Shown here: one piece after another, positions 1 through 42,175 of the stretch | Numbering within the stretch: position 1 is the first letter of the stretch | Layout: each line of letters opens with the position of its first letter | Source: Clostridia bacterium | GTDB taxonomy: Bacteria > Bacillota > Clostridia > Christensenellales > Aristaeellaceae | Assembly: GCA_017549335.1 (NCBI GenBank) | Contig: JAFYVB010000024.1 | Span: 1-42,175, forward strand | Direction: 5' to 3' | Length of the DNA: 42,175 nt | Translations under genes and position numbers: made by a program | The notes under the pieces: model-generated | The model's database searches: none | What the model saw: only the letters and a program-made list of their open reading frames with translations | Told to the model about the DNA's origin: nothing

Positions 1-241
1 GCACCACGTTGCTGGTGACCACCAGCAGGATCATGGCGGAGAGCATGGTCATGGCCACGAGGGATACGCCGTAGGTCATGGTGTACATTACGCCCTGATA
101 GGTGGCGCGGTACAAAAGGGCGATCACCAGACCGATGACGAAGGCGAGCGCCATGGTAAGAAGAGCGTCCGGCAGAGAGAAGGCTACAGCCTTTTCAAAG
201 AAGGCGCTGGAGAAAAGCGTGCTGAGAACTTGCGTGTTCAT
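1..241 (-). CDS. DUF4956 domain membrane protein (partial, N-terminal 80 residues)
   Basis: The reading frame starts at the ATG at 241 and runs off the left edge, so only the N-terminus is present. A purine-rich site (GAGGGA) lies just upstream and only 14 bases separate it from the stop of the VTC-domain gene, so the two are co-transcribed. The visible residues form hydrophobic stretches (about residues 17-40 and 50-80) with a short RATYQG loop between them, as in DUF4956 proteins. DUF4956 integral membrane proteins are commonly encoded next to VTC-like polyphosphate polymerase domain proteins, and that pairing is the main support. The function of DUF4956 is not established; a membrane partner of a polyphosphate-making enzyme is an inference. 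Confidence 0.7.
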   Translation of the reverse strand, partial: MNTQVLSTLFSSAFFEKAVAFSLPDALLTMALAFVIGLVIALLYRATYQGVMYTMTYGVSLVAMTMLSAMILLVVTSNVV

Positions 242-255
242 CGATAATCCCTCGC

Positions 256-924
256 TTAATCATAGGTGTGGCAGGCTTCGAACTTGGAAAAGGACATGGG
301 CCTGCTTTGACAGTTGGTGATGAGCCGGATGATCTCGGGCAGGTATTCGTCGTATTTGACTTCGATCAGCACAAAATCCGGCGATTGTGTCCGCGGACGG
401 GGCTGATCGACTTTAAGAAAATCGGGGCTGTACACGCCGGTGCGGATGTCGCTGTCCAGCGTCACGCGTACATTGGCAGGGCCGTATACGAAGGCTTCCC
501 GCAGATAATGCACCTGTACGCGGGGGCGAAGCAGCTCCCGCTTCATCTGCAGGCAGAGCTCGCGCACCAGTTCGCGGGAATCGCTGAGCATCCAGTCGAT
601 ATCGCCTTGGCAGATGCGTTCCACCTCACTGCGCGTCAGGCTGGTTCCCCGCTTGTGGCAAAGCTTTACCACCTTGCTTTTGCATTCCAGACGGAAATGC
701 TCCAGATTGTCATTGTAATACCGGATGCGGTACTTATGCCGGACGGGAACGCCCACCTGCTTTTCCATCAGCGCGCGGTCGGTGGGGGTATCAAAGTAAA
801 TGCTGTGGATCTCATAGGTGCCGTCAGGACGGGCGTGCTTATCCCGCTGCATAACGGCGGCCAAACGGGTGCGCAGCGCGGCGGCTTCCGCTGCCGTCAC
901 ACGGGTTTTGATTTCGTGGCGCAT
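256..924 (-). CDS. VTC-domain polyphosphate polymerase family protein
   Basis: 222 residues, the size of a stand-alone VTC catalytic domain. VTC domains form a beta-barrel tunnel that makes polyphosphate from nucleoside triphosphates. The expected basic and acidic tunnel motifs are visible in order: RHEIKTR at the N-terminus, SIYFDT, KYRIRYYN, LECKSK, a VHYLREAF strand, RVTLDSDIR and a C-terminal LIEVKYDEYLP. The start at 924 has AAAGGG eight bases upstream and a promoter further up (970-998). It is followed by the DUF4956 gene with a 14-base gap. The family assignment is strong; actual polyphosphate synthesis is inferred, since bacterial VTC-like proteins are little characterised. Confidence 0.88.
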   Translation of the reverse strand: MRHEIKTRVTAAEAAALRTRLAAVMQRDKHARPDGTYEIHSIYFDTPTDRALMEKQVGVPVRHKYRIRYYNDNLEHFRLECKSKVVKLCHKRGTSLTRSEVERICQGDIDWMLSDSRELVRELCLQMKRELLRPRVQVHYLREAFVYGPANVRVTLDSDIRTGVYSPDFLKVDQPRPRTQSPDFVLIEVKYDEYLPEIIRLITNCQSRPMSFSKFEACHTYD

Positions 925-969
925 CCGTTCATCCCTTTCATGCTTTGATGCTGCGGGCGCAGCTTTCTT

Positions 970-998
970 ATTCTAACATGATTTTCTTTTCTTCGCAA
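970..998 (-). promoter_or_regulatory. sigma-A promoter of the VTC/DUF4956 operon
   Basis: On the minus strand TTGCGA (998-993) is followed after 17 bases by TAGAAT (975-970). It lies 46 bases upstream of the VTC start codon in the divergent intergenic region shared with the barnase gene. Confidence 0.6.
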
Positions 999-1017
999 GG
1001 GAAATACGCTTGTGTTC

Positions 1018-1047
1018 TTGAAAGGAAGGGGGAGAATGTGGTAATAT
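1018..1047 (+). promoter_or_regulatory. promoter of the barnase/barstar-GDPD operon
   Basis: TTGAAA (1018-1023), an 18-base spacer and TAATAT (1042-1047), followed by GGAGG and the ATG at 1081. Confidence 0.55.
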
Positions 1048-1080
1048 ATCAAAAGAATATCCTTTTCGGAGGGAATTGAC

Positions 1081-1584
1081 ATGAATAAAAAGAAACAAGT
1101 GAAAAAAGGCGGCCTTTTCACGACGGTTCTGGCAGCGCTATTGCTGATTGTTTATTTCTTTATCGGCGGCGGTGACGGGGCGGATCTGCCCAAGGTTATA
1201 ACGCCCACTCAAGCACCTGCGCAGGTACAGAAAATCGACGAGGACGGCGCTTATACATCCAAGGAGGACGTGGCGCTGTATCTGCATACCTACGGCAAGC
1301 TGCCATCCAACTTTATTACAAAAAGCGAAGCGGAAAAGCTGGGATGGAACGGCGGCGGATTGGAATCGATCGCTCCCGGAAAGTGCATCGGCGGCGACCG
1401 CTTCGGCAATTATGAAGGGCTCCTGCCCAAGAAAAGCGGAAGAACCTATACCGAATGCGATATCGATACCCTGGGCAAAAGCAGCCGCGGGGCAAAGCGC
1501 ATCGTCTTTTCCAATGACGGGCTGATCTACTATACCCACGATCACTACGAAAGCTTTACGCTTCTGTACGGGGAGGGATCATGA
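1081..1584 (+). CDS. barnase-family ribonuclease with N-terminal membrane/signal segment
   Basis: 167 residues. A positively charged N-terminus is followed by a hydrophobic segment (about residues 11-29) that would export or anchor the protein, then a TP-rich linker and a complete barnase/N1-T1 domain (about residues 57-163). Barnase landmarks are all present: the VALYLHTYGKLPSNFITK block including the Lys equivalent to barnase K27 (K81), the LGW and IGGDRFGN strands, the catalytic Glu (E125 in YTECD), two Arg equivalents (R136, R140) and the catalytic His (H155 in HDHYESF). It should therefore cleave RNA outside the membrane. The stop overlaps the start of the barstar-GDPD gene by four bases (ATGA), so toxin and inhibitor are translationally coupled. 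No cleavage motif for signal peptidase is obvious, so anchoring versus release is open. Confidence 0.92.
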   Translation: MNKKKQVKKGGLFTTVLAALLLIVYFFIGGGDGADLPKVITPTQAPAQVQKIDEDGAYTSKEDVALYLHTYGKLPSNFITKSEAEKLGWNGGGLESIAPGKCIGGDRFGNYEGLLPKKSGRTYTECDIDTLGKSSRGAKRIVFSNDGLIYYTHDHYESFTLLYGEGS

Positions 1585-2756
1585 TGCGGCGCGTTGTCCT
1601 TGATCTTCGAGCCTTTGATGACCGCGAACAGCTGCACGCTTATCTGCAGGAAAAACTGGGTTTACCTGCCTATTACGGCAGGAATCTGGATGCATTGTAT
1701 GATTGCCTGACCGATACTTGGGAGGAGACGGGCATCATTTTGCATCTCCCAGAAAGAATGGGAAACTATACCCCGGCGCTTCAGGAAGTATTTGAGGACG
1801 CCTGCAGGGTAAATTCCAATCTGCATATGCTGGAGGAAGAGAATATGAAGCTTGCCAATGATAAGAATGCCGCTTTCCCGCGGCTTTGCGCCCATCGCGG
1901 ATACAATTTTATCGCTCCCGAAAACACGCTGCCTGCCTTTGCGCTGGCGGTATCCATGGGCGCTCAGGAGATCGAACTGGATCTGTGGCCCAGCAGGGAC
2001 GGCGATCTGATCGTCTGCCACGACCCCAAGGTGGATCGCACCACCAACGGCACGGGCAGCATCAGCGATTTGACCACCAAGGAGATCCGGATGCTGGATG
2101 CGGGCGAAAAGTTTTCCCCTGCCTTCAAGGGAACGAAACTGCCTTTGTTTGAAGAAGTGCTGGATCTCTTCGGCGGCAAGGTGATTTTTAATATTCATAT
2201 CAAATCGCCTGTCCGCACCAAGGTAAAAGCCGAAAGAATGAGCCAGCGCAGCCGCGAGTGGAGCCATTTCTATAACAATCGTATCGAAACCTTCCCGCCG
2301 CTGCCGGTGGGGATTGAGGAGATTGTTCCCGAGTACGAGAACCGTCCGCTGCTGCCCTATCCCGAAAAGGATTTCCAAAAGATCCTCGATACGCTGGATG
2401 CGTTCAAGTGCCGCGAGCATGCCTACATCGCCGGCGAAAAGGACGTGCTGCACACCGCCCGTGAGATGGCGCCCGATATCGCCCGCTGCTGTCTGGAAGG
2501 GCACATGAATTTCACCATCGTGGATCATGCCATTGAATACGGCTGCAAAAAGCTGCAGTTCTGCAAGAATCTGACCACGCAGGCCATGATTGACAAGGCC
2601 AGGAAACACGGACTGATCTGCAATCTCTTCTGGGCGGACAGCGCCGAGGAAGCCAAAGCGTATATGGATATCGGTATTGACTGCGTGCTGACCAACAATT
2701 TCGCCGCCGTCAAAGCAGGTTTGGAAGCGATGGGCGCGGGATCTTTTGAACGCTGA
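1581..2756 (+). CDS. barstar-glycerophosphodiester phosphodiesterase in-frame fusion
   Basis: 391 residues joining two unrelated domains. Residues 1-88 are a complete barstar, the intracellular inhibitor of barnase, with the YYGRNLDALYDCL helix that plugs the nuclease active site (D37 and D41 equivalent to barstar D35 and D39). Residues 100-391 are a GDPD TIM barrel that hydrolyses glycerophosphodiesters, with HRG (H105, R106), PEN (E114), the metal pair in IELDLW (E132, D134) and the CHDP catalytic His (H147). Codon 89 is an ATG (1845) with a perfectly placed GGAGG at 1832-1836, eight bases upstream, so a free 303-residue GDPD could also be made. The barstar part ends exactly where a stand-alone barstar would, which suggests two formerly separate genes whose stop was lost. 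No signal peptide is present, fitting cytoplasmic immunity. Confidence 0.9.
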   Translation: MMRRVVLDLRAFDDREQLHAYLQEKLGLPAYYGRNLDALYDCLTDTWEETGIILHLPERMGNYTPALQEVFEDACRVNSNLHMLEEENMKLANDKNAAFPRLCAHRGYNFIAPENTLPAFALAVSMGAQEIELDLWPSRDGDLIVCHDPKVDRTTNGTGSISDLTTKEIRMLDAGEKFSPAFKGTKLPLFEEVLDLFGGKVIFNIHIKSPVRTKVKAERMSQRSREWSHFYNNRIETFPPLPVGIEEIVPEYENRPLLPYPEKDFQKILDTLDAFKCREHAYIAGEKDVLHTAREMAPDIARCCLEGHMNFTIVDHAIEYGCKKLQFCKNLTTQAMIDKARKHGLICNLFWADSAEEAKAYMDIGIDCVLTNNFAAVKAGLEAMGAGSFER

Positions 2757-2765
2757 TAAAACAAA

Positions 2766-2806
2766 AAATGCGGCAGGGGCAAATGCTCCGCGCCGCACTT
2801 TTTTTG
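2766..2806 (+). terminator. intrinsic terminator after the barstar-GDPD gene
   Basis: TGCGGC (2769-2774) pairs with GCCGCA (2792-2797) with additional GGGG/CTCC pairing inside, followed by a run of seven T from 2799. Confidence 0.8.
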
Positions 2807-2826
2807 TATTTGCCAGATAAAACCGC

Positions 2827-2854
2827 TTGCGTGAATGTAAAAGAAGCCTATAAT
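2827..2854 (+). promoter_or_regulatory. promoter of the decarboxylase-NUDIX operon
   Basis: TTGCGT (2827-2832), a 16-base spacer and a perfect TATAAT (2849-2854), about 30 bases upstream of the GTG start at 2886. Confidence 0.7.
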
Positions 2855-2885
2855 AATATCATCACCTTTGGGGAGGATGATTTTT

Positions 2886-4121
2886 GTGCCGAATTTTAAT
2901 TTGCCCGACAGCGTGTTTGAAAACGCCGCGAAAGCGTTTCCCACGCCTTTTTTTCTTTATGACGAAGCGGGCATCCGTCAAACGATCCGCAGTGTTAAAG
3001 CGGCCTTTTCGTGGGCGCCGCATTTTATGGAGTATTTTGCAGTCAAGGCGCTGCCCAATCCCGAAGTTCTGCGCATTTTTGTGGAGGAAGGCTTCGGCCT
3101 TGATTGCGCATCGGAGTGCGAACTGATGCTGGCCCGGCGCGCGGGGGCACAGGGGAAGATCATGTTCAGTGCCAACGACGTGCCTTCGGGAGAATTTGCC
3201 TATGCGAATCAACTGGGCGCGATCCTCAATCTGGATGATATCACCGATATCGAGCAGATCCTTTCCGAATGCGGAAGAATGCCCGAAGTCATCAGCATTC
3301 GTTTTAATCCCGGAGGCGGGTTCATTGCTGACAACGATATCATCGGCAGCCCTGAAGAAAGCAAATACGGCTGGACGCTTGCGCAGATGCGGGAAGGCTT
3401 GAAGCGGCTTAAAGGGCTTGGCGTAAAGAAATTCGGTATTCATGCGCTGCTGTCCAGCAATGCCCTTGAAAGTGCGTATTATCCCATGCTGGCTGAGCTT
3501 TTGATGCAGACGGCTCATGATCTTTCTGCCGAAAGCGGCGTTGAAGTGGCGTTTGTCAATCTTTCGGGCGGCGTGGGCATCCCGTATCTGCCCGAGGAAA
3601 AGCCCGTTGATTTCTCCGCCGTCGGAAAAGCTGTGGAAAAAGCCTATCGGAAAGTGTTTGGCGAGCCCACAAAGGGAAATGTAGCCATCTGCGCGGAGCT
3701 TGGCCGCTATATGACAGGCCCCCACGGGTGGCTTGTGACAAAGGCGATCCACCGCAAGGATATTTACCGCAATTATATCGGCGTGGACGGGTGCTCTGCG
3801 CAGCTGCCGCGCCCCTCCATCTACGGGGCATATCATCATATTTCGGTTGTGGGCAAGCGGGATGCGACGCATACGGAAGTTTATGACGTAGTGGGCTCTT
3901 TGTGTGAAAACAGCGATAAATTCGCCGTTCAGCGGCAGCTCCCCAAAGTCGAAATGGGGGATATCCTGCTCATCCACGACGCGGGCGCCCATTGCTATGC
4001 CATGGGGCATAATTACAACGGGCGATTGCGGTGTGCCGAGATCATGCTGAAAGAAAACGGCGAACTGAGGATGATCCGTCGCGCCGAAACGCCTGAAGAT
4101 TATTTTGCAACGCTTTTGTGA
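2886..4121 (+). CDS. lysA: diaminopimelate decarboxylase-like PLP enzyme (fold III)
   Basis: 411 residues from the GTG at 2886; GGAGG at 2872-2876 is nine bases away, whereas the upstream ATG at 2877 abuts that site and cannot use it. The protein is an alanine-racemase-fold decarboxylase that would convert meso-diaminopimelate to lysine. Seen: the PLP lysine in the EYFAVKA motif, DCASECEL, FNPGGG, the glycine loop LSGGVGIPY, ELGRYMTGP (canonically EPGR), the ENSD active-site motif after a Cys, and the YAMGHNYNGRLRCAE tail. The ELGR variant and divergent substrate motifs leave room for another basic amino acid or polyamine substrate such as carboxynorspermidine. The stop overlaps the ribosome-binding site of the NUDIX gene, so the two are an operon. 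Confidence 0.82.
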   Translation: MPNFNLPDSVFENAAKAFPTPFFLYDEAGIRQTIRSVKAAFSWAPHFMEYFAVKALPNPEVLRIFVEEGFGLDCASECELMLARRAGAQGKIMFSANDVPSGEFAYANQLGAILNLDDITDIEQILSECGRMPEVISIRFNPGGGFIADNDIIGSPEESKYGWTLAQMREGLKRLKGLGVKKFGIHALLSSNALESAYYPMLAELLMQTAHDLSAESGVEVAFVNLSGGVGIPYLPEEKPVDFSAVGKAVEKAYRKVFGEPTKGNVAICAELGRYMTGPHGWLVTKAIHRKDIYRNYIGVDGCSAQLPRPSIYGAYHHISVVGKRDATHTEVYDVVGSLCENSDKFAVQRQLPKVEMGDILLIHDAGAHCYAMGHNYNGRLRCAEIMLKENGELRMIRRAETPEDYFATLL

Positions 4122-4129
4122 GGACAACG

Positions 4130-4582
4130 ATGGAAAAGACGCTTGAGAAGCGGCAGTCGCTGCAATGCAAGATCTATCCGCTCAATACGCTGTCGCCTTA
4201 TAAGTATGTGGTGGTTTGCGCAAGGTGCGGTGATCGGTGGCTGCTCAGCCGGCATAAAAAGCGGGAGACATGGGAGACCCAGGGCGGTCATATCGAGCAG
4301 GGTGAAACGCCTCTTGACGCCGCCCGCCGCGAGCTTTACGAGGAAAGCGGCGCGGATGAAGCCGATTTTTATCCCGTGTGCGATTACTACGGTTATGATG
4401 CCCACGGTCATGCCAACGGCATGGTGTTTCTGGCGGTGATTCGGCACAGGGGAACGCTTCCCGAAAGCGAAATGAAGGAAGTGCGGCTGTTTGACAAGCT
4501 GCCTGAGAATCTGACCTATCCCCATGTTTCGCCTGTGTTGTATGCAGAGGCGGAGAAAGTTCTCAATCAGACAGAAGAATAA
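4130..4582 (+). CDS. NUDIX hydrolase
   Basis: 150 residues from ATG 4130, which sits six bases after TGAGGA; an in-frame GTG twelve bases upstream has no ribosome-binding site. The full NUDIX box is visible (GHIEQGETPLDAARRELYEE followed by SG), giving the magnesium-binding helix that cleaves nucleoside diphosphates linked to another moiety. The substrate cannot be read from the sequence. It directly follows the PLP decarboxylase gene and ends at a bidirectional terminator. Confidence 0.9.
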   Translation: MEKTLEKRQSLQCKIYPLNTLSPYKYVVVCARCGDRWLLSRHKKRETWETQGGHIEQGETPLDAARRELYEESGADEADFYPVCDYYGYDAHGHANGMVFLAVIRHRGTLPESEMKEVRLFDKLPENLTYPHVSPVLYAEAEKVLNQTEE

Positions 4583-4583
4583 G

Positions 4584-4617
4584 AAAAGCGCCGGAAACTT
4601 GGTTTCCGACGCTTTTT
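4584..4617. terminator. bidirectional terminator between NUDIX and hisS
   Basis: A-rich left arm AAAAGCGCCGGAAAC pairs with GTTTCCGACGCTTTT across a TTG loop, giving U-runs on both transcripts. The two flanking genes converge on it. Confidence 0.85.
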
Positions 4618-4628
4618 TGATGGTTTTA

Positions 4629-5870
4629 TCAGCCCTTCTGGCCCAAATACTTAATGTCTTCGTTATCAAAGAACGCAACTGCGGCATAGCCGGCTGTTTC
4701 CAGCGCACCCAGCTGCTTGCCCAGCTTCCTGGCCTGAGGCATAACGGTCACGGCATATTCGCCCTGCAGACGGCGGGCTTTCATGAGTACTTCGGCAAAG
4801 TCCGCGTCATCGCGGTACAGAAGCGCCATTTTCTTTGCGACAGGGGGCTGATAATTCTGATCCATCAGGATGGCGCAGATGCGCTCAAAGCCGATGGAGA
4901 AGCCCACGGCGCTGACGTTCTGACCGAGGAATTTGCCGATCATGCCGTCGTAGCGTCCACCGCCGCCGATGGCGCCGGGGAAATCCTTGCAGGCAATTTC
5001 AAATACAACGCCGGTGTAATAGCCCTGACCGCGTACAAGGGAGGGGCAGTAGGAGATGCCGTATGCGCCGGAGGAGAGCTTGTTTACGGTGTCGATGATG
5101 CGCTGCAGATTTTCGACATAGGTTTTGTCTTCCATGCAAAGGGCGATGCGCTCCAGAGAGCATTCGCCGCTATTCAGGAAATCGCGCAGCTTTTCAACGG
5201 CCTCGGCGGGGCATTCCTTGCTTGTCAGCTCGGCGCATACACCATCTGCGCCGATCTTGTCCAGCTTGTCAAAGGAAATGCACACGCTCTGCAGCGTATC
5301 CTTTTCAAAGCCCATGCTTTCCAGCATGCCGTGGAGCAAACGGCGGTCGTTGATGTTGACGGTAAAATCCTTAAAGCCGATGGAGAGCAGCGCACGCGCC
5401 GTTACGTCGATCAGCTCGATTTCAGCGTTGATGCTGTCATCGCCCAGAATGTCGATATCGCACTGGATGAACTCGCGCAGACGGCCTTTTTGCGGACGCT
5501 CGGCACGGAACACGCGGTCGGTCTGGATGACCTTGAAGGGCGTGGGCAGAACGGCGCGGTTGGCGGCGTAAAAGCGGGACAGGGGCAGCGTCAGATCGTA
5601 GCGCAGACCCATGTCGGACAGGGACTTTTCATCGCCTTTGGCAAGGGCTGCTTCCAGCTTTTCGCCGCGCTTGAGCACTTTGAAAATCAGGTTCAGGTTG
5701 TCGCCGCCTTCACTCTTGTCCAGATTTTCGGCGTCTTCCAGCATGGGGGTGGAAATGCGCTCAAAGCCGTTGGCGCGATATACGGAAAGAATGCTCTGCT
5801 GCACGTAGTCGCGCAGACGCATTTCATCCGGCAGATAATCTTTCATGCCCTTGAGGGGATTGATCTTCAT
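4629..5870 (-). CDS. hisS: histidine--tRNA ligase
   Basis: 413 residues from the ATG at 5870, preceded by AAAGGAG; longer upstream readings lack a ribosome-binding site and run across the promoter. Class II synthetase signatures are in order: the PLKGMKDYLPDEM N-terminus, motif 1 (FERISTPMLE), motif 2 (DRVFRAERPQKGRLREF then QCDIDILG), the histidine-specific LVRGQGYYTGVVFEI and GGGRYDGM motif 3, then a C-terminal anticodon-binding domain ending at IKYLGQKG. The usual RGLDYYTG is RGQGYYTG here, and the C-terminus is slightly short. HisZ, the regulatory paralog of HisG, is the main alternative, but the anticodon domain and intact motif 2 favour the synthetase. No T-box leader fits the short gap. 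Confidence 0.87.
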   Translation of the reverse strand: MKINPLKGMKDYLPDEMRLRDYVQQSILSVYRANGFERISTPMLEDAENLDKSEGGDNLNLIFKVLKRGEKLEAALAKGDEKSLSDMGLRYDLTLPLSRFYAANRAVLPTPFKVIQTDRVFRAERPQKGRLREFIQCDIDILGDDSINAEIELIDVTARALLSIGFKDFTVNINDRRLLHGMLESMGFEKDTLQSVCISFDKLDKIGADGVCAELTSKECPAEAVEKLRDFLNSGECSLERIALCMEDKTYVENLQRIIDTVNKLSSGAYGISYCPSLVRGQGYYTGVVFEIACKDFPGAIGGGGRYDGMIGKFLGQNVSAVGFSIGFERICAILMDQNYQPPVAKKMALLYRDDADFAEVLMKARRLQGEYAVTVMPQARKLGKQLGALETAGYAAVAFFDNEDIKYLGQKG

Positions 5871-5901
5871 AAGAATAACTCCTTTAAGTGGGATACTACT
5901 A

Positions 5902-5929
5902 ATTATATAGCAAAGTGTGATTTCGTCAA
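5902..5929 (-). promoter_or_regulatory. promoter of hisS
   Basis: Minus strand TTGACG (5929-5924), 16 bases, perfect TATAAT (5907-5902). It begins immediately after the stop of the upstream M20 peptidase gene, so hisS has its own promoter. Confidence 0.8.
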
Positions 5930-5931
5930 GC

Positions 5932-7083
5932 TTAAAGCCCCAGCGCCGCAGCGGCCAGCCACTTGGCAGACTGGAGAAGCGAGGGGATCGGCGCACACTC
6001 GCGAACGGAATGAATGCCGCTGCCCAAAACACCCAGGTTATCAATGCAGGGGATGCCGTATACTGTTACGTCGGCTGCGTCCGAACCGCCCGTGCTCTTG
6101 CTGGCGGCCAGCGGATCCATACCGCAGGAGGTGAAGCAGCTGTTCAGATGCTCAAGCAGCTGCACATTGCGCTCATGATATTCCATGGCTACACGGAAGC
6201 TTTCCTGCTTCAATTCGCAGGTGCAGCCCTTTACGTGCACGGTTTGGGCAATGGCTTTCACATAGCCCTTGACCCATTCCAACTGATCCTGCGTGGCAAA
6301 ACGGATGTTGGCGAGGATCTCGCATTTTCCGGGAACGGTATTGGCGGCGTTTCCGCCTTCGATGGTGCCCACGTTACAGGTAAGGCCTTCGGCATCCTTG
6401 AGCTTTTCCAGTTCGATGATCTTGTGGGCAGCGTCCAGAATGGCGCTGGCGCCCTCGGTGGCGCAGCGGCTGGCATGGGCTTCCTTGCCGGTGACGATCA
6501 GACGATAGGTGATGATGCCCTTGCGCTGTAAACAGGCATTCCCGGGCGTGGCGCCTTCGAGATTAAGAAATGCAATGGCGTCCTTGGCTTTTTCGCACAT
6601 CCAGTTGATCGTGGCCTTCTTGCTCAGCTTGCTGCCTACTTCCTCATCGCTTTGCAAAAGCAGCTGTACGGGGCGCTGTTTGTAACCGCACTTTTCCAGT
6701 GCATCCATGGCAAGCAGCGCAGCCACGATGCCGCCCTTGCAGTCGCATACGCCGGGGCCGTAGATGGTATCGCCCTCAATGCGTACGGGCGTTTTGCCGA
6801 ACAGCCCGATGGGGTGCACGGTATCAATGTGTCCCGACAGCGCCAGAGGCTTTGCATCGATTTCGGGATTCATGGTGATGCACACGGCGTTGCCGGATAC
6901 AGGCTGCTCGAGAACTTCGGTTTTCCAGCCATGCTGCTTTGCAAAATCAATGAAATACTGACCGCAGCGGTCTACGGCGGCTTTATCCACCGTAGGGCTT
7001 TCGAGCTCGCAGCATTCCTGCCATACGCTCAGGTACCGGGGCAAAAGGGATTCGATCTGCTCAAAAACAGGAATGTAATTCAT
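5932..7083 (-). CDS. M20 family metallopeptidase (glutamate carboxypeptidase-like)
   Basis: 383 residues, start at 7083 with GGGAGAGG upstream. A two-zinc M20 exopeptidase or deacylase. The zinc ligands are visible: H in SGHIDTVHP, D in GPGVCDCKGG, the catalytic and ligand pair in SDEEVGS, E in LNLEGA and the C-terminal H in GSGIHSV. A dimerisation insert with the conserved GKEAHAS motif lies in the middle, with NTVPG following. No signal peptide, so it acts in the cytoplasm, probably on peptides or acylated amino acids; substrate not readable. It follows the DUF4317 gene by 13 bases and is transcribed with it. Confidence 0.9.
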   Translation of the reverse strand: MNYIPVFEQIESLLPRYLSVWQECCELESPTVDKAAVDRCGQYFIDFAKQHGWKTEVLEQPVSGNAVCITMNPEIDAKPLALSGHIDTVHPIGLFGKTPVRIEGDTIYGPGVCDCKGGIVAALLAMDALEKCGYKQRPVQLLLQSDEEVGSKLSKKATINWMCEKAKDAIAFLNLEGATPGNACLQRKGIITYRLIVTGKEAHASRCATEGASAILDAAHKIIELEKLKDAEGLTCNVGTIEGGNAANTVPGKCEILANIRFATQDQLEWVKGYVKAIAQTVHVKGCTCELKQESFRVAMEYHERNVQLLEHLNSCFTSCGMDPLAASKSTGGSDAADVTVYGIPCIDNLGVLGSGIHSVRECAPIPSLLQSAKWLAAAALGL

Positions 7084-7096
7084 AAATTCCTCTCCC

Positions 7097-8230
7097 TTAA
7101 CTGTTGTGCTGGATGCTGATGTTTACGCCGTTGACCAAAACGCCTTCGTCGGCGCGGATGAGGATATATTTAGAGCCGTTGATGATGCGGGTTTCCACCA
7201 GATCGCTGCGGGCAGGATCCACTTTGATGACCACGTTGGGCGTGCGCACTTCAAACTGCTTGGTATCCACGATGTTGACGGCGTTCACGTCCATGCCCTT
7301 GCCGAATTCTTCGTGGTATTTTTCTTCAAAGGCGGTTACCTTTTCCTGAGGAACGCCGCAGGTTTCAAGGGCTTTGCGCACTTCGGTGGAAGAGATCTTC
7401 AGCGGGCCCGCTTCTTTGTCCAGCTTTTGCTCGGCGATGCGTTCGCGCATCTGATCATGCACGGCCTGCACCACTTCAAGGCTGCATTCTTCGGCCAAGG
7501 TGTCCTGCAGAATGCACTGGAAGGTTTCTTTCTGCTCGGCGGCAGGCCGCGGAGGATTGGCTCCAAACACAGCAGCGGAGAACTCCATGTGGTTGTCGGC
7601 GGTATCCTTGGTGTAGCAAAGAGCGTTGTAAATGTTGGCGGAGCGCTCGTCAAAGCAGGGGAAAAGGAAGCCCAGATCGGGCGCACCCACCACCCAGTCG
7701 GGATCGTTGGGATGGAATTCGTTATCCTGCGCGCAATAGCTCAGCGCGGCGCGGCTGAGCTTGACGGGGCATACGGAGCAAACGATATAGGAGAACATCT
7801 CCGTGGAATCCCCGCGGCTTTCGTCCTTGGCGCGGAACGGAATGTCATAAGCGTCGTGAGTGAGAAGGATCAGGCAGTTGTCGGTAAGCGGCAGCGCATC
7901 GATGATCCGCTGGAAGAATACCTGCACCATGTCGTCATCCTTCAAATGTGTATCGCGCAGCGCCATCAGCAGCTTGTGCTCGTCGCTTGCGCCCACGTCC
8001 TCATTGGCAAAGGCGATGTCCATCAGGTTTTTGCCGGGAATGCCGGAAAGCACCTTTTTAAACAGGGACAGGTACTTTTCGCTCTCTTCCTGGGGAAGAT
8101 TGATGGGCGGCAGCTTGAAAAGGGAGATGATCTCCTTTTTCGTGTTCACATAGCAGCCGTGGATGCAGGTGATATTGGTGTTATCGACGTTAAAACGGCG
8201 GCGAAGCTCGTTGATCTCTCTGCTGTTCAT
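7097..8230 (-). CDS. DUF4317 family protein
   Basis: 377 residues. The opening MNSREINELRRRF, the CIHGCYVNTKKE motif, ILLTHDAYDIP, FSYIVCSVCPV and DPDWVVGAPDLGFLFP match the DUF4317 family that is widespread in Clostridia and has no known function. The C-terminus (FEVRTPNVVIKVDP, then TRIINGSKYILI and VLVNGVNI) is also typical. No membrane segment or signal. Start at 8230 follows AAGGAAACAGT. First gene of a two-gene unit with the M20 peptidase. Confidence 0.85.
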   Translation of the reverse strand: MNSREINELRRRFNVDNTNITCIHGCYVNTKKEIISLFKLPPINLPQEESEKYLSLFKKVLSGIPGKNLMDIAFANEDVGASDEHKLLMALRDTHLKDDDMVQVFFQRIIDALPLTDNCLILLTHDAYDIPFRAKDESRGDSTEMFSYIVCSVCPVKLSRAALSYCAQDNEFHPNDPDWVVGAPDLGFLFPCFDERSANIYNALCYTKDTADNHMEFSAAVFGANPPRPAAEQKETFQCILQDTLAEECSLEVVQAVHDQMRERIAEQKLDKEAGPLKISSTEVRKALETCGVPQEKVTAFEEKYHEEFGKGMDVNAVNIVDTKQFEVRTPNVVIKVDPARSDLVETRIINGSKYILIRADEGVLVNGVNISIQHNS

Positions 8231-8254
8231 ACTGTTTCCTTACCTTAAAATGAT

Positions 8255-8276
8255 AGCCGGATCGGTTGATCCGGCT
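8255..8276. other. perfect hairpin in the recO/DUF4317 gap
   Basis: AGCCGGATC (8255-8263) pairs with GATCCGGCT (8268-8276) across a GGTT loop. On the minus strand it is followed only by ATCATTTT, a poor U-run, so termination after recO would be weak. The predicted start of the DUF4317 transcript (about 8270-8274) falls at its 5-prime edge, so it may also be a 5-prime stabilising hairpin. Confidence 0.6.
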
Positions 8277-8279
8277 TTT

Positions 8280-8308
8280 ATTCTATCACAAAACGGGGGG
8301 ATTGTGAA
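8280..8308 (-). promoter_or_regulatory. promoter of the DUF4317-M20 unit
   Basis: Minus strand TTCACA (8308-8303), 17 bases, TAGAAT (8285-8280). Confidence 0.6.
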
Positions 8309-8331
8309 AGAAAAATGTGAAGATTATCAGA

Positions 8332-9051
8332 TTATATTTCGGCCATCAGCTTGGGGATACGCTTTTCCATCCGCTCTTCAATGTAGGCCTGCAAAAGCGG
8401 CAGCGGCGCGTGTTCGGGGGCGGTTTCGCCCTTGACGCCGGCTTGCAGGGATTCTTCCAGCCACGTCAGTTCCATGGGCTTTAGTACGCTGCTGCGGCGG
8501 ACGTACTCAAGGCAATCGGGGCATACAACGCCGCCTTCCTCAATGTCAAAGAGTGCGCCGCGCTCTGTATCGATGCGCAATCCGCAGTGGACGCAGTGCC
8601 TGAGGCGGGGGCGGTAGCCCAGCGATACGGCAAAGTGCAGCAGAAACGCGCTGAGCACCTGACGCGGAGCATAGTCGTGATAACTCAGATATCCCAGTGC
8701 CCGCGCCAAAAGGAGGAAAGGTTTTTGGGCGTTGTCGCCCGGCTGCACGGCGGCTTCGCATACATTGGCCATGTATGCGGCGCAGGCCAGCTTGTCAAAA
8801 TCCTCCCGCAAAGGATAAAAAGAATCGGTGATCATGCAGTTGACCACAACGCACCTGTCTTTGCCGGAGAACAGCTCGAAGCTTCCCAAGGTGAATACCT
8901 CACTTGCAGGCAGCAGCGGAGATTTGGAGCGCTTGCAGCCTCTTGCCAGTGCATCCACCCGTCCCTGCGGGGTCAGCAAAGTAAGCATGCGGTCGTTTTC
9001 ACGGTAATCCGCATGCCGCAGCACAATGCCTTCTGCAGAGAATGCGCCCAT
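8332..9051 (-). CDS. recO: DNA repair protein RecO
   Basis: 239 residues from ATG 9051 with GGGAG eight bases upstream, inside the end of the preceding permease gene. RecO binds DNA and loads RecA with RecR in recombinational repair. The N-terminal OB-fold motif (AEGIVLRHADYRENDRML then LTPQGRVDALARG) and the four-Cys zinc site C153-x2-C156 ... C177-x2-C180 are present, the latter typical of Gram-positive RecO. It is the last gene of the rqcP-ABC operon; no functional link to the transporter is evident. Confidence 0.93.
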   Translation of the reverse strand: MGAFSAEGIVLRHADYRENDRMLTLLTPQGRVDALARGCKRSKSPLLPASEVFTLGSFELFSGKDRCVVVNCMITDSFYPLREDFDKLACAAYMANVCEAAVQPGDNAQKPFLLLARALGYLSYHDYAPRQVLSAFLLHFAVSLGYRPRLRHCVHCGLRIDTERGALFDIEEGGVVCPDCLEYVRRSSVLKPMELTWLEESLQAGVKGETAPEHAPLPLLQAYIEERMEKRIPKLMAEI

Positions 9052-9055
9052 TTGA

Positions 9056-9853
9056 TCAGCTCCCGGTAGAACGATAGTGTTTAAGTCCCTGGTAGAAAAG
9101 AAGCACCATGATAAACAGGAAAGCAAAGCCCGAAAGCGGCGCCAGGAATGCAACGGCAAGACCTGTATTCCACAGGGGCTTTCCGAGAATGTAGGCGGCA
9201 GGGATGTGGGTGGTGAGCGCAAAGGGCGCTACCACGCTGAAGAGCAGCCGAAGCCAGTCAGGGTAAATATCGATGGGATACTGACAGGTACTGCGTCCGC
9301 CGTAGGTGAGTACATTGATCATTTCGATGCTTTTGACGGAGAAAAAGCACAGCGTGGCTTCGATCATGAACAGTCCCAGCACCAGCGCGCTGCCGCCGAT
9401 GATCGACCAGATCAGTAAAAGCACCTTGACAAAATCAAGGGATACCTTGGCCTCCATGCAGCCCATTGCAAGCGATGCAAGACCCACGAGAATGGCGCCC
9501 AGCCGGCGTGGATCGGCCTGTGAGCACAAAACCTGAAACAGTACATTCCTTGGACGGATCAGCATGGTATCCAGACTGCCCTTTTCGATCAGCGGCGAAA
9601 AGTGCGTGATTCCGCGCCCAAAAGTTTCGGTGATGTAGAAAGACGTGATGATCACGCCGAAGAAAAACAGGATCTCGCCGCCGCTCCACTGCCCGAGGTT
9701 TGTGAAGCGGTTGATCAGGAAGATCACCGCCAGCAGTTCCGTGCCCATCATGATCAGCTGGGTTACGGTCTGCATGAAGAAAGACAGGCGGTACTGCCAC
9801 TGCGAGCGCATCAGCATGCGGCAGGATTTGAGGTAGAGCTTGATCGGATCCAT
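9056..9853 (-). CDS. ABC-2 family permease (DUF990 type), second subunit
   Basis: 265 residues, six likely membrane helices and no ATPase motif. The family (PF06182-like) provides one half of a heterodimeric membrane channel. Features include the N-terminal amphipathic KLYLKSCRMLMRSQWQYR, a GGEILFFFG helix, GSLDTMLIRPRN, and a C-terminal QGLKHYRS. The preceding permease ends two bases upstream of its start, so they are cotranslated. Substrate unknown. Confidence 0.88.
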   Translation of the reverse strand: MDPIKLYLKSCRMLMRSQWQYRLSFFMQTVTQLIMMGTELLAVIFLINRFTNLGQWSGGEILFFFGVIITSFYITETFGRGITHFSPLIEKGSLDTMLIRPRNVLFQVLCSQADPRRLGAILVGLASLAMGCMEAKVSLDFVKVLLLIWSIIGGSALVLGLFMIEATLCFFSVKSIEMINVLTYGGRSTCQYPIDIYPDWLRLLFSVVAPFALTTHIPAAYILGKPLWNTGLAVAFLAPLSGFAFLFIMVLLFYQGLKHYRSTGS

Positions 9854-9855
9854 AC

Positions 9856-10647
9856 TCAGCCTCCCTGCACGATGACGCGCTTCAAATTGCGCGACCAGAT
9901 ATATCTGCCCATAAGGATCAGCGCAACTGTCCAGGCAAGCTGGAGGAGAAGCTGGGCAGGCACGTCGGAAAACGCGAATTCACCGGTATACAGGCGAATG
10001 GGCGTATCGATGATCTGCGCGAAAGGGTTGAATGCATTGAACCGCTGCCATGAATCGGGGAACATATTCAGCGGAATGATATTGCCCGCCAGAAAGATCC
10101 TTACAAGCCCGAGAGCGGCGGTGATGCCGCGGTTGTCCAGCGTGCGAATACTCAGCCCGCTGCTGATCGCTTCAAGCGCTGCAACAACGATAAAGCCAAG
10201 GGACAGCGATACAAGGCATAAAAGCAGATGGGCAAAACTATGAGGCAGTGAAAGTCCGATGCCCTTGGGGAGCAGCAGCGCAAAGACCAGCATGGGCGCG
10301 GCACGCAGCGCGCAGCCCATCACTTTTTGCGCAAGCGCACGGGAAAACCAATACCAGTACTGATCCACGGGCCGCACCAGCTGATAGACGATATCGCCCT
10401 TGAGGATGATTGCGTTAAGCTCCATATCGTTTGATACCAGCATACGGAAGCATGCCTGTTGGAACCATACGTAGGTGGCGGTGGCGGCGATGACCTCGGC
10501 TGTCTGCGTGGGCATCTGGATGGTGCGATAGAGATAAATGAGAATCAGCCCGAAAAACATCTGGCAGATGACGCCGCCGATGGCTGCGGCCCGGTACTGC
10601 GTTTCCAGTTTCAGGCGCATCAGAAAGGTGCTTAAATACACTCTCAT
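9856..10647 (-). CDS. ABC-2 family permease (DUF990 type), first subunit
   Basis: 263 residues with about six hydrophobic segments. The GDIVYQLVRPVDQYWYWF motif matches the RP-containing coupling helix that its partner also carries (DTMLIRPRN), supporting a heterodimer. Its start overlaps the ATPase stop by four bases. Together with the ATPase it forms an exporter of unknown substrate. Confidence 0.88.
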   Translation of the reverse strand: MRVYLSTFLMRLKLETQYRAAAIGGVICQMFFGLILIYLYRTIQMPTQTAEVIAATATYVWFQQACFRMLVSNDMELNAIILKGDIVYQLVRPVDQYWYWFSRALAQKVMGCALRAAPMLVFALLLPKGIGLSLPHSFAHLLLCLVSLSLGFIVVAALEAISSGLSIRTLDNRGITAALGLVRIFLAGNIIPLNMFPDSWQRFNAFNPFAQIIDTPIRLYTGEFAFSDVPAQLLLQLAWTVALILMGRYIWSRNLKRVIVQGG

Positions 10648-11606
10648 AGCGCCATCTCCCTGTACATATCGGCGATCATGTGATCAATGTTGCGTTCGTG
10701 CAGCGTCATTTCGGCGATGGCGCCGCCCGATTGCAAAAGCGCAAGCATCCGGTCGGTGGGCAGTTCCTTGGGGGGATAGGTGATGACGTACACTTCGCCT
10801 TCCTGCGCTGTGTGCGTACATTGGGGAAGGGCAGGAAGTGCGCCGCCTGAGTGATAGCGCACGCGCACGGTTCGCAGCGTATCATATTTGTACAAAAGGT
10901 TTTGCAGGCTGCCGTCAAACAAAAGCTTGCCGCGGCCCAATACCATCACCCGCGAACACAGGGCGGAAATATCTTCCATATCATGGGTGGTGAGCATGAC
11001 GGTGGTGCCGTGGGCTTTGTTTTCCTGCAAGAGGAATTCTCGAAGCTTCAATTTGCTGACAGCATCAAGCCCGATGGTAGGTTCATCCAGGAACAAAAGC
11101 TCAGGGCTGTGCAGCAGGCTGCCGCCAAGCTCAGCGCGCATGCGCATGCCAAGGCTCAACTGACGCAGAGGCGTATGCAGAAAATCGCCCAGCGAAAGCG
11201 CTTCGGTCAGTTCCTCAAGACGCTTTTTATACTGATTTTCGGGCAGGCGGTAAATATCCCGCAGCAGCCGGTAACTGTCGATCACCGGCACGTCCCACCA
11301 TAGCTGGGAACGCTGACCGAACACGACGCCGATATGCTTTGCGTGTTCCTTGCGATTCTTCCAAGGGGTGACGCCGCCCACGGTTGCTTCGCCTTCGCTG
11401 GCTGTTAAAATGCCGCAAAGCAGCTTAACCGTGGTGGATTTGCCCGCGCCGTTGGGGCCGATATAGCCCACCAGCTCGCCCTTCTCAATCTCGAAAGAAA
11501 CGTGATCGAGGGCATGGACAACGCTTTTTTCGCGCAGCAGCTTACCGTCCTTCTTTTTGCGGACGGTGAACTCTTTGGTGAGGTTATTCACTTGTATGTA
11601 CGCCAT
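10644..11606 (-). CDS. ABC transporter ATP-binding protein
   Basis: 320 residues from ATG 11606 (GGAG seven bases upstream, within the end of rqcP). Walker A GPNGAGKST at residues 50-58, signature LSLGMRMRAE, Walker B LLFLDEPTIGLD and the H-loop LTTHD are intact. The long N-terminal insertion TVRKKKDGKLLREK and the C-terminal regulatory tail are typical of NatA-like subunits paired with DUF990 permeases. A truncated second copy of the first 22 codons lies at 13122-13223. Confidence 0.93.
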   Translation of the reverse strand: MAYIQVNNLTKEFTVRKKKDGKLLREKSVVHALDHVSFEIEKGELVGYIGPNGAGKSTTVKLLCGILTASEGEATVGGVTPWKNRKEHAKHIGVVFGQRSQLWWDVPVIDSYRLLRDIYRLPENQYKKRLEELTEALSLGDFLHTPLRQLSLGMRMRAELGGSLLHSPELLFLDEPTIGLDAVSKLKLREFLLQENKAHGTTVMLTTHDMEDISALCSRVMVLGRGKLLFDGSLQNLLYKYDTLRTVRVRYHSGGALPALPQCTHTAQEGEVYVITYPPKELPTDRMLALLQSGGAIAEMTLHERNIDHMIADMYREMAL

Positions 11607-11608
11607 GC

Positions 11609-11881
11609 TCAGCTCCTTGTCCGGAGGATTTCCTCGTCCTCCTCGAGCACTCTGTACATTTCGGCGGCGTTTTCCTTGCGTACCACTTCGCGTACGTCGG
11701 TGATCTGATACCGTCCCACCCGCGCGCCAAAGCGGATCTCCAGCACGTCGCCGGCTTTCACCTCGGCTCCGGGCTTGCAGACCTTTCCGTTGATGGATAC
11801 GCGGCCGCCGTCGCACGCTTCCTTGGCGACTGTACGGCGCTTGATGATGCGCGATACTTTAAGAAACTTGTCAAGACGCAT
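11609..11881 (-). CDS. rqcP: RqcP, S4-domain ribosome quality control factor (copy A)
   Basis: 90 residues, essentially one S4 RNA-binding domain (MRLDKFLKVSRIIKRRTVAK, then GRVSINGKV and VKAGDVLEIRFG) with a short acidic tail. RqcP (formerly YabO) binds the stalled large subunit with RqcH to support C-terminal alanine tailing. It is the first gene of the ABC-recO operon. A second copy at 13226-13498 differs by eight bases in the coding region and one residue (Ala to Ser after RFG). The partner RqcH is encoded at 35707-37452. Confidence 0.92.
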   Translation of the reverse strand: MRLDKFLKVSRIIKRRTVAKEACDGGRVSINGKVCKPGAEVKAGDVLEIRFGARVGRYQITDVREVVRKENAAEMYRVLEEDEEILRTRS

Positions 11882-11950
11882 GTTTTTTCTCCTTTTGGTA
11901 TTGTTTGTAACGGCCCGGAGGGAGAATAAAACGGTTTAAGAGGGAACAAT

Positions 11951-11979
11951 ATTGTATTAAATAAGTCGGGATTTGTCAA
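11951..11979 (-). promoter_or_regulatory. promoter of rqcP copy A / ABC / recO operon
   Basis: Minus strand TTGACA (11979-11974), 17 bases, TACAAT (11956-11951). The same elements and spacing occur at copy B, but the spacer sequence between them has diverged. Confidence 0.85.
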
Positions 11980-12235
11980 GGAAAAGGGCGGTTTCCGAGC
12001 AGATAACAGGATAGAACGCAAGGATGAGACCGCGAAGGGGAAGGGCTGACCGATTCATCCTCTGCTGGGGGCATACCAATTCCGGCGAAGCAGCTGTTTT
12101 CAGCTTCATGCACTCACGGCGTATCCACTGGCTGGTAGCTATCTTTTTCGCTTTATCCTCACATTGCACTGCCAGGTCAAACAGGTCTTTCAGCGTTTCG
12201 TCCGTCTGCGACAGACGCTTGATTTTTTCTGTCAT
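11957..12235 (-). CDS. small hypothetical protein (92 residues), doubtful
   Basis: Opens with ATG 12235 eight bases after AAGGAGG, in the AT-rich insertion. The N-terminal half (MTEKIKRLSQTDETLKDLF, then AVQCEDKAKKIATSQWIRRE) looks like a helical bacterial protein; the last 25 or so residues are read through the upstream region and promoter of rqcP copy A and are hydrophobic, so the original C-terminus may have been replaced when the segment was joined here. It lies just downstream of the LRR terminator, and no family is recognised. It could be a truncated remnant. Confidence 0.4.
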   Translation of the reverse strand: MTEKIKRLSQTDETLKDLFDLAVQCEDKAKKIATSQWIRRECMKLKTAASPELVCPQQRMNRSALPLRGLILAFYPVICSETALFLDKSRLI

Positions 12236-12253
12236 GTTCATTTCCTCCTTGAA

Positions 12254-12288
12254 ATAAAAAGACGGCGTACTCATAATGAGTAGCCGTC
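12254..12288 (-). terminator. terminator of the LRR gene
   Basis: GACGGC plus TACTCA (12261-12273) pair with TGAGTA plus GCCGTC (12277-12288) with one bulged base; on the minus strand the stem is followed by TTTTTATTT. Confidence 0.85.
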
Positions 12289-12323
12289 AATGCGGATTGG
12301 GCAGCCTTTATGCTGATTATATT

Positions 12324-13106
12324 TTACTCGATGGGCAAACCTTTCATACCCAAAGTGTCTAATTTAAGATTCCAGATGCTATCAGGAAGTTCTTTTATCT
12401 TAGTATTGCTAATATCAAGGGTGCGCAAGTCTGAAAGATTACCTATTGATTCAGGAAGTGCTTCTATTTCAGTATTGCTAATATCAATGTAGTTCAAGTT
12501 TGAAAGATTACCTATTGATTCGGGAAGTGAATCGATATTTGTCCAATTAATAATCAGTGTTTCCAATTTTACCAAATTACCAAGTGAATCAGATAACGAA
12601 GTTATATTCCAGCCGCATACTTTTAGATAAACCAATTGTGTTAGTGTGTAAAATTCTTCAGGAAATTCTGTTCCTATATATATGTTCGTATTGTTCAGCG
12701 TGAAGCTCCTCAAATTTCTTAAATATCCAATACCGGTTAAGTCAGCAATAGAACCGTAATCGGTTTTATACATTATACTAAAACTGCTAATTTCATCCAA
12801 TTCAGCTTGCGTTACTGTTTGTTCGATGCTTATTTTTCCAGTCTTTTCACGGATGAATTTTGCAAAGGCAATATCCGGGAATAGGTCTTTGATTTTTCCC
12901 AAACTCCCATCATGAGTACTATCAGTCAATTCATTAGTGCGAATCTTTTGACCCAATGCTGTATTAACGGCATTAAGTTTAACGATCATTTCATCACGTA
13001 TTTGTTTTAACTCGTCAATGGAAAGAGTCTCGTATTCCTCTGCAAATGCAAAGGAAGTAGAAACGATGAGGAGTAGTGCCGTTATCAGAGCAACGATTGT
13101 CTTCAT
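12324..13106 (-). CDS. secreted leucine-rich-repeat protein
   Basis: 260 residues, start at 13106 with AAGGAAGG upstream. A signal peptide with an AFA-EE cleavage site is followed by a helical region (about 25-60) and four to five 23-residue LRR units (pattern SIGNLSNLNYIDISNTEIEA then LPE) to the end. Such proteins bind other proteins at the cell surface; the ligand is unknown. It has no anchor. Composition is much more AT-rich than the flanking rqcP and ABC genes, suggesting acquisition. It lies downstream of rqcP copy B and the ABC remnant with no promoter seen between, so it is probably expressed from the copy B promoter. Confidence 0.85.
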   Translation of the reverse strand: MKTIVALITALLLIVSTSFAFAEEYETLSIDELKQIRDEMIVKLNAVNTALGQKIRTNELTDSTHDGSLGKIKDLFPDIAFAKFIREKTGKISIEQTVTQAELDEISSFSIMYKTDYGSIADLTGIGYLRNLRSFTLNNTNIYIGTEFPEEFYTLTQLVYLKVCGWNITSLSDSLGNLVKLETLIINWTNIDSLPESIGNLSNLNYIDISNTEIEALPESIGNLSDLRTLDISNTKIKELPDSIWNLKLDTLGMKGLPIE

Positions 13107-13121
13107 GATACAATACCTTCC

Positions 13122-13223
13122 TTACTTACCAATGTTCCTCAGACGGAACTTATATTCTTTACCGTCCTTCTTTTTGCGGACGGTGAACTCCTTTACGAGG
13201 TTATTCACTTGTATGTACGCCAT
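13122..13223 (-). pseudogene. truncated duplicate of the ABC ATPase gene start
   Basis: 33 codons starting MAYIQVNNLVKEFTVRKKKD, matching residues 1-22 of the ATPase at 10644-11606 except one residue, then diverging into 11 unrelated residues and a TAA. It overlaps the end of rqcP copy B as the intact gene does with copy A, and its end lies 15 bases before the LRR start codon. It marks the left edge of the duplication. Confidence 0.85.
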
Positions 13224-13225
13224 GC

Positions 13226-13498
13226 TCAGCTCCTTGTCCGGAGGATTTCCTCGTCCTCCTCGAGCACTCTGTACATTTCGGCAGCGTTTTCCTTGCGTAC
13301 CACTTCACGCACGTCGGTGATCTGATACCGTCCCACCCGCGAGCCAAAGCGGATCTCCAGCACGTCGCCGGCTTTCACCTCGGCTCCGGGCTTGCAGACC
13401 TTACCGTTGATGGATACGCGACCGCCGTCGCAGGCTTCCTTGGCGACTGTACGGCGCTTGATGATGCGCGATACTTTGAGAAACTTGTCAAGACGCAT
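13226..13498 (-). CDS. rqcP: RqcP, S4-domain ribosome quality control factor (copy B)
   Basis: 90 residues, identical to copy A except Ala to Ser in IRFGSRVG. The eight nucleotide differences between copies are nearly all silent, so both have been under selection or the duplication is young. It has its own complete promoter (13568-13596) and ribosome-binding site. Downstream are the ABC remnant and the LRR gene rather than the transporter. Confidence 0.9.
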   Translation of the reverse strand: MRLDKFLKVSRIIKRRTVAKEACDGGRVSINGKVCKPGAEVKAGDVLEIRFGSRVGRYQITDVREVVRKENAAEMYRVLEEDEEILRTRS

Positions 13499-13567
13499 GT
13501 TTTTTCTCCTTTTGGTATTGCTTGTAACGGCCCGGAGGGAGAATAAAACGGTTTAAGAGGGAACAAT

Positions 13568-13596
13568 ATTGTATTAAAAAAGCGTAGTTTTGTCAA
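13568..13596 (-). promoter_or_regulatory. promoter of rqcP copy B
   Basis: Minus strand TTGACA (13596-13591), 17 bases, TACAAT (13573-13568). -35, -10 and spacing equal copy A, spacer bases differ. The rest of 13597-13740 shows nothing recognisable. Confidence 0.85.
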
Positions 13597-13747
13597 GAAA
13601 AAGCGCTCTTTCTGACCGGATAATCAGGCAAAGCAGATGCCGTTGTGAGTTTATATGGGGAATGCATATCGCCGCCCTCTGCTTATGTTTAAGCAAGAAT
13701 ATAAGCCCCTGCAAACGCTTTGGGGATAAAACAATTTGTGATAGGAG

Positions 13748-13777
13748 AAAAAGAAAAAGCCCGTGGAAACACAGGCT
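13748..13777 (-). terminator. terminator of the PDZ-SH3-Ig-zinc-ribbon gene
   Basis: AGCC-C-GTG pairs with CAC-A-GGCT across a GAAA loop (13758-13777); on the minus strand it is followed by TTTTTCTTTTT. Confidence 0.75.
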
Positions 13778-13792
13778 GTGAGATTATAGAGA

Positions 13793-15844
13793 TTAGGGAG
13801 TTTTCAGTGTAACAGTCTTTGTAGTGATACTATTACCGCGCACATCGGTAATGACGCAGTATACCTGACGCCCGGAGTTTTCTTTTGTCATCCTGCAAGA
13901 GTAAGTACTACCGGTTACAGAAGATTTACCAAACTTCGTAGAAGACGGATTTTTCACATACCAAGTGTAAGTCAAGTTATTTCCTGTAGCTTCTACAGTT
14001 GTTTCTACAACTTCCCCAACTTTGGCAGTAGCGTTTGTGGGCTGCTTGATGATTTTAAGGTCTATTTTACACTTGCTGCAGTATTTTGTGATCTTTCCTT
14101 TTCCGTTGCAGTCGGAACAATTAATTGTATACGTTTTCAAGCCTTTACACGTACCGCAGATAAAGTATCCGTAACCGTCGCAACTGCTGCAGGCTCTATA
14201 GCCGCTTTGTTTACAGGCGTTACATTTTTGGTATACCCCCGCGCCATTACAGCGCCAACAAGTGTCACGCCCGATTTTTCCTGTGCCGTCGCAGTAGAAA
14301 CATTGGAGTCTGCCTTTGCCACTACAGGTCCAGCAACGTACGTATCCCTTTGCAGAACAACTTCTGCAATCGCGTTTGCCGTATTTATCACACATACCGC
14401 AGGTTCTGTCTTTTTTACCGTCACCGCCGCAAGTGCTGCACTTGCTTGTGATTTTACCATCTCCGCCGCATTTTGCGCATGGTGTTGGCTTGGGAGTGGC
14501 TGTCGGTTTTTTTGCTGTGGCCTTAGGCGTAGGCGTTGTCAGTTTTTTATCAACAACAGGAGTGTTGCTAACGTTATTGTTGGTTACGGGTACGGTTTCC
14601 TTTGCTTCCTGACCGGTGATGCTCAATGTGACGGTATCGGTAAGAGCTTTGTTTCCGTTTGCATCGGTAATAAGACAATATACCTTGCGGCCGGAGTTTT
14701 CTTCGGTCAGCCTAAAAGAATACGTGCTGCCGGTGACGGAGGACTTGCTAAACTTTGCAGAAGAGGAATTCTTAATGTACCAAGTATAGGTCAAATCCTT
14801 ACCGGTTGCTTCAACGGTGGTTTTTACAACCTCGCCTGCTTTCGCTGTGGCATTGACCGGCTGTTTGTTAATTTTTATTTTGGACGATGTTGTATCTAAA
14901 CCAAGCTTCGGTATATTTACGTATTCGATTTGAAGCTGCTTCTTTGAATCAACTACTGCATTGGCGAAACCGATGGAAGGATAGGGTGTGAATTCTTCGT
15001 TGTCATAACTGTACCAATAATAATCATATATTTGTAACTGATTCATATTTCGGAAAATATAGTTTAACATTTTTGCCGCTTTCGCTGAAGAAAGGTTCCA
15101 CCAGGCATTTTTTGAATGATGACTACGTATCTGTATCGTATACTCGTTCGACTTTTCCGCTATAACGCAATTGTCAAGGAATCCAATCAAATAACTATCA
15201 AAATTCTTTCCCGTCATAGCGTTCAATTTGTTAATGCTCGTCTGAGCAGAAGTGACAGCGATGGGATCTAAAATACACGTGTCTACATATCCTTTTTTCC
15301 CTTTATATGATACGTATGCAAAATTGTTGTTTGACGTACTATACCTGATAAATTGTACAGTAGCACCATCTGGAATGGAACAGAGTATTTTTCCGCTTCC
15401 GTCGCGAAGTGTTGCAGAGGATTCGTTGTAACTGTCTACTTTTGCATTCATAACCGGTTCGTATTTATATTCATCCCATACAACAATTATTTTCAGGATA
15501 TCCCAAGAGGCGACACTTGTTACTTTATAGTCGGAATTTACAGAAAGCTTTGCACGGGCAACAACAAGTTCGGTTTCCAATCCTTTAACTGCTGTTTTCT
15601 TAATTTCATTCAAGACAGTATAAGAAGCTTTCTTCCCATTGATTGAAAGAATAATGTCATTTACTTTTAGACCTGCTTTTTCGGCAGGTGAAGACGGATC
15701 TATCTCGCACACATATAGCCCCTCAGGCAATTTGGAATAAAGCTGATCCGAAACCCCGATTCCGATGGAGACGGGGGCAGCTGCCAATCCGGTGGATACC
15801 AAAGCAGTGAAAAGAAGAATGACTACTAAAACGAGCTTTTTCAT
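13793..15844 (-). CDS. secreted multidomain protein: PDZ, SH3-like, Ig-like, 12 x CxxC zinc ribbon, Ig-like
   Basis: 683 residues. Residues 1-22 are a signal peptide; 25-95 a PDZ domain (GIGVSDQLY, then SPAEKAGLKVNDIILSINGK); about 130-195 an SH3-like barrel (AKVDSYNESSATLRDGSG then GKKGYVDTCILD); 320-412 an Ig-like domain; 415-455 a TP/K-rich linker; 456-592 a cysteine-rich region with twelve CxxC motifs, many as CxxCxGxG like the zinc-binding region of DnaJ; 595-683 a second Ig-like domain very similar to the first. DnaJ-type zinc ribbons normally act in the cytoplasm on unfolded proteins, so one behind a signal peptide is unusual. No LPxTG or membrane anchor. Overall function unknown; a cell-surface folding or redox role is only a guess. 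Gene is AT-richer than its neighbours. Confidence 0.88.
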   Translation of the reverse strand: MKKLVLVVILLFTALVSTGLAAAPVSIGIGVSDQLYSKLPEGLYVCEIDPSSPAEKAGLKVNDIILSINGKKASYTVLNEIKKTAVKGLETELVVARAKLSVNSDYKVTSVASWDILKIIVVWDEYKYEPVMNAKVDSYNESSATLRDGSGKILCSIPDGATVQFIRYSTSNNNFAYVSYKGKKGYVDTCILDPIAVTSAQTSINKLNAMTGKNFDSYLIGFLDNCVIAEKSNEYTIQIRSHHSKNAWWNLSSAKAAKMLNYIFRNMNQLQIYDYYWYSYDNEEFTPYPSIGFANAVVDSKKQLQIEYVNIPKLGLDTTSSKIKINKQPVNATAKAGEVVKTTVEATGKDLTYTWYIKNSSSAKFSKSSVTGSTYSFRLTEENSGRKVYCLITDANGNKALTDTVTLSITGQEAKETVPVTNNNVSNTPVVDKKLTTPTPKATAKKPTATPKPTPCAKCGGDGKITSKCSTCGGDGKKDRTCGMCDKYGKRDCRSCSAKGYVRCWTCSGKGRLQCFYCDGTGKIGRDTCWRCNGAGVYQKCNACKQSGYRACSSCDGYGYFICGTCKGLKTYTINCSDCNGKGKITKYCSKCKIDLKIIKQPTNATAKVGEVVETTVEATGNNLTYTWYVKNPSSTKFGKSSVTGSTYSCRMTKENSGRQVYCVITDVRGNSITTKTVTLKTP

Positions 15845-15906
15845 TATTATAGGCTCCTTTCATATAGCAGCAGAAATATATGGAAAGAACTGGGATAACT
15901 AATACC

Positions 15907-15935
15907 AATTTAGCATATAATTGCGGCAGCGTCAA
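15907..15935 (-). promoter_or_regulatory. promoter of the zinc-ribbon protein gene
   Basis: Minus strand TTGACG (15935-15930), 17 bases, TAAATT (15912-15907); AAAGGAG precedes the start at 15844. The middle of this 342-base divergent gap (about 15936-16119) holds no gene or strong hairpin that I can see. Confidence 0.55.
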
Positions 15936-16119
15936 CATAACAATGTAACTTTTTCTTTGGCATTATCTATCAAAAAATAGTATAGCGCAACATCTCATTT
16001 TTATCAACGAAAAGCCCCGTATCTCTACAGAACTTGCATACAAAGATAGTTCATGCCTGCACCGCAGCCAATCGTGGCATTTGCACCAACGGGAGGGTAA
16101 AGAAAAGCCGGGATTGTGC

Positions 16120-16149
16120 TTGACGGAAAAGCGGTCCTCGGGGTACAAT
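16120..16149 (+). promoter_or_regulatory. promoter of the CARF-nuclease gene
   Basis: TTGACG (16120-16125), 18 bases, TACAAT (16144-16149), with GGAGAAG before the ATG at 16187. Confidence 0.7.
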
Positions 16150-16186
16150 ACAGGCAAATGATTCTGTCTGATGGAGAAGATGATAG

Positions 16187-17371
16187 ATGAAAACGCTGAT
16201 TGAATTATACGACGAGAGTCCGCTGAAAAATGTTTTGGCCAGCGAGATGTTCAGGCCGGAGCGTACGGTGTTTATTTGCCCGCCCGAAGTGGGGAATAAC
16301 AAGCACCTGCAAAGAAAACTCAGGGAGTACTTTGTCCATCGCGGCGTAAAAAGCGAGCTTGAGTTTGTTACGGCCAGTCTGCTGGATGCCACGCAGGTGG
16401 AAAAGCGGCTGCTTGAAACGGTGAAACGCTATCCCGACTGTGCACTGGATGTAGCCGGCGGCACGGATGCCGCACTTTTCGCCGGCGGATCGCTTTGTGC
16501 GTCTTTTCCTGTGCCTGCCTTTACCTACAGCCGCAGGAACAATACTTTCTACGATATCAAAAACGCGCCCTTTGCCCGCAATTTGCCCTGTGAGGTGAAG
16601 CTTTCGGTGGAGGATTGCTTTTTGATGGCAGGGGGATCCATGCGCACAGGCCGCGTGAGTGATGACGTGGATATCGGCGCGTACATGGATCTGATTGATC
16701 CCATGTTTTCGGTTTATCTCCGTTTCCGCCGCGATTGGCCGAAAATCGTGGGTTACATTCAGCGCATTTCCCAAAACAAAGCGGATACCGCGACTTCCGT
16801 GTACGCAGAGGGTGCATATACCGTCAAGGGGGATTACGGGCGCAGAGTATCGGCGAATGAAGATGTTCTGACGGCCCTTGAAAAGGTGGGTGCTATATAT
16901 GATCTTCGGATCCTTCGGGGCGAGCGGGTGGCATTTACCTTCCGCGATGAGGTGATCCGCAAGTGGCTTCGCGACGTGGGCAGCCTGCTTGAAATGTACA
17001 CCTACAAGGCGTGTGTGGATTCGGGATTGTTTGATGACGTGCGCGTCAGCGCCATTGTGGACTGGAACGGCGAAAAGCCGCAGAAGGACAGCGTGACCAA
17101 CGAGCTGGACGTGATGACCACCCGCGGCGTGCGGCCGTTCTTCATCAGCTGCAAGACGGGGGCGGTGCAGACCGAAGCGCTGAACGAATTGGCCATTCTG
17201 CGGGATCGCTTTGGCAGCAAGGTAGCCCGCGCAGCCATCGTGACCTGCGAACGGGGCTCCGGCAGTGCTTCCATGCGCCGCCGCGCACAGGAACTGGGCA
17301 TTGACGTGATCGATTTGAATGACTTGCAAAGCGGCGCCATCGGTGCGTGCCTCAAGGCACTGGTAAGATAA
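16187..17371 (+). CDS. Card1/DUF1887-type CARF-nuclease, stand-alone
   Basis: 394 residues. Residues 1-130 form a Rossmann-like CARF domain with a glycine motif DVAGGTDAALFAGG at 88-101, where Card1 proteins have a TGGTK-type cyclic-oligoadenylate pocket. A winged-helix-like linker follows (about 215-265), then a PD-(D/E)xK nuclease domain: GSLLEMYTYKA (265-275), NELDVM with D308, and FFISCKTG with K323. The usual IECK is ISCK, a variant I believe occurs in related proteins. The family cuts DNA or RNA when its CARF domain binds a cyclic oligoadenylate made by type III CRISPR. No array or cas gene is in this window, and GGTD replaces GGTK, so ligand and trigger are uncertain. It is a single gene with its own promoter and terminator. 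Confidence 0.82.
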   Translation: MKTLIELYDESPLKNVLASEMFRPERTVFICPPEVGNNKHLQRKLREYFVHRGVKSELEFVTASLLDATQVEKRLLETVKRYPDCALDVAGGTDAALFAGGSLCASFPVPAFTYSRRNNTFYDIKNAPFARNLPCEVKLSVEDCFLMAGGSMRTGRVSDDVDIGAYMDLIDPMFSVYLRFRRDWPKIVGYIQRISQNKADTATSVYAEGAYTVKGDYGRRVSANEDVLTALEKVGAIYDLRILRGERVAFTFRDEVIRKWLRDVGSLLEMYTYKACVDSGLFDDVRVSAIVDWNGEKPQKDSVTNELDVMTTRGVRPFFISCKTGAVQTEALNELAILRDRFGSKVARAAIVTCERGSGSASMRRRAQELGIDVIDLNDLQSGAIGACLKALVR

Positions 17372-17400
17372 AGGATACAGCGCTGTTTTAGCGCAAAATG

Positions 17401-17432
17401 AAAGGGACTTTGATTTTCCAAAGTCCCTTTTC
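17401..17432. terminator. bidirectional terminator between the CARF nuclease and SdrD_B genes
   Basis: AAAGGGACTTT (17401-17411) pairs perfectly with AAAGTCCCTTT (17420-17430); flanking genes converge. Confidence 0.85.
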
Positions 17433-17435
17433 ACG

Positions 17436-20400
17436 TTATTTGCTCTTTTTATAATTCCAGTTGGTCTGGGGAATGTCTTTCATGGAGGCGGGGTATTTCC
17501 CGTCTTTTTTGAGGACAAAGCCCAGATCGTAATCCAGAATCATTTTGCCGCTGAACACGGTAATGCTGTCTGTCTCAGCGGTGCCCGACTGGCCTTCCGG
17601 CAGCACGCTGGCGACCTTGGGGAAGTCGGTGCGGTGCTTGGCGGTTTTCACCTCCGCGGGCAGGGTGACTTTCATGGTATAGACGCCGGGGAAGAGATCG
17701 TTGATGCGGTAGCGACCGAAGCTGTCGGTTACCGTTTCGGCGGCCTTTTCACCGTACTGGTACAGTTCGATTTTGATGCCGGGGATGCCCTTTTCGCCGC
17801 CATCCTGCAGGCCGTTTTTGTTTTCATCCAGCCATGCGGTATCGCCGATGGTGCCCAAAGAACCGATGCCGATATGGCAGTCGTTTTTGTTTTCGCCCAT
17901 GGGAACATACAGGGGGGCGGAAGTGCCGGTCAACCCTTTGATAACGCAGGTATCGCGGGCGATGACGGTGCCGGTTTCCCCGGCGTCCTGGGTACGGGCA
18001 AATTTGAAAGTGGCATTGGGCAGGGTGCAGGCAACGGTATACTCCGCGGGCTTCAGCTTTGCAAAGCTGTATGTGCCGTTGGCGTCCGTTTTGGTTTCCT
18101 TCAGCTTTTTGCCGTTGGCATCGTAAAGGGTAACGGTGCGTCCGGCAACGCCGTTGAGCGTGCCGTCCACGCTGTATACGCGGCCGCTCATGGTGCTGTA
18201 GCGAATCACGGCGTAGGAAACATCCTCCTGTGAGCCGTCGGGAATGAGAAGGTCGGATACGTAATAGCCGTCTGTGAGAACGGCGGGATTGCCGTCGGCA
18301 GGAATGCAATCGCCGGCAAGGGAGACCATCAGGCTGTAATTGCCGGGAACGATGGAGGAAAGGGCGAAATGTCCTTCTGCATCGGTGATGGCGGTATAGG
18401 CGTGGGGAGCGTCCTTGGACTGGAGCACCAGCGTGATGCCTTCGGCGCCCGTGTCATCGGCGTCGGGCAGATTGTTGTTGAGCTTGTCAAAGTACAGCGT
18501 GCCCGTCAGCGAAGAGGGGGAAAGGACGGCGACGTTCTGGTTTTCAGCAGCCTGTCCCGCCAGCAGTGTGAAAGCGGAAGACGCCGTCTGCGACGTGGTG
18601 GGCAGGATGAAATTGGAAGCATCGTAGCCCAAACACAGGCTTTCATCCAGCGAAACGGTTACCGTATACGCTCCGGGACGCAGATCATAGAAGCTGTAGC
18701 TGCCGTTTTCTGTCGTACGCGTTTCATAGGTCATATCGTAATCGGTATTGACCAGCGTAACGGTAAAGCCGGAAACGGGGAAGCCTTCGGTTTCTTCGAA
18801 TCCGCCCGAAAGATTTTTGTCATAATAGGCTGCACCGCTCAGGGAGGCGGACTGTACGGCAGAGGTATCGGGCATCTGCTGCACGGCGCCGCAATCCAGC
18901 ATAAAGGGTTCGGAGGTAAAGGTGCTGCCTTCGATCTGAGGCGCGGTAAAGAGGCATCCGGCGGGCAGCGTGTATTCAAGGCGGTACATGCCGGGGAAGA
19001 TGGGCGCCAGGATATAGAAGGAGCCGTCGGCTGCGGTGTAGGCAGAGGCGGCGTCGGAAACGGGAATGCCCTCTTCCGTCAGCAGTTCCACATACACATT
19101 TTCAAGCCCGCCGGTCAGCTTCTGGGCGGCCTTGCCTGCGCTGATGAGCACCTTGCCGGCGATGGCGGCGCTTTGATATACGCCGGCGTCAGCGCCATAC
19201 TGCAGCTGCTGACCGGGAGTGAGCACAAACTCGCCGGTGGTGCCCGTATTGCCGTCGCTTGAAACGATGCTGTTGCGATGCATCACCATCATGTCGCTGT
19301 ATTCGGTAAATACATACAGTTCGGGCAGAATGAATCGAACCGTATGCGCGGCAGGCAGAAGACCGTCAAAATGATACGTGCCGTTTTCGCCTGTGATTGT
19401 TTCGGCAACTACGACGCCATCGGCATTGACGGCCTGCACGGTGATGCCCGGAACGCCGGGTTCGTTATCGGGATGGATGCCGTTGCCGCCCACGCCGTCC
19501 ATGTCCTTGTCATTGAAGGCCATGCCGCTGACGGATGCAGGAAGCGTAACGCCGGCATACAGCTGTGTGTGCGCACCGTGGGGAAGCGTGGTTTTCAGGG
19601 AGATGGAGTCCTTGGCGGTGTCGGCGATAAAGTGGTTGTTAATCCCGCTTACCGTAAATACCTGTCCGTCGGGCAGGGAAAGCTGCAGCGTTTGCGCGCC
19701 GCCGCGCAGAATGGGAATGCGGAGATTGCCTTCGACGTCCGTGGTGGCGGTGATGTGGGTTTTGCCTGCCTGAATATCCAGCACGGCGCCGGCAAAGGGC
19801 GGTTCGCCTTCGTCCATTACGCCGTTGGCATTCAGATCGTTGTAGGCTTTGATGCCAAGGCTGGTGACGGGGATGACGCCGATTTTCTTTACGGAGGTTG
19901 TTTTATTTGTTTCAACGGAGATTTCCGTGGATTGCGTGCGTGTATAACCGTTGGTGATCAGCGATTCGCCGCCGGGCAGGGTGTACATGGCGCTTTCGGG
20001 CAGCGTGACGGTCATGGTGTAAGTGCCTTCGGTCAGCCGCTCAAAATGATACGCGCCGGTTGCGGTGGTGGTAAAAGTGCGGTTGACGCCCAGCGTTTCG
20101 TTGACAAGCTGAAGCTTGGCGCCGGCATAGCCGCTCTCGCCTTTATCCTGTTTGCCGTTGCAGTTGGCGTCAAACCAAACCGTTCCTTTGGCGTCGCCTG
20201 TTTTGATGGCGCCCACGGCAAGACCGATGCTGCCTGAACGGGGAGCTTCAAAGGTGTCGGTAACACCGTAATTACTGTCGGCGGGGTTGACGGTATTGTA
20301 CCAGCTGGAGACCTTTGCACCCAGGGGGCCGACGATATAGGGTTCGGGCAATCTTACGGCGCAGCGGTACATGCCCGGCGTGAGATCCCAGAAGGTGCAG

Positions 20401-20984
20401 TAGCCGTCCTTGGTGGTCTTCATGGTATCGATCACGATCCACTTGCCCTTATACTCAAAGAGCAGATCCACTTCGATGGAGCGCAGCAGCGTTTCATGGG
20501 TGCCGCGGCCGCCGTTGCTGTTTTCGTCGTGGAAAGCATAAAATTCAATATAGGAGGAGGCTTTGGAGGCGCCGATATACAAATCGGTGAGCTGCTGCCC
20601 CTCGCCGAGGGTGAATACCTGCGAAGTGCTTATGCGTCCGCAGGCGGGCAGGATCATGCTGCCGCCGTCCCGGGGGGTGACAAACTGGAAATCCTCGGGA
20701 AGCGTCACGTTCATACGGTAATCGCCGGCATCCAGTTTGGTAAAGGAAAAAACGCCGTCAAGATCGGTGGTTTTCTTGGCGATCCTTGTTTCTTTTCCGT
20801 TTTCGACCTTATAAAGCACAACCGTTACCTTGCTGAGCTTACGGTCGCCTTCGTTGTAGATCAGATCACGGTCGTTGTCAAACCAGGCAAGACCGCTGAT
20901 CTGCCCGCTTCCCGCAAGCGCGGCGGCGGGCAAAATCAGCAGTGTGATCAGGAAAAGCAGAATCAGCATTCGTGCGTGTCGCAT
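17436..20984 (-). CDS. secreted SdrD_B repeat protein (ten repeats)
   Basis: 1182 residues from ATG 20984 with GGAGG seven bases upstream. A signal peptide (AALA-GSG) is followed by ten prealbumin/Cna-B-like SdrD_B domains of roughly 100-120 residues, each opening with a calcium-loop pattern such as WFDANCNGKQDKGESG or WLDENKNGLQDGGEKG and ending in a TDxxGxYxFxxLxxGxY strand. Repeats two, six and nine are degenerate in the D-x-N-x-NG loop. Such stalks hold adhesins off the cell surface or bind host matrix. There is no LPxTG, SLH or C-terminal membrane helix; the protein ends in a Lys-rich tail (NWNYKKSK), so it must be secreted or held non-covalently. Confidence 0.92.
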   Translation of the reverse strand: MRHARMLILLFLITLLILPAAALAGSGQISGLAWFDNDRDLIYNEGDRKLSKVTVVLYKVENGKETRIAKKTTDLDGVFSFTKLDAGDYRMNVTLPEDFQFVTPRDGGSMILPACGRISTSQVFTLGEGQQLTDLYIGASKASSYIEFYAFHDENSNGGRGTHETLLRSIEVDLLFEYKGKWIVIDTMKTTKDGYCTFWDLTPGMYRCAVRLPEPYIVGPLGAKVSSWYNTVNPADSNYGVTDTFEAPRSGSIGLAVGAIKTGDAKGTVWFDANCNGKQDKGESGYAGAKLQLVNETLGVNRTFTTTATGAYHFERLTEGTYTMTVTLPESAMYTLPGGESLITNGYTRTQSTEISVETNKTTSVKKIGVIPVTSLGIKAYNDLNANGVMDEGEPPFAGAVLDIQAGKTHITATTDVEGNLRIPILRGGAQTLQLSLPDGQVFTVSGINNHFIADTAKDSISLKTTLPHGAHTQLYAGVTLPASVSGMAFNDKDMDGVGGNGIHPDNEPGVPGITVQAVNADGVVVAETITGENGTYHFDGLLPAAHTVRFILPELYVFTEYSDMMVMHRNSIVSSDGNTGTTGEFVLTPGQQLQYGADAGVYQSAAIAGKVLISAGKAAQKLTGGLENVYVELLTEEGIPVSDAASAYTAADGSFYILAPIFPGMYRLEYTLPAGCLFTAPQIEGSTFTSEPFMLDCGAVQQMPDTSAVQSASLSGAAYYDKNLSGGFEETEGFPVSGFTVTLVNTDYDMTYETRTTENGSYSFYDLRPGAYTVTVSLDESLCLGYDASNFILPTTSQTASSAFTLLAGQAAENQNVAVLSPSSLTGTLYFDKLNNNLPDADDTGAEGITLVLQSKDAPHAYTAITDAEGHFALSSIVPGNYSLMVSLAGDCIPADGNPAVLTDGYYVSDLLIPDGSQEDVSYAVIRYSTMSGRVYSVDGTLNGVAGRTVTLYDANGKKLKETKTDANGTYSFAKLKPAEYTVACTLPNATFKFARTQDAGETGTVIARDTCVIKGLTGTSAPLYVPMGENKNDCHIGIGSLGTIGDTAWLDENKNGLQDGGEKGIPGIKIELYQYGEKAAETVTDSFGRYRINDLFPGVYTMKVTLPAEVKTAKHRTDFPKVASVLPEGQSGTAETDSITVFSGKMILDYDLGFVLKKDGKYPASMKDIPQTNWNYKKSK

Positions 20985-21013
20985 AGGTGAACCTCCGTGG
21001 GCGGAATGAATTC

Positions 21014-21042
21014 ATCATATTGTATCGGGGGCGTATTGTCAA
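21014..21042 (-). promoter_or_regulatory. promoter of the SdrD_B gene
   Basis: Minus strand perfect TTGACA (21042-21037), 17 bases, TATGAT (21019-21014), immediately after the Cys-rich gene. Confidence 0.8.
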
Positions 21043-21047
21043 ATGGT

Positions 21048-21617
21048 TTATCGGCAGCCGGGCGGCGGATAAAGCGGGAGCTGCGGGCAGGCGGAGGCAC
21101 AGGCGGTATGGGTGTATACAACCTGAGGCTTTACACCGTATACCTTAACGCATACGTCAAGGCATATATCCACCTGCATGGGATCGGTAAAGCATACGGG
21201 ACCGCGGCAGAGCCTGACGGCGGCCTCTGCAACATACCGGGTGCAGTTGCAGTTATAAGGCGTTTGCATCGGAACGGAAACGGTAATGAAAGCCTGTGCG
21301 GTATGGGTATTGCCGCTTTGATCGCAGAGCGTCACCGAAAGAGGGAGTGTGGCGGAAAGCGCAGGACGGCAGCAGGCGTTTTGATCTTCGGAAAGGGCGA
21401 TATCGCCGCAAACCGAAACGTTTCTTACGGTATAAGGGGGCACGAGAATGCGCGGCAGCGGCGAAAGCGACAGACAGTAGCTTTGACAGGAAGGATGCGC
21501 TTCGCCCTGGGATACAATCTGCTGCATGAGAAAACCGCAGGGCGCCTGGGGCACAGGCAGAGGGCTTTTACGGCACTGCGCGCATTGGCAATGGTCAAAA
21601 TGCTTCAAGAATATCAC
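21048..21617 (-). CDS. cysteine-rich hypothetical protein
   Basis: Up to 189 residues with 19 cysteines spread along the length (CQCAQC near the start, CNC in the middle, CPQLPLYPPPGC at the end) and many prolines. No signal peptide and no family recognised. The central part (LPLSVTLCDQSGN, then AFITVSVPMQ) alternates like beta strands. The GTG at 21617 is only one base from GGGAG; an in-frame TTG at 21608 is about ten bases away and may be the true start. Cys-rich, Pro-rich soluble proteins of this kind are sometimes spore-coat or exosporium components in Clostridia, but nothing here proves it. It follows the MBL-lamin-tail gene by 41 bases. Confidence 0.6.
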   Translation of the reverse strand: MIFLKHFDHCQCAQCRKSPLPVPQAPCGFLMQQIVSQGEAHPSCQSYCLSLSPLPRILVPPYTVRNVSVCGDIALSEDQNACCRPALSATLPLSVTLCDQSGNTHTAQAFITVSVPMQTPYNCNCTRYVAEAAVRLCRGPVCFTDPMQVDICLDVCVKVYGVKPQVVYTHTACASACPQLPLYPPPGCR

Positions 21618-21658
21618 GCTCCCTTCGGAGTGGAAGACAAAAGCCTTCCCCGTGTATC

Positions 21659-22852
21659 CTATTCGGGCATTCCGTTGTCGGTGACAAGAACGATGTTGCC
21701 GGCGGCGTCATACAGCGTGCACTGGTCAAACTTTGATTTGTGCCACAGACGGTTGATAGACAGAATAACCGATGCACTTGTGCCGGTGGAATGGGTGCCG
21801 ATCTTGTAAACGCCGTTGGCGGGGATGACGGCGTCATCGGGAAGGACGACCGTGGTATCGCCGCGGGAGGAATAAAGGGTCCAGCCTTTCAGGGGGATGG
21901 GCTGGGAAGAAGCGTTGCGCAGCGTCAGCAGATCCTCCGCTGTATTCAGAGAAACGCGGATCCCCTGGGAATAATCGGGAATTTTCCAGACGATATCCTG
22001 ATAGTAAGCGCGGCCTTCGTGCAGTGTAACGTAAATGCCGTAGGTGAAGTCCTGAGTGACGGCTACCGTTGTGCTGTAGAGACCGAAACGCTTGAGAACG
22101 GAGGCGGCGGGGGTATCCCGTTCTTCTTTGGTGGAAGTGGAAATGACGGCAAGCTCGGGTTTGACCGTACGGATCAGCCAATCGCCGGAGGCGGCGCTGT
22201 CGCCGTGATGCCCCACTTTCAGTACGTTGGCAGCGGGAATAACGCCTGCGGTGAGTAATTCGTTTTCCTCCTCGGCCTTCATATCGGCCGCCAAAAGCAG
22301 GGTGCCGTCGGGCGTTTCCACATACAAAACCATGGAGTTGTTGTTTTCGTTTTCGGTATTGACAGAAAGCGGGCCGAGAACGCGGATAAAGGCGGTATCG
22401 GATGCCCTGATCACGTCGCCGGCGTTCAGCCACGTAACCTCTTCATTGCGTTTGGCTGCAGCAAGAATCATGGGGTGCTGGCCGTCTTTTACATCATAAT
22501 AAATGCTTGATGCATACCACGCGTCCACCGGCAGGTCGCTCTGCGCCAGACGCATCAGGCCGCCTTCGTGATCTTTATGGCAATGGGTGAGAAAGACGCC
22601 GTCCAGCTTTTTGACACCGTACTGATTCAATGCCTCGCGGAGCGTTCCGTAGGTGCGCTCCCATCCGGCGTCGATCAGATAGGTTTTGTCCTGCACAAAC
22701 AGCAGCATGCAGTCGGCCTTGCCCACGTTGAGCACGGCAAGGTGCGTTTGACTGCCTTCCACGGAAGGCGTGGCGGGAGTATCCGCTGCGCAGCCTGCTG
22801 CGGAAAGTGCACAGACAATAAGCAGGAAATAAATAAGAAACTTGCGGTACAC
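21659..22852 (-). CDS. lipoprotein with metallo-beta-lactamase fold and lamin-tail domain
   Basis: 397 residues. A lipobox (LSAAGC, Cys21) anchors it outside the membrane. Residues 35-300 are an MBL domain of the ComEC/Rec2 C-terminal type with the metal motif HCHKDH at 90-95 and a later VGHHGD; residues about 310-395 are a lamin-tail (LTD) beta-sandwich (LLTLRNASSQPIPLKGWTLY then VIPANGVYKIG). ComEC-like MBL domains degrade DNA or cyclic nucleotides; LTDs often accompany secreted nucleases. A surface nuclease or phosphodiesterase is the best guess. The start is GTG with GGAGG twelve bases upstream, a little far. The nitroreductase gene precedes it by 20 bases. Confidence 0.85.
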   Translation of the reverse strand: MYRKFLIYFLLIVCALSAAGCAADTPATPSVEGSQTHLAVLNVGKADCMLLFVQDKTYLIDAGWERTYGTLREALNQYGVKKLDGVFLTHCHKDHEGGLMRLAQSDLPVDAWYASSIYYDVKDGQHPMILAAAKRNEEVTWLNAGDVIRASDTAFIRVLGPLSVNTENENNNSMVLYVETPDGTLLLAADMKAEEENELLTAGVIPAANVLKVGHHGDSAASGDWLIRTVKPELAVISTSTKEERDTPAASVLKRFGLYSTTVAVTQDFTYGIYVTLHEGRAYYQDIVWKIPDYSQGIRVSLNTAEDLLTLRNASSQPIPLKGWTLYSSRGDTTVVLPDDAVIPANGVYKIGTHSTGTSASVILSINRLWHKSKFDQCTLYDAAGNIVLVTDNGMPE

Positions 22853-22872
22853 CTTTTTTGCTAACCTCCGGA

Positions 22873-23433
22873 TCAGTCGATGTAAGAGATATGGCCTTCC
22901 TGAATGGGATGGGCGGGCTTGTCATCGGCGGGATGACCCACGGCGATGGCGATCATGAATTCCTCGCCGTCCTTGAAATCAAGGGCTTTTTTGAATTCTT
23001 CCCCGCGCTCGGAAATGAATGCATCCCGGGGCATGCCCAGAATAACGCTTCCCAGACCGAGACTTTCGGCGGCAAGGGCGATGTTCTCAACGGCGATGCC
23101 GCTGTCCAGCGCCGAATAGCGCCATGCGGGATCGGCGGAAAGGAAGAAGACCAGCGGCGCGTGATAGAACACGTGGAAGGCAGAATCGGCAAAGCGAGGG
23201 CTGCGGACTGCGGCTTCCCGTTTCATCACTTCGCCGCGGATCGCTTCGTTCATGTCGTCAAGCAGCTTTTGGCTGCGAACCACCGAGATATGCCAGGGCT
23301 GCTTGTTGACAGCGCTGGGAGATTCAAGAAAGGCTTTGAGCAAAAGATCAATATGCTCCGGGCTTACAGGCGTATCCCGGTAGGCGCGATGGCTGCGGCG
23401 GGCGGAAATGGTATCAAGAACAGAATTGGACAT
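22873..23433 (-). CDS. nitroreductase family protein
   Basis: 186 residues with the FMN-binding opening ARRSHRAYRDTPV, the SPSAVNKQPW motif, and the C-terminal GLGSVILGMP and IAIAVGHPADD segments, all standard for small NAD(P)H-dependent nitroreductases. Start at 23433 follows AAGGAGG. Physiological substrate unknown. Divergent from tadA. Confidence 0.9.
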   Translation of the reverse strand: MSNSVLDTISARRSHRAYRDTPVSPEHIDLLLKAFLESPSAVNKQPWHISVVRSQKLLDDMNEAIRGEVMKREAAVRSPRFADSAFHVFYHAPLVFFLSADPAWRYSALDSGIAVENIALAAESLGLGSVILGMPRDAFISERGEEFKKALDFKDGEEFMIAIAVGHPADDKPAHPIQEGHISYID

Positions 23434-23444
23434 GGGGTACCTCC

Positions 23445-23473
23445 TTGCCCTTTTGGGGCGATCATGTTAATAT
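23445..23473 (+). promoter_or_regulatory. possible tadA promoter
   Basis: TTGCCC (23445-23450), 17 bases, TAATAT (23468-23473); the -35 lies in the nitroreductase leader. Confidence 0.45.
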
Positions 23474-23504
23474 AGGAAAAGAATCGTTATCAGGGGAGAA
23501 GATT

Positions 23505-23942
23505 ATGCACGAAGCATTTATGCGCGAAGCGCTGCTGGAAGCGCAAAAGAGCGGAAAAGACGTGCCGGTGGGCGCTGTGATGGTGTATCGTGGAGAGATT
23601 ATCGCCCGGGCGCACAATGAACGGGAAACAGGGGATTATCCCTTTGCCCATGCCGAAATGCTGTGTATGCAGCGGGCCTGCGAGCAAATGCAGACACGCA
23701 GACTTTCAGGCTGCACCCTGTATGTCACCCTGGAGCCGTGCCCCATGTGCGCAGGCGCCATGGTGATGGCGCAGCTGGACAGGTGTGTGTTCGGCGCCTA
23801 CGACGAAAAGCAGGGCTGCTGCGGCAGCGTGTACGATCTGCCTCACGATCCTGCATTCTATCACAGGACCGAATGCCTGGGCGGCGTTCTGGAAAAAGAG
23901 TGCGCGGCGATTCTCAAAACGTTTTTCTCGGAAAAACGGTAA
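23505..23942 (+). CDS. tadA: tRNA-specific adenosine deaminase
   Basis: 145 residues from ATG 23505 after GGGGAGAAG; upstream in-frame codons run through the promoter. TadA converts the wobble adenosine of tRNA-Arg(ACG) to inosine. Zinc and catalytic motifs are H49-A-E51 and P-C79-P-M-C82, with VPVGAV and RRLSGCTLYVTLEPCPMC in family positions and the GCCGSVYDL segment replacing the usual GAxGS. A general nucleoside deaminase is less likely from these motifs. About 180 bases of non-coding sequence follow before the foldase gene, without an SRP RNA. Confidence 0.88.
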   Translation: MHEAFMREALLEAQKSGKDVPVGAVMVYRGEIIARAHNERETGDYPFAHAEMLCMQRACEQMQTRRLSGCTLYVTLEPCPMCAGAMVMAQLDRCVFGAYDEKQGCCGSVYDLPHDPAFYHRTECLGGVLEKECAAILKTFFSEKR

Positions 23943-24046
23943 AGATACATACCTTATTATAAGGGATGACAACAGGGTTTGTAAATTGCAGAATCGCGGG
24001 AAAATATGTACGGAATGTAACTTTTTACACGAAATGCATGAAATAC

Positions 24047-24075
24047 TTGCGGGAAACGGCCTGATGTGTCATAAT
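24047..24075 (+). promoter_or_regulatory. promoter of the parvulin gene
   Basis: TTGCGG (24047-24052), 17 bases, CATAAT (24070-24075). Confidence 0.5.
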
Positions 24076-24123
24076 AAACGTACAATGTCCGATCAGGATA
24101 AAGAAAAGGGGATGCTTTTTACC

Positions 24124-25395
24124 ATGAAAAACCTGAACCGTACCCTGGCGTTGGTTCTTGCGCTGCTGATGCTTGTTGCCTGCGCGTTTGCGGAAGGCGA
24201 AACCAAGACGCTGGCTGAAACCAATCCCGTGATCGCCACCATGGGCGAGCGTGAGATCACTCTGGCCGAAGCGCAGGAGATCGCCGATCTGCTGCTTTAC
24301 TACGGCTACGTGGAAAATGAAAACGATTACCTTGCCGCCATCGATTATCTGAGCGAGACCGCTATTATCGAAAAGCATATTGTGGAAGCGGGCTACGATC
24401 AGTATACGGCAGACGAACTGACTGCGTTTGAAAACGAGGCCGATGTCGAGTGGGATGCGCTGATTGATCAGTATGTGCAGTATTATCTGACCGAAGATAC
24501 CGAAGACGCCCGTGTTCAGATGCGTATCCAGGCGGAAGCTTATTATTCTTCCCAGGGGCTGAGCAAGGCCGATCTGCTGGAGGAGCTGCTGATGACCGAA
24601 GCCTATGCGCGTCTGGAAGAAGCGCTGATGGCGGATTATACCGTCACTGAGGATGATATCATGGCGGTGTTCAATGAGTTTGGCGCTCAGTATCAGCAGA
24701 TGTATGAAAACAACATCGAAAGCTACGAATACAGCGTCAACTACTACGGCTATGAAAGCTGGTATAAGCCCGCCGGTTACCGCAGCGTGCTGCATATCCT
24801 GCTGGACGCCGATCAGGAACTGCTGGATAACCTGGCGGCTGCTCAGGCTGCGCTGGATGAAGCTGCCAGCGGCGAGACTGTGGATGATGCTGCTGTAGCG
24901 GCTGCGAAGGCCGATGTGGAAGCTGCCCGTCAGGCGATCCTTGATTCCAAGAAGACCGTGACCGACGAAATCTATGCCCGCATTGACAAGGGCGAGGATT
25001 TCATCAGCCTGATCGCCGAGTATAATACCGATCCCGGTATGCAGAATCCCGATACGCTGGAAAAGGGTTACGAGGTTCATAAGAACAGTATCGTTTACGT
25101 GCCCGATTTCGTTGCCGGCTCGTTCCAGGAGCACATGACCCAGCCCGGTACCTATTCCACTCCCGTGGTCAGCGACTATGGCGTGCACATCATTTATTAT
25201 AAGTCCGATGTGGAAAGCGGCCTGATCATGACGGAAGAGATCCGCGCCGAGATCACCGGCTATCTTGAAAGCATGTATATGCAGACGGCCTACGAAGCGG
25301 GCATGAAGGTGTGGGGCGAAGGCATGGAACTGGTTGTGGATGAAAACGTCCTGAATCAGGTCATTGCCGAGGCTGCTGCCGCGACTGCCGAATAA
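24124..25395 (+). CDS. secreted parvulin-type peptidylprolyl isomerase (PrsA/SurA-like)
   Basis: 423 residues from ATG 24124; the ATG at 24112 abuts the AAAAGGGG site and is unlikely. The signal peptide ends either at a lipobox-like LVAC or at AFA-EG. An N-terminal SurA-like chaperone region precedes a PpiC domain (RSVLHILLDADQE, then EIYARIDKGEDFISLIAEY and YGVHIIYY). A 45-residue Ala/Asp-rich helical insert interrupts the PpiC domain between its first strand and first helix. It should help fold exported proteins, fitting the many secreted proteins nearby. It is monocistronic and precedes the infC promoter. Confidence 0.88.
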   Translation: MKNLNRTLALVLALLMLVACAFAEGETKTLAETNPVIATMGEREITLAEAQEIADLLLYYGYVENENDYLAAIDYLSETAIIEKHIVEAGYDQYTADELTAFENEADVEWDALIDQYVQYYLTEDTEDARVQMRIQAEAYYSSQGLSKADLLEELLMTEAYARLEEALMADYTVTEDDIMAVFNEFGAQYQQMYENNIESYEYSVNYYGYESWYKPAGYRSVLHILLDADQELLDNLAAAQAALDEAASGETVDDAAVAAAKADVEAARQAILDSKKTVTDEIYARIDKGEDFISLIAEYNTDPGMQNPDTLEKGYEVHKNSIVYVPDFVAGSFQEHMTQPGTYSTPVVSDYGVHIIYYKSDVESGLIMTEEIRAEITGYLESMYMQTAYEAGMKVWGEGMELVVDENVLNQVIAEAAAATAE

Positions 25396-25442
25396 AACGG
25401 GAAAATTTATTCAAAAAATGGGAAAATCGGCTGTCAAAAGTA

Positions 25443-25471
25443 TTGACAGGAGGGCGGGCTTCTGCTATAAT
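25443..25471 (+). promoter_or_regulatory. consensus promoter of the infC operon
   Basis: TTGACA (25443-25448), exactly 17 bases, TATAAT (25466-25471): a perfect sigma-A promoter. Confidence 0.93.
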
Positions 25472-25478
25472 ACTCGTT

Positions 25479-25592
25479 GCGTAAAGCAGGAGCCGCCCGC
25501 TCCTCACCTTGCGAATTCCGTTTCGCCTGGTGCTGGCAAACCGATTAGATGTATTGCTGTCGGCGGGTGGTTTCATCCGCCGATTTTTTGTG
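25479..25592 (+). ncRNA. infC operon leader with transcription attenuator (L20-leader-like)
   Basis: About 140 bases of untranslated leader lie between promoter and infC. It ends in a ten-base-pair hairpin (25560-25569 with 25574-25583, loop GTTT) followed by six T, which is an intrinsic terminator placed before the gene. In Bacillota the infC-rpmI-rplT leader binds ribosomal protein L20 to trigger such a terminator. The competing anti-terminator fold cannot be confirmed by eye. Confidence 0.75.
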
Positions 25593-25620
25593 TTCGGAAA
25601 CATGATGGAGGTGCATCGAC

Positions 25621-26163
25621 ATAGCCGCCGAATTGATGATCAATGAAGAGATCCGCGACCGCGAGGTGCGTGTGATCGGCGCCGACGGCGCGCAGCTGGG
25701 CGTACTGCCCACCGCCAAAGCGCTGGAACTGGCCGAAGAAGCGCAGCTGGATCTGGTCAAGATCGTACCCAACGCCCAGCCCCCCGTATGCAAGCTGATG
25801 GATTATGACAAGCATCGCTACGAGCAGGCCAAGCGTGAGCGCGAAATGCGCAAGAATCAGAAAGTGATTTCCGTCAAGGAAGTGCAGCTTTCTGCCACGA
25901 TCGAAGAAAACGACGTGCAGACCAAAGCCAAGAACGCCGTGAAGTTCCTTCAGGCGGGCGATAAGGTGAAGGTTTCCATCCGTTTCCGTGGCCGTCAGAT
26001 CACTCACAGTGAGATCGGTCTGAAAGTCATGCAGGACTTCATTGAGCGCACCAAGGACGTGGCTACCGTTGAGAAGCGTCCCTCGCTGGACGGCCGTCAC
26101 ATGATCATGATCCTCGGACCCAAGGCGGACAAAACCGCTAAGGCAGAGAAGGCCACGAAATAA
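25621..26163 (+). CDS. infC: translation initiation factor IF-3, probable AUA start
   Basis: 180 residues if read from the ATA at 25621, which is nine bases after GGAGG (25607-25611). The reading [12 protein letters not shown] aligns residue for residue with IF-3 proteins that start at a rare AUU (I-S-K-D-x-MINEQIR), whereas the downstream TTG and ATG have no ribosome-binding site. IF-3 itself checks start codons, so a rare start gives autoregulation. N-domain [15 protein letters not shown], linker [11 protein letters not shown] and C-domain [10 protein letters not shown] are standard. Followed by rpmI and rplT. Confidence 0.9.
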
Positions 26164-26205
26164 GGCCTGCTTAAGCCAGATATCATTCCGGAAGGAGGAC
26201 ACACC

Positions 26206-26406
26206 ATGCCTAAGCAAAAGACTCACCGCGGTGCAGCCAAGCGCTTCTCCCTGACCAAGACCGGCAAGGTTAAGCACAAGAGCATGAACTGCAACCACAT
26301 CCTCAACAAGAAGACTACCAAGCGCATCCGTCATATGCGTAAGGGCGGCATTCTGCAGAACAAGGCCGAAGCCGCTACCATCCGCACGCTGATTCCGTAC
26401 AAATAA
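26206..26406 (+). CDS. rpmI: 50S ribosomal protein L35
   Basis: 66 residues, MPKQKTHRGAAKRF at the start and RHMRKGGIL near the end, standard length. GGAGG lies upstream, and the gene is in the conserved infC-rpmI-rplT order. Confidence 0.97.
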   Translation: MPKQKTHRGAAKRFSLTKTGKVKHKSMNCNHILNKKTTKRIRHMRKGGILQNKAEAATIRTLIPYK

Positions 26407-26433
26407 GCCTGATTCCGGCAAGGAGGATTTTCC

Positions 26434-26784
26434 ATGGCACGTATTAAGAGGGCTGTCACCGCCCATAAGAAGCGTCGTAAGGTGTTCAAGCTGGCGAAGG
26501 GCTACTTTGGCGCGAAGTCCAAGCAGTATCGCACTGCCAGCGAGCAGGTTCGCCGCTCCCTGCGCTATGCTTACACCGGCCGCAAGCTGCGTAAGCGCGA
26601 GTTCCGCACCCTGTGGATCGCCCGCATCAACGCTGCCGCTCGTCTGAACGGCATGAACTATTCCACCCTGATCAACGGCCTGAAGAAGAAGGGCGTTGAA
26701 GTGAACCGCAAGATGCTGGCCGACCTGGCTGTGAACGACGCCGAAGCGTTCGCTCAGCTGGCTCAGCTGGCCAAGGAAGCCTGA
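26434..26784 (+). CDS. rplT: 50S ribosomal protein L20
   Basis: 116 residues with [20 protein letters not shown] and the [14 protein letters not shown] motif, full family length. L20 assembles the large subunit and in Bacillota represses this operon through the leader. Last gene of the operon. Confidence 0.97.
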
Positions 26785-26808
26785 TCGCTTTCTTTGCTGA
26801 TTGCAAAT

Positions 26809-26841
26809 AAAACGCTGTCGCAGTGATGCGGCAGCGTTTTT
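26809..26841 (+). terminator. terminator of the infC operon
   Basis: AACGCTGTCGC pairs with GCGGCAGCGTT around an AGTGAT loop, ending in TTTTT (26837-26841). Confidence 0.88.
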
Positions 26842-26865
26842 GTGTCCGAACAGTGCCGGATAAAA

Positions 26866-27768
26866 TTATTTCATATACTTTTCTTCGTAGCGCAGTCCGT
26901 CTTCGGTCAGGTGCTGTTCCACGATCCAGTATTCGCCGTTGGTGGACAGGTGGATGAGTCCCCACGTGGCAAAATCATAGGGGATGCCTGCTTTCTGGAG
27001 CTGCTTTTGGGCGTCCTTGGTATTGGAATAGCCGTGGGTGAAGACGGTGTATTCGGGGGAAATATCGCTGAGGAAATCGGCGATCACCTTGTTAAGCCCG
27101 TGATGGGGGAATTTGAGCACGTCTGCGTCCAGATCCTTTGTATCGGCAAGCAGCTGCTGCGCGCTGCCGATAACGTCGGCGGTCAGCAGCATTTTGCAAT
27201 CGCCGTATTCCACCATCAGCATACAGGAGAGGGGATTAGGCGATTTATACTTGGTCTGCCGGATGACGGTCAGTTTGGCGTTGCCGAGAGTGAACGTGGA
27301 ACCGTCGTCCACCCGTTCAACGGGAATGTTTTTTTCATTGATCAGCTTGAGGGTGGAACGCTGAATGACGGAATCGCCCGTGTAGTTATCCGGGAAGGCA
27401 GTCATGAAGGTGTCGAAGGTGAAATCGTTGATCAGATACTTCATGGACCCCAGATGATCGTCATGGGGATGGGTGTTGAAAGCGTACTTGATGTGAGTAA
27501 TGCCAAGATCACCCAGCACGCCCTTGATGGTTTCATACTGATTGGCCTTGCCCATGTCCACAAGCAGAACGTCATCGCCCTGCACAAGGATCATGCTGTC
27601 TGCGCCCAGCAGGGGGCATACATAAAAATGCAGCAGCTCTTCGCCTTCTTCAAAAGGTTTGGCGTCCTCTTTCATGAATACGCGCTGAACGGGTGCGTCT
27701 TCCGCAAAGGCGCCAAGAAGGGATAAGAGGATCAAAACAGCAAACAGGGCTGCGAAAAATCTATGCAT
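26866..27768 (-). CDS. secreted metallo-beta-lactamase-fold hydrolase
   Basis: 300 residues, signal peptide ending GAFA-ED. MBL motif HPHDDH at 100-105, ADV aspartate in LLTADVIG and the FPHHGLNK loop follow the ComEC-like pattern. It is a paralog of the MBL part of the lipoprotein at 21659-22852 but lacks lipobox and lamin tail. Secreted ComEC-type nuclease or phosphodiesterase is the likely role. Its promoter is back-to-back with that of the neighbouring XRE gene. Confidence 0.87.
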   Translation of the reverse strand: MHRFFAALFAVLILLSLLGAFAEDAPVQRVFMKEDAKPFEEGEELLHFYVCPLLGADSMILVQGDDVLLVDMGKANQYETIKGVLGDLGITHIKYAFNTHPHDDHLGSMKYLINDFTFDTFMTAFPDNYTGDSVIQRSTLKLINEKNIPVERVDDGSTFTLGNAKLTVIRQTKYKSPNPLSCMLMVEYGDCKMLLTADVIGSAQQLLADTKDLDADVLKFPHHGLNKVIADFLSDISPEYTVFTHGYSNTKDAQKQLQKAGIPYDFATWGLIHLSTNGEYWIVEQHLTEDGLRYEEKYMK

Positions 27769-27795
27769 AGAGCACTCCTTTCGGTTTTCATATTT

Positions 27796-27824
27796 ATTTT
27801 ATCAACAATATAAACCCGTGTCAA
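27796..27824 (-). promoter_or_regulatory. promoter of the secreted MBL gene
   Basis: Minus strand TTGACA (27824-27819), 17 bases, TAAAAT (27801-27796). Confidence 0.8.
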
Positions 27825-27835
27825 ACAGTTAACGC

Positions 27836-27863
27836 TTGATATTTGTAAAAAAAGGTTTATACT
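27836..27863 (+). promoter_or_regulatory. promoter of the XRE/S24-like regulator
   Basis: TTGATA (27836-27841), 16 bases, TATACT (27858-27863). The two divergent -35 boxes are only 11 bases apart, so one bound regulator could affect both genes. Confidence 0.65.
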
Positions 27864-27899
27864 ATTATATGTGAAATTCTGCTTTCGGAGGATTTGGAT

Positions 27900-28646
27900 A
27901 TGAGCCGTCTGGGAGATCTGATCAAACTGGAACGCACGCGCCGCGGCCTTTCTGCCAAGCAGGTAGCCAAGAAGAACGGTGTGAGCGAGAAATATTTGCT
28001 GGAAGTCGAACTGGGTACCAAAATCATTGCCGACGATCAGGCACGCCGCATTCTGCGCTCCATGGGTATGCAGCAGCAGACCGAGGCTGATTTCAGCCTG
28101 GAAGATATTGCCGTAACCGTTGATCTGCAGAGCGCCACCGATGAAATGCAGCGTGCGCAGCAGACTGTACGCCGCAGAAATGAAACGATCCGTCAGCGCC
28201 CCGAAGCCGAAAAAGTGGCTTCCACCGAGGAAAAGGGCGTGGCCGGCTCCATTTGGCTGGATGCACTGGCGGACGTTCTCAAGCGGGTGCCTGTGTACAA
28301 TGCCGTGATGAAGGAAGTGGGTCATCGCCTGCTGCCGGTTGAAAAGGGAAAGGTGGAAGGCGCTGCACCCGATAAGGTGTTTTATTTCATGGCGCCCGAT
28401 AACGATATGCGCGGTTTCCGCATCATGCGCGGAGATCTGGTGCTGATCGTTCCCGCCGCGGCCCCGGTGGACGGCGCCATCATGCTGATCCAGACGCCTG
28501 CCGGCCGTATGCTGCGTATGGTCAAAAAACTGGATAACTTTAAGGTGCTGCTGCAGCGTTATGACGCTTCCTGCGAAAGTGAGATCATGCAGGTGGACGA
28601 ACTGAAAATCGTAGGCCGTGGCATCCGGCTGGAAGCCGAACTGTAA
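27900..28646 (+). CDS. XRE-family regulator with LexA/S24-like C-terminal domain
   Basis: 248 residues from ATG 27900, GGAGG eight bases upstream. Residues 5-60 are a helix-turn-helix (LGDLIKLERTRRGLSAKQVA then GVSEKYLLEVE). Residues about 65-130 are a charged linker; 160-248 resemble the LexA/S24 fold (FRIMRGDLVLIVPAAAPVDG, then LRMVKKL). The Ser of the SMxP motif is absent (NDMRGFRI), though a Lys remains, so self-cleavage is unlikely and the domain may serve dimerisation or sensing. It is first in a run of four closely spaced plus-strand genes. Confidence 0.82.
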   Translation: MSRLGDLIKLERTRRGLSAKQVAKKNGVSEKYLLEVELGTKIIADDQARRILRSMGMQQQTEADFSLEDIAVTVDLQSATDEMQRAQQTVRRRNETIRQRPEAEKVASTEEKGVAGSIWLDALADVLKRVPVYNAVMKEVGHRLLPVEKGKVEGAAPDKVFYFMAPDNDMRGFRIMRGDLVLIVPAAAPVDGAIMLIQTPAGRMLRMVKKLDNFKVLLQRYDASCESEIMQVDELKIVGRGIRLEAEL

Positions 28647-28679
28647 GAAGATTTCCGTGCAACGGAAGGGATGTAACCG

Positions 28680-29315
28680 ATGGACACCGTGGATATTTTT
28701 ATACTGCTGCTTGAATTGATAGGAACGGCAGCGTTCTCCGCTTCGGGCTCAATTATTGCCATCCGCAAAAAAATGGATATTTTCGGCGTGTGCGTACTGG
28801 GTCTTGTCACGGCGGTGGGCGGCGGTATCACCAGAGATCTTTTGCTTGGCGTCACGCCGCCGCTGACCTTCCGCAATCCCATTTATGCGCTGGCTTCGGT
28901 GATCGTATCCGTCATTATTTTCATAAAGCCGGTCAGACGCTATCTTACGGGAACGCACGCGGTGTATGACCGTACCATGCTGGTGGCGGATTCCATCGGC
29001 CTTGGCCTGTTTACGGTGATCGGCGTGAGCATTGTGAAGCAATACGAGCCGCAGGCGGGAGTGTTTCTGACGGTATTCGTATCCGTGCTGACGGGCGTTG
29101 GCGGCGGTATGCTGCGCGACGTGCTGGCAGGACAGACGCCGTTTATCTTTGTAAAGCATGTGTATGCCTGCGCATCGCTGATCGGCGCCGTGGCCTGTGC
29201 GCTTCTCTGGCCGGTCACAGGCAGCGTTCCGGCGATGATCACAGGAGCTTCGCTGGTATTTACCATTCGCATTCTGGCGGCGATCTTCAAGTGGAATCTG
29301 CCGCGGGCGGATTGA
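28680..29315 (+). CDS. TRIC/UPF0126 family cation channel
   Basis: 211 residues, seven predicted membrane helices in two homologous halves, each with the family signature: AVGGGITRDLLLG and GVGGGMLRDVLAG. Bacterial TRIC proteins form trimeric potassium-permeable channels. The start at 28680 is 33 bases after the XRE gene. Confidence 0.92.
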   Translation: MDTVDIFILLLELIGTAAFSASGSIIAIRKKMDIFGVCVLGLVTAVGGGITRDLLLGVTPPLTFRNPIYALASVIVSVIIFIKPVRRYLTGTHAVYDRTMLVADSIGLGLFTVIGVSIVKQYEPQAGVFLTVFVSVLTGVGGGMLRDVLAGQTPFIFVKHVYACASLIGAVACALLWPVTGSVPAMITGASLVFTIRILAAIFKWNLPRAD

Positions 29316-29327
29316 TCGGAGGAGCGA

Positions 29328-29837
29328 ATGAAAGCAGATGTTATCGTTTATTCCTCACAGACGGGCAGTACTGCGCAGTACGCCCGGATGCTGTCCGCCA
29401 AAGCGGGGATTCCTGCCTATGAACTCAAGGACGCTCTGAATAAAGTGGACAAAGAAACTCCTGTTTTGTTTATGAGCTGGCTGATGGCGGGGAAACTGGT
29501 TGACTGTAAAAAGGCTTTCGGCAAGCTGAATGTGCAGGGATGCTGCGCATCGTGCCTCAATCCCATGCCGCAGCAGGCGGATATGACGAAGAATGCTTGC
29601 GATATCCCCGATGAAATCCCGCTGTTTACCATGATGGGTGCTTATCATCCCGATAAACTGGCGGGAATGCAAAAGCTGATCATGAAGCTTATTACCAAAA
29701 TACTGGTCAAAAAGATTTTATCTGCCGATACGCAGGATGAAGGACAGGCCATGATGCGCGACGTTTTGACAAACGGAGGAAGCTTTGTGTGTGAAGAGCG
29801 TCTCCGTGAAGCGTATGCCTGGCTTTGCGAAAACTGA
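29328..29837 (+). CDS. flavodoxin-like domain protein
   Basis: 169 residues. The N-terminus VIVYSSQTGSTAQYARML has the T/S-x-TG-x-T phosphate loop of flavodoxins, and LFMSWLMAGKL occupies the second loop. The C-terminal half (KLAGMQKLIMKLITKILVKK) is an unusual basic helix. Two cysteine clusters (GCCASCLN) are not part of canonical flavodoxin. Electron carrier or flavin-dependent role inferred only. Confidence 0.72.
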   Translation: MKADVIVYSSQTGSTAQYARMLSAKAGIPAYELKDALNKVDKETPVLFMSWLMAGKLVDCKKAFGKLNVQGCCASCLNPMPQQADMTKNACDIPDEIPLFTMMGAYHPDKLAGMQKLIMKLITKILVKKILSADTQDEGQAMMRDVLTNGGSFVCEERLREAYAWLCEN

Positions 29838-29855
29838 TTTGGAAAGGTGATCACG

Positions 29856-30728
29856 ATGACGGAAAACAAACCCATTCTCGCTCTGATGTATGACTTTGAC
29901 CATACGCTCTCGCCCCGTGATATGCAGGAATACGCCTTCATTCCCGAACTGGGGATGGAAGCGGGGGACTTTTGGAATCTGTGTCAGGAAGCGGCGGCCA
30001 AACACCAGATGGACTCCATTCTGGCCTATATGTACGTGATGCTCCGCGAAGCCAAGCATCGCGGCATGAAGCTGAGCCGACAGACCTTCACCGATCAGGG
30101 CGCCAAGGTGGAGCTTTTCCCCGGCGTGGATACGTGGTTTGAGCGCATCAACGCTTACGGCGAAAAGTTGGGCTTCAAGGTGGAGCATTACGTGCTTTCC
30201 TCCGGTCAGAAGGAGATCATCGAAGGCACTTCCATTGCCGATTGCTTTGAGCGCGTGTATGCGGCGGAATATGTTTACAACGAAGAGACCGGCGAGCCCG
30301 AATGGGCGGCGCAGGCGGTGAACTATACCAGCAAAACCCAGTTCATTTACCGTATCAACAAGGGCGTTATGGACGTCACAGACAATAAGCGCCTCAACGA
30401 GCATACGCCCCATGACAAGCGCCGTGTGCCCTTCACCAACATGGTTTACATCGGCGACGGTACCACCGACGTTCCCTGCATGAAGCTGGTTCTTTCCCGC
30501 GGCGGTCATGCCGTTGCGGTGTATACGGGAGAAAAGAACCGCGAAGTGTGCGATATGCTGGTGCACGGTCGCGTACAGTTTATTGCGCCCACCGATTACT
30601 CGGAGGGAAGCGAGATCGAATCGATCATCAAAGGCATCTTTGATTCCGTGGCGGCGAACAGCAGTAATATCGCCATCAGCCGCCGTCAGCTGGATGAAGC
30701 CAACGCCATTCTGGGGCTGAACGACTAA
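29856..30728 (+). CDS. HAD-superfamily hydrolase (phosphoserine-phosphatase-like)
   Basis: 290 residues from ATG 29856, eight bases after GGAAAGG; the in-frame GTG at 29847 has no site. Motif I is D13-F-D15-HT, motif II VLSSGQ, motif IV YIGDGTTD. The large helical cap after motif I resembles the phosphoserine phosphatase group. Substrate unknown. Downstream lies an imperfect inverted repeat (about 30729-30775) ending in TTTTT that may be its terminator. Confidence 0.85.
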   Translation: MTENKPILALMYDFDHTLSPRDMQEYAFIPELGMEAGDFWNLCQEAAAKHQMDSILAYMYVMLREAKHRGMKLSRQTFTDQGAKVELFPGVDTWFERINAYGEKLGFKVEHYVLSSGQKEIIEGTSIADCFERVYAAEYVYNEETGEPEWAAQAVNYTSKTQFIYRINKGVMDVTDNKRLNEHTPHDKRRVPFTNMVYIGDGTTDVPCMKLVLSRGGHAVAVYTGEKNREVCDMLVHGRVQFIAPTDYSEGSEIESIIKGIFDSVAANSSNIAISRRQLDEANAILGLND

Positions 30729-30823
30729 AGCACTGCTTGAGTTGCCCCATTCAAGTGCTGCTTGCTGGTTTTTACCGTGGAAATCCTCTATACTGTGCCC
30801 ATCACAGCAAAGGAGGGATCCTC

Positions 30824-31825
30824 ATGGAAACCGAAAACAGCACTTTTTTCAATAAGGAGAACGAAATGTTTGATATGCAGAAGATTGGCGCGTCCATTGC
30901 TTCGCTGCGCCGAAAGGCAGGATTGACGCAGGCTGAACTGGCCGAAAGATTGGGCATCAGCTATCAGGCGGTGTCCTCCTGGGAGCGCGGCGCTACCATG
31001 CCTGACATCAGCAAGCTCAAAGAGCTTTCCCGTGCACTGGGCACAACGGTGGATGCATTGCTGGACGGGGAAACGGAAGAGGCTGAACCGATGGTGGTGG
31101 AGGACATGGAATGCACCTCCGAAACGGCGAAGACGGATGAAATTGACTTGGCGGATGCCGTTAAACGCCTGATATCAGGTGTGGCGCAAAAGGTAGAGAC
31201 GTTTACCGATAAACTGAGCGGAAACGTGATCGTAAACGGCAAGCCCGTCAAAAGGGTGGGATGGAACTGTTACAGAATGGAAATCTCCGACAGTGAAAAT
31301 GAGCAGGGCACAAAACACAGACTCAGTGCGGAAGCGGTGGAAGCACTGGCGTCCGGTATGGATCAGGAAATGCTGGAGGACGTGCTGGTGGATGCGATCA
31401 ATGACGACGATGAGGAAGTCGTTGAGGAGATCGCCTGCTATCTGGAGCCTGAAACCATTGACAGTGCGCTTCTGCGCGTTGAGGGAGCGATGAGTACCGA
31501 AATGGTGGAAGAGCTGGCCATGGTCATGAGCGATCAGACGCTTTCGGCTTACCTGCTCAACGCCTTTAACGAAGAAGATGAAGAAATGGCTGAGGCCTGC
31601 GCGGTGCATATCAGCAATGAGGGGATGCAAGAGGCGCTTTCGGCCTTTGAGGGCGTGCTTTCAACGGAGATTGTTGAGACGATTGTGGATTATGCATCCT
31701 CTGAAACGCTGGATCTGATCATTGAAAAGGCGGATATCGATGATGAAGACGTGCTGGAGGCGTTGTCGGGGCATTTGAGCCGCGAGCAGATGCGCACGCT
31801 GCTTGACCGCCTGCGCGGAAATTGA
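30824..31825 (+). CDS. XRE-family regulator with 56-residue C-terminal repeats
   Basis: 333 residues from ATG 30824 (GGAGG seven bases upstream). Residues 19-80 are a canonical XRE helix-turn-helix (LRRKAGLTQAELAERLG then SYQAVSSWERG). Residues 80-183 are acidic with a VNGKPVKRVGW insert. Residues 184-333 are an acidic helical region made of 2.7 copies of a 56-residue unit: 184-239, 240-295 and a partial 296-333, each with an N-x-x-D/E-DEE turn and an STE-M/I-VE helix. A second in-frame ATG at 30866 has its own AAGGAG six bases upstream, giving a 319-residue form. No known family for the repeat region. Confidence 0.83.
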   Translation: METENSTFFNKENEMFDMQKIGASIASLRRKAGLTQAELAERLGISYQAVSSWERGATMPDISKLKELSRALGTTVDALLDGETEEAEPMVVEDMECTSETAKTDEIDLADAVKRLISGVAQKVETFTDKLSGNVIVNGKPVKRVGWNCYRMEISDSENEQGTKHRLSAEAVEALASGMDQEMLEDVLVDAINDDDEEVVEEIACYLEPETIDSALLRVEGAMSTEMVEELAMVMSDQTLSAYLLNAFNEEDEEMAEACAVHISNEGMQEALSAFEGVLSTEIVETIVDYASSETLDLIIEKADIDDEDVLEALSGHLSREQMRTLLDRLRGN

Positions 31826-31834
31826 TTTTTCTCC

Positions 31835-31863
31835 TTGCTATCCCGCGCGCTTTGTGCCATAAT
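31835..31863 (+). promoter_or_regulatory. promoter of the 95-residue protein gene
   Basis: TTGCTA (31835-31840), 17 bases, CATAAT (31858-31863). Confidence 0.5.
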
Positions 31864-31888
31864 AAAGCATATTGTTTGGGAGGAAACT

Positions 31889-32176
31889 ATGGCCGGACAA
31901 CTTTGGGTGCGCGTGATCAGGCGCAATAAGATTATTGAAAGCAAAACCGCCCCCTGCTCGTATGAAACATGGCAGGAGGCTTTGGATGAGATTTGCCGTG
32001 CGCTGGATATGAGCCGACCGGTGATCATGCCGCGTCATGAACGCGATTGGGACAGCTTTGGCCTGACCCAGTTTTTGCCCGAGCATTTCATGGAAAGCGT
32101 TGAATTTGACAGGATGGAGCTGCAGTACATCGATCCTGACAAGAAAAAGCAGAAGAACTTTTACGCGGAGCTGTAA
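31889..32176 (+). CDS. small conserved-looking hypothetical protein
   Basis: 95 residues from ATG 31889 with GGGAGG upstream. MAGQLWVRVIRRNKIIESK begins a beta strand and is followed by a helical segment (YETWQEALDEICRALDMSRP) and an HERDWDSFGLTQFLPEHF motif rich in aromatics and acids. No signal or membrane segment. The composition and promoter support a real gene; I cannot assign a function. Confidence 0.75.
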   Translation: MAGQLWVRVIRRNKIIESKTAPCSYETWQEALDEICRALDMSRPVIMPRHERDWDSFGLTQFLPEHFMESVEFDRMELQYIDPDKKKQKNFYAEL

Positions 32177-32186
32177 AGGATAGAGG

Positions 32187-32557
32187 ACGGGGAGGGACGT
32201 TTCTCTTTTGAGTCAAAAGAGAAAGCGGGCAGTGCCCGCACCCTGTGCCGATCATGTTGTGTGCAAGCATTGTCCGTCCCACGGGGACAGGCTTGGGTGC
32301 AGGTGTAGTCCTCCGCAGAGGACGTAACTCTTCCCCCGCGGGCGATACCATCCAACCACACGGCAGGCCGATGGCGCAGCCATCGCGTCCGTGAAACGGA
32401 CAAGAAAAAGAGAGGGAAGACCGCTGGATCAAGCTTGCTTGTATCCACGGGATTCGCTCTCTTTTTCGTATAGCCTGCCGTACATTTACGCAGACAAAAA
32501 CGTGCTTTTCGGGAGGGTTATAGGGAGGGGCTTTGGGCTCCAAAGCCGCCTCCCTAA
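32187..32557. ncRNA. highly structured intergenic element, candidate RNA or mobile repeat
   Basis: This gene-free stretch has at least eight perfect inverted repeats. In order: TTCTCTTTT/AAAAGAGAA (32201-32223), GCGGGC/GCCCGC (32225-32239), GTCCC/GGGAC (32276-32288), GTCCTC/GAGGAC (32308-32323), then a nine-pair stem 32360-32368 with 32473-32481 enclosing three adjacent hairpins: GATGGC/GCCATC (32370-32384), GTCCGT/ACGGAC (32387-32401) and an eleven-pair stem 32404-32414 with 32457-32467 carrying an inner hairpin. The enclosed set is a four-way junction with one to five unpaired bases between arms. A last long stem is 32521-32530 region with 32540-32556. No open frame shows coding features. 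Strand is unknown. Confidence 0.6.
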
Positions 32558-32567
32558 CGTCTTCCTA

Positions 32568-33560
32568 TCAAGCGTTTTCAACAAACTTCAGCAGCAGTTT
32601 CAGGCCGCCTTCCATATCGCGCATATCGATCACTTCCGCGGGGGAGTGGACATAGCGGCAGGGGATGGACAGGGTGCCGGTGGGTACGCCGGCGCGGGAA
32701 TGCTGGATCGCAGCGCCGTCGGTACCGCCAAAGGGCAGCACTTCGCGCTGGGCGGGAACGCCGGCTTCTTCGGCGGCTTTCAGCATGGCGTCGCGTACGG
32801 CGGGGGTAGCCACCATGGAAGCATCCATGAACTTAACGGCAGGGCCCTTGCCCAGCTGCACGGAGGGCAGCGTGACGTCGGGGGTATCGCCCCATGCGGT
32901 CACGTCGATCGCAATGCCGATATCGGGCTGTACGGAGTAAGCGGCCACCTTTGCGCCGCGGATGCCCACTTCCTCCTGGGTGGAGAAAACGCCCACCACA
33001 GTGTTGCGCGGATCATCCAGATACATCAGCAGCTCGCACAAAAGTGCACAGGCGCAGCGGTCATCCATGGCAGGAGAAGCCACACGATGCTCGCCAAGCT
33101 CGAAATAATCGGGAGCGTACACCGCCATATCGCCCAACTGCACCAGCTTTTCAGCCTCTTCACGGCTTTCGGCGCCGATATCGATGAACAGATGCTTCAT
33201 CATCATGGCCTCACCCTTGAGGGGCTGGCAGTACAGCACGCCCTCGGTGCCGTTTTCAAACACCACGTGACGGGCATTGGAGATCTGAGGGTTGATGCCG
33301 CCCACGTTGTTAACGCGCAGGTAGCCGTTGTCCTCAATATGGGTTACAACAAAGCCGATATGATCCATGTGCGCGGAAAACATGATGCGTTTGCCGTTCT
33401 CGTCCGAGCCCAGCTTTTCCACGATCAGGTTGCCCAGCGCATCCACGCGCATGCTGTCAACGTGGGCAGAAATGAGATTTTTGACCGTTTCGGCCACGGT
33501 ATTTTCTTTGCCGGAGGGGCCATAGGCCGCCAGCAGGGTTTTCAGCGTATCACGAAGCAT
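32568..33560 (-). CDS. M42 family metallopeptidase (third gene of the operon)
   Basis: 330 residues, start at 33560 with GGAGG eight bases upstream. Cobalt/zinc aminopeptidase of the TET/glucanase-like M42 family. Metal and catalytic motifs: AHMDHIG, SPAMDDRCA, STQEEVG, AIDVTAW and RYVHSPAEV. These enzymes form dodecamers that trim peptides in the cytoplasm. This copy has no insertions. Confidence 0.92.
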   Translation of the reverse strand: MLRDTLKTLLAAYGPSGKENTVAETVKNLISAHVDSMRVDALGNLIVEKLGSDENGKRIMFSAHMDHIGFVVTHIEDNGYLRVNNVGGINPQISNARHVVFENGTEGVLYCQPLKGEAMMMKHLFIDIGAESREEAEKLVQLGDMAVYAPDYFELGEHRVASPAMDDRCACALLCELLMYLDDPRNTVVGVFSTQEEVGIRGAKVAAYSVQPDIGIAIDVTAWGDTPDVTLPSVQLGKGPAVKFMDASMVATPAVRDAMLKAAEEAGVPAQREVLPFGGTDGAAIQHSRAGVPTGTLSIPCRYVHSPAEVIDMRDMEGGLKLLLKFVENA

Positions 33561-33578
33561 GATAATAGCCTCCTTCGA

Positions 33579-34592
33579 TTACACGTTTTTAAGGAATGCG
33601 CGGGTGAGCGCATACTGAGCTTCGATATCGTCAAAGTGAGCGACGGAAACGCCCGAGTGGATATAGCGGCAGGGCACGGAAAGAGCGATGGTGCGGCAGC
33701 CTGCGGCGGCGCGCTGGTATGCGCCTGCGTCATTGCCGCCTGTGGTAGCGCGCTTTACCTGATGGGGCACGCCGTTTTCCTCTGCGATCTTCAGCATATC
33801 GCGGTAAAGCGTGCGGTTGGCAATGCTGGCGCCGTCCATAAAGCTGACGCAAATGCCCTTGCCCGCTTCGCATACACGGAACTGCGGGGGAACGTCGCCC
33901 ATATCGTTGGCGGAAGTGCCTTCAAGAATGACGGCGATGTCGGGACGCACGGTGTAGCCTGCGCCCGTCGCGCCGCGAAGACCGATCTCTTCGCCCGTAA
34001 CAAAGGCGAAGGTCACGTCACAGGGGAAGGATTCTTCCATCAGACGCAGCATGGCATAGCAGCCCACGCGGTCATCCAGCGCCTTGGCGCAGACGAAGTT
34101 ATCGCCAAAGGGCGTGTAAGGAGTATCAAAGTATGCATAGGTGGCCGGCGGGCACTTGGCGGTGGCTTCGGCCTTATCCTTTGCACCGATGTCGATATAC
34201 AGCCCGTCGTAATCCAGCACGCGCTGACGGTCGGCAGCCGACTGCAGATGAATGGCCATGGCGCCGATAACGCCGGGGATCAGATCCTCGCCCACAAGCA
34301 CACGCTTGCTTACGATCACGCGAGGATCGATGCCGCCCACGCAGCGGAACTTCAGCAAACCGTCTTCGGTGGCGCCCACGATAATGAAGCCCACTTCGTC
34401 CATGTGCGCCGATACGCAAACGTGGGGCTTGCCGATCTCCGTGCCCTTTTTAAAGCAAAGCACATTGCCCATGCGGTCGATTCTCACGTTTTCATCGCCG
34501 CAAAGCTTTTTTGCTTCTTCCAGCAGGGCAGCGCGGAGCTTGTATTCGTCACCCGAAGGGGCGTGGAATTCACACAGCTGTTTCAGGTCCAT
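33579..34592 (-). CDS. M42 family metallopeptidase (second gene)
   Basis: 337 residues. Motifs: AHMDEVG, KALDDRVG, TGEEIG, VILEGTSAND (Glu where the other two copies have Asp) and RYIHSGVS. The ATG at 34592 overlaps the stop of the upstream paralog by ten bases, with GGAGGG before it, so they are coupled. The Asp-to-Glu ligand change may alter metal preference or substrate. Confidence 0.92.
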   Translation of the reverse strand: MDLKQLCEFHAPSGDEYKLRAALLEEAKKLCGDENVRIDRMGNVLCFKKGTEIGKPHVCVSAHMDEVGFIIVGATEDGLLKFRCVGGIDPRVIVSKRVLVGEDLIPGVIGAMAIHLQSAADRQRVLDYDGLYIDIGAKDKAEATAKCPPATYAYFDTPYTPFGDNFVCAKALDDRVGCYAMLRLMEESFPCDVTFAFVTGEEIGLRGATGAGYTVRPDIAVILEGTSANDMGDVPPQFRVCEAGKGICVSFMDGASIANRTLYRDMLKIAEENGVPHQVKRATTGGNDAGAYQRAAAGCRTIALSVPCRYIHSGVSVAHFDDIEAQYALTRAFLKNV

Positions 34593-35620
34593 AATTCATC
34601 CCTCCAGCTTTCGTCAATGGCAGAGCAGTAAGCGGCCAGCAGCCGTGCGCATTCGGTGACGGCATGCATATCAAACAGCTCTACGGAGGTGTGCATATAT
34701 TTGAGGGGCAGTTCGAGAAGCACGGTGGGTACGCCGCCGCGAACGATGCCAAGGGAATCGGCGTCGGTGGACGTGCCGCGGGCGGCTACGCCGGACTGCA
34801 CTTCTACGTTGATTTCGTGGGCGATCTCATCCAGCTTTTTGCGGAGATAGCGGTTGATGAAGGGCCCCTTGGTGGCCACAACGCTGCCAAGCTCGTGGGT
34901 GGCAAGGGCGGGAGCGCCCGGCGTGGCGGCATGGCAAACATCCAGGGCGATGCCGATTTCGGGATCCACGCCAAAGCCTGCGGTTGCAGCGCCGTAGGAG
35001 CCAATCTCCTCCTGACAGGTGGCGACGAAATAAAGGTCGGCGGTATGCGCCGTTTTCTGAAGCAGCTCCATGGCCCGCAGAAGAATGGCAACACAGCCGC
35101 GGTCGTCCACCGATTTGGTGGAATAACGGTTGTTGAGCAGAGGCGTGAACGCATATTCAAGCGTTACGAAATCACCCACCTGCACCAATTCGTTCACGCG
35201 TTCGGGGGACATGCCCAGATCGATATACAGATCCTCGCGGTTATAATTCTTGGCGCGGTCGGCGGCGGTGAGCAGATGCGGGGGCTTGGCGCCGATGACG
35301 CCCATCAGCGTTTCCTTGCCGTGCACGGTGACGCGCATACCGGGGAGGATCCGGGGATCCACGCCGCCCACGTTGCGCATACGCAGTGCGCCGTCCTTTT
35401 CGATTTTGGCAACCATCAGGCCGATCTCGTCCAGATGCGCACAAAGCATGACCTTGGGGCCGTCGCCTTTGATATGACCGATGACGCTGTTTAAACCGTC
35501 GACGGTCACTTCGTCGCAGAACGGCTCAAAGGCTTTTGCGATATACTGAGCCACAGCGCCTTCATTGCCGGTAACGCCGGGAAGGGCTACGACCTCTCGC
35601 AGAAAATCTTCCGTTTTCAT
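34583..35620 (-). CDS. M42 family metallopeptidase (first gene)
   Basis: 345 residues. Motifs: AHLDEIG, KSVDDRG, TCQEEIG, ALDVCHA and KYMHTSVE. First of three consecutive, same-direction M42 paralogs. AAAGGA precedes the start at 35620. No clear promoter was seen in the 86-base gap to rqcH. Confidence 0.92.
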   Translation of the reverse strand: MKTEDFLREVVALPGVTGNEGAVAQYIAKAFEPFCDEVTVDGLNSVIGHIKGDGPKVMLCAHLDEIGLMVAKIEKDGALRMRNVGGVDPRILPGMRVTVHGKETLMGVIGAKPPHLLTAADRAKNYNREDLYIDLGMSPERVNELVQVGDFVTLEYAFTPLLNNRYSTKSVDDRGCVAILLRAMELLQKTAHTADLYFVATCQEEIGSYGAATAGFGVDPEIGIALDVCHAATPGAPALATHELGSVVATKGPFINRYLRKKLDEIAHEINVEVQSGVAARGTSTDADSLGIVRGGVPTVLLELPLKYMHTSVELFDMHAVTECARLLAAYCSAIDESWRDELWT

Positions 35621-35706
35621 ACTTCACGTCCTTTCAAAAGGATTGTATTCCTATTTTACTACAAGAATCGCCAAAAGTAGAGAGAAGAGAAAGAAAATGA
35701 TGAAAT

Positions 35707-37452
35707 TTATTTGTTCTTTAATTGTTTTATTGCGCGGATATCCGCCTCGCTGACGGTGATCAGGTAGTTTTTCTGATTGGTGTAGGTGACAAAGCCCGTG
35801 GGCGTGCCGGAAGGCTTTTTTACATACTTTTTGAGCGTACAGTCAACGGGAACGGAAAGCCCTTTGCCTTTGGAGAACCAGGCGGCAAGGTTGGCTGCGG
35901 TGAGCAGCGTTGCATCGGAAACGGGCTTGCCTTCGCTGTGGATGATCACGTGAGAGCCCGGCATATCCTTGGCGTGCAGCCAGATCTCATCGCCGCGGGC
36001 GCCTTGGGTGAGACGCTCATTCTGCAGGGCATTCTTGCCCACGGAGATCATCACGCCGTCTTCGGATTCAAAGTGCATCGGCGCAGACTGACGCTGGTTC
36101 TTGGGCTGCTTCTTTTTGCCTTCGGCATCCTTTTTGATCAGCCCCGCTTCCTGCAGAACGCGGCGAACGTCGGTCAGATCGTCCTCCGTTTCGCTGATCT
36201 CCAGATCGCACAGCGCGTTTTCCAGGATCTCAAGTTCGCGCAGCGTTTTTTCTTTCTGTTCGGCAGCCAGACGCACGGCGGCGCGTGCTTTCTGATAGCG
36301 CTTGAAGTAACGCTGGGCATTCTGGGAAGGGGAAAGGCGCACGTCAAGGGGAATGAGAAGCTGCTGTCCGTCGTAGTAATTGAACAGCTGCACATTTTCC
36401 GCACCCTTGGGCACCAGATGCAGCTGAGAAGTCAAAAGCTCGCCCATGATCCGATAATCTTCCATCTTTTCGGCGTTCAGCAATTCTTCTTCCTGTAAGG
36501 CCAGCTTCTTTTCACTGCGTTCGACGTGGGTCTTGATCAGTTTGCGCAGGCTTGCCGAGCGCTGCTGGATGCGGTTGCGGCGGTCGCGTCCGTCATAGAA
36601 GGCGTCCAGCGCCTCCGAAAGCGAGGGCATGGGGCGCTGACTGTCTGCGGGATAGGAAAGATAAAGGAAGGGGAATACGTCGGCGGGAAGTCCCGTTTCG
36701 TCGGTCAACAGCATGGCCGGCTGCATGGAAGGAAGCTTTTTCAGGAATACGGAAAGCTTTTCGCACAGCGCATTTATATCGATATTTTCAAGGCTTGTCT
36801 GTTCGTTGCCCGTCATGCGGTAGCAAAGCTCTTTTGCGGCAATGACGGAAAGGCCGGAAATACACCGCTGAAGTGCTTTGTCAAGGCGGCCGGTCAGCGT
36901 GGTGAGTTTATCTTTGAGCGTGGCGGCGTCAGCGTCTTGGGGGGCGATTTTATCCTGCGCGGGCGGCGGAACAAAAGGAAGTCCCGGCAGCGCCTGGCGT
37001 ACGCGGCTCATATCGTCTGTGACGTGACGGATAGCGTCAATGATGCGCCCGTCCCGTACCAGCGTCAGATTGCTGTGCCTGCCCATGGCTTCAAGATACA
37101 TTTCGTAAGGATGCATGATTCCAAGCTCATCCTGAGCTTCGATGGAGAGCATCAGCACCCGGTCGCCGCTCAGCTGTTTGACCCCCATGATACGACCGCC
37201 CGAAATGTGCTTGCGCATCAGCATACAGAACATGGGCGCTTCCATGGGGTTGATAAACTGACCGGCGGTGAGGTGCATGCGTGCAAAGCCCGGTCCGGCG
37301 GAGATGAGCAGTTTATGATTTTTTCCGTTGTTGCGCACCAGTAAAAGCAGCATATCCTTTTCGGGCTGCGTAACGCGTTCAATGCGGGCGCCGGAAAGCT
37401 GCTCGTTCAGCTCCCGGGCAATAAATCCCAGTGTTATTCCGTCAAGCGGCAT
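35707..37452 (-). CDS. rqcH: RqcH / NFACT family ribosome quality control protein
   Basis: 581 residues, full family length. NFACT-N with the D97-R98 pair (LSGDRVLM) needed for tRNA-dependent alanine tailing, a middle helical coiled-coil region (about 270-440), and the NFACT-R domain (ARGDEIWLHAKDMPGSHVII). RqcH recruits tRNA-Ala to stalled 50S subunits to add degradation tails. Its cofactor RqcP is present twice in this window. Older annotations call it a fibronectin-binding protein. Confidence 0.95.
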   Translation of the reverse strand: MPLDGITLGFIARELNEQLSGARIERVTQPEKDMLLLLVRNNGKNHKLLISAGPGFARMHLTAGQFINPMEAPMFCMLMRKHISGGRIMGVKQLSGDRVLMLSIEAQDELGIMHPYEMYLEAMGRHSNLTLVRDGRIIDAIRHVTDDMSRVRQALPGLPFVPPPAQDKIAPQDADAATLKDKLTTLTGRLDKALQRCISGLSVIAAKELCYRMTGNEQTSLENIDINALCEKLSVFLKKLPSMQPAMLLTDETGLPADVFPFLYLSYPADSQRPMPSLSEALDAFYDGRDRRNRIQQRSASLRKLIKTHVERSEKKLALQEEELLNAEKMEDYRIMGELLTSQLHLVPKGAENVQLFNYYDGQQLLIPLDVRLSPSQNAQRYFKRYQKARAAVRLAAEQKEKTLRELEILENALCDLEISETEDDLTDVRRVLQEAGLIKKDAEGKKKQPKNQRQSAPMHFESEDGVMISVGKNALQNERLTQGARGDEIWLHAKDMPGSHVIIHSEGKPVSDATLLTAANLAAWFSKGKGLSVPVDCTLKKYVKKPSGTPTGFVTYTNQKNYLITVSEADIRAIKQLKNK

Positions 37453-37531
37453 AAAGTATCACCCCAAGCAATCATAGCACAAAAAGCTCCCGCATACAAT
37501 GGCACACAGCAATATGCAAGGGGTGAAACCG

Positions 37532-38599
37532 GTGAAACTGAAATGGAAAATCAGCAGCGCGCAGATTGAGCGGATGCTGATCATGACGTCTGCGGCGCTG
37601 GTGGTGGCGCTGGCGCTGCGCGGCGGGGAAAGCGACAGGGTAAAGTATGAGGACTCGCTGATGAGCGCAGCCCGGCTTGAGACAAGTGCCGCATCCCAGC
37701 CGACGGCAACGGTCAATCCTGCTTCGATGCAGAATGTGACGGTGTATTATCAGGACGGCGAGGGGTATCTGATCCCTGTGACCACGCAGGTAAACAAAAC
37801 GGACGGCATTGCCAAGGCGGCGCTGAATCTGCTGGTGGAGAGCGGAGAAAACGACCTGCTGGCGGCAAAAATGGGATTGAAAACGGTGGTTCCCGAAGGC
37901 ACCGCCTTTGATCTTGATATCACAAAGGGGCGTGCCCGCGTGGATATGAGCAGTCAGGCTCTTAACTGCGCAAGCGCCGAGGCGGAAACGCTGATGGTAT
38001 CGGCGGTGGTGCAGACGCTCAGCGAGTTTGCAACGGTGGATGAAGTATCGTTCCTGTTTGACGGCAAAGCGAGATCCAAACTGAAATACGGCACCGACGT
38101 TTCCGGCGTGTTCTCGGGGGATTATCTCAACCCCGAGTCGGTAGAAACCTTTGACGGCAGCGATCACGCAGCTTCTGCGGTAAAGCTGTATTTTCCCTCG
38201 CAGACAGGACGGATGCTGGTGCCTGTGACGCGTATTGTGTATTCCGACGCCGATGCTATGACAGCCATGGTGGAGTTGTGTCAAGGCCCCAGAGCGGACA
38301 GCGGGCTGGAACGCGCTTTGCCCAAGGGCTGCGGCGTCAAGAGCGTTACCATGAAGGATGGCGTGGTGACGGTGGATCTGACGCGGGAGTTTTTCAGCGA
38401 GGCAAGCGAACTGGACGAAGATGAAACCCAGACGCTGCGCTGCATTCTGTTTACCATCCGTCAGTTCCCGGGCGTAAAGGAAGTGAAAATTCTGGTGGAG
38501 GGGCAGGGTGTGACGCTGCCTGAGAGCTTGCAGACGACCTATGCGAACCTGGCGTCCGAAGTGATGAGCTATTATCCGGGCGTGATTGAAATAGACTAA
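37532..38599 (+). CDS. GerMN-domain protein with two tandem domains
   Basis: 355 residues from GTG 37532, eight bases after AAGGGG; the ATG at 37499 has no site. A membrane helix (about residues 14-30) is followed by two GerMN domains (about 70-195 and 215-345; the second with LYFPSQTGRMLVPVTR and LTREFF). GerM-type proteins act in sporulation and germination in Bacilli, and related domains occur in lipoproteins of other Bacillota. No lipobox is seen. A sporulation role is plausible but not shown. Confidence 0.85.
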   Translation: MKLKWKISSAQIERMLIMTSAALVVALALRGGESDRVKYEDSLMSAARLETSAASQPTATVNPASMQNVTVYYQDGEGYLIPVTTQVNKTDGIAKAALNLLVESGENDLLAAKMGLKTVVPEGTAFDLDITKGRARVDMSSQALNCASAEAETLMVSAVVQTLSEFATVDEVSFLFDGKARSKLKYGTDVSGVFSGDYLNPESVETFDGSDHAASAVKLYFPSQTGRMLVPVTRIVYSDADAMTAMVELCQGPRADSGLERALPKGCGVKSVTMKDGVVTVDLTREFFSEASELDEDETQTLRCILFTIRQFPGVKEVKILVEGQGVTLPESLQTTYANLASEVMSYYPGVIEID

Positions 38600-38600
38600 A

Positions 38601-38626
38601 AAAAGACCGCCGAAAGGCGGTTTTTC
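38601..38626. terminator. bidirectional terminator between GerMN and SH3 genes
   Basis: ACCGCC/GGCGGT with a GAAA loop (38606-38621), U-run on the plus strand and A-run on the other. Confidence 0.85.
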
Positions 38627-38629
38627 ATG

Positions 38630-39832
38630 TTATTCGGGCATGGTTAGGAATTTGGTTTGAATAAAGCCGCGGATGCGGTCGATCTCCACTTCGGTCCACG
38701 TTTTCCCGATTTCGATCACCCGCACGGCGGTGCCTGTTCTGTACGCGCCGCAGATATGGGTGCCGTGCTCGGCTTTGTTGCGGACGTTGATTTCCGCATG
38801 ACCGTTTGTGTACCCGTTGAGGCTGAGCAGTCCTTCGGCATAGGGTTCCTTGGCGATGGGATAGAATTTCAGGCTGCTGGTACGGATATAGCCCACGGCG
38901 TTGTTGTAATAAATTTTGGTGAAGCCGCTTTTCTTTTCCAATACCAGCGCATAACGGCCGCCCTTGCACTTTTTCACCATTTTGGCATTCTGATTGGCTT
39001 TCTCGCGCATGGTGGCTTCGCCCGTTTTAGGCGTATAAATGACGGCAAGGCGCTCTGTTTCTTTGGCGGAGGATTCAAATTCCAGTTCGCTTGTCAGCAC
39101 GGTGAGCTTTTTGCCGTTCACCGTGATTTGGGATTCATAGGAGCTGAGAACGTCGATCTGTGCAGCCATGCTTTGATACATCACGGTGGATTTGACGGGC
39201 TTGGGCGTAGCTGTGGGGCGGGAAGCGGAGGAAGAAGACGACGAAGCGGAAGGCTTTTTCGTGGCAGAGGAAGAGGGCTTCTTGGTGGAGGAAGTGGAAG
39301 GTTTTTTCGTGGTGGAGGGCTTTTTCGTTGCGGTGGGGGACGATGGTTTTTCTGTGGCGGGAGACTGGGTGGGCGTGGATGCTCCGGATGCCCAAGGCGT
39401 GTTGTAGACGTCGTTCAGGTAGGAGTATTCCTGCGTAAACTTATAGCCGGAGGGATCAATTTCACCGCTGCGGACTTTATCGAAGAAATCCAGTTCCTGA
39501 AAACCGTTGCTGATGCCTTTGTCATCAATAAAGGCGACAACGGCGGAACGGACGGCGCTGACAGGAACACGTCCGGATCCTTCGGTGCCGTCACTGTACA
39601 GAAAATCAATTATGACTATATCCCCATATGTTGCCCATCTACATACAAATGTACCAGCGGGAAGGGTTGTAACATATCTGCCCATTTGATTATATACATC
39701 TGTAGTTTTTGAAAGCTTGGAACGACCGTATTTGCGGATCCATTCATCGGCGGAAGTTGCTTGAGCAGATGAAGCCAAGACTGCAAGCAACAATAGGGAT
39801 ATTACGATTCTAAAGATTACTTTTTTTGACAT
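38630..39832 (-). CDS. secreted SH3-domain protein with Ser/Thr/Pro/Lys linker
   Basis: 400 residues, start at 39832 with GGAGGG seven bases upstream. Signal peptide (SSAQA-TS). Residues 30-145 form a beta-rich domain (LSKTTDVYNQMG then GTFVCRWATYGD); residues about 150-210 are a low-complexity TKKPS-type linker with repeats; residues 230-400 hold two SH3b-like units (GEATMREKANQNAKMVKKC, then AEINVRNKAEHGTHICGAYR). It probably binds the cell wall. No catalytic domain visible. Confidence 0.85.
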   Translation of the reverse strand: MSKKVIFRIVISLLLLAVLASSAQATSADEWIRKYGRSKLSKTTDVYNQMGRYVTTLPAGTFVCRWATYGDIVIIDFLYSDGTEGSGRVPVSAVRSAVVAFIDDKGISNGFQELDFFDKVRSGEIDPSGYKFTQEYSYLNDVYNTPWASGASTPTQSPATEKPSSPTATKKPSTTKKPSTSSTKKPSSSATKKPSASSSSSSASRPTATPKPVKSTVMYQSMAAQIDVLSSYESQITVNGKKLTVLTSELEFESSAKETERLAVIYTPKTGEATMREKANQNAKMVKKCKGGRYALVLEKKSGFTKIYYNNAVGYIRTSSLKFYPIAKEPYAEGLLSLNGYTNGHAEINVRNKAEHGTHICGAYRTGTAVRVIEIGKTWTEVEIDRIRGFIQTKFLTMPE

Positions 39833-39854
39833 AACGAATCCCTCCTATGGAAAA

Positions 39855-39883
39855 ATTATAACACATACTGTGCCATAAAACAA
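39855..39883 (-). promoter_or_regulatory. promoter of the secreted SH3 protein gene
   Basis: Minus strand TTGTTT (39883-39878), 17 bases, perfect TATAAT (39860-39855). Confidence 0.65.
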
Positions 39884-39910
39884 TGAAAAGCCGGCGACAT
39901 TGTCGCCGGC
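39884..39910 (-). terminator. terminator of the SH3/PG-binding/C39-like gene
   Basis: GCCGGCGAC (39890-39898) pairs with GTCGCCGGC (39902-39910), followed on the minus strand by TTTTCATTG. Confidence 0.82.
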
Positions 39911-39923
39911 AGGGGTGCGAGGA

Positions 39924-41366
39924 TTAACCGTGAACCTTGGAATAGAGATAAGCGGTTACAAACCAACCGGCATTAGCCCATTCTTCAGGGGTAAAGGGAT
40001 CGGGATTCTTTGTGTTGAGCGGACTTCTTACATAAACCTTATCGCCGATTCTGTAGCAAACAAGCTGAGAGTGACCGCCGGTGAAGGTGCCGTTGTTGTT
40101 GTTTACTTCGATGATAGCCAGGTGATACGAGCCATCCAGATGCGCGGCTACTTCTGCAAGAGAATTGGCTGTGCCATTGTAGTCGACCTTGTCGTAGTAG
40201 GTGCCGATTTCAGTATAGAAAGCGGGTCTTACGCCGGTTTGACCATTATGATCGCGATAATCACGCTCGAGAGCAAATTCTGCCATTTCTACAGGAGTGA
40301 CGGCGCGGTCGGAGAATGCGGTCAGCAGCATGGCCATAGCAGTGACGGAATTGCCGTCCATGCCGATCGTACCGGTGGGGTTTGCATCGGCAGGGAAAGG
40401 ATGGGTGCCCCAACCATGTTCGCTCATAAACCACTGATGCGGAGCGGAAAGGGGAGTCCACTCGAAATTATCAATCCAGCAGAAAGTGTTGGTGGAATTA
40501 ATAGCAGCACGGGTAGCGCTGTCGATCTTTCCGGTTTCAGTGAGTCCGTTCTTTACCTGAAATACGCGGACAGACGCTTCGAGAATGCTGTCGAAGACCT
40601 TGGTGTAACGGTAAGGATGATAGCCGAGTTCGCTGAGAAGCTGCTTGCAATTGATGACGGTGTTGCCTTCAGCACCTTCCTCAATGGTACCGGTGAGATC
40701 TTCGTTCAGCATAACGTCGCTGCTATAAATATAGCCGATTTGCTCAACGCCGTTTACTGTCCAAGTAGTTTTATAGTAAGTATTATTCTCATTCATAAAC
40801 CATACAGGGACGGTTGCATTCTTGGGGAAGGTGCCCCAGGTATTGTCTTCATCCAGAGAGGAAGTCTTGTAGCAGGTAACAGCGTTAAATCGGATGGTAC
40901 CGACAGCCTCGCCGGGAGTCGGCGTTACTTCTTCTTCGTCGTCCTCTTCTGCAGCACCGGGATAGGTATTGATGGTCAGATAGTTGGACATAGCCCAACC
41001 GGTGCCCTTGCTGCTGCTGACGCGGTACCAACCCGAAGTGCTGGTATAGTCCAGCAGGCGCAGGGTACCGCCCACAGCTGCCTGATACAGTACATTGGCG
41101 CTGGAAGAAGGCGTTTTGCGGATATTGAGTTTGCCGGAGGAAGTGTTGGTACAGGTACCGCCGTCATTGGTGATGGCGATGAACTCGGCCATCACATAGC
41201 CGGTTTTGTTGTTGTAGGTGGTTTTGAACCACGCGGTCTTGCCTGATTCCTCGATGAGGGTGAGGTTGGTGTTCTCGGGAATCTGGACAAGGATGGTGCC
41301 GGAACTGGATGCGGTTTTGCGCAGGTTCAGACCGCCATCGATGACTTTGCCGTTGAATGTTGCCAT
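39924..41366 (-). CDS. SH3b / PG-binding / C39-peptidase-like protein without signal peptide
   Basis: 480 residues from ATG 41366 after AAAGGAAAAA. Three SH3b units (about residues 3-65, 73-133, 155-230; for example GGLNLRKTASSSG and GKLNIRKTPSSSA), a helical PG-binding-1-like unit (about 238-292, YHPYRYTKVF then FQVKNGLTETGKID), and a papain/C39-2-like C-terminal domain (about 300-480) with GHSQLVCYRIGDKVYVRSP. At the position expected for the catalytic Cys (GCGPxS) it reads GMDGNS, so proteolysis is doubtful. The protein has no signal peptide although its domains bind cell wall, as is usual for phage-type lysins. It diverges from the SOS-controlled gene at 41627. Confidence 0.83.
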   Translation of the reverse strand: MATFNGKVIDGGLNLRKTASSSGTILVQIPENTNLTLIEESGKTAWFKTTYNNKTGYVMAEFIAITNDGGTCTNTSSGKLNIRKTPSSSANVLYQAAVGGTLRLLDYTSTSGWYRVSSSKGTGWAMSNYLTINTYPGAAEEDDEEEVTPTPGEAVGTIRFNAVTCYKTSSLDEDNTWGTFPKNATVPVWFMNENNTYYKTTWTVNGVEQIGYIYSSDVMLNEDLTGTIEEGAEGNTVINCKQLLSELGYHPYRYTKVFDSILEASVRVFQVKNGLTETGKIDSATRAAINSTNTFCWIDNFEWTPLSAPHQWFMSEHGWGTHPFPADANPTGTIGMDGNSVTAMAMLLTAFSDRAVTPVEMAEFALERDYRDHNGQTGVRPAFYTEIGTYYDKVDYNGTANSLAEVAAHLDGSYHLAIIEVNNNNGTFTGGHSQLVCYRIGDKVYVRSPLNTKNPDPFTPEEWANAGWFVTAYLYSKVHG

Positions 41367-41564
41367 TGTTTCAATTTTTCCTTTCGTTTTTCAAAAAAAT
41401 GTATTTGCGTTCGTTCGCTGGCCAGCATTTCGGATCGCAAATATAGTGTAAAGGAAAAATGGAAAAAGAGGGAGTGAAAAAACTATGCCAATTTGGTGAA
41501 ATAATAGGGAAAAGGTGGGGGATATTCAATAATTTGGCGAAAGATACAAGTTTGCTGAAAGGGC

Positions 41565-41593
41565 TTGCTAACGAACAAATGTTCGTATATAAT
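41565..41593 (+). promoter_or_regulatory. LexA-controlled promoter (SOS box)
   Basis: TTGCTA (41565-41570), 17 bases, TATAAT (41588-41593). The spacer holds CGAACAAATGTTCG (41572-41585), a perfect match to the Gram-positive LexA/DinR box CGAAC-RNRY-GTTYG and a perfect palindrome at its arms. Bound LexA would block RNA polymerase. Confidence 0.9.
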
Positions 41594-41626
41594 AGGAGCG
41601 TAAACACAAACAAAGGGGGTGTGCTT

Positions 41627-42034
41627 TTGCACAACATGGAAGAAAGAAACGTACAATTGGAGGCGCAGATTCGCAAATTGCTGAAACTGCCGTTACAGGC
41701 GGATCGCCATGCGATAGAGATGACGCTGGGCACAGGTGCGGCAATAACGCCGGCTTTGCAAGAGCGCATTGACCGTGTGAATAAGATGCAACTGGCAACG
41801 GACGCGCTGATGAGTGTATTGAGTGAAAATGAAAAAATGGTGGTGCAGCGTCATGTGGTGGATGGACTCGATTGGTCGTGCATCGGAGCTGAATTCGCGC
41901 AGATTTGGGGCAATGAAAATCAGAAAAGCAAAAGAAGTTTAATCAACTATTACAATGCAGCAAGTAAAAAGATGGCAGAATATATAAAGGAGAATTACGA
42001 AATATTTGATTTTGATTGGTTGGTGCATTTATAA
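41627..42034 (+). CDS. SOS-controlled sigma-70-region-4-like regulator (phage ArpU/RinA-like)
   Basis: About 135 residues. GGGGG (41615-41619) is seven bases from TTG 41627, which I take as the start; the in-frame GTG 41621 and ATG 41636 are too close or too far. Residues 40-70 are a loose helical region; residues 70-130 (SENEKMVVQRHVVDGLDWSC then NENQKSKRSLINYYNAASKK) resemble a sigma region 4 or phage late-gene regulator of the ArpU/RinA group. Single gene behind a perfect SOS box, AT-rich, divergent from a signal-less cell-wall-binding protein. Family assignment is by eye and moderate. Confidence 0.65.
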   Translation: MHNMEERNVQLEAQIRKLLKLPLQADRHAIEMTLGTGAAITPALQERIDRVNKMQLATDALMSVLSENEKMVVQRHVVDGLDWSCIGAEFAQIWGNENQKSKRSLINYYNAASKKMAEYIKENYEIFDFDWLVHL

Positions 42035-42059
42035 AAAAAGAGCCGCCAAACGGCGGCTC
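42033..42059 (-). terminator. terminator of hpf (also downstream of the SOS gene)
   Basis: GAGCCGCC (42040-42047) pairs with GGCGGCTC (42052-42059); on the minus strand seven T follow. Confidence 0.85.
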
Positions 42060-42069
42060 AAAATAGTTT

Positions 42070-42175
42070 TTAATATTCGGGTTCCAAAAGGCCGAGGTTG
42101 CCATCTTTGCGCAGGTACAAAACGTTGGTCTGATCGGTGTCGATATTCACAAATACGAAGAACGCGTGACCGAGC
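42070..42175 (-). CDS. hpf: ribosome hibernation promoting factor, C-terminal end (partial)
   Basis: The last 35 codons only, entering from the right edge. [20 protein letters not shown] then RRKDGN-like [15 protein letters not shown] matches the C-terminal dimerisation domain of long-form HPF, which pairs 70S ribosomes into inactive 100S dimers. Stop TAA at 42072-42070. Confidence 0.88.

What the first reader, a model, noticed from the sequence alone, without database searches (positions are those of the whole stretch)
1081..2756. Barnase followed by a barstar-GDPD fusion with a retained internal start
A secreted-type RNase overlaps, by ATGA, a gene joining its inhibitor barstar to a glycerophosphodiesterase. 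Codon 89, exactly at the domain joint, is an ATG with GGAGG eight bases upstream, so one mRNA could give both a bifunctional immunity protein and free GDPD. Fusion of immunity to a lipid-catabolic enzyme would tether RNase immunity to phospholipid turnover, or is a recent stop-codon loss.
Basis: partly seen in the sequence, partly recalled or inferred. Interest (0 to 1): 0.72.

Follow-up and report, generated by a model that had tools for sequence, protein, structure and literature searches.

The report
Barstar inhibitor fused to downstream enzyme
In this bacterium the gene for the inhibitor of an RNA-cutting enzyme has merged with the metabolic gene behind it; a related gut species shares the merger and other relatives have made similar ones with other enzymes, so it looks like a recurring habit of this gene pair rather than a link between RNA toxicity and fat metabolism.

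Summary
A barnase-type RNase gene (1081-1584) overlaps by ATGA an uninterrupted 391-codon gene joining barstar to a GDPD-family domain (1581-2756). Codon 89 is an ATG with GGAGG 8 nt upstream. The fusion is neither an assembly error nor very recent: a second species (80% identity) has the same open fusion beside the same neighbour, while in the other nine genomes of the genus barstar is free. In a free GDPD orthologue the best-scored of three candidate start ATGs lies exactly where codon 89 lies, so the internal ATG is probably the old GDPD start. I also found barstar fused, behind a barnase, to AsnA, a hexapeptide-repeat transferase, a GH3 enzyme and DUF1653: five partner types, 13 genomes. 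Unrelated partners argue against a specific link to lipid turnover, and this GDPD clade has His at the third metal ligand, so its activity is unproven. Best reading: a working RNase-immunity pair whose inhibitor became joined, by loss of the stop between neighbouring genes, to the next enzyme; the fusion serves as immunity protein, and some free GDPD is probably still made. No structure model could be obtained; nothing was tested at the bench.

The parts
1018..1047 (+). promoter-like site TTGAAA-18-TAATAT with TG before the second hexamer, upstream of barnase; both hexamers are the same in L044
   Evidence: Consensus match only: 2 found in the region, shuffles give 1.9 on average.
1068..1072 (+). 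GGAGG ribosome-binding site of barnase
   Evidence: Sequence, (dG -10.6).
1081..1584 (+). barnase-type RNase, 167 aa: hydrophobic N-terminal anchor or signal (about residues 10-28), Pro/Thr-containing linker, one RNase domain (64-161)
   Evidence: PF00545 E 2.6e-21; best solved match barnase E 5.2e-30; K27, E73, R83, R87, H102, Y103 equivalents all present; hydropathy peak 2.36.
1581..1584 (+). ATGA overlap of barnase stop and barstar start (a second ATG follows at 1584)
   Evidence: same ATGATG in L044.
1584..1808 (+). barstar domain of the fusion (Pfam residues 2-76; by comparison with free barstars it runs on to about residue 85)
   Evidence: PF01337 E 1e-17; matches solved barstars; the D...D pair is present (NLDALYD).
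1832..1836 (+). GGAGG before the internal start; also codes for Leu-Glu-Glu
   Evidence: dG -9.3; 11 of 266 internal ATGs as good or better, this one included.
1845..1847 (+). internal ATG, codon 89, at the domain joint
   Evidence: Aligned ATG in L044; same distance to the F/Y-P-R-L-C motif as the best-scored of three candidate start ATGs of the free orthologue in G005.
1845..2753 (+). GDPD-family domain, 303 aa if started at codon 89
   Evidence: PF03009 E 2.3e-30; H105, R106, E114, E132, D134, H147 kept; His206 where ttGDPD has Glu119.
2769..2805 (+). probable intrinsic terminator: hairpin 2769-2797 and seven T
   Evidence: RNA fold of 2762-2806 -22.5 kcal/mol, z -4.2; the pattern scan did not list it.
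256..924 (-). divergent VTC-domain gene (polyphosphate polymerase type, function recalled), neighbour kept in L044 at 88% identity
   Evidence: PF09359 E 5.1e-37.

Best explanation
A short operon codes for an exported barnase-type RNase and its cytoplasmic barstar inhibitor. The barstar gene has lost the stop that once separated it from the next gene, a GDPD-family enzyme. The 391-residue product is made by translation coupled to barnase (ATGA) and is proposed to neutralise barnase before export with its barstar half, while the GDPD half keeps its own, unknown reaction. Codon 89 is probably the former GDPD start and may still yield some free 303-residue GDPD. Barstar appears to tolerate a cargo at its C-terminus, so such mergers arise repeatedly when an enzyme gene lies close behind barstar. 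Shown: the open frame, its conservation in two species, intact key residues of barnase and barstar, free orthologues that start at or within about 10 residues of the joint, and five partner types. Inferred: co-transcription, export, inhibition by the fusion, use of the internal start, stop loss as the route.
For: Same fusion, neighbour and internal ATG in L044. Barstar free in 9 of 11 genus genomes (frames 88-101 aa). Free GDPD orthologues in G005 (70%) and G010 (62%); the one in G009 runs off its contig. Start and Shine-Dalgarno comparison. Constraint: barstar dN 0.23 with dS beyond what NG86 can give, GDPD dN 0.10 and dS 0.82. Barnase catalytic residues intact, barstar D...D intact. Barnase directly upstream of barstar-AsnA (3 genomes), barstar-hexapeptide (4), barstar-GH3 (1), barstar-DUF1653 (3). 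In 14 loci (of 55 listed, duplicates and fusions included) an ORF that reads like a real gene begins 10-47 bp behind the barstar stop.
Against: No expression, binding or activity data. GGAGG may only reflect Glu codons; the Glu run of the linker is itself conserved. Only two genomes of one genus carry this fusion; L044 is a MAG and the window's genome is incomplete (41 contigs). GDPD activity is doubtful (His206). A good start at the joint is not general: none in the GH3 fusion, none in three of four hexapeptide fusions (the fourth, G019, has linker ATGs with dG -6.8 at best), none in two of three DUF1653 fusions (an ATG with poor pairing, -3.1, in G477), and one of three AsnA fusions has none.
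Confidence: 0.78

Rival explanations
1. Functional coupling: the operon is a phosphate-scavenging set. Secreted barnase mines RNA, GDPD mines glycerophosphodiesters, and the neighbouring VTC protein stores phosphate as polyphosphate; fusion keeps inhibitor and GDPD co-expressed.
For: VTC-domain gene beside barnase in both fusion genomes. A related Bacillus RNase, balifase, in an operon with its inhibitor, is induced by phosphate starvation (PMC5021464, passages including part of the abstract).
Against: Other barstar partners (AsnA, GH3, hexapeptide transferase, DUF1653) have no evident phosphate theme. His at the metal-ligand place. No Pho site was tested; VTC gave no hit in the 8 other loci with barnase that searched.
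Confidence: 0.15
2. The fusion couples RNase immunity to phospholipid turnover, for example by substrate- or membrane-dependent control of barstar.
For: Physical fusion kept in two species.
Against: Five unrelated partner types; the free GDPD orthologues of G005 and G010 lie beside sulfatase-like genes, not barnase (gene type recalled from sequence); doubtful lipid activity.
Confidence: 0.04
3. The barstar half is decaying baggage: only GDPD matters and the long form is translational noise.
For: Barstar half evolves faster than GDPD (70% against 86% identity).
Against: Intact barnase upstream, barstar key residues kept, many synonymous changes while dN is 0.23; no other barstar match in G000 or G008 (both genomes incomplete), so the barnase would lack an inhibitor.
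Confidence: 0.08
4. Assembly or binning artefact joining two genes.
For: L044 is a MAG (title) and both genomes are incomplete (86 and 82%).
Against: Same joint at 80% protein identity in two different genomes.
Confidence: 0.01

Closest known systems
Barnase-barstar of Bacillus amyloliquefaciens
   Same: RNase domain with the catalytic residues, barstar with the D...D pair
   Different: Inhibitor continues into an enzyme; RNase has a hydrophobic anchor and a Pro/Thr-containing linker
Balifase and its inhibitor YrdF in one operon, Bacillus licheniformis (PMC5021464, passages)
   Same: RNase and barstar orthologue in one operon
   Different: Inhibitor not reported as fused in the passages seen
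Toxin-then-immunity gene pairs with Imm-Barstar (PMC3482391, passages)
   Same: RNase gene first, barstar second; barstar is specific to barnase-like domains
   Different: In the passages seen GDPD appears as a toxin domain countered by SuFu immunity; here it is fused to the immunity protein
GDPD (UgpQ, ttGDPD 2pz0)
   Same: HR, EN, ExD, HD motifs and Pfam match
   Different: Glu119 of ttGDPD is His206 here; below the NCBIfam equivalog cut-off (132.7 against 264 bits)

Membership tests
Barnase / N1-T1 RNase (PF00545) | Family profile above cut-off | tested here: met
   76.4 bits against 24
Barnase / N1-T1 RNase (PF00545) | Catalytic Glu73, Arg83, Arg87, His102 equivalents | tested here: met
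   All present, plus K27 and Y103 (residue roles recalled)
Barnase / N1-T1 RNase (PF00545) | RNase activity and export | not testable with these tools
   Hydrophobic N-terminus seen
Barstar (PF01337) | Family profile above cut-off | tested here: met
   64.3 bits against 23.4
Barstar (PF01337) | DxxxD motif | tested here: met
   NLDALYD; motif named in PMC3482391
Barstar (PF01337) | Binds and inhibits the neighbouring RNase | not testable with these tools
   Adjacent barnase only
GDPD (PF03009) | HR...EN...ExD...HD motif | tested here: met
   H105 R106, E114 N115, E132/D134, H147 D148 (motif as in PMC4926365 passage)
GDPD (PF03009) | Third metal ligand Glu (ttGDPD E119) | tested here: not met
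   His206; E44, D46 and E119 bind the metal in ttGDPD (PMC5095149 passage) and Ala at any of them inactivates it (PMC4926365 passage); whether His can serve is unknown
GDPD (PF03009) | Hydrolysis of glycerophosphodiesters | not testable with these tools
   No assay

The most novel reading that the evidence does not exclude
Barstar fusion is a selected natural gene entanglement: by merging with a useful, sometimes only, enzyme copy behind it (for example the single AsnA match in each of three genomes), the immunity gene cannot be lost or mutated without harming the enzyme, and the RNase operon is thereby locked into the chromosome; internal starts keep enzyme supply during the transition.
Probability: 0.12. 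Interest if true: 0.72.

Novelty: new variant of a known kind. Interest (0 to 1): 0.45.

Why it matters
It turns a single odd gene into a pattern: an inhibitor that repeatedly accepts unrelated enzymes at its C-terminus in one bacterial order. That gives natural examples of stages in gene fusion (free pair; fusion with the old start kept; fusion without it) and a testable case of whether immunity genes gain stability by being merged with metabolic genes. In the five searches of the open library that used barstar with other words I saw no report of such fusions, from listings and a few passages; that is no proof of absence.

Tried and rejected
Assembly error: rejected, the joint recurs in L044. 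Many long barstar frames of the genome searches turned out, by my reading, to be out-of-frame upstream stretches before an unfused barstar, not fusions: L112-L114, L116-L120, L128, L130, L131 and L132, L134, L136-L145. In L132, L134 and L136 the frame I read (232, 211 and 86 aa) is shorter than the search listed (477, 256 and 226); I did not resolve why. L124 is cut by the contig end. L135 (G024) is a barstar behind a barnase with extensions at both ends that I did not identify. HAD-barstar (L104) and barstar-ACT (L106) have no barnase hit; L105 looks like a double barstar; in L125 and L133 a weak barstar match lies inside a larger protein. None of these is in the count of 13. Long frames listed but not read: G027:C181, G242:C7, G068:C3, G068:C40, G062:C1 (at 603115), G083:C54, G329:C13, G550:C62, and frames of 131-295 aa in the phylum draw.

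Trees of barnase domains (62 rows) and barstars (48 rows): the GDPD, AsnA, hexapeptide and GH3 barstars fall in four places, but deep forks are weak, long branches meet, and short alignments cannot settle them. The window barnase groups with single-domain barnases of other genera (98/98) while its barstar lies in a 17-row group (96/96) that holds most of its own genus; I could not decide between reassortment and weak signal. In the barnase tree the GDPD, AsnA and GH3 loci share one 13-row clade (87/80), so a clade-specific propensity is possible. DUF1653 loci were in neither tree.

Promoter and terminator scans were no better than shuffles; only conservation and the fold speak for them. PMC6439198 (passages) reports a cell-wall-binding domain fused to barstar that still assembles with barnase fusions; the passages do not say which end. 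Structure prediction could not be run, so no fold search was made.

Full report
What is there. The window holds a barnase-type RNase gene at 1081-1584 (167 aa, PF00545, E 2.6e-21) whose TGA overlaps the ATG of a 391-codon gene at 1581-2756. That gene has an N-terminal barstar domain (PF01337, residues 2-76, E 1e-17) and a C-terminal GDPD-family domain (PF03009, from residue 105, E 2.3e-30). Codon 89 is ATG at 1845, with GGAGG at 1832-1836 and an 8-nt spacer. A promoter-like site at 1018-1047, whose hexamers recur in the nearest relative, precedes barnase, and a strong hairpin with a T run follows the fusion (2769-2805), so the two genes are probably one transcript.

The fusion is shared, not an artefact. 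The GTDB contig scan (80 stretches matched a pattern, 1 encoded a relative) gave L044, a Clostridia MAG from sheep rectum, whose contig matches handle G008. It carries barnase, the same ATGATG overlap, an uninterrupted 384-codon fusion with 80% identity, and the same divergent VTC gene at 88%. The stop noted for G008 is, by position, the end of the 384-codon frame, over which the match runs on. In the 11 genomes of the genus, barstar is present in 11 of 11; in 9 of them its frame is only 88-101 aa, against 412 and 391 in the two fusion genomes. Free GDPD orthologues occur in G005 (70%) and G010 (62%); G009 has one that runs off its contig. The fusion is therefore derived and most simply arose before the two species split. 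In barstar dN is 0.23 and NG86 could give no dS (too many synonymous changes); in GDPD dN is 0.10 and dS 0.82. It is thus not a very recent event, and both halves look constrained.

The internal start. In L044 an ATG aligns with codon 89 although the linker is only 50% identical, and AGGAG lies upstream. In the free G005 orthologue three ATGs could be the start; the one with the strongest pairing (dG -11.1) stands at exactly the same distance before the F/Y-P-R-L-C motif (M plus 10 residues). The G010 and G009 genes start a few residues further in. Against 266 in-frame internal ATGs of 31 genes called by a simple codon model (76% of the window coding), 11 (codon 89 included) reach its predicted pairing energy; for the L044 site 6 of 266 do. 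Of 21 ATG starts of those genes, 16 are at least as strong as codon 89. This supports a retained, probably still usable start. It does not prove use: the GGAGG also encodes Glu residues that are themselves conserved.

It is one of several. Of 308 genomes searched in the family, 239 have barstar, against 20 of 398 in a phylum-wide draw. I read most, not all, of the long barstar frames displayed (unread ones are named under Tried and rejected). C-terminal enzyme fusions with barnase directly upstream are: barstar-GDPD in G000 and G008; barstar-AsnA in G134, G135 and G137 (PF03590, E below 1e-98); barstar-hexapeptide transferase in G019, G214, G215 and G216 (PF00132); barstar-GH3 in G020. That is 10 of 239 genomes, a lower bound, because the frames of about eleven genomes were never displayed and some were not read. 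In another family of the order, barstar-DUF1653 occurs in G477, G572 and G604 (PF07866), 3 of the 36 genomes with barstar outside the window's family in the order draw. In the phylum draw no match with E up to 1.3e-12, other than the window's, lay in a frame above 128 aa; weaker matches in frames of 131-295 aa were not examined. Four of the five partner types are seen in more than one genome; GH3 in one only. The fused AsnA is the only AsnA match in each of the three genomes, which are 72-89% complete.

Stages of fusion. An ATG at the joint is kept in both GDPD fusions (dG -9.3, -9.7) and in two of three AsnA fusions (G137 -9.5; G135 weaker, -6.6, which 44 of 266 background sites match), and is absent in G134. 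In the GH3 fusion the ATGs near the joint pair poorly (-3.9 at best). Three of four hexapeptide fusions have none in the linker; G019 has three (-6.8, -2.1, -4.4). Of three DUF1653 fusions, G477 has an ATG at the joint with poor pairing (-3.1), the other two none. Free barstars in this family are often followed closely by another gene: in 14 loci of 55 listed (duplicates and fusions included) an ORF that reads like a real gene begins 10-47 bp behind. A simple route is loss of the stop between close, in-frame neighbours, followed in some lines by loss of the inner start.

Function. Barnase has all six checked residues; barstar keeps the D...D pair in every fused copy read. The GDPD half keeps HR, EN, ExD and HD, but has His206 where ttGDPD has the metal ligand Glu119 (ligand: PMC5095149 passage). 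This His is shared by all five orthologues seen (G000, G008, G005, G009, G010), while 18 of 18 other GDPD-like loci that cover the place have Glu (7 of the 30 loci given showed no hit over the place). Ala at that ligand inactivates ttGDPD (PMC4926365, passage). So the GDPD reaction is uncertain. The unrelated partners make a specific link between RNase immunity and lipid turnover unlikely. A phosphate-scavenging theme remains possible, from the VTC neighbour and the phosphate-induced balifase operon (PMC5021464, passages).

Literature. Searches used barstar with other words; I saw listings, and passages of PMC3482391 and PMC6439198. None showed barstar fused to a metabolic enzyme in nature. 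PMC3482391 lists GDPD as a toxin domain and names SuFu-type immunity against it, not barstar. The library holds only open-licence papers.

Verdict. Observation confirmed; interpretation partly supported. A new variant of a known kind (barnase-barstar), of moderate interest because it recurs with different enzymes.

Noticed in passing
L047-L054, L035, L036, L088, L091, L093, L108, L116, L118: 16 of 46 loci with a barnase hit (49 loci given) carry two barnase domains in one open frame before one barstar. In 16 of 16 exactly one domain keeps the catalytic His (first domain without it in 4, second in 12), while R83 and R87 remain in all and E73 in 15 of the 16 His-less domains; 30 of 30 single domains keep the His. 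A tandem of one active-looking and one His-less RNase domain, the His apparently lost at least twice.
   Followed up: partly
window 2196-2198 (residue 206 of the fusion); L003, L004, L005, L044: A GDPD clade with His in place of the third metal-binding Glu (NIHIK for NIEIK); free members in G005 and G010 lie next to sulfatase-like genes (sulfatase recalled from sequence).
   Followed up: partly
family-wide: Barstar is present in 239 of 308 genomes of the window's family but 20 of 398 in the phylum draw: nearly a core trait of this family.
   Followed up: no
L086, L090, L092, L097, L099, L100, L112, L113, L117: In nine genomes of one genus the barnase-barstar pair is followed by a purine nucleoside phosphorylase-like gene, 10-47 bp behind in eight and 236 bp in one, which would fit use of RNA as a nucleoside source (gene identity recalled from sequence, not scanned).
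   Followed up: no
L126, L127, L129: Barstar fused to DUF1653 behind barnase in three genomes of another family.
   Followed up: partly
L135 1264-1878: A barstar behind a barnase in G024 with unidentified extensions of about 80 residues before and 70 after the matched part.
   Followed up: no
L033 2317-2547 and contig start: A second copy of the GDPD C-terminal end follows the gene, and the contig start looks adapter-derived; probably assembly faults.
   Followed up: no
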